Shown here: one piece after another, positions 1-21,075 of the stretch
Position numbering within the stretch: the stretch's first letter is position 1
Layout of the letters: each line of letters opens with the position of its first letter
Virus record (IMG/VR): IMGVR_UViG_3300013233_000202
Location: 1-21,075 of that record
Direction: 5' to 3' (one strand)
DNA length: 21,075 nucleotides
Source of the DNA: a virus
Made by a program: the position numbers and the translations under genes
Notes under the pieces: model-generated
Databases searched by the model: none
Seen by the model: the letters and a program-made list of their open reading frames with translations, nothing else
Told to the model about the DNA's origin: nothing

Positions 1-2
1 GA

Positions 3-173
3 GGTAAGCTGACGACATTTGGTACTGAAATCACGTTCTGTCAGTTTAACGTGTTTAGAAGACTTAGAGATAATCCAAGTCTTCAGGATCGGAGAATGCT
101 ACCATTGACTTTTTCTTCATTCTTGGCTATATCCGAAAAATTAAGTACTCCAACATTTGAAGGATTATTATGA
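3..173 (+). CDS. 3' end of an unidentified upstream gene (partial)
   Basis: An open frame enters from the left edge and ends at TGA 171-173, giving about 56 C-terminal residues ending in FEGLL. The stop overlaps the next gene's ATG (170-172) as ATGA, an arrangement seen at several junctions here, which supports it being a real coding tail. The visible part is mixed polar and hydrophobic with no motif I recognise. Function cannot be assigned; from its position it belongs to the same operon as the SGNH-like gene. Confidence 0.6.
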   Translation, partial: GKLTTFGTEITFCQFNVFRRLRDNPSLQDRRMLPLTFSSFLAISEKLSTPTFEGLL

Positions 174-1192
174 AATCTATTGTTGTTCACCCATTTGGGA
201 ATATTCCATCATCGATTCATTCGCACAAAGGGGCCCAAGGGTATATTTTTGCCGATCAACTGGGGGCTGAAGTTGCGACGAAACTTCTTAGCCCGAAAAA
301 TTTCGACTCCTATGATTCTGTGTACGTCTATCATGGAAACGATTTTTCTGGGGGACTGAACGTCTTTGGAGGGATCGAGTTTTGGTCTGGGTTAGAGTAT
401 ATTAGAAAACTTGCTCGATACAAGGGCAAAATCTATTCGATCAACATCGATTTTCCGAAATATTCTGAAATGATTCTCTCTAGACTAGAGAGAGTGAAGG
501 AAAAGGGAAAGCCGTATTCTGCCGAATGGGACCTATTTCCATGGGAAGCCTTAAAGAGTCTTGAAAACCGAGCAATAACCCGTGATCCTAATTTTCCTAC
601 TCAGTCGTCAAAATTGGCGTTTGGCGATTCTCACGCGATATCGATGTATCGTCCCGGTTGGATAAATGTTTCGGTACCCTATTCAACGCTTTATGGGTCT
701 ATAAAAAAAGGATTTGAGGCCTTTATTCCGGATCATGAATTCAGTCATATGGAATCGTATTTTGGTAATATCGATATTAGACACCATTTGATGCGACAAG
801 AAAATCCAAAGGAATCTGCCTCGAAATTGGCGATAGCTTATGTCAACGAAGCAGTTCGAATTTCTAATAAATATGACTGCGAATACAAGATTTGGGAACC
901 CCTTCCGATTGAAAACGAATCAAGAAAAATTCCAAAATCGGGATGGTACAAAGGAAAACCATTCTATGGTTCGTGGAAAGAACGAAACGACATTAGGAAT
1001 TTTTTATGGGACTGCGTAAAACTTAGTGCAATAGGGACCAATGTAAAAACTTTTGAATGGATAAAGTGTTTACAAAACACAAAAAATGAATTAGATTTCA
1101 TCTATATGGAAAAACCGAGATCGGTTCATCTTTCCAGATCAGCGTATCCATTGTGGAAACCTGAAACGACAAAAGAAGTATTAGACTTATAA
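170..1192 (+). CDS. SGNH/GDSL-hydrolase-like protein
   Basis: A 340-residue protein with no signal peptide or TM segment. Residues 151-156 read FGDSHA, which resembles block I of SGNH hydrolases in the GDSH form (nucleophile Ser154), and residues 199-206 read GNIDIRHH, which fits the block III region. A polar stretch WEPLPIENESR (242-252) could hold later catalytic residues, but I cannot identify the block V Asp-His with certainty. Members act on ester or acyl groups of lipids and polysaccharides, so a role in carbohydrate modification is possible, but no substrate can be inferred. The start has a good GAAGGA Shine-Dalgarno and overlaps the preceding stop. The fold call is by motif only. Confidence 0.55.
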   Translation: MKSIVVHPFGNIPSSIHSHKGAQGYIFADQLGAEVATKLLSPKNFDSYDSVYVYHGNDFSGGLNVFGGIEFWSGLEYIRKLARYKGKIYSINIDFPKYSEMILSRLERVKEKGKPYSAEWDLFPWEALKSLENRAITRDPNFPTQSSKLAFGDSHAISMYRPGWINVSVPYSTLYGSIKKGFEAFIPDHEFSHMESYFGNIDIRHHLMRQENPKESASKLAIAYVNEAVRISNKYDCEYKIWEPLPIENESRKIPKSGWYKGKPFYGSWKERNDIRNFLWDCVKLSAIGTNVKTFEWIKCLQNTKNELDFIYMEKPRSVHLSRSAYPLWKPETTKEVLDL

Positions 1193-1211
1193 CGTCTCGA
1201 AAGGACAAAAC

Positions 1212-1583
1212 ATGAAAACGTTAATCGCCATACTATTGTCTACGGCGCTCGCAGCGCCAGCGTACAGTAAAACAGTCAATAATAACGATCTTATTGCTGG
1301 TATCATTGTCGGCGCCGTCATTTCGAATCAGGTACGAGTTCAAGAAAAAAAGAAGCGGAAAGCGGCGGAGGCTGCCGCTCGTAATGCGGCTCGGAAGTAC
1401 AACAACGCACCCATTGTTTCTTTACGCCCCCAACCCCGCCCTAGGTTCTTATGTAACCAAGATAAATGGGTTCCGGCGCATTCCAGTTGGGAACCCACTT
1501 ATAACGCTGCTGGACAACGAGTGGGCAATTACAGAGTGGAGCACCCAGGTGAATATAAGGTGACGACGTACTGGTGCAACTGA
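1212..1583 (+). CDS. Small exported protein, probably periplasmic
   Basis: A 123-residue protein with a clear Sec signal peptide: a Lys near the start, a hydrophobic core (residues 3-16) and a likely cleavage near residues 17-20 (APAYSK). A second short hydrophobic stretch (about 26-38, IAGIIVGAVISNQ) resembles a glycine-zipper segment. A very basic Ala/Arg-rich linker (45-62) and a C-terminal domain with two Cys (81 and 122) follow; the pair could form a disulfide in the periplasm. The C-terminal sequence is Trp/Tyr-rich. An AAGGA ribosome site precedes the ATG. It sits just before uvsX. No function is recognised; many phages encode such small envelope proteins. Confidence 0.75.
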   Translation: MKTLIAILLSTALAAPAYSKTVNNNDLIAGIIVGAVISNQVRVQEKKKRKAAEAAARNAARKYNNAPIVSLRPQPRPRFLCNQDKWVPAHSSWEPTYNAAGQRVGNYRVEHPGEYKVTTYWCN

Positions 1584-1621
1584 TAATACCCAGATTCAAC
1601 CGACTCAAAAGAGGATAAATT

Positions 1622-2683
1622 TTGACCAACATAATGGATAAACTTAGGAAGAATTCCAGACTGAAATATACTTCAGTCCTTTCGGAATCTACTTTCTTCA
1701 AAGACAAAAGTCTGACATCGACCCCAATTCCAATGATGAACGTTGCGCTTTCGGGCGAATTAGACGGCGGTATTGGGGCTGGACTAACACTTCTGGCCGG
1801 TCCAAGTAAGCACTTTAAGAGTTCTTTTGCTCTTTTACTGGCCGCATCATATATGAAAAAATATCCTGACTCGATTCTTCTGTTCTATGATTCTGAGTTC
1901 GGTACACCAGAGGGATATTTTAAGACCTACGGGATTGACTTGTCTAGGGTTTTGCATATTCCTATTGCTGACGTAGAGGAATTGAAATTCGATCTAGTTA
2001 ATCAACTAGAGGCCATCGACAAAAAAGAGCACGTCGTAATTATCATCGATTCTATTGGTAATCTGTCATCCAAAAAAGAAAAAGACGACGCCATAAACGA
2101 AAAATCTGTCGCGGATATGACCAGAGCCAAGGCTATAAAATCGTTATTCCGGATGTCTACGCCGTACCTGACGATGAAAGACATTCCACTTATTGCAGTA
2201 AACCATGTTTACCAGACTCAAGAGATGTTCTCAAGGGCTGTTGTATCAGGTGGCACCGGGATTTATTATTCCAGTAATCAAATCTTCATTATCGGCCGTC
2301 GCCAAGAAAAGGTTGGAACTGAAATCGCTGGATATAATTTCATTATCAATATTGAGAAGTCCCGGTACGTAAAGGAGAAATCTAAAATTCCTATCTCCGT
2401 TACATGGGAAGGCGGAATCCAGAAATATTCTGGCCTATTGGAAGTTGCAGTCGAGGGTGGATTCGTTCATAAAGGAAAAAAGGGAAAATCCAGCGGATAC
2501 TTCCATATGAACCATAAGACTGGAGAAATCGAAGAGAAAGCCCATTACGAAAGAGAAACGACAAATAAAGAGTTCTGGGCCAATATTCTGACAGATCCAG
2601 AATTCAAGACGTATATTAAAAAGAGATTCCAGATACCAATGGTTGGTATTCAGAATGAAACCGAGGATACCGTAGATGAGTGA
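1622..2683 (+). CDS. uvsX: UvsX RecA-like recombinase
   Basis: A 353-residue homologue of T4 UvsX, the strand-exchange ATPase that coats ssDNA and drives recombination-dependent replication and repair. It aligns along nearly its whole length with T4 UvsX as I know it: IPMMNVALSGE near residue 36, Walker A GPSKHFKSS (60-68), FYDSEFG (88-94), Walker B VVIIIDS (138-144), DMTRAKAIKSLFR (165-177), and a Gly-rich loop VSGGTG (208-213). At 353 versus 391 residues the acidic C-terminal tail is shorter. The start is the TTG at 1622: GAGG at 1611-1614 lies 7 nt upstream, whereas the in-frame ATG at 1634 is 19 nt away. The 3' end overlaps the next gene by 8 bp, so translation is probably coupled. Confidence 0.97.
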   Translation: MTNIMDKLRKNSRLKYTSVLSESTFFKDKSLTSTPIPMMNVALSGELDGGIGAGLTLLAGPSKHFKSSFALLLAASYMKKYPDSILLFYDSEFGTPEGYFKTYGIDLSRVLHIPIADVEELKFDLVNQLEAIDKKEHVVIIIDSIGNLSSKKEKDDAINEKSVADMTRAKAIKSLFRMSTPYLTMKDIPLIAVNHVYQTQEMFSRAVVSGGTGIYYSSNQIFIIGRRQEKVGTEIAGYNFIINIEKSRYVKEKSKIPISVTWEGGIQKYSGLLEVAVEGGFVHKGKKGKSSGYFHMNHKTGEIEEKAHYERETTNKEFWANILTDPEFKTYIKKRFQIPMVGIQNETEDTVDE

Positions 2684-2984
2684 TGAACTAGAGCACCCTC
2701 TCGTTGAGAACGTACACTATCGTCTCGTTCCATCGGAAGAGTCTGATAAAGCTTGGAACATAGAAATCATATCAGGCGAATTCGTTGAAACCGTTCTTAG
2801 TTTCGACACGGTCGGGATAAACAAAATAAAAGATTGCGCAACGTTCAATTTTAACGTTGTAAACAGTCCCGAATCCGAATATATAAACGAAAGCAACGTA
2901 GACCTCCAAGAATACGCAGGACGCATTCTTATATCTCTGATTGAAAGATCTATTGAAGACAAGACGCTTATAACCAACGACTAG
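2676..2984 (+). CDS. Conserved hypothetical protein between uvsX and the helicase gene
   Basis: A 102-residue acidic, soluble protein with no TM segment. The central part (WNIEIISGEFVETVLSF, residues 27-43) looks beta-rich and the C-terminus (about 76-95) looks helical. It occupies the place of T4 gene 40 between uvsX and 41, but I see no convincing similarity to T4 gp40; it rather resembles small proteins I associate with this position in marine T4-like phages. It overlaps uvsX by 8 bp and is followed 7 nt later by the helicase gene, so it is part of the replication operon. No function is assigned. Confidence 0.8.
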   Translation: MSDELEHPLVENVHYRLVPSEESDKAWNIEIISGEFVETVLSFDTVGINKIKDCATFNFNVVNSPESEYINESNVDLQEYAGRILISLIERSIEDKTLITND

Positions 2985-2991
2985 GCTTTTT

Positions 2992-4368
2992 ATGAACAAA
3001 GAAAATTTTGAGATTTTAGTTCTCAAAGAAATACTCTCAAACGATAATTTTATGCGCAAAGTCATTCCGTACATAAAATTATCGTACTTTGAGACACCCG
3101 TAAAACTTATATTCAAAGAGGTATGCAAATACGTAACAAAATATAACGAGATTCCGTCGAAGGAGTCTCTTTCCGTCGAAGTGTTCGATAACGATATTTC
3201 GCCTGATGCTTTCTCCAATATTAAAGCCGCTTTCGAGAAATCATTCTCCGGAGAGAAATCGAAGGACTATGGTTGGATACTAGATAAGACTGAGAAATGG
3301 TGCCAAAATCGGGCAATATACCTATCAATTTTGGAATCGATAGACATAATTGATGGAAAATCAAAAGACCACCAAAAAGGAGCGATTCCTGAAATTCTTA
3401 AGAACGCTCTGTCGGTATCTTTTAGCTCCAACATCGGACACGATTACATCTCAGATTCTGAGGAACGGTTCGAGTATTATGCGAAAGAAGAAAATCATCT
3501 TCCTTTTGACATTGATATGCTAAATCGGATTACTGATGGTGGCATGCTTGATAAGTGTTTATACGTCGCCCTGGCCGGGACAAACGTCGGAAAATCGATG
3601 CTTATGTGTCATATTGCCGCCTCGACTATATCCATGGGGCATAACGTCCTGTACATATCGGCTGAGATGTCTGAAATGAAAATTTCCCACAGGATCGATG
3701 CGAATTTGATGAACATATCCATGGGAGAATTTGGCGCTCTTAAAAAAGAAGTGTTCAAATCAAAAATCCAGAAATTGGCATCAAAATCTATTGGAACTCT
3801 GATAACGAAAGAGTATCCTACGGGCGCAGCTTCCGCGGATCACTTTAGAATTCTTTTGGATGAATTGAATCTGAAAAAGAATTTCACCCCCCGATTGATC
3901 ATAGTAGATTATCTGAACATTTGTGCGTCGGCCAGATTAAAAAGCGTCGGAGGATCCGTTAATTCATATACATATATAAAAGCAATCGCTGAAGAACTTA
4001 GAGGATTAGCAGTCGAATATGGGATACCGCTTTTGACCGCCACTCAGACGAACCGAAGCGGGTATCAGAATACTGACGTCGATTTGGTCGACACATCAGA
4101 ATCTTTTGGTCTGCCGGCAACCGCTGACGTTATGTTCGCGGTAATGAGAACAGAAGAATTAGATAAGAAAAATCTTCTGATGATAAAACAGCTTAAGAAT
4201 CGATACGGGGACGTAAACAAGAACAAGCGATTCGTCGTCGGGGTAGATTTAGAGAAAATGAGGTTATACGACGCCCCATCCGAGGATCAGAATCTGCAAG
4301 ATTCCAAAATCGACGATCCGGTAGCACAAACGAACTCAACGTCTAAATTTGATAATTTTAAAATATAA
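2992..4368 (+). CDS. 41: Replicative DNA helicase, T4 gp41 / DnaB family
   Basis: A 458-residue hexameric 5'-3' helicase of the RecA-fold superfamily 4, unwinding DNA ahead of the phage fork (T4 gp41 is 475 residues). The N-terminal helical domain covers about residues 1-150. The motor carries Walker A AGTNVGKS (195-202), the catalytic Glu motif YISAEMSE (221-228), Walker B LIIVDYLNI (302-310), the motif III-like TQTNRSG (351-357), and the KQLKNRYGD stretch (399-407), which matches the DnaB arginine-finger region. The C-terminal tail after about 430 is polar and probably flexible. A primase gene is not adjacent in this window. The start is a plain ATG with only a weak upstream AGG. Confidence 0.95.
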   Translation: MNKENFEILVLKEILSNDNFMRKVIPYIKLSYFETPVKLIFKEVCKYVTKYNEIPSKESLSVEVFDNDISPDAFSNIKAAFEKSFSGEKSKDYGWILDKTEKWCQNRAIYLSILESIDIIDGKSKDHQKGAIPEILKNALSVSFSSNIGHDYISDSEERFEYYAKEENHLPFDIDMLNRITDGGMLDKCLYVALAGTNVGKSMLMCHIAASTISMGHNVLYISAEMSEMKISHRIDANLMNISMGEFGALKKEVFKSKIQKLASKSIGTLITKEYPTGAASADHFRILLDELNLKKNFTPRLIIVDYLNICASARLKSVGGSVNSYTYIKAIAEELRGLAVEYGIPLLTATQTNRSGYQNTDVDLVDTSESFGLPATADVMFAVMRTEELDKKNLLMIKQLKNRYGDVNKNKRFVVGVDLEKMRLYDAPSEDQNLQDSKIDDPVAQTNSTSKFDNFKI

Positions 4369-4377
4369 GAGGATATT

Positions 4378-4653
4378 ATGGGAAAGAAAAGACTCAGAAA
4401 TAAGTACACGTCTAACGGCGAACGGTCGACTAACCGAGGCCTTAAGAATGCTCTACGGGCAGAGTATATGAATTCTGGTGAAAGAATTATTAACCAGCTC
4501 AAGGCCTTCAAGCTCGGAAAGAAGACGATGGTCACAATTGAGAACCCGAACAAAGAGGAAACGAATAAGCGATTTATTCGGGTAGATGGAAAGTATTTCT
4601 TCAAAGAGAAGTACGTCCCATCAAAAAAATTCAGCCAGAATCTTGGATCGTGA
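4378..4653 (+). CDS. Small basic hypothetical protein
   Basis: A 91-residue Lys/Arg-rich protein (N-terminus MGKKRLRNKYTSNGER), soluble and without Cys. The charge suggests nucleic-acid contact, but no domain is visible. It has a strong AGAGGA ribosome site five to six bases before ATG and its TGA overlaps the start region of thyX. Short proteins with this kind of KKRxRxxYTS opening occur in other T4-like phages, as far as I recall, but no function is known to me. Confidence 0.8.
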   Translation: MGKKRLRNKYTSNGERSTNRGLKNALRAEYMNSGERIINQLKAFKLGKKTMVTIENPNKEETNKRFIRVDGKYFFKEKYVPSKKFSQNLGS

Positions 4654-5339
4654 GATACATGATTGATAATCCAATTGGAGTGAAACTCGTCAGTTATTCT
4701 GGTCCAGCCTTGGAGTATGATTCTCTCGACACTATGGAAAAAATAATTCTATATTGTGCGAAGGTTTCTAATCCATCTGGTCAGGACAACGTTTCCAATG
4801 TGAAACTCACAAAATATCTTATCGATCATAAGCATTGGTCGCCATTCGAGATGGTTAACGTTTGTCTGGAAATAACAACAACCCGAGATATCGCTCGACA
4901 GATTCTTAGGCATCGATCATTTCAATTTCAAGAGTTTTCTCAGCGGTACGCGGATCCTACAAAGGACTTGTCGTTCATTTTGCGTGAGGCTCGGATGCAA
5001 GATTCGACCAATAGACAGAATTCAACCGAAACTTCTGACCAGGATCTAAAACGAGACTGGCATGCTATGCAGATGGATGTTATTGAAAAGTGCAAAGAGG
5101 CATACAAATGGGCAGTAGACAAGGGAATAGCAAAAGAACAGGCAAGAGTTGTTCTTCCTGAGGGAAACACTATTTCTAGGATGTACGTGAATGGAACGAT
5201 ACGTTCATGGATACATTATATCGAGCTACGAACGAAATCTGGCACTCAGAAAGAGCATATGAAAATAGCAAACGAATGCGCCCTCGCTGTGTCCAGAGTC
5301 TTTCCTCTAATAGGGGATTTCAACAAAAAGGAAAAATGA
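4650..5339 (+). CDS. thyX: FAD-dependent thymidylate synthase ThyX
   Basis: About 229 residues, the normal length for the family. ThyX makes dTMP from dUMP using FAD, NADPH and methylene-tetrahydrofolate. The signature RHRx7S is present as RHRSFQFQEFS (residues 87-97, followed by QRY), with the upstream HWSPFEM (62-68) and a C-terminal RSWIHYIELRT region typical of the active site. Two starts are possible: GTG 4650, which overlaps the previous TGA as GTGA, and ATG 4659, three codons later; neither has an ideal Shine-Dalgarno, and I kept the longer form because of the coupling. Together with the downstream ribonucleotide reductase it supplies DNA precursors during infection. Confidence 0.96.
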   Translation: MRYMIDNPIGVKLVSYSGPALEYDSLDTMEKIILYCAKVSNPSGQDNVSNVKLTKYLIDHKHWSPFEMVNVCLEITTTRDIARQILRHRSFQFQEFSQRYADPTKDLSFILREARMQDSTNRQNSTETSDQDLKRDWHAMQMDVIEKCKEAYKWAVDKGIAKEQARVVLPEGNTISRMYVNGTIRSWIHYIELRTKSGTQKEHMKIANECALAVSRVFPLIGDFNKKEK

Positions 5340-5528
5340 ATGACAATATTCAAAACGAACAACGAAGGTTTTGCGAAGGTTATTTCTGAAAATGGGGAGT
5401 ACACAATTGAATACTACGATAATAAGGGACACCAATTTTTCTTGTCCGACACCACGTACTCTACAGTTACAGAAGCAAATTCTCGGGCTAAAGAGTGGGC
5501 AGACGGATACGTCGATCTGTACGGATGA
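5340..5528 (+). CDS. Small hypothetical protein
   Basis: A 62-residue soluble acidic protein. The pattern YTIEYYDNKGHQFFLS suggests a beta hairpin, followed by a helix (TEANSRAKEWADGYVD). It has a convincing ribosome site, AAGGA 7 nt before ATG, and begins immediately after the thyX stop. Its own stop overlaps an ATG at 5525 (ATGA), which is the natural start of the next gene but lies in the wrong frame for it (see the DUF3310 entry). Small beta-hairpin proteins like this are common beside phage nucleotide-metabolism genes; no function is assigned. Confidence 0.75.
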   Translation: MTIFKTNNEGFAKVISENGEYTIEYYDNKGHQFFLSDTTYSTVTEANSRAKEWADGYVDLYG

Positions 5529-5793
5529 CCGCCCCAAGGAGAAGTTCAACGAAACCCAAATACTTCAGGATATTAGGGAGTATATCGACGCGACATATTC
5601 TCAGCACTATTCGAAGAGCAAATACCAGGCAACAGAATTCATAATCGATGCTGGACATGGCGAAGGTTTCTGCATCGGAAATGTTATGAAGTATGCTCAG
5701 AGGTTCGGAAAAAAGGGAACCTCCCCAGAAGAAAGAAAAAAGGACATAATGAAAATCATTCATTACTCTATTATTCTTTATAACATCCAATAA
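5525..5793 (+). CDS. DUF3310-like small protein, apparent -1 nt frameshift near its start
   Basis: The frame ending at TAA 5791-5793 encodes YSQHY, then CIGNVMKYAQRFGKKG and a helix ending in ILYNIQ, which is the DUF3310 pattern (HY ... GNxxKYxxRxxxK) found in many phages and sometimes labelled nucleotide kinase without proof. No usable start exists in that frame: the next upstream candidates, TTG 5371 and ATG 5392, lie deep inside the preceding gene and give a shadow-like N-terminus. The expected coupled start, ATG 5525 overlapping the previous TGA, is in another frame, and one additional C in the run GCCCC (5531-5535) would join them into an 89-residue protein starting MTAPKEKF. Either the base is missing (sequencing error or mutation) or there is programmed frameshifting. 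The span 5525-5793 is therefore not a multiple of three. Confidence 0.6.
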
Positions 5794-5798
5794 AGGGT

Positions 5799-5828
5799 GT
5801 TTACTTCTCCTCTTCTTTGTGTTAAAAT
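5799..5828 (+). promoter_or_regulatory. T4-early-type promoter (GTTTAC -35)
   Basis: GTTTACT holds -35 TTTACT at 5800-5805; a 17-bp spacer follows, then -10 TAAAAT at 5823-5828 with an extended -10 TGT (5820-5822). GTTTAC is the known -35 core of T4 early promoters. The predicted start is near 5835, in front of the two-TM gene at 5862. The first 16 bases are identical to the promoter at 6127. Confidence 0.75.
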
Positions 5829-5845
5829 ACTCCCAAAGAAGAGGA
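5808..5845 (+). promoter_or_regulatory. Inverted repeat enclosing the -10 box (copy 1)
   Basis: Perfect 12-bp arms TCCTCTTCTTTG (5808-5819) and CAAAGAAGAGGA (5834-5845) flank a 14-nt loop that contains TAAAAT. In a read-through RNA the arms would form a stable hairpin just upstream of the start codon at 5862; in an RNA started at the internal promoter the left arm would be absent. Here the nearest ribosome site, TAGGA at 5851-5855, lies just outside the stem, so any masking would be partial. Confidence 0.7.
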
Positions 5846-5861
5846 AATTATAGGACATGAC

Positions 5862-6119
5862 ATGAAAAAACATAAGGTATTGGAAAAACTGGATTCTGTT
5901 TTTGAGACTGGATATGATGTATTCATAATTTTTAGTTTTCTTACCACAGTTTTTACGGTTATAGGCGGCACCATCTTTTCGTTTTTTGGACTTACATATC
6001 TCGCGTTTTCCTACCCAGGAATCGTCGTGATAATCGCAAAAACGATTATTGCAGTCATAGCCGTTTGGATTTTGTTCGGAGTCGTTTGGCACGTTACAAA
6101 GAAGCGCCGTGCTCGTTAA
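5862..6119 (+). CDS. Two-TM miniprotein A
   Basis: An 85-residue membrane protein with two hydrophobic segments (about residues 19-47 and 52-76), a charged N-terminus and a basic C-terminal tail (KKRRAR). The end of the second segment, AVWILFGVVWHVTKK, has a W-x6-W pattern and resembles the same position in the proteins at 6377 and 6633, so I treat the three as likely divergent paralogues. The ribosome site is TAGGA 6 nt before ATG. An inner-membrane role such as superinfection exclusion or lysis timing is possible (T4 Imm is a similarly small membrane protein), but no sequence match to a known family is claimed. Confidence 0.8.
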   Translation: MKKHKVLEKLDSVFETGYDVFIIFSFLTTVFTVIGGTIFSFFGLTYLAFSYPGIVVIIAKTIIAVIAVWILFGVVWHVTKKRRAR

Positions 6120-6126
6120 TACAGTA

Positions 6127-6156
6127 GTTTACTTCTCCTCTTTTCTGTGATATAAT
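6127..6156 (+). promoter_or_regulatory. T4-early-type promoter (GTTTAC -35, consensus -10)
   Basis: -35 TTTACT at 6128-6133, exact 17-bp spacer, perfect -10 TATAAT at 6151-6156, and extended -10 TGA (6148-6150). This is the strongest promoter in the window. The predicted start is near 6163, giving an RNA leader of only about 17 nt that still contains GAGGAG. Confidence 0.85.
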
Positions 6157-6175
6157 AAACAAGAAAAGAGGAGAA
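6133..6175 (+). promoter_or_regulatory. Inverted repeat enclosing the -10 box and masking the ribosome site (copy 2)
   Basis: Perfect 14-bp arms at 6133-6146 (TTCTCCTCTTTTCT) and 6162-6175 (AGAAAAGAGGAGAA) with a 15-nt loop containing TATAAT. The right arm includes the Shine-Dalgarno GAGGAG (6168-6173), 6 nt before ATG 6180, so in read-through RNA the ribosome site is fully paired. Relative to copy 1 the arms differ in sequence but remain complementary. Confidence 0.8.
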
Positions 6176-6179
6176 TAAC

Positions 6180-6380
6180 ATGAAATTCAAAAATTATATG
6201 GACTTCGAACGTCAAGTTTTAGAGCTTAAAAAGTCTGGAAAAAGCAGAGAAAACATAGAAAAACTCTGTATGAAATCTTTTCCGGACTGGACCGAGGGTC
6301 AGATGGCCGCGAATTTAGATCCGTTCTTTTCGACAAAAAAGTATCTTAACGTATCAAAGAAAACTCGTAGAGGAAAATGA
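6180..6380 (+). CDS. Small soluble hypothetical protein
   Basis: A 66-residue basic protein, largely helical by composition (DFERQVLELKKSGKSRENIEKLC), with no TM segment, placed between two membrane miniproteins. The GAGGAG ribosome site is optimal and lies in the arm of the promoter hairpin. Its TGA overlaps the next start (ATGATG at 6377). The helical N-terminal part with a helix-turn-helix-like rhythm and basic tail (KKTRRGK) might bind nucleic acid, but this is only an impression; no family is recognised. Confidence 0.75.
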   Translation: MKFKNYMDFERQVLELKKSGKSRENIEKLCMKSFPDWTEGQMAANLDPFFSTKKYLNVSKKTRRGK

Positions 6381-6649
6381 TGAAAAGATTCGATAAATTT
6401 ATGGAGATGGGAGCATCGATGCTATACGTTGTTGTTTCGTTTTTCCTCATCGTTGCGTTCATTGGGATCGTCGCTGCAATAAAACGCTTTCTCGATAATA
6501 TTGTAGTTCCTTATTTTTCGGAGAACCCTCAACTACTTTTGACATACGTCAGAGTTGCTCTTGTCCTGTTTTTATCTTGGGTTGGGATTGGCGCCATTTG
6601 GGTTAAGACGAAAAAGATTCATAGAGGCAAATATGAGAAAAATTCTTAA
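6377..6649 (+). CDS. Two-TM miniprotein B
   Basis: A 90-residue protein with two hydrophobic segments (about residues 13-35 and 52-75) separated by a short polar loop containing PYFSENP. It opens with FDKFMEMGA and closes the second segment with WVGIGAIWVKTKK; both ends match the protein at 6633 (ADRFLEIGS; WILVGSIWVQIKK), and the tail also resembles the protein at 5862. ATG 6377 overlaps the previous stop by 4 bp and ATG 6380 is an alternative. The gene overlaps the next by 17 bp. A tandem family of small inner-membrane proteins is the safest description. Confidence 0.8.
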   Translation: MMKRFDKFMEMGASMLYVVVSFFLIVAFIGIVAAIKRFLDNIVVPYFSENPQLLLTYVRVALVLFLSWVGIGAIWVKTKKIHRGKYEKNS

Positions 6650-6881
6650 ATACGCCGATAGATTCCTAGAAATTGGCTCGCTCTTAACCCCTTGGGCTGC
6701 CGCCTTTTCTGTTTTTATGGGAATCATGTTTGTCCTAAACGCCGTAATCGAGGCTCTCGTTAGTTATTTTTACGATAATCCGGATGCCTTTCTGGTGTAC
6801 CTTATAGTTTTTATTGGGGCTATTGTGTCTTGGATTCTCGTAGGGTCTATATGGGTGCAGATAAAGAAATTTCTACGTTGA
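6633..6881 (+). CDS. Two-TM miniprotein C
   Basis: Starting at ATG 6633, preceded by AGAGG about 7 nt upstream, this is an 82-residue protein. The frame is open further upstream, but that part lies inside the previous gene and gives an unlikely N-terminus. Two hydrophobic segments (about residues 17-42 and 52-76) flank a loop with SYFYDNP, matching PYFSENP of the preceding protein. The conserved start (ADRFLEIG) and end (SWILVGSIWVQIKKF) mark it as the closest paralogue of protein B. No terminator follows; the next recognisable element is the tmRNA promoter at 6951. Confidence 0.8.
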   Translation: MRKILKYADRFLEIGSLLTPWAAAFSVFMGIMFVLNAVIEALVSYFYDNPDAFLVYLIVFIGAIVSWILVGSIWVQIKKFLR

Positions 6882-6950
6882 GAACTAAAATTTTCACCGA
6901 TTCGATAGCTGTTACAGATAAGTAACATGATGAATGATTCAAATTATCGA

Positions 6951-6980
6951 GTTTACAATATTGATGATACATGATAAATA
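6951..6980 (+). promoter_or_regulatory. T4-early-type promoter for the tmRNA gene
   Basis: -35 TTTACA at 6952-6957 within GTTTACA, 17-bp spacer, -10 TAAATA at 6975-6980 with extended -10 TGA (6972-6974). The predicted start near 6987 lies just upstream of the acceptor piece of the tmRNA. Upstream, 6882-6950 holds no gene; it contains a small hairpin, TGTTAC/GTAACA at 6910-6927, without a T-tract. Confidence 0.65.
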
Positions 6981-7048
6981 TGACTTGAAATTGATGAAAC
7001 AATTTGAAGATGGATCGGACCTGGGGGCGGTACCCAGCGACTCCACCA

Positions 7049-7153
7049 TCAGCAATCTCCACTGAACGGGCGCATGGTCTTAGTAGGTGCATTCTAGAAT
7101 AATAGTAAGTGATCATAACATTATTCTGGTACTGGTTCGAGATTGTTGATGAT
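7049..7153 (+). other. Intervening segment of the permuted tmRNA precursor
   Basis: This 105-nt segment between ACCA and the coding half should be removed on maturation. ATCAGCAATCTC (7048-7059) pairs with GAGATTGTTGAT (7139-7150) over 12 bp with one G-U, stacking on the acceptor stem, and AGAATAAT (7096-7103) pairs with ATTATTCT (7120-7127) inside it. The result is one long hairpin holding both ends of the acceptor stem together. Confidence 0.75.
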
Positions 7154-7234
7154 GGGGTCGAAATAGGATAGACGGACATTGGATGAACGTGGAGATTTTC
7201 GTTTGAATCGCGTTATAGATTCGAAAAAGTAAGT

Positions 7235-7273
7235 GCAAACACAAATAACGCACCTTTGAGAATGGCAGCCTAA
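7235..7273 (+). other. tmRNA tag reading frame
   Basis: Resume codon GCA at 7235, twelve codons ANTNNAPLRMAA and TAA at 7271-7273. The start parallels the usual ANDN/ANDE opening and the MAA end fits the hydrophobic-Ala-Ala degron read by ClpXP-type proteases (family knowledge). It follows the typical run of A before the resume site (GAAAAAGTAAGT). Confidence 0.8.
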
Positions 7274-7344
7274 GGCTTCTTCTCGACGGGTCGGGAGGAA
7301 CCTTGGAACAGAATCCTCTATTCTCACATAACAAGGAAATAAAA

Positions 7345-7686
7345 ATGAAAAAAGTATTACTAACGACTACTGCTCTTCTGTTCTCTGGAACGGTTGCAAT
7401 GTCTAATGAATTCGGAAGAAACACCGAAAACCTGTCTGGCTCTGCCGCTGCGACTCATAGTTTTCAGACTGGAACAAACGCTATCAATCTTACCGGTGGC
7501 GCCGCAACTACAGTATGGGGCGTGAAGGTATACGGCAACACCAAGTATGATCTTGTTGGAAAAACTTGGTCTGGTGCTAATATCGGGGTAACAAAAAAGC
7601 TTGGCGCTAACGTTTATGGCGATCTTTGGACAAATCTTAATACCGGATCACAGACAGTGACCGCTGAGGTTGGTTTCAACTTCTAA
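7345..7686 (+). CDS. Small exported beta-rich protein, possibly outer membrane
   Basis: A 113-residue protein with a textbook signal peptide (MKKVLLTTTALLFSGTVAMS, cleavage near residue 18-20). The mature part of about 94 residues is rich in Gly, Asn, Thr and alternating hydrophobic residues and ends in AEVGFNF; a terminal Phe after a beta strand is the usual signal for outer-membrane insertion. That is too short for a full 8-stranded barrel, so it may oligomerise or be a soluble beta protein. ATG 7345 has AAGGA 7 nt upstream; the open frame before it overlaps the tmRNA end and is not used. It directly follows the tmRNA and its stop overlaps the HAD gene as TAATG. A receptor-masking role is conceivable but unproven. 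Confidence 0.75.
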   Translation: MKKVLLTTTALLFSGTVAMSNEFGRNTENLSGSAAATHSFQTGTNAINLTGGAATTVWGVKVYGNTKYDLVGKTWSGANIGVTKKLGANVYGDLWTNLNTGSQTVTAEVGFNF

Positions 7687-8099
7687 TGAAAGTGATTTTT
7701 TTAGATATAGACGGGGTTCTGAATAAACAATCGGACTATGAAGTTTATACAACATCGGACTTTCGCTTAAATCTAAAATTGCTTGAAAATCTTCTCCAAG
7801 TTGTTGAAGAGACTGGTGCTAAACTTGTCTTGTCATCAACTTGGAGATTACTCAGAGATGGTCCTAAATTTCTAAATGAACGCGGCTTAGATTTTATAGG
7901 TTCAACCGATAATCTTGGTAAGTGCCGAGGGGACGAGATCCACCGTTGGCTAGATAGTCACACGGTTGATAGATATGTTATTGTGGATGACAGCAGCGAT
8001 ATGCTTAATGATCAGCTTGAAAATTTCGTTCAAACCGATTTTTTAACAGGTCTGAACAAAACAATTGCGTACAGAATAACGTATAAGCTTAATAAATAA
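7686..8099 (+). CDS. HAD-superfamily phosphatase-like protein
   Basis: A 137-residue compact HAD protein. Motif I is FLDIDGVLN with nucleophile Asp7 and acid/base Asp9, motif II region LVLSSTWR (47-54), a GDEI stretch at 82-85, and motif IV VIVDDSSD (98-105). There is no cap domain. The DxDGVLN ... SSTWR ... VDD layout matches the group called HAD domain in Swiss Army Knife RNA repair proteins, often found alone in phages and beside RNA-repair genes. A phosphatase acting on nucleic-acid ends or nucleotides is therefore plausible but the substrate is not visible. The gene starts on the preceding stop (TAATG). Its neighbour on the left is a tmRNA, which makes an RNA-related role worth testing. 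Confidence 0.85.
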   Translation: MKVIFLDIDGVLNKQSDYEVYTTSDFRLNLKLLENLLQVVEETGAKLVLSSTWRLLRDGPKFLNERGLDFIGSTDNLGKCRGDEIHRWLDSHTVDRYVIVDDSSDMLNDQLENFVQTDFLTGLNKTIAYRITYKLNK

Positions 8100-8108
8100 A
8101 CATGAGCC

Positions 8109-8151
8109 GATCGTCTCAATACGATCAGAGCTGATGATCTCAAAATCATCA
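8109..8151 (+). promoter_or_regulatory. Two tandem short hairpins in the leader of the VWA gene
   Basis: GATCGT-CTCAAT-ACGATC (8109-8126) and TGATGAT-CTCAAA-ATCATCA (8132-8151) have stems of 6 and 7 bp and nearly identical 6-nt loops beginning CTCAA. They end 15 nt before ATG 8167 and leave its ribosome site GGA (8157-8159) single-stranded. Neither is followed by a T-run, so they are not terminators. Confidence 0.5.
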
Positions 8152-8166
8152 AAAATGGAAAATAAA

Positions 8167-8961
8167 ATGACACGTATTTTTACCAAGTGGAGCAAGATTT
8201 CTTCACCCAACAAAGTTGGACATAATCCCTTTTTCACAGCAATCGAATCGACTGAAGAATATCGCGTATCACCCGTGAACGATTTCAAACCTAAAAAGTC
8301 GTCAACACGGAAAAATTCTCCAAATCATATTGTTTTCATTCTGGACGGGTCCAGCTCTATGGAGAACCAAAAAGAAAAAACAATTTCAGGTTTTAATGAA
8401 TTTCTTGATATCCAACGAAAGTCTGAAACAAAAACGTTCGTGTCTCTGTACACGTTTAATGGAACATCGACCCAGGCGATATTCAAAAACAAAGACATTT
8501 CGAACGTACATGATCTTACCGATGAAACATACAGGGTTAGTGGTTGCACCAACCTAAACGATGCCATTGGTGACGTTATGTGCAACGTAAACAAACAACT
8601 TGCGCGTAAAAAGAAGAAAGACAGACCGACCGTTGCCTTCGTTATCTTGACAGACGGCCAAGAAAACTCCTCAAAGCGATTCTTTACTCACACTATTAAG
8701 AATATGATCTCAATGGCCCAAGAAAAGATGTGGTCATTTACATTTCTAGGAGCTGATCTGGACGCATTTTCGATTTCCGAAGGATATGGTATCTCTAACG
8801 CGGCAACCCTAAGTTACGGAAAAAACTCATCGAATATGGCGTTTGCCTCCGCTTCAAGATTTGTATCTAGACAGAGTGGGGATATAAAATCTGGCATGAC
8901 TCTTGATGCTTCTTATGCATCTTCGGCCTATACTGATGCAGAAAGAAAACTTTCGAAATAA
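8167..8961 (+). CDS. von Willebrand factor A domain protein
   Basis: From ATG 8167 (GGA 7 nt upstream) this is 264 residues; upstream in-frame ATGs at 8134 and 8155 lack a ribosome site and 8134 lies inside a hairpin. A VWA fold covers about residues 54-200 with a complete MIDAS: DGSSS (60-64), Thr128 in GCTNL, and Asp163 in LTDGQ. This binds a divalent metal and typically mediates protein contacts. The C-terminal 60 residues are Ser/Ala-rich and probably flexible. No MoxR-type ATPase, the common partner of bacterial VWA proteins, is seen nearby. The gene ends in front of a strong terminator. It is a cytosolic protein with no signal peptide; its binding partner is unknown. Confidence 0.88.
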   Translation: MTRIFTKWSKISSPNKVGHNPFFTAIESTEEYRVSPVNDFKPKKSSTRKNSPNHIVFILDGSSSMENQKEKTISGFNEFLDIQRKSETKTFVSLYTFNGTSTQAIFKNKDISNVHDLTDETYRVSGCTNLNDAIGDVMCNVNKQLARKKKKDRPTVAFVILTDGQENSSKRFFTHTIKNMISMAQEKMWSFTFLGADLDAFSISEGYGISNAATLSYGKNSSNMAFASASRFVSRQSGDIKSGMTLDASYASSAYTDAERKLSK

Positions 8962-8984
8962 GGTTAATCGCTAAATAGATTCGC

Positions 8985-9014
8985 GAGGGGCCATGGTTAG
9001 CCCCTCATTTTTTT
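8985..9014 (+). terminator. Intrinsic terminator after the VWA gene
   Basis: GAGGGGC (8985-8991) and GCCCCTC (9000-9006) form a perfect 7-bp GC-rich stem with an 8-nt loop, followed by A and seven T (9008-9014). Confidence 0.9.
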
Positions 9015-9044
9015 GTTTACATTATCTCCCAATTGGTATAGAGT
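9015..9044 (+). promoter_or_regulatory. T4-early-type promoter directly after the terminator
   Basis: GTTTACA with -35 TTTACA at 9016-9021 abuts the T-tract of the terminator. At 17 bp spacing the -10 is TAGAGT (9039-9044), a weak match; TATAGA at 9037-9042 with 15 bp is an alternative. It would serve the gene at 9053. Confidence 0.55.
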
Positions 9045-9052
9045 TCTAATAA

Positions 9053-9307
9053 ATGATTCTTAGAGATATTGGGAAAAACAGAATGTGGATTTTTTGTCTA
9101 ACATCAGATAGCAAAAAAATCAAACCCGTCTGCTGGTCGCACAATTTCTCGGGGTCTGATTCCCATTCGATTTTTAGGCGCTTTAAGGGAGATTCAGATG
9201 TTAAGAGTTTTATCATTTATCCGTGTTCTTTCCTATACGAGAGTTCTAGGGAAATGATGAAGGTTTTGCCTAAACACGACAAAAGGAGAAGCAAATATGG
9301 TTTATGA
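9053..9307 (+). CDS. Small hypothetical protein
   Basis: An 84-residue basic protein with three Cys (15, 27, 58) and no TM segment or signal peptide. The first 60 residues mix beta-like stretches (MWIFCLTS, SFIIYPCSFLY) with polar loops, and the C-terminus is Lys/Arg-rich (KHDKRRSKYGL). Its ribosome site is weak (GAG 9 nt upstream). It is first in the transcript after a terminator and promoter, and overlaps the next gene by 11 bp. No family is recognised; moderate confidence because start signals are weak. Confidence 0.6.
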   Translation: MILRDIGKNRMWIFCLTSDSKKIKPVCWSHNFSGSDSHSIFRRFKGDSDVKSFIIYPCSFLYESSREMMKVLPKHDKRRSKYGL

Positions 9308-9854
9308 ATTTAAGATCGGCGATATCGTTAGATTAAAAAACGGAAACGCGCATTTGAGAGTCTCTCATGTCGATTCCGACCGGGGAGTTATTAGCGCTCA
9401 ATATCTAAAAGCTGCATGTTCTCGTTACAGTGGATCGTCGAGCTCATGGCAGTATGATCGACGAGCCTCAGATTTTAGGCTCGTCGATCGAAAAGAAGAA
9501 GAAATTAACACTGAAAATAAAGGAAACATAGAAATGGCACTGTTCACTGCAAACGATAAATACTACACGTATCTGGCCACAGACTCAAAAGGCAAGTTCG
9601 TTCTTGAAGAAAAAGAAACCGGCCTGGTTGTCGCTCTAGAGCCTGATTCTGTATCGGAGGTTTTTCCGTACACTGTAAGAGTTAAAGCTCCCGGTGGTAC
9701 CGTCAATATTGTATCCAAAGAGGGCGTCCTAGAGGTTAACGACGTTCTCCTATTAAGCGGATCACTGTCTATTGTTTTGGCCATTGACACCAAGCACAAA
9801 GGCGCCAGTGCAATGCCAAAACACGCAAAAAAGATTATGACTATCGACCTTTGA
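9297..9854 (+). CDS. Two-domain hypothetical protein with DUF2158-like N-terminus
   Basis: A 185-residue protein. Residues 3-30 (EFKIGDIVRLKNG ... VSHVDS) resemble the SH3/KOW-like DUF2158 and YodC family of small proteins. After a polar linker (about 66-78) a second part begins at Met80, ALFTANDKYYTYLATDSKG, with VLEEKETG and VFPYTVRVK; in some other phages I believe this part occurs as a separate protein. An internal ATG at 9534 preceded by AAAGGA could yield the second part alone. The first-part coding region contains a 13-bp perfect hairpin (9456-9489). The ribosome site AAAGGAG upstream of 9297 is strong. The 3' end overlaps the next gene. Confidence 0.75.
   Translation: MVYEFKIGDIVRLKNGNAHLRVSHVDSDRGVISAQYLKAACSRYSGSSSSWQYDRRASDFRLVDRKEEEINTENKGNIEMALFTANDKYYTYLATDSKGKFVLEEKETGLVVALEPDSVSEVFPYTVRVKAPGGTVNIVSKEGVLEVNDVLLLSGSLSIVLAIDTKHKGASAMPKHAKKIMTIDL
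9456..9489 (+). repeat. Perfect 13-bp inverted repeat inside a coding region
   Basis: GATCGACGAGCCT (9456-9468) and AGGCTCGTCGATC (9477-9489) are exact reverse complements with loop CAGATTTT. A T-tract does not follow, so it is not a terminator. It encodes residues around 54-64 at the end of the first domain and lies 45 nt before the possible internal start at 9534. Confidence 0.85.
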
Positions 9855-10210
9855 GGGTTCTGGTCTGCGGAGGCAGAAAATTTTCCGATTATGAACAGAT
9901 GGATGAAATTCTCGACAGAGTTAATCCATCTGTTCTTATTCAGGGTGGCGCTACTGGCGCGGATAGTTTAGCTCACGATTGGGCTAAACGACGCCTCTCA
10001 GAAGATAATAGAATAACTGAGAAGGCGGATTGGAATAAATATGGAAAGTCCGCAGGCTTTCTTAGAAATCAAAAGATGATTGATGATCACCATCCAGATT
10101 TGGTCATAGCTTTCGATGGCGGTAACGGAACAGCGCATATGATACGAACGGCAAAGAAGGCTAAAATTCGCCTTCTTATCGTCCGGCCAAAAACTCTATT
10201 GAATATATGA
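9851..10210 (+). CDS. SLOG-family protein (DUF2493 / YspA-like)
   Basis: A 119-residue Rossmann-like protein. It shows the family's CGGRKF (6-11), QGGATGADSLA (31-41), GFLRNQKMI (69-77) and AFDGGNGT (87-94), a full nucleotide- or nucleotide-sugar-binding set. SLOG proteins bind or sense nucleotide-derived ligands such as NAD derivatives (family knowledge); which one is not visible here. The only start before the motif is TTG 9851, overlapping the previous stop as TTGA, with no clear Shine-Dalgarno, so translation probably depends on coupling to the upstream gene. Single-domain versions are frequent in phages and plasmids. Confidence 0.9.
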   Translation: MRVLVCGGRKFSDYEQMDEILDRVNPSVLIQGGATGADSLAHDWAKRRLSEDNRITEKADWNKYGKSAGFLRNQKMIDDHHPDLVIAFDGGNGTAHMIRTAKKAKIRLLIVRPKTLLNI

Positions 10211-10218
10211 AATTTGAT

Positions 10219-10248
10219 GTTTACTTTGATATAAAAATGTTTTATAAG
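10219..10248 (+). promoter_or_regulatory. T4-early-type promoter for the DUF932 gene
   Basis: -35 TTTACT at 10220-10225 within GTTTACTT, exact 17-bp spacer, -10 TATAAG at 10243-10248. Predicted start near 10255, leaving a short leader with GGAGA before ATG 10281. Confidence 0.75.
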
Positions 10249-10280
10249 TTATCTATCGAAATTGAAAATGGAGAAATATT

Positions 10281-11237
10281 ATGGCCGCCGCAGTAGAAAC
10301 AATGGCATATTCTGGAGAAGCTCCTTGGCACCGTTTAGGTACTAAGGTCTCTAACGATCTAGACCCATACCAAATGATGAAGAAAGCTGGTCTGGATTGG
10401 GAAGTCAAAAAATATTCTGCTTCAGTTCGGGTAGGGGATAAGACTATCCGCACCGGACAAAAAGCTCTTGTTCGTTTATCTGATAATCGGGTATTAACGA
10501 ACGTTGGAGAGAACTGGAACCCCGTTCAGAATGAAACAGCATTTAAGTTTTTCCACGAATTTGTTTTAGCGGGCGATATGGAAATGCACACAGCTGGTTC
10601 GCTCTTGGACGGTCGCCAGGTATGGGTTCTCGCGAAAGTAAAAGAATCGTTCGATATTTTTGGAGGAGATGAAATTCATTCTTATCTCCTGTTCTCTAAT
10701 CCCCATCAATATGGAAAATCAATCAACGTTCGCTTTACTCCAATCCGGGTAGTTTGCAATAACACTCTCACCCTTTCTCTTGGAACGCACGCTGAACGTC
10801 AGTTTTCGATGGGACACCGGGCAGTTTTTAATCCTAATATCGTCAAAGAAACTTTGGGATTGGCTCACACAAAATTTTCCAAATACAAGGAAATGGCTGA
10901 GTTCCTTGGTTCGAAACGAGTAACAGGAGATTCTCTCATCGAGTATTTCAATTCCGTATTTCCTCGGTCCTCAAGCAAAACGTCCGACGGAAAACCGCTT
11001 TCGTACGAAACTCTTTCGCGGAATGCGAAACAAGCGTTTGATATTCTTGAAACTCAACCAGGAGCTGAGTACGCTCCAGGAACATTCTGGCAAGCTTTCA
11101 ACGCTACAACATTCATCACGGATCACGTCCAAGGCCGGTCCAAAGAGAATCGATTGAATTCCGCTTGGTTTGGGTCGAATGTTAATCGAAAACAGGCCGC
11201 CGCTAATATCGCAACGGAGATGGCGAACGCCGCCTGA
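10281..11237 (+). CDS. DUF932 phage/plasmid-like protein
   Basis: A 318-residue protein of the DUF932 family (phage/plasmid-like TIGR03299 type), with the characteristic opening ETMAYSGEAPWHRLGT (residues 6-21), the block NVGENWNPVQNETAFKFF (75-92), the HTAGSLLDGRQVWVLAK region, and the core PIRVVCNNTLTLSL. Members are common on plasmids and phages; their biochemical role is not established to my knowledge. The ribosome site GGAGA is good and the gene has its own early-type promoter and its own terminator (11255-11287), so it is a monocistronic unit, suggesting high or separately timed expression. Confidence 0.92.
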   Translation: MAAAVETMAYSGEAPWHRLGTKVSNDLDPYQMMKKAGLDWEVKKYSASVRVGDKTIRTGQKALVRLSDNRVLTNVGENWNPVQNETAFKFFHEFVLAGDMEMHTAGSLLDGRQVWVLAKVKESFDIFGGDEIHSYLLFSNPHQYGKSINVRFTPIRVVCNNTLTLSLGTHAERQFSMGHRAVFNPNIVKETLGLAHTKFSKYKEMAEFLGSKRVTGDSLIEYFNSVFPRSSSKTSDGKPLSYETLSRNAKQAFDILETQPGAEYAPGTFWQAFNATTFITDHVQGRSKENRLNSAWFGSNVNRKQAAANIATEMANAA

Positions 11238-11254
11238 TTAAAACGCAACAGGAT

Positions 11255-11287
11255 AAAGGGGTCTTCAGTTTGAAGGCCCTTTTTTTA
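11255..11287 (+). terminator. Intrinsic terminator after the DUF932 gene
   Basis: AAAGGG (11255-11260) with CCCTTT and TCTTC with GAAGG form a hairpin around loop AGTTT, interrupted by one unpaired G, followed by a seven-T run (11280-11286). Confidence 0.85.
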
Positions 11288-11293
11288 TAAATA
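11286..11293 (+). promoter_or_regulatory. T4 late promoter (TATAAATA)
   Basis: An exact TATAAATA, the complete -10 element recognised by the T4 late sigma gp55 with gp33/gp45. It begins at the last T of the terminator's T-tract. The transcript would start near 11300, ahead of the structural-type genes from 11332 to about 16735. By known T4 biology no -35 box is needed. Confidence 0.8.
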
Positions 11294-11331
11294 AAAGAAA
11301 GGTCCAACGCTGTAAAAGAAAGTGATAATAG

Positions 11332-12483
11332 ATGAAAAAAACTCAATTAGACGAAGGCGTCCTTGGAGGGATTAAGATACTTGGTCGCGCCATCGCAAAA
11401 GACAGAGGAATTCGTACTATTTCAAAAATAGGCACCAAAGCCGTTTCTGGAGCCATGAACGGATCGTTGATCGGCGCCCCCGCTGGTTATGCTGCCCTAA
11501 AAACGGCTAAAACAGCTATGGATAACGTTAGATCTAGACCAAAAACTAAGTCTGTCGCAAAACCTGCGACGCCCGCAAAGATTAAATCTGGATCTTCGGT
11601 TCCGCCTAGGAAGAATTTCGGCGATCTCAGCGTTCCTGGAATAAAGAGGAAAATAGCAACAGCGAAAAGCACCGCGAGGACGATTGGCGTAAAGAAATAT
11701 AGTAATCAATTAAAAGCTCAAGGCAATCCCTATGTAAAAGAGGGAGTCATAGGAGTCCTTAACGGCGCTAGAAAAACTGTCGCTCCTCCAAGAGTAAGAC
11801 TAAAAACTAAAAAGATGATAATCAATAAAGAATCGTTGGATCTAGATGAGGGAATCTTGGGTGGAACGGTTAGAGCGCTCGGTAAATTAGCCCTAAGGAC
11901 AACGGCGAGAGCTGCGAAGTCTGGCGCCCTTGGCGTAGAAAAAAAGGTTTTGGGAGCAGGACGAGGCCTTGAGAAAAGACTGAAGACTGGGGTTCGGGCG
12001 ACGACGAATTCTTTATCTAAATCTAGAACCGCTGGCAGAATAGGTAATACTCTGTCCAAGGCGGCAGTCGTTGGGGCCGGGGCTGGCTCTGCGATAGCGG
12101 CCAGACGGAATATAGGAACGACTCCAGTGAGAGAGAGTTCAGATATCGAAGAAGCTCTGAGTATCACTCAGAGACGAAAGCGGATGATGATACTAAAGCG
12201 CAATAAATCCAAATTGGCTATTGGTAGACTAAAAGCTTCACACCGGGTCGCGACTATGGAAGTTCTGAAAAAGAGAGCCCGTAGACAGGCTAGGCGCGAA
12301 ATGGCTAAAAAGCTATCAAAAGGCGTCGATAAGTCCGAGCTTGGTGCAGAAAGAAAGTCTCAAATCGAGAAGAGAATGGCTACTCCTGCGATAGCGTCTC
12401 GCATTAATCGCTTATCGAAGCGTCTCATAAAGAAAGCCAGAGAAAGAGAATTGTCCAAGAAACGGGGATCTGATAATAGCTAA
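11332..12483 (+). CDS. Basic head-associated protein with repeated prohead-protease sites
   Basis: A 383-residue, highly basic, Ala/Gly/Lys/Arg-rich protein with no Cys. Three short repeats share (D/K)EG(V/I)(L/I)G: LDEGVLGG (6-13), VKEGVIGV (135-142) and LDEGILGG (171-178); with IEEA (272-275) these place Glu8, Glu137, Glu173 and Glu274 in or near the (I/L)xE cleavage pattern of the T4 prohead protease gp21. The last 110 residues (ALSITQRRKRMM onwards) form a charged helical domain, similar to one I recall in head-region proteins of other T4-like phages. It is first in the late transcript. DNA binding inside the capsid or scaffold function fits the charge and context; this is inference. Its stop overlaps the next start (TAATG). 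Confidence 0.75.
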   Translation: MKKTQLDEGVLGGIKILGRAIAKDRGIRTISKIGTKAVSGAMNGSLIGAPAGYAALKTAKTAMDNVRSRPKTKSVAKPATPAKIKSGSSVPPRKNFGDLSVPGIKRKIATAKSTARTIGVKKYSNQLKAQGNPYVKEGVIGVLNGARKTVAPPRVRLKTKKMIINKESLDLDEGILGGTVRALGKLALRTTARAAKSGALGVEKKVLGAGRGLEKRLKTGVRATTNSLSKSRTAGRIGNTLSKAAVVGAGAGSAIAARRNIGTTPVRESSDIEEALSITQRRKRMMILKRNKSKLAIGRLKASHRVATMEVLKKRARRQARREMAKKLSKGVDKSELGAERKSQIEKRMATPAIASRINRLSKRLIKKARERELSKKRGSDNS

Positions 12484-13229
12484 TGTCTCTTCTGAGCTTC
12501 AAAAAATTTATAATATCTGAGAATAAGACAATGACGTTTTGTGTGTTAGAGTCTGCTATTCCCTCTATGATTGATAAACTTATGATCGAGAAGACCTCGG
12601 TTTTGTCTGGAGGCAATGAGTTTAGAATATTGGTTAGTACATCACCAGAAGAGAATTATGTCCTCAGCTTGCACGAAAGATTGAAATACACGAGAAAAAT
12701 GTTTCCAAAATTCGGCAGGCAGACATCGATGACGGAAAATTCTAGTATTTCGTCCGTCATTGAAGATATGAGAAATTCTGGATACAAAAAGATAAATTTG
12801 GTATGTTCAACCGATCAGTCTGAATCTTATTCTCGCCTGTTAGGCGAGGATATCAGCATTTTTAGCGTCCGTCAACCGCAGGTGGATTTCTCTTCGATGA
12901 TAGAGACTGACAATTTTTTAGAATTTTCTCAGTACATACCGGAAATATCAAATTACGAAACAAAACGATTATTCGGCGTAATTAAGGAAAAGACCGGCGT
13001 TCGTTTCAAACGGTCCCGAAACGCCTTCTTTCCTAAAAATTCCGTAAGAGAAGATTATTTAAGAGGCAAACTCTTTACCGTTGGCGATATTGTTGTCGAC
13101 AAACATAATAACAAACTGACGATATCCAGACTATGCTCTAATTACGTTATAGCGGAATCAGAAAACAACAAAAATAAACGATATTGGTTGAAAGACCTAA
13201 CAAAGATAGAGGAAAATCATGGCCGATAA
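12483..13229 (+). CDS. Degenerate nucleotidyltransferase-like protein with capsid-targeting-like N-terminus
   Basis: A 248-residue protein. The block FRILVSTSPEEN ... LHERLKYTRKMFPKF (about 47-77) followed by SGYKKINLVCSTDQSESYSRLL matches the layout of adenylyl/cytidylyl-transferase-like proteins seen in T4-like cyanophages, where the N-terminus carries an HxGH motif. Here the equivalent segment (TFCVLESAIPSM, 18-29) has no HxGH, so catalysis is probably lost. The C-terminal part (KLFTVGDIVVDKHN ... YWLKDL) looks like a small beta domain with KOW/SH3 character. The first 13 residues, ending FIISE, resemble T4 internal-protein targeting peptides (MKTYQEFIAE), with I-S-E as possible cleavage site. 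Packaging into the head is inferred, not shown. Confidence 0.65.
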   Translation: MSLLSFKKFIISENKTMTFCVLESAIPSMIDKLMIEKTSVLSGGNEFRILVSTSPEENYVLSLHERLKYTRKMFPKFGRQTSMTENSSISSVIEDMRNSGYKKINLVCSTDQSESYSRLLGEDISIFSVRQPQVDFSSMIETDNFLEFSQYIPEISNYETKRLFGVIKEKTGVRFKRSRNAFFPKNSVREDYLRGKLFTVGDIVVDKHNNKLTISRLCSNYVIAESENNKNKRYWLKDLTKIEENHGR

Positions 13230-13482
13230 ATTTCAAAAGTTTTATCCACATTTAGAATCGCCAGCAGAAAATGGATATTCAATTGTACCTTCGAACGTTT
13301 CGGATTTACCTTATATAACCAGAAAATTGTACGTAGGTGGTACTGGTAATATCGTTCTGAATACTTCTGGTGGAGACAATATAACCCTAGTTGGGGTACA
13401 AATTGGGACGGTTCTAAATATTCGAGCGTCCAGGGTTTTCTCTACCGGAACGACGGCTACTAATATCGTAGGCCTGTACTAA
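13219..13482 (+). CDS. Spike base protein-like (RCAP_Rcc01079 type)
   Basis: An 87-residue protein: MADKFQKFYPHLESPAENGY, then SDLPYITRKLYVGGTGNI, and the C-terminal RVFSTGTTATNIVGLY. This matches small proteins that NCBI names spike base protein after the Rhodobacter capsulatus gene-transfer-agent head-spike component, also present in many phages. The family is a beta-rich virion component at capsid vertices or surfaces. The ATG has GAGGA upstream and overlaps the preceding gene by 11 bp; its stop overlaps the next start (TAATG). Presence in the late block behind TATAAATA supports a structural role. The name is from memory of the family, so function on this capsid is inferred. Confidence 0.75.
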   Translation: MADKFQKFYPHLESPAENGYSIVPSNVSDLPYITRKLYVGGTGNIVLNTSGGDNITLVGVQIGTVLNIRASRVFSTGTTATNIVGLY

Positions 13483-14864
13483 TGTCGGTAGAAACTAATT
13501 CTGCTGATAAAAAAGCGATATATTACACCGATAAGAACGGTAAAAAACGTGTGAGGATGATATCGGTTGGAGACACTTCTGATATTCTCGACAAAAATAC
13601 GTATGCTGCAGAATCAGTAATACAAGAACTGTCCTTAAAAAGGCTGAAATCATATCACAGACGGGCAAAAATAGATAATAAATTTTACACGAATACTTTG
13701 CAGTACGAATATGATAAGATGACTGGTAAGAAACCCGGAAAAAGTTATATGAGTCAGAACAAAGCAGATTTTATAATCGCCACAATCAAAAAACGTAGGG
13801 CAGGCCTGAAATTATCAGGACCCAAAATAGCAAAAAAGCTTGGAGAACCAAAAATGGAAAACACTGAACACAATCGAATGGAATCACTTGGTCTTCTGAG
13901 CGAATCTGCGTATACTGGAAAGCATCCAGGAAGAATTAGTAGCGTATCGGGAATGGGCCGAGGAGTTGTTCTAGCGGTAACAAACGGTGGAACTAAGCAT
14001 CTCATCCGAGCCCGCGATACTGGAGGAAAGATGCCACGAACCGGAAACCATATCGACGATTATAAAAGCGAACCTTTTAAACCCAACAAGATTAAACTCA
14101 AGGGATTTTCTGGTAACGGCGACTCCGTTCCGATGTCCGCATCAAATAGCAAACACCTTACGTCGGAAGACACTGAATATTACAACGATAGGGTAAATCT
14201 TAACCTTCATAAGGAATTATACGAAAAGGTTAAAGAATTTAATCCATCTAATCCTAACATGCCGAGGAATAATACCCGAGAAATCCGAGATTCGACTCCG
14301 CAGGATAAGATTGATGTCCATATGTCCAAGTCGACGAAGGATTGGATGAACGCTGCTGGCGGAATACAGAATACCATAAACCCAGTCGCTGATATTTATG
14401 CAGCAATGCGACTGAATCAAAAGAGTTATGATAATCCGGCCAAAGCTGCTCCTATGCGTCCCGGGGATAACCCAAATGGCGACAAGAAAATCGTAGGAAA
14501 AAACAACGTCGTATCCGATTCGGTGCAAATAGAGATTGATGGAGAAATTCTGACCGAGGGAACTAACAATTTCCATCATGCGATTTCACGATACCACTCT
14601 GAGAGGGCTAATGAGTTGAAATCATCCCTAGAAAATGGATTCGCCAACCAGAAGTATAACGCTCTTAAGAGTAATGCTCTCCTAAAACACATTGAAGCCG
14701 CCGGAGCGCACAGGACTGCAGCCTCAAATTATAATTCAGCTAAAAATAGGTCAAACTCTTCATGGTCGAATTCTGCGCATGATTTCTCAAAGGACGCTAA
14801 TAACGCCGACACCGAATTGAGTCGGGCGCTCCGAGAAGATTCGCGAGTAGTTGGCAATAGATAA
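13482..14864 (+). CDS. Large hypothetical late protein
   Basis: A 460-residue polar protein, very rich in Asn, Ser, Lys and His, without TM segments or Cys, so probably a virion protein with extended regions. N-terminal 1-120 is basic and helical (YYTDKNGKKRVRMISVG; KSYHRRAKIDNKFY). Residues 138-142 (LLSES) and 357-360 (LTEG) match the (I/L)xE prohead-protease pattern. The segment 143-215 is Gly-rich (GKHPGRISSVSGMGRGVVLAVTN). The C-terminal third is Ala/Asn/Ser-rich with helical heptads (NAADTELSRAL-like). It starts on the stop of the spike base gene. I do not recognise a family; a head or tail structural role rests on context only. Confidence 0.6.
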   Translation: MSVETNSADKKAIYYTDKNGKKRVRMISVGDTSDILDKNTYAAESVIQELSLKRLKSYHRRAKIDNKFYTNTLQYEYDKMTGKKPGKSYMSQNKADFIIATIKKRRAGLKLSGPKIAKKLGEPKMENTEHNRMESLGLLSESAYTGKHPGRISSVSGMGRGVVLAVTNGGTKHLIRARDTGGKMPRTGNHIDDYKSEPFKPNKIKLKGFSGNGDSVPMSASNSKHLTSEDTEYYNDRVNLNLHKELYEKVKEFNPSNPNMPRNNTREIRDSTPQDKIDVHMSKSTKDWMNAAGGIQNTINPVADIYAAMRLNQKSYDNPAKAAPMRPGDNPNGDKKIVGKNNVVSDSVQIEIDGEILTEGTNNFHHAISRYHSERANELKSSLENGFANQKYNALKSNALLKHIEAAGAHRTAASNYNSAKNRSNSSWSNSAHDFSKDANNADTELSRALREDSRVVGNR

Positions 14865-14877
14865 GGAATAAAAGAAA

Positions 14878-15168
14878 ATGATCAAACCACCAAATTGGGC
14901 AAAAGACGCAATTCCTAAAAACAATGGATGGTTCAGTCCATCCGGAGAATTTTTAAAGTCGCAGAAATTGTCAACAGAACAAATAGACAAATTTTATTCA
15001 AAAAACGCTTCGGCGCCCTCAGTTCTTGTAGAATCTCCAATAAATAAACCTATAGAAGATATGACTAAAAAAGAGCTAGAGGAAACGGCTAGGCACTATG
15101 GAATTGAACTTGACCGGCGGTATAAGAAAAAAACTCTTATCGAAAAACTTGGAACTGTATTTTCGTAG
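14878..15168 (+). CDS. Small protein with HeH/SAP-like C-terminal domain
   Basis: A 96-residue protein in two parts. Residues 1-40 (KPPNWAKDAIPKNNGWFSPSGEFLKSQKLS) form a Trp/Pro-rich conserved opening that I associate with T4-like phage head-region proteins. Residues 60-93 (EDMTKKELEETARHYGIELDRRYKKKTLIEKL) have the helix-extended-loop-helix pattern shared by HeH, LEM, SAP and Rho-N-like domains, which usually bind nucleic acid. ATG follows AAGGAATAAAAGAAA. In this late block, binding packaged DNA or aiding head assembly is plausible. Function is not established. Confidence 0.7.
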   Translation: MIKPPNWAKDAIPKNNGWFSPSGEFLKSQKLSTEQIDKFYSKNASAPSVLVESPINKPIEDMTKKELEETARHYGIELDRRYKKKTLIEKLGTVFS

Positions 15169-15176
15169 GTTGACCT

Positions 15177-15539
15177 ATGAATTATGATTTGAATGATGGC
15201 AACATAAAAATATTTGCTGCCCAAAACTACTATAATCCGATTGGGGTCGACGCAGACGAATTTAAAGAGGATCTGCACCGACTCCGATACATAAAAAGAC
15301 AGGTGAATAAATTCATGGTCACGGGAAATATTTCTGATAGACTTATTCTGAATCATCTGATCGTGTTTTTTAACGTTTTTGGAATTCCAGCAGCGTTGAA
15401 AATGCTAGAATTTAGTTTTGATTTGTCTCAATGGCGGGTTTTAAAACCTTTCTTGATTTTTTTGCGATATATAAGAAATGATCAGTATACTGGTATCACC
15501 ATGAATGACCACGTAATAAAAAAATTAAGGGAAATCTAA
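15177..15539 (+). CDS. Conserved T4-like phage hypothetical protein
   Basis: A 120-residue soluble, mostly helical protein. The opening LNDGNIKIFAAQNYYNP, the middle LHRLRYIKRQVNKFMVTG, and LILNHLIVFFNVFGIPAALKML are patterns I recall from a conserved protein found beside structural genes in T4-like cyanophages and relatives. The hydrophobic stretch at about 55-80 is amphipathic rather than a clean TM helix. The gene starts 8 nt after its neighbour's stop with an AGG site, and its TAA overlaps the following ATG (TAATG). No function is known to me. Confidence 0.8.
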   Translation: MNYDLNDGNIKIFAAQNYYNPIGVDADEFKEDLHRLRYIKRQVNKFMVTGNISDRLILNHLIVFFNVFGIPAALKMLEFSFDLSQWRVLKPFLIFLRYIRNDQYTGITMNDHVIKKLREI

Positions 15540-15949
15540 TGAAAACGTTTGCAATTTTAAGAGAGTCGTTGCTCGAAGCCGCCGAATCTGGCAATCATAA
15601 AAAGTGGCACGAGACAGGCGCGGCAGCGCTCGCTGATACACTTGGATCGTCAAAACCCCACACTCTGAAAAAGGATGTTGTCATAAAAGATCCAGTGAGC
15701 GCACACCGGCACCACTTTTCAAGCGGCGAACCGATGCTAAAATATCACGACCGAGGTACTGGAGAGAGTTTGACCGGAGTTAAGCTAAAAAAAGGAACTA
15801 AGGTCGTATACGATCCTGAAGAAGGACACTCTTATTCCCATTCTAAACACCATGGAAGTATAAGAATCGATTCAGAAACTACGAATAGCTTGAAAGATCA
15901 TCTGTTAAATAGGTCTGATCGAGATCAGAACCAGAAAGACTGGGGATAG
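15539..15949 (+). CDS. Candidate injected internal head protein
   Basis: A 136-residue hydrophilic His/Ser/Lys-rich protein. The start MKTFAILRESLLEA strongly resembles T4 internal head protein leaders (MKTYQEFIAEA): a short amphipathic peptide followed by (L)xE sites, here LRE|S at Glu9 and LLE|A at Glu13. In T4 such capsid-targeting peptides direct proteins into the prohead and are cut off by gp21, and the mature proteins are injected with the DNA. The remaining part has clustered His (HRHHF, HSYSHSKHHG) and no recognised fold. The middle, YDPEEGHSYSHSKHHG, follows a lysine-rich strand (GVKLKKGTKVVYDPE) that resembles ADP-ribosyltransferase-like or beta-barrel loops only vaguely. The targeting claim is inference from the N-terminus. 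Confidence 0.6.
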   Translation: MKTFAILRESLLEAAESGNHKKWHETGAAALADTLGSSKPHTLKKDVVIKDPVSAHRHHFSSGEPMLKYHDRGTGESLTGVKLKKGTKVVYDPEEGHSYSHSKHHGSIRIDSETTNSLKDHLLNRSDRDQNQKDWG

Positions 15950-15955
15950 TTATTC

Positions 15956-16306
15956 ATGTCTGGAATTTCTAGGGTAGCAGATTTTGCCTACACCATACGA
16001 TTTCTAAAACTGCTTGTTACGCCTTTCGATAAGACTGGAGCCTACAAGGCCGGAATAATCGATGACACGGGAAAAAGAATCAAAACAAAAAGAGTCGTTT
16101 CTCCAGAGGACAAGTCGGTTTACACAAAATTCCATGTTTTGGTTTTCAATCTAAAAAAATTAATGGGCAAAATTCCAGGCGGGAAGACTCGCCTCGCGTC
16201 TTACGCCGCAGCGCTTCTTCTTTTGAAGGAACACGGATATATTTCGGATAACGGAATTTTATTGGCCGAAACATGGGCTAAAAAATACAGCAATAAGATT
16301 GTATGA
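15956..16306 (+). CDS. Conserved phage hypothetical protein
   Basis: A 116-residue basic protein: SGISRVADFAYTIRFLKLLVTPFDKTGAYKAGIID, then TKFHVLVFNLKKLMGKIPGGKTRLASYAAALLLLKEH. I recognise this pattern from conserved late-region proteins of several T4-like phages and it is likely structural or assembly-related, but I know of no assigned function. The PGGK element resembles but is not a Walker A motif (no GxxxxGK[ST] spacing). The ribosome site GGGGATAG precedes ATG by a few bases. No TM segment is convincing; the two hydrophobic runs are short. Confidence 0.8.
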   Translation: MSGISRVADFAYTIRFLKLLVTPFDKTGAYKAGIIDDTGKRIKTKRVVSPEDKSVYTKFHVLVFNLKKLMGKIPGGKTRLASYAAALLLLKEHGYISDNGILLAETWAKKYSNKIV

Positions 16307-16330
16307 TTACTGATCTGAAGGGATAACAGG

Positions 16331-16735
16331 ATGAGCGTCGATATAAAGAAATATATAGATGATTCGGAAAAACGAAAAGTTCAGGCGATCAAAGATAAAG
16401 CTTCGTCTCTGAATATGAAAAAAATGCACGATGCGATGTTTGATCATATGCATGACCTGGTTAGTTCCGATTCCCAGCATAGAATCGGACACCACGCTTT
16501 TAATCTACACAAGCAGTATAATTCCGGTTTGAGCGTCCATGATATACGCACTCTGTACCTGGATAGACATCCAGAAAAGAGAAATGTAAAAGAGGATGCG
16601 CCTGGAGTTTCGACCGGATCGGTTTCCGGCGCTGGATCTGATACATCAGTTCCAATGAGAAAGAACCTCCTGTTCAAGAATAAGAATATCGAAAAATTAT
16701 TAAGAAGACTGTCTAAGAAGAACTTAACAAAATAA
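16331..16735 (+). CDS. Hypothetical late protein
   Basis: A 134-residue His/Lys-rich protein. The first 80 residues are helical with many Met, His and Asp (KKMHDAMFDHMHDLVSS). A short tail, KEDAPGVSTGSVSGAGSD (about 88-105), resembles Gly/Ser linkers that T4-like phage head proteins carry near their C-termini, followed by a basic end (MRKNLLFKNKNIEKLLRRLSKKN). It is the last gene of the late block before the sugar dehydrogenase. The ribosome site is a weak AGG. No family assignment. Confidence 0.7.
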   Translation: MSVDIKKYIDDSEKRKVQAIKDKASSLNMKKMHDAMFDHMHDLVSSDSQHRIGHHAFNLHKQYNSGLSVHDIRTLYLDRHPEKRNVKEDAPGVSTGSVSGAGSDTSVPMRKNLLFKNKNIEKLLRRLSKKNLTK

Positions 16736-16747
16736 AGGAAATGAAAA

Positions 16748-17521
16748 ATGATTGCGCTTTTTGGTTATGGATTTGTCGGCCGAGCTATATTTGCCGGCCT
16801 AAAAAGGTCATCCTTTGTAACGTTTGACCCAGCATTAACTAGCGACCGTATTGGTAACTATAAACCCACGGCATTCAGTTCTGCGATAATTGCGGTATCC
16901 ACCCCGTCCAGAGAAGATGGATCCTGTAACGGAGATAACGTACGAAACGTTATCTCGGAAATACCCGTCCAGGTTCCAATTCTAATAAAATCTGCCTTGA
17001 GCCTAGAAGAATGGCGAAGAATAAAGTCAGAATTTCCTCAGCATAAAGTTGGATTTTCTCCTGAGTTTCTCCGAGGAGAGCACGCAATTGAAGATTTTGC
17101 CAATGAGAAATTCCAGATTTTTGGATCTGATTCTGCAGAAGTTTTGGATAATTTCACGGACGTATGGTTACAGTCATTTCCTGATATGAAATTCGATTAT
17201 TGCTCTGCCGAAGAAGCGATACTTGTAAAGTACGCAGAAAATTCGTTTTTAGCCTTGAAGGTTGGGTTCTTTAATCATCTTAAAGAATTATCAGATTTGG
17301 CTGGAGTCGATTTTGAGAACGTCAGACGGTGTCTGACGACAGATACCAGAATCGGTCCGGACCATTCCCATGTACCAGGTACGGACGGAAAGCTAGGATG
17401 GGGAGGTCACTGCCTCCCAAAAGACACCTCGGCCATGATTGCAACCTCAAAATCTCTAGGATACGATTACGCGATATTAAATGCGGCAATAAAATACAAC
17501 AACAAGATACGCGATGTTTAG
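16748..17521 (+). CDS. Nucleotide-sugar dehydrogenase, short form (UDP-glucose 6-dehydrogenase-like)
   Basis: A 257-residue protein of the UDP-glucose/GDP-mannose dehydrogenase family, which oxidises a sugar nucleotide to the uronic acid with NAD. The Rossmann site GYGFVG is at 6-11, SPEFLRGEHAIEDF (104-117) matches the family's SPEFL-E block, KYAEN (161-165) gives Lys161 and Asn165, and GWGGHCLPKD (217-226) contains the catalytic Cys222. Cellular enzymes are about 390-430 residues; the C-terminal UDP-binding domain is missing here, since the frame ends soon after the catalytic block. It may pair with a host or phage subunit, or act on a different substrate. It overlaps the i-spanin-like gene by 8 bp. 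Surface-sugar modification is likely. Confidence 0.92.
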   Translation: MIALFGYGFVGRAIFAGLKRSSFVTFDPALTSDRIGNYKPTAFSSAIIAVSTPSREDGSCNGDNVRNVISEIPVQVPILIKSALSLEEWRRIKSEFPQHKVGFSPEFLRGEHAIEDFANEKFQIFGSDSAEVLDNFTDVWLQSFPDMKFDYCSAEEAILVKYAENSFLALKVGFFNHLKELSDLAGVDFENVRRCLTTDTRIGPDHSHVPGTDGKLGWGGHCLPKDTSAMIATSKSLGYDYAILNAAIKYNNKIRDV

Positions 17522-17888
17522 AATCTATGTCCTAATCGGAGTCGTTTCTTTGTTTGGCGCTGGGATTTTTGGTGCCAAATACTACTATGACACGAGTCAG
17601 AAAAAAATACAAATTCTGACCGAGAACGCCGTGAAACTGAAAATAACATCAGCGGCCAAAGACACGATAATACTAGAGAACGAAAAGTTTAGAGTTGAGC
17701 AGCAGGCGAAGATCAAAACGTTGAACTCCAGTATCGCAGATGCCGAATCGAACGTTGCATATTTGCGCAAAATTATAGGCGAACATAATTTAACATTTTT
17801 AGCGTTAAAAAAGCCAAAACTCATCGAGAACCGAATAAATACTGCAACCGATAGGTTGTTTAAGAGTTTGGAAAATATAACAAAATGA
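17514..17888 (+). CDS. Rz-like inner-membrane spanin (i-spanin)
   Basis: A 124-residue protein with one N-terminal TM segment (about residues 4-23, YVLIGVVSLFGAGIFGAKYY) and a long charged coiled-coil-like ectodomain (about 28-92: KIQILTENAVKLKI ... IKTLNSSIADAESNVAYLRKIIG), the layout of Rz i-spanins that fuse inner and outer membranes at lysis. The next gene overlaps by 4 bp and encodes a lipoprotein, which is the classic overlapping/adjacent spanin pair arrangement. The pair sits between a sugar dehydrogenase and the reductase, away from a holin or endolysin in this window. Family is assigned by architecture, not by sequence match. Confidence 0.75.
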   Translation: MFRIYVLIGVVSLFGAGIFGAKYYYDTSQKKIQILTENAVKLKITSAAKDTIILENEKFRVEQQAKIKTLNSSIADAESNVAYLRKIIGEHNLTFLALKKPKLIENRINTATDRLFKSLENITK

Positions 17889-18217
17889 AATTTATCATCT
17901 TGATGCCTTTAATCCTGACTGGCTGCCTTGGATCTGCACAAAAAATCGAAACTCTTCCGGTAGCGATCAAAAATCATATTCAGATCCAAGCGAAACCAAG
18001 AAAAGTCTCAATGAAGAGCGTTAAATTTTACGTTGTTACTGCTGACAATTTAGACGAATTCATCTCTAAGTTCAAAAAAGAAAACGGACAATTGGTGTTT
18101 GTTGGAGTGTCCGTAAAAGGATACGAAAATTTGTCTCTTAACGTTACCGACCTAGAACGATATATAAAACAGCAAAAACAGATTATAGCCTTTTACGAAG
18201 AATCTATAGTCAAATAG
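17885..18217 (+). CDS. Rz1-like outer-membrane lipoprotein spanin (o-spanin)
   Basis: A 110-residue protein with a lipoprotein signal peptide: hydrophobic FIILMPLI followed by lipobox LTGC, so Cys14 would be lipid-modified and residue 15 onwards exported. The mature part of 97 residues contains FYVVTADNLDEFISKFKKENG ... FVGVSVKGYENLSLNVTDLERYIKQQKQIIAFYEES, with a C-terminal helix (about 83-105). Its ATG overlaps the i-spanin stop (ATGA). Classical Rz1 is Pro-rich and shorter; this one is not Pro-rich and is better called a Rz1-type o-spanin by position and lipobox. The same kind of ordered C-terminal sequence recurs in T4-like relatives as I recall. Confidence 0.7.
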   Translation: MKFIILMPLILTGCLGSAQKIETLPVAIKNHIQIQAKPRKVSMKSVKFYVVTADNLDEFISKFKKENGQLVFVGVSVKGYENLSLNVTDLERYIKQQKQIIAFYEESIVK

Positions 18218-18229
18218 CGAAAGAAATAC

Positions 18230-20137
18230 ATGTCTAAAAATTTTCCGTCAGTGGAATTGCCTACTGATTATCAAACGTTTATTCACAAATCCCGTTACGC
18301 CCGATGGTTGGACGATAAAAAACGACGAGAGACACACGACGAATCTGTCCGACGATATATAGAAAACGTCGTAGAGCCTAAGATATCAGACATAGATGTG
18401 ATTAGGGATCTAGAAACAGCAATCATGAATCTTGAGGTCATGCCATCAATGAGAGCCCTGATGACCTCTGGCGCCGCCATGAACAGGGATAATACCTGCG
18501 CTTATAATTGCGCCTATCTGCCGATCGATGATATTAAAGCTTTTGATGAGGCAATGTTCATACTTTTATGTGGCACCGGAGTAGGATTTTCAGTAGAACG
18601 GCAGTATGTTTCGAAACTTCCAGAGATACCAGATAAGCTTTTCGTTTCTCAAACAGAGGTTATTGTTAAAGACTCGAAGGAAGGCTGGGCGAAAGCTTTA
18701 CGACAGATAATCGCTCTGTTATATTCTGGAGAAATTCCCAAATACAACGTTGATAAAGTTAGACCAACCGGCGCTCGACTGAAAACCTTTGGTGGACGCG
18801 CATCCGGACCTGGACCTTTGATAGATCTGTTTGGTTTCGTCATAAATACGTTCAAGAATGCCGCAGGCAGAAAACTCACTTCGATAGAATGTCATGACAT
18901 CGTATGCAAAATTGCTGATATCGTCGTGGTCGGAGGGGTTCGTCGGTCAGCTACGATATCTTTCTCTAATCTATCCGACGATAAAATGAGATACGCTAAA
19001 TCCGGAGAATGGTGGATTAACAACGGCCAACGGCGCCTTGCTAATAACTCAGTGTGTTATTCAGACAAACCAGATATGGAAACATTCATCAGAGAATGGG
19101 TTGCCTTGATTGAATCGAAGTCCGGCGAACGAGGAATATTCAATAGAGAAGCGTCAACCAAGAAGGTTCTATCTAACGGCCGAAGAGACGGAGATCATGA
19201 ATTCGGAGCAAATCCATGTTGTGAAATCATTTTAAGGCCCCATCAGTTCTGTAATCTAACAGAGATCGTCGTGAAAGAATACGACACTGAGGATACCCTA
19301 AGAGAAAAAGCCAGACTTGCTTCAATTTTAGGAACAGTCCAGGCAACCTATACCAAATTTCCGTATCTTAGAAAAATTTGGACTAAAAACACCGAAGAAG
19401 AACGACTCTTGGGGGTATCGCTTACTGGAATTATGGATAACGCAATTGTCTACAACGCTTCTAACGAGTTTCTAGAAGAGCTAAAGAATATTGTTATCGA
19501 TACGAACAAAGAATGGGCTGAGATTTTAGGAATTCCTCAATCGACTGCGACGACAACAGGAAAACCGTCCGGTACTGTTTCCCAGTACGTCAATTCTTCG
19601 TCGGGGATTCACGCTAGATTTTCTAACTATTATCTTCGGAGAGTTCGTGGAGATAATAAAGATCCCCTCACTCAGTTCCTAAAAGAGACCGGGATCTACA
19701 ACGAACCTGATGTTACCGCGGCGGAGAACACGACAGTATTCTCTTTCCCCGTCGAGGCTCCGAAAAAGTCGAAGAAAACTTCAGATTTTACAGCAATCCA
19801 ACAGTTGGAAACCTGGATGAAATTCCAACGCCATTGGTGCGAACACAAACCGAGTGTTACCATCAACGTACAGGATCACGAATGGTTAGAGGTTGGAGCA
19901 TGGGTGTACAAGAACTTTGATGAGATCTCCGGAATCTCCTTCTTACCTTTGGATTCTCACACGTATCTCCAGGCTCCATACGAAAAAATAACAAAAAAAG
20001 AATATCTGGATTTTGTTAAAAGTCAACCGGAAAAAATAGACTGGGAACTCCTAGAAGAATTCGAAACAGAGGACAATACAACAGGGTCTCAGACACTTGC
20101 CTGTACTGCTGGTTCTTGCGAGGTTGTTGATATATAA
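18230..20137 (+). CDS. nrdJ: Adenosylcobalamin-dependent (class II) ribonucleotide reductase, monomeric RTPR type
   Basis: A 635-residue class II reductase converting ribonucleotides to deoxyribonucleotides with B12 as radical source. The thiyl Cys is C330 in NPCCE (N328, E332), matching NPCxE of Lactobacillus leichmannii RTPR (C408, E410), and C341 falls at the same +11 distance as its redox Cys C419. The partner Cys is C94 or C90 (TCAYNC). GGVRRSATI (235-243) and the nucleotide-binding stretch KPSGTVS are present. The C-terminal shuttle pair CTAGSC (C625, C630) is complete. 635 residues are shorter than RTPR (739). Cyanophages carry similar enzymes. The phage needs host cobalamin. It ends at TAA 20135-20137, overlapping the next ATG. 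Confidence 0.95.
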   Translation: MSKNFPSVELPTDYQTFIHKSRYARWLDDKKRRETHDESVRRYIENVVEPKISDIDVIRDLETAIMNLEVMPSMRALMTSGAAMNRDNTCAYNCAYLPIDDIKAFDEAMFILLCGTGVGFSVERQYVSKLPEIPDKLFVSQTEVIVKDSKEGWAKALRQIIALLYSGEIPKYNVDKVRPTGARLKTFGGRASGPGPLIDLFGFVINTFKNAAGRKLTSIECHDIVCKIADIVVVGGVRRSATISFSNLSDDKMRYAKSGEWWINNGQRRLANNSVCYSDKPDMETFIREWVALIESKSGERGIFNREASTKKVLSNGRRDGDHEFGANPCCEIILRPHQFCNLTEIVVKEYDTEDTLREKARLASILGTVQATYTKFPYLRKIWTKNTEEERLLGVSLTGIMDNAIVYNASNEFLEELKNIVIDTNKEWAEILGIPQSTATTTGKPSGTVSQYVNSSSGIHARFSNYYLRRVRGDNKDPLTQFLKETGIYNEPDVTAAENTTVFSFPVEAPKKSKKTSDFTAIQQLETWMKFQRHWCEHKPSVTINVQDHEWLEVGAWVYKNFDEISGISFLPLDSHTYLQAPYEKITKKEYLDFVKSQPEKIDWELLEEFETEDNTTGSQTLACTAGSCEVVDI

Positions 20138-20298
20138 TGGCCAAAAAGTCGTATGAAATCTCGTGCGTTAACTGCGAAACGGATATGCAGATAATCATAA
20201 AAAGGCAGGATTGTTACGAACCTCTTCAGTGCTGCCCATTCTGCGGAGACAGCATCGAAGATGAAGATGAAGAGGAACTTTGCGATGTGGACGTATAA
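20137..20298 (+). CDS. Zinc-ribbon-like miniprotein
   Basis: A 53-residue protein starting on the last base of the NrdJ stop (TAATG). It has CVNC (residues 10-13) and CCPFCG (32-37), two CxxC-type knuckles that fit a four-Cys zinc ribbon, then an acidic tail (EDEDEEELCDVDV). Zinc-ribbon miniproteins often bind transcription or replication partners; none is identified. It overlaps the following gene by 14 bp, in a different frame, and the next gene's ribosome site lies in its acidic-tail codons (GAAGAGGAA). Confidence 0.8.
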   Translation: MAKKSYEISCVNCETDMQIIIKRQDCYEPLQCCPFCGDSIEDEDEEELCDVDV

Positions 20299-20728
20299 CG
20301 GAAAACCATTCTTAGACGAACAAATAGGAGATTTTATTGGGTTCGTCTATATCATAACCGAAAAGTCCAATTCCAAAAAATATATCGGGAAAAAACTGTT
20401 CTGGACGACCAAGAAACTTAAGCCCCTGAAGGACAAAAAACGAAAGCGCATCGTAAAAAGTCAGTCAAACTGGAGAGATTATTATGGGTCTTCGGAGAAT
20501 CTCAAGAAACGCATAGAGACGATAGGAAAGGAGGGTTTCGACCGTGAAATCTTATTCTTATGCGAGAATAAAGGCTCGATGTCGTACCTAGAAGCAAAAA
20601 TACAATTCGACAGCAACGTTCTTCTGGATGATGGATATTACAATGGTATCATCAACTGCAGAATAAATGAGAAGCATGTAATTAAGCAAAAAGATAGTTT
20701 ACAAACCGCGAAAACTGTGATAGGATGA
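20285..20728 (+). CDS. GIY-YIG-like nuclease-family protein
   Basis: Starting at ATG 20285, with AGAGGA 8 nt upstream, this is a 147-residue protein; an earlier ATG at 20261 lies inside the upstream acidic-tail codons and has no ribosome site. Residues 18-34, GFVYIITEKSNSKKYIG, show the GIY-YIG core (G-F-V-Y ... Y-I-G) with a Lys after it (KK). YYGSS (66-70) matches the YGSS block of phage GIY-YIG-like proteins, and a Glu in SYLEAKIQFD (about 105-114) may be the catalytic acid. It appears to be complete, but without a separate DNA-binding domain. Family members cut DNA; homing is possible but no target insertion is visible. Confidence 0.8.
   Translation: MWTYNGKPFLDEQIGDFIGFVYIITEKSNSKKYIGKKLFWTTKKLKPLKDKKRKRIVKSQSNWRDYYGSSENLKKRIETIGKEGFDREILFLCENKGSMSYLEAKIQFDSNVLLDDGYYNGIINCRINEKHVIKQKDSLQTAKTVIG
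20697..20726 (+). promoter_or_regulatory. Possible early-type promoter before RNase H (weak)
   Basis: GTTTACA with -35 TTTACA at 20698-20703, 17-bp spacer, extended -10 TGA (20718-20720) and TAGGAT at 20721-20726. The spacing is exact, but the -10 is poor and overlaps the ribosome site. The predicted start coincides with ATG 20733, which would give a leaderless RNA, so this may be chance. Confidence 0.3.
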
Positions 20729-20732
20729 TATT

Positions 20733-21075
20733 ATGATTATTATTGATTTTAACGCAATTGCGGTTGCTGGCATATTCGTCGCTGATGTTCCTATTGATAT
20801 GAACTATATCAGACATTCGGTTCTTAACAGCGTGAGAAACTACAAACGCAGATTTTCGAAGTTTGGCCAAGTTGTTATCGCCTGCGATTCCGGAAACGTC
20901 TGGAGAAAAGATGTGTTTAAGCACTATAAATTCTCCAGAGCAGAAGGAAGAGATAAAGGAACGATAGACTGGAATAGTATTTTTTCGCATTTTTCTGAAT
21001 TGCAATCTGAAATCCGCGAAACTTTCGCCTATCCCGTCATACAAATAGACAGATGCGAAGCTGATGATATAATAG
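20733..21075 (+). CDS. rnh: T4-type RNase H, FEN-1-family 5'-3' nuclease (partial, runs off the right edge)
   Basis: The first 114 residues of a protein that continues past the window. MIIIDFNAIAVAGI matches the start of T4 RNase H (CLIDFSQIALS), RHSVLNSVRNYKRRF matches its RHLILNSIKFN block, and VVIACDSGNVWRKDVFKHYK fits the IVLCIDN...WRRD...YYK motif with the metal-binding Asp; the end, IQIDRCEADDII, fits DIDKYEANDHIA. T4 RNase H removes RNA primers and adjacent DNA on the lagging strand. AGGA 7 nt upstream of ATG is a good ribosome site. Active-site Asp residues visible so far are Asp5, Asp52 and those near 111-112; the C-terminal domain is outside the window. Confidence 0.92.
   Translation, partial: MIIIDFNAIAVAGIFVADVPIDMNYIRHSVLNSVRNYKRRFSKFGQVVIACDSGNVWRKDVFKHYKFSRAEGRDKGTIDWNSIFSHFSELQSEIRETFAYPVIQIDRCEADDII

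Follow-up and report, generated by a model that had tools for sequence, protein, structure and literature searches.

The 21,075-base virus contig analysed here, referred to hereafter as the window, carries a phage ssrA gene that is intact and has the circularly permuted, two-piece form found in alphaproteobacteria. ARAGORN called a permuted tmRNA (tmRNA*) on the + strand at 6956-7364, with the tag ANTNNAPLRMAA, as the only RNA gene in the window. Two Rfam covariance models matched the same region far above their cut-offs: alpha_tmRNA (RF01849) aligned over its whole length at 6934-7322 with 105.5 bits (cut-off 50, E 3e-28), and tmRNA_permuted (RF04321) aligned at 6987-7273 with 95.7 bits (cut-off 47, E 9e-18). 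The initial annotation, made from the letters alone, had proposed a phage-encoded permuted tmRNA of this type at 6990-7319. Both the identity and the location are borne out by these searches, with the RNA extending a few bases further at each end, to about 6987-7322. This RNA folded better than 100 of 100 shuffled sequences (z -3.4). Features of the locus are listed in Table 1.

Table 1. Features of the tmRNA locus and its surroundings in the window.
Feature	Position	Strand	Basis
Promoter-like stretch (TTTACA, 6952-6957; GATAAATA, 6973-6980)	6952-6980	+	Inferred from motif position across phages
Acceptor piece (P2 strand, T-arm, acceptor 3' strand, ACCA)	6987-7048	+	RF04321 and RF01849 alignments, sequence
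Intervening segment (105 nt), presumably removed	7049-7153	+	Folds, comparison of length and stems
mRNA-like piece (acceptor 5' strand, D-region, P2 strand, tag frame, P5, 3' hairpin)	7154-7322	+	RF01849 alignment
Tag reading frame ANTNNAPLRMAA (GCA...GCC), stop codon TAA	7235-7270; stop 7271-7273	+	ARAGORN
P5-like hairpin, stop codon in the loop	7258-7284	+	Fold
3' hairpin (GGGAGG...CCTCT), conserved alpha 3' region	7294-7319	+	Fold, RF01849 alignment
Signal-peptide protein ending in GFNF, outer-membrane-like	7345-7686	+	Same position and F-x-F end in ten relatives; low-confidence all-beta model

All of the parts named in the initial annotation are present. The order of the parts is permuted, the CCA end (last base 7048) preceding the start of the acceptor 5' strand (7154). 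Read directly from the sequence, the T-arm is CTGGG-GGCGGTA-CCCAG (7021-7037), followed by the acceptor 3' strand CGACTCC (7038-7044) and ACCA (7045-7048). The acceptor 5' strand GGGGTCG (7154-7160) forms seven pairs with CGACTCC, including a G-U at the third position (G3-U70). In tmRNA, a G-U at this position confers alanine identity, and it was present in 11 of 11 distinct phage sequences and in all seven distinct bacterial sequences compared. The stems are kept in related phages: the T-loop GGCGGTA, the stems and G3-U70 are conserved across the 11 phage sequences, although some loci were found with a pattern that fixes part of the T-arm and CCA bases, so that invariance at those bases says little. 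Several pair types occurred among the same sequences at positions 5 and 6 of the acceptor stem and at positions 49 and 50 of the T stem.

The tag frame starts at an alanine resume codon, ends in Ala-Ala and has its stop codon in the loop of the P5 hairpin. The tag closes, as host tags do, with a hydrophobic residue before Ala-Ala; here the residues preceding Ala-Ala are Arg-Met. Rhodobacterales tags include ANDNRAPVAMAA, ANDNHAPVAMAA, ANDNRAPMAMAA and ANTNRAPVALAA, and the length, AP element and MAA ending of the window tag all fall within the Rhodobacterales range. A special tag with which the phage redirects rescue, as had been suggested, is therefore not favoured, because the tag is normal for Rhodobacterales down to the MAA end, which chromosomal copies such as ANDNRAPVAMAA share. 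The same comparison bears on the idea that the RNA works against trans-translation in the host, inhibiting or diverting it through, for instance, titration of SmpB or a tag overlooked by proteases. A tRNA-domain-only tmRNA of the phage DS6A type has been reported to inhibit host tmRNA, and the Arg-Met before Ala-Ala could be taken in its favour; yet the mRNA-like domain of the window RNA is complete and MAA ends occur on host chromosomes, leaving inhibition quite improbable. As a separate observation, permuted tmRNAs on three other viral contigs (L087, L089 and L113) have a very long predicted tag, AKKSTTFASILPVKVERVSLVQEALAASA.

The best explanation, which we hold to be highly probable, is that an intact phage ssrA RNA, cut in two, works with host SmpB in ordinary trans-translation and adds ANTNNAPLRMAA. 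Host tRNA-processing enzymes would cut the transcript and remove the 105-nt intervening segment; the two products, an acceptor piece (about 62 nt) and an mRNA-like piece (about 169 nt), would stay joined through base pairs. Alanine would be loaded onto the acceptor end, which has the G3-U70 pair, and with host SmpB the tmRNA would enter ribosomes stalled on broken mRNAs, where the tag would be added to the nascent chain and the ribosome released. The phage might benefit in that ribosomes stay free while mRNA is being degraded. We infer processing, charging, use of SmpB and benefit from known two-piece tmRNAs, and ordinary trans-translation with host SmpB is most likely the main role. If so, such phages would themselves sustain the rescue of ribosomes in the cells they infect. 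Neither the window, a 21 kb fragment, nor any of 11 other phage records, some of them 140-168 kb, yielded an SmpB gene. Host SmpB is therefore presumably used, and the function of the phage RNA would depend on the host.

The window represents part of the genome of a T4-like phage, probably an aquatic one. The genes near the tmRNA are of phage type and include UvsX (phrog_97), a DnaB-like helicase (phrog_19) and ThyX. UvsX had no relative of at least 60% identity in the cultured-phage collection and thus, judged by UvsX, the phage has no close cultured relative. The nearest relatives of the B12-dependent ribonucleotide reductase were the enzymes of Lentibacter and Roseobacter phages (62-67% identity), which makes a Rhodobacterales host likely. 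An alphaproteobacterial host, as originally proposed from the RNA, is likely but is not proven by the RNA type, since Methylophilales phage Melnitz carries a two-piece, alpha-type tmRNA and infects a gammaproteobacterium (PMC9004378). Three small consecutive membrane proteins are encoded at 5862-6881, between a DUF3310 gene and the tmRNA; three relatives (L095, L101 and L109) have one 76-residue membrane protein where the window has these three.

Phage two-piece tmRNAs are known in kind, dozens having been reported from aquatic phages. A 2022 survey counted 53, 50 of them marine or aquatic (PMC9004378), so that a phage copy is not unusual. Melnitz and the surveyed phages (PMC9004378) resemble the window in having a permuted, alpha-type tmRNA in a T4-like phage with thyX within about 2 kb, and Melnitz also has a long intervening segment (142 nt). 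In contrast to the window, Melnitz has the tag ANDNYVPVDYALAA and a different gene order around the tmRNA; a further difference is that Rfam matched no glutamine riboswitch in the window. The roseophages DSS3_MAL1, MD18 and DSS3P8 share with the window the permuted alpha form, segments of 98-106 nt and, counted as a further likeness, tags that begin with ANTN or ANIN, but their tmRNAs lie in tRNA arrays and occupy a separate branch of the tree. The tmRNA of DSS3_MAL1 is annotated as ssrA, while permuted tmRNAs are present but unannotated in DSS3P8, MD18, RcRudolph and RcXuper. Chromosomal Rhodobacterales ssrA genes are like the window in their tags of 12-13 residues, which have a central AP and finish in MAA, VAA or LAA; unlike the window, those listed have segments of 22-46 nt and fall outside the phage clade. 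Two side observations concern other phages. In DSS3_MAL1 and DSS3P8 the permuted tmRNA is immediately preceded by GOLLD RNA (L122:925-1388 and L123:875-1308). In Sinorhizobium phage Phosso (L306, about 1970-2250), a T-arm and CCA end of alpha type precede a stretch of about 150 nt, after which comes a candidate acceptor strand whose third pair would be U-U; the region was rejected as a tmRNA because ARAGORN found none there.

With the intervening segment removed, the nearest relatives of the window RNA were phage tmRNAs (up to 64% identity), and the best bacterial match reached 54%; this divergence counts against the preferred reading. A maximum-likelihood tree, built on a short alignment with bacterial rows sampled by a single T-arm pattern, placed the window inside a 12-row phage clade (support 99/98) within a 21-row phage set (95/95) separate from 56 alphaproteobacterial rows. 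Because it sits in a phage-only clade, the window gene looks like an old phage gene; the evidence that it has long been one is good but not final. The window gene indicates that such genes are kept within phage lineages and are not freshly copied from hosts. A decayed or passively captured remnant of a host ssrA gene, now functionless, would fit the long end branch of the window (0.35), and another phage paper puts forward the suggestion that integration at host tmRNA genes may bring ssrA copies along. Against a remnant, the stems, G3-U70, tag frame and stop are all intact, the gene groups with phages and not on a host branch, and no integrase was identified among the window proteins searched, a subset of the ORFs. 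We regard decay or passive capture as very unlikely. Two other loci, L086 and L118, cluster with Rhodobacterales; they may have been captured recently or may be DNA of a host.

A pattern scan of IMG/VR returned many further phage examples, and tmRNA_permuted matched 13 of 19 records picked from related loci. The exact T-arm pattern of the window had no match in viral contigs, and the window RNA is a divergent, intact addition to the two-piece tmRNAs of phages.

The ends of the window's intervening segment are predicted to pair over 11-12 bp, extending the acceptor stem, and in most phages the ends pair over 8-12 bp with the same effect. Segments in bacteria had a median length of 25 nt and a maximum of 71 (106 copies), whereas those in phages ranged from 23 to 124 nt (24 rows) and were at least 65 nt in 16 of the 24 (Mann-Whitney p 1e-7, a value that ignores relatedness). 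Among cultured phages the segment is 98 nt in DSS3_MAL1, MD18 and RcRudolph, 106 nt in DSS3P8, 109 nt in RcXuper and 142 nt in Melnitz. In close pairs such as L103 (79 nt) and L101 (28 nt), the additional length sits in the loop. That segments tend to be longer in phage than in host copies is a simple difference that can be tested. Structured segments much longer than those of bacteria were seen in the window and in L002, L004, L005, L091, L125, L304 and L305.

A tRNA within the window segment was considered and rejected: Rfam gave no match, and the lone ARAGORN match, at a relaxed threshold, was about as frequent in shuffled sequences. At 80% of the ARAGORN threshold, tRNA-like shapes were found in five segments (L002, L003, L004, L091 and L125), where single-base shuffling of all 24 segments, a procedure that does not preserve stems, gave an expectation of 0.2. 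Rfam was run on two of these five and called neither a tRNA; the L125 segment gave a weak match to mascRNA-menRNA (E 0.017). Elsewhere, one report describes an intact tRNA-Ala inside a segment of this kind (PMC11915505).

Upstream of the RNA, GATAAATA resembles the T4 late promoter element TATAAATA, of which ATAAATA is the core. A start about 6 nt downstream of GATAAATA would coincide with the 5' end of the RNA. In the window and six other loci (L132, L091, L094, L105, L112 and L130), five of which are similar to one another, ATAAATA begins 75-78 nt upstream of the CCA end. This fixed position across phages is the sole support for the motif, which by count was not enriched over shuffles in the window. 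A sigma-70 scan found no + strand promoter near the tmRNA gene. The T4-late-like stretch is a candidate promoter of the tmRNA.

The gene downstream starts 22 nt after the RNA, with no terminator-like site found on the + strand between them, and is probably co-transcribed with the tmRNA. In 10 of 11 relatives checked, the next gene likewise encodes a signal-peptide protein ending in F-x-F, the exception (L052) being a secreted protein with a different end; script measurements in eight cases put the start of the gene 28-45 nt past the conserved ACAGAA of the RNA. An F-x-F C-terminus is common in outer-membrane barrels. The F-x-F proteins are very divergent, with low mutual similarity, a sequence search confirmed no relatives of the window protein, and its AlphaFold model (mean pLDDT 49) was too poor for a fold search. 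Because the proteins are little alike and the model is poor, the outer-membrane assignment is a lead only. That the RNA is mainly a processed leader of this gene, with trans-translation secondary, would suit the short distance, the recurrence of the arrangement in ten relatives and the lack of a terminator-like site, but tmRNAs occur without the gene in other phage clades and a leader has no need of a conserved tag frame and tRNA-like domain, so this is extremely unlikely. An extension of the preferred reading, ordinary trans-translation, would be, in this phage clade, a conserved late unit of T4-late-like promoter, tmRNA and outer-membrane-like protein, with the long structured intervening segment a functional RNA in itself and not waste, one transcript serving ribosome rescue and a second phage function; we think this unlikely but conceivable. 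Besides the window gene, F-x-F signal-peptide proteins were located at L132:1764-2150 and L092:1837-2199 and are also carried by L095, L108, L098, L114, L101, L103, L109 and L111.

Follow-up and report, generated by a model that had tools for sequence, protein, structure and literature searches.

The genes at positions 11332-15949 of the window (the whole stretch of DNA analysed, 21,075 nt, positions 1 to 21,075 of IMGVR_UViG_3300013233_000202) probably form a late locus of internal proteins of a T4-superfamily phage, whose products would be tagged as head cargo by N-terminal leaders. The cluster sits between gp41 and gp61/ribonucleotide reductase, and it fills an interval common to relatives. 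Its coordinates and N-termini, as first annotated, all match the sequence. The features of the interval are as follows.

11286..11293, + strand: candidate T4-type late promoter -10 element, exact match to TATAAATA, 46 bases upstream of ORF 11332
11332..12483, + strand: ORF 11332, basic polyprotein of 383 aa (pI 11.7, charge +68) with junction-like sites E8, E173, E274 and VKE137|G
11332..11355, + strand: putative leader MKKTQLDE|G of ORF 11332, a weak case with both aromatic positions absent
12145..12153, + strand: IEE274 junction site, immediately N-terminal of the basic domain
12154..12480, + strand: conserved Lys/Arg-rich (basic) domain, predicted to form four helices (pLDDT 86.7)
12483..13229, + strand: ORF 12483, degenerate cytidylyltransferase/NMNAT-like protein with a small C-terminal beta domain (assigned from PHROG 395, Foldseek and alignment)
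12483..12521, + strand: leader MSLLSFKKFIISE|N of ORF 12483, aligned to the leaders of 13 relatives
13482..14864, + strand: ORF 13482, 460-aa protein with sites LSE141|S and LTE359|G
13500..13592, + strand: SADKKA...GK..VRM module in ORF 13482, common to cargo polyproteins
14878..15168, + strand: ORF 14878, small two-part protein with LVE52|SP between its halves and a HeH/SAP-like C-terminal half
15177..15539, + strand: DUF7207 / PHROG 407 protein, a marker of the shared interval, with no leader
15539..15949, + strand: ORF 15539, His-rich protein of 136 aa with the double site MKTFAILRE|SLLE|A
15956..16306, + strand: PHROG 18642 / 2086 protein, a marker of the shared interval

A scan of the 35 ORFs of the window for the site (I/L)xE[GASN] identified 11 occurrences in five neighbouring cluster ORFs, compared to a mean of 3.2 in composition shuffles (P ~0.0007), while the remaining 30 ORFs held 15 where 12.3 were expected (P 0.26); the excess is limited to the cluster. 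The first-pass annotation was thus right that such sites are present but counted four proteins, where there are five: ORFs 11332 (E8, E173, E274), 12483 (E13, E225, E244), 13482 (E141, E359), 14878 (E52) and 15539 (E9, E13). Sites ending within residue 13 were found in four of the 35 ORFs (0.8 expected, P 0.006). Three of these are the cluster proteins that had been singled out for this feature, with sites at the positions given, namely LDE|G (11332), ISE|N (12483) and LRE|S or LLE|A (15539); the fourth, ORF 2676, lies outside the cluster. The use of every (I/L)xE site in the cluster was rejected, because E225 and E244 of ORF 12483 fall inside or at the end of its C-terminal domain.

The proteins had also been called late with no basis given, a label that now gains sequence support because the only exact TATAAATA in the window (both strands searched, 1.4 expected) stands 46 bases before ORF 11332. 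This motif is taken here to be the T4-type late-promoter consensus. The same exact motif was found upstream of cargo genes in L095 (-87), Melnitz-1 (-47), S-CREM2 (gp154, -28) and C48C1 (CDS0086, -10), with only NATAAATA found upstream of a cargo gene of S-CRM01 (-24). A GC-rich hairpin followed by a T run, read from the sequence, directly precedes the element at 11286; it was not among the predictions of a terminator scan of the window.

The likeness of the N-termini to the T4 leader MKTYQEFIAE, claimed for all three proteins, was found to hold by homology for ORF 12483, in part for ORF 15539 (F4, L7, E9), and weakly for ORF 11332, which lacks the two aromatics. A strict motif (an aromatic residue near each of positions 4 and 7, E near 10) matched none of the 35 ORFs of the window, the leader of ORF 12483 being one residue longer; among 64 T4 CDS it recovered ipII, ipIII and one other. 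The F6 column is invariant across the leader of ORF 12483 and those of its 13 relatives, and of the 44 distinct N-termini in the family, 43 have a T4-like leader (MKNFSSFLTE in S-CREM2 gp154), which precedes linkers of very different length (S-CREM2, S-SZBM1, S-SM2, S-RIM2, S-SCSM2R). It is absent from the HTVC008M member and from the one jumbo-phage copy examined (RaK2). The leader of ORF 15539 follows a pattern like that of C48C1 MKKFTEIRE|A and Melnitz-1 MKKFSEIIE|A, and short leaders such as that of ORF 11332 also occur in relatives, for example KSFSE|LSMK in L004.

Among virion proteins of S-CREM2, a T4-type leader was present in 7/52, compared to 3/167 of the other proteins (p=0.002, with a motif that was settled after these sequences had been seen), its carriers including SAM hydrolase, Cas9-annotated and kinase proteins. 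For S-SZBM1 the same comparison was not significant (1/30 virion proteins vs 3/188 others, p=0.45). In S-CRM01, which was left out of the motif definition, leaders were identified in five of the 12 CDS from g132 to g121 and in none of nine other CDS tested. Enrichment within the interval was weak in C48C1 (p=0.02) and not significant in S-CREM2 (p=0.32) or S-SZBM1 (p=0.19). A second, looser pattern was discarded because clear non-cargo genes match it too.

ORF 12483 belongs by descent to PHROG 395, a phage cytidyltransferase family (E 1.5e-13), and its Foldseek list is headed by nucleotidyltransferase folds of NMN and phosphopantetheine adenylyltransferases; the nucleotidyltransferase alignment, run as a profile against PDB sequences, gave nothing better than E 0.24. 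In the alignment, the HxGH and SASxxR motifs are lost and IPSMIDK stands in place of the PPTTGHE stretch, which bears out the earlier description of a degenerate nucleotidyltransferase. These two motifs are the catalytic ones of cytidylyltransferase / NMN adenylyltransferase, and with them lost the protein probably serves in structure or binding and not as an injected enzyme. Members of this family have been detected by mass spectrometry in purified cyanophage virions, namely S-CREM2 ORF154, S-SZBM1_140 and S-SCSM1 ORF91 (PMC10665884, PMC9146016, PMC9602691). Together with the leader in family N-termini, these detections make the capsid targeting proposed for the cluster well supported by relatives, and targeting in the phage of the window would follow by homology. 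The S-CREM2 and S-SZBM1 copies, the two cyanophage sequences compared, share the conserved leader with ORF 12483, which differs from the virion enzymes in having lost HxGH and SASxxR. The accessible text of the virion papers does not connect a leader with these proteins, and a literature search that reached few subscription papers found no published link between a T4-like leader and marine T4-like phages.

It is very improbable that these are ordinary intracellular genes of nucleotide and NAD metabolism, with virion detection due to lysate carry-over and the sites due to chance. Genes for uvsX, gp41, thyX and ribonucleotide reductase do lie in the neighbourhood, and the S-CREM2 authors allow that virion enzymes may be contaminants and those of S-SCSM1 allow carry-over. 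Against this stand the repeated detection across several cyanophages, the conservation of the leader, the excess of sites and the loss of catalytic motifs in the window copy and, in part, in L095.

The very basic, Lys/Arg-rich protein of the first-pass annotation is ORF 11332, which also holds two LDE|G(V/I)LGG segments; no direct relative of the whole ORF was confirmed in viral_contigs. Its C-terminal basic domain occurs in relatives by itself after a leader (C48C1) or as a fused part of polyproteins (phiM12 gp458), and it is also present in phage polyproteins of the 'cytidyltransferase-like' type. Searches of this domain gave a best match of only E 0.78 among PDB sequences and nothing at E 0.001 or below with Foldseek against the PDB, and the VIA structural second look gave Z of at most 4.2. 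S-CREM2 gp156 was rejected as a homologue, as it is a different nucleotidyltransferase-type protein.

At the start of the basic domain, E followed by A/V/S and then L/M was found in 46/46 distinct contexts, with Melnitz-1 (LIE|RKAV) an exception in spacing. Conserved junctions of this kind suggest that a gp21-type protease probably processes the proteins of the locus. Such a protease (CDS0013; Peptidase_S77, E 1.9e-39) is encoded by the related phage C48C1, whereas the search for gp21 within the 21-kb fragment gave no match; major capsid proteins (MCPs) show LTE sites. It is unlikely, though less so than the metabolic explanation, that the proteins carry leaders and remain uncut, with an N-terminal helix docking them on scaffold or capsid and xxE reflecting helix grammar or a domain start. 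P3 at the 46 basic-domain junctions, mostly V (30) or T (7) and rarely I/L (5), would fit this, and in the predicted fold the E|A-L junction could be the start of a helix. However, blocks common to cargo polyproteins end within four residues of E[AS] in 64.5% of cases (110 positions) and begin there in 36% (72 positions), compared to 14.8% at random (the positions are not independent). Furthermore, (I/L)xE[AS]P, always with I or L at P3, lies between the conserved halves in 13/17 members of the ORF 14878 family, and in the ORF 12483 model the leader site falls in a low-confidence linker (helix at residues 4-10, pLDDT below 50 at residues 9-12, adjoining the predicted cut).

The presence of multiple sites per protein also fits a core or scaffold function, in which the basic protein and its neighbours would help to assemble the prohead, as T4 gp67/gp68 do, and then be degraded, with no later role as cargo. 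Multiple cleavage is a feature of T4 core proteins (PMC5694885), and residues 55-91 of ORF 14878 weakly match a PHROG of 'prohead protease inhibitor'. This explanation is nevertheless improbable, as not only the ORF 12483 homologues but also their neighbours (S-CREM2 gp155, gp156 and gp160; S-SZBM1_139 and _136) are reported in finished virions.

For the remaining ORFs of the locus, no homologue of full-length ORF 13482 or of ORF 15539 was found in viral_contigs or phages, nor did megablast of the whole window match any phage. The SAD[KR][KR][PA] sequence of ORF 13482 was found in 38 ORFs (36 from IMG/VR, C48C1 CDS0095 and ORF 13482 itself). ORF 15539, at 8.8% His, corresponds to the protein noted earlier as His-rich. 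A protein similar to the product of the 15956 ORF follows DUF7207 in both L095 and HTVC008M.

The closest known parallel is provided by the internal proteins IPI, IPII and IPIII of T4, which have a short leader with aromatics at positions 4 and 7 and E10 (MKTYQEFIAE in ipII and ipIII), an E|A cut, one leader on several unrelated proteins and late expression, traits with putative counterparts in the cluster. The mature T4 proteins are basic, a further likeness. The cluster differs in that no match was found between its mature proteins and those of T4, in that its cargo includes a pseudo-enzyme and multi-domain polyproteins, and in its position, the T4 internal-protein genes lying near gene e. 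Sinorhizobium phage phiM12 gp458 (PHROG 23027) joins the basic domain, after LGE|A, to a degenerate nucleotidyltransferase-like part as in the window, but as a single 602-aa fusion, whereas the window has these parts in adjoining genes; in L095 the C-terminal domain of gp458 has a gene of its own, with a leader. The ejection proteins of the giant phages phiKZ and SPN3US likewise have propeptides, which a relative of gp21 removes by cutting after E, and form a large internal protein load; these propeptides mostly exceed 100 residues, unlike the leaders of the cluster (PMC5694885).

Under the preferred reading of a leader-tagged cargo locus, a gp55-type late promoter at 11286 would switch the cluster on, and ORFs 12483, 15539 and probably 11332 would begin with leaders of the IPI-IPIII kind that target them to the capsid. 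The leaders would bind the scaffold core, resulting in the proteins being built into the prohead. A gp21-type protease, whose gene would lie elsewhere in the genome, would then cut after (I/L/V)xE; this would remove the leaders and split the products of ORFs 11332 and 14878 where their domains meet. Once released, the Lys/Arg-rich domain of ORF 11332 would remain with the packaged DNA, where its simplest role would be that of a counter-ion or DNA-binding internal protein, and it may leave the head together with the DNA. Injection of the cluster proteins is no more than plausible; ejection of cargo into the host is speculative.

Head-address tags of the T4 kind appear to be common among the ocean relatives of this phage, where their use looks far more elaborate. 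More tentatively, marine T4-like phages might share a dedicated late head-loading locus in which domains become cargo by gaining an N-terminal leader or by insertion between E|A/S junctions, with small modules shuffled like cassettes and flanked by an unvarying leader and an unvarying basic DNA-binding domain, giving phage-specific delivered sets and some former enzymes kept only for packaging or binding. NMNAT, kinases and SAM hydrolase recur in cyanophage virions, with contamination left possible by the authors, and a conserved T4-like leader would offer a simple mechanism for loading them. The leader may also allow virion cargo of abundant ocean phages to be predicted from sequence, including proteins delivered at the onset of infection, and the locus may be a source of ready leaders for packing foreign proteins. 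The swapping of modules among the polyproteins suggests that the internal proteins form a rapidly evolving set, for which the variable internal-protein genes of T4 relatives offer a comparison.

The window corresponds to an entire IMG/VR virus record of 21,075 bases, with ORFs (named by start coordinate) on the + strand nearly throughout. The identities of its first three landmarks and the last were read from sequence:

ORF 1622: uvsX
ORF 2992: gp41-type helicase
ORF 4650: thyX
6934-7322: permuted tmRNA of the alphaproteobacterial type (Rfam RF01849, 105.5 bits)
11286: match to the T4-type late promoter element, TATAAATA, its single occurrence in the window, 46 bases upstream of ORF 11332
ORF 18230: ribonucleotide reductase

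Megablast of the window against phages found no close phage, and protein searches led to the T4-superfamily phages C48C1, HTVC008M and phiM12 and to Synechococcus phages. The tmRNA type suggests an alphaproteobacterial host; the predicted tag of this phage-borne tmRNA is ANTNNAPLRMAA.

Candidate gp21-type cut sites ([LI]xE[GASN]) were counted in 35 window ORFs, with each protein shuffled to give the expectation. ORFs 11332, 12483, 13482, 14878 and 15539 held 11 sites against a shuffle mean of 3.2 (P about 0.0007), compared to 15 against 12.3 in the remaining 30 (P 0.26). A site ending by residue 13 was present in 4/35 ORFs (mean 0.8, P 0.006), including all three for which the first-pass annotation had claimed N-terminal sites; its descriptions of cluster proteins as basic, degenerate and His-rich were each correct. 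Within the cluster, an 87-residue ORF (13219-13482) matching phrog_12296 (named tail fiber protein, E 1.7e-24) carries neither leader nor site.

ORF 12483 matches PHROG 395, and its family was found in 293 phage records (tblastn). Its predicted model comprises a helix at residues 4-10, low confidence at 9-12 and then a nucleotidyltransferase core, for which Foldseek found matches among phosphopantetheine and NMN adenylyltransferases; HxGH and SASxxR are absent. An N-terminal F-x-x-[FY], then hydrophobic residues and E, resembling the T4 capsid-targeting leader, is kept in 43 of 44 distinct contexts from fetched loci (window counted), HTVC008M being the sole exception, and the F is invariant across a 14-sequence alignment. 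Copies in S-SM2, S-RIM2 and S-SCSM2R begin MKSFFQFLSE, MKKFSAFLTE and MKSFSKFFSE. Linkers separate leader from enzyme core in S-CREM2 and S-SZBM1, and the jumbo-phage RaK2 copy has no leader; the leader therefore lies outside the enzyme fold. The deposited start of C48C1 CDS0089 (L001:23515, at MNPPTIGH) is probably too late, since the frame runs upstream through leader-like NFSQYLLEEE.

In T4 IPIII, leader residues 4 and 7 matter for targeting and 8 and 10 for cutting (PMC9026906). A motif modelled on T4 data ([FYL]..[FYM][ILVMF].E, sought in residues 1-25) matched 3/64 tested T4 CDS, ipII and ipIII among them, and missed ipI. It occurred in 7/52 S-CREM2 virion proteins against 3/167 others (p=0.002), a result that is not blind because the motif was fixed after these proteins had been seen. 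No enrichment was found among the listed S-SZBM1 virion proteins (1/30 against 3/188, p=0.45); two of the matches outside that list, 191 and 192, are located amid the head genes. C48C1 gave 7/207 proteins against 1.6 expected from internal density. In the S-CRM01 locus, picked for its homologue of an S-CREM2 leader-bearing kinase (21/23 CDS tested), matches fell in 5/12 CDS from g132 to g121, bounded by an annotated terminator and gp61, against 0/9 others; that homologue lies inside the gp41-gp61 interval near a cytidylyltransferase-like gene. Interval-versus-rest tests gave p=0.02 for C48C1, and no significant difference for S-CREM2 (p=0.32) or S-SZBM1 (p=0.19).

Published virion lists include relatives of ORF 12483. 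Table 3 for S-CREM2 (52 proteins) contains the cytidylyltransferase ORF154 with neighbours 155, 156 and 160 (PMC10665884), Table 1 for S-SZBM1 (30 proteins) contains cytidylyltransferase S-SZBM1_140 and adjoining _139 (PMC9146016), and NMNAT ORF91 was detected in S-SCSM1, whose paper cites a like report for S-CBWM1 (PMC9602691). Carry-over is an alternative allowed by the S-CREM2 and S-SCSM1 authors (PMC10665884, PMC9602691). The virion-detected S-SZBM1_139 (L091:28988-30361) has long Lys/Ala-rich repeats of histone H1-like composition. A second group of leader-bearing S-CREM2 virion proteins (gp6, gp12-gp15; L084:3837-13331) includes a SAM hydrolase, a Cas9-annotated protein and the kinase. 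S-CREM2 gp160 (L085:28342-29235), itself virion-detected (PMC10665884), and S-CRM01 g121 (L103:12348-12542) carry near the N-terminus a stretch (GFTGAAAPEGPVAGYDP) like that just after the LTE site of the major capsid protein (GFTGAAAPGGPNAGFDP), a possible capsid-arm mimic.

The C-terminal 110 residues of ORF 11332 belong to a basic-domain family; viral_contigs yielded 249 relatives, of which 80 were kept, and four helices are predicted. Among the viral-library matches of the domain are phiM12 gp458 and several proteins whose name is cytidyltransferase-like, linking genes 11332 and 12483. In 46/46 distinct contexts an E precedes the domain, which opens with A/V/S and then L/M, the third residue before the junction being V 30, T 7, I 4, Q 2, Y 2 and L 1. 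In C48C1 (leader MLSFKQFVSE, then V) and Melnitz-1 a separate gene encodes it, preceded by a leader; in the window, phiM12 gp458 and most cyanophage-like loci it belongs to a polyprotein. The C-terminal domain of gp458 is a separate gene in the relative's locus L095, starting MITFKEYLEE. Upstream of the domain, cyanophage-like relatives have a SADRKP module and varying arrays of short modules. In IMG/VR loci L004-L073, the N-terminal part and the domain are constant, and the short modules separating them come in different orders. Among 43 proteins, with positions non-independent, E[AS] lay within 4 residues of shared-block ends at 64.5% of 110 unique positions and of starts at 36% of 72, against 14.8% at random. 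A SADKK module opens ORF 13482 and recurs in C48C1 CDS0095, and (I/L)xE[AS]P separates two halves in 13/17 members of the ORF 14878 family.

About 1.4 copies of TATAAATA are expected in the window by chance, so its place, not its presence, is the evidence. Among the five relatives scanned for it, L095, Melnitz-1, S-CREM2, C48C1 and S-CRM01, the exact element precedes cargo genes in the first four, and S-CRM01 has a relaxed form only. No gp21 match was found within the 21,075-base window; C48C1 encodes a Peptidase_S77, and LTE lies near the N-terminus of the major capsid proteins of S-CREM2, S-SZBM1 and C48C1.

A review of T4 work has already proposed the targeting leader as one means by which T4-like phages could load various proteins (PMC9026906), and our literature search found no text extending this to marine T4-like phages. 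The parsimonious reading of the cluster is a T4-type internal-protein locus, whose products would bear leaders, be expressed late and be cut by a gp21-type protease. Targeting of these proteins to the head is likely and their cutting probable, and their putative ejection is plausible.
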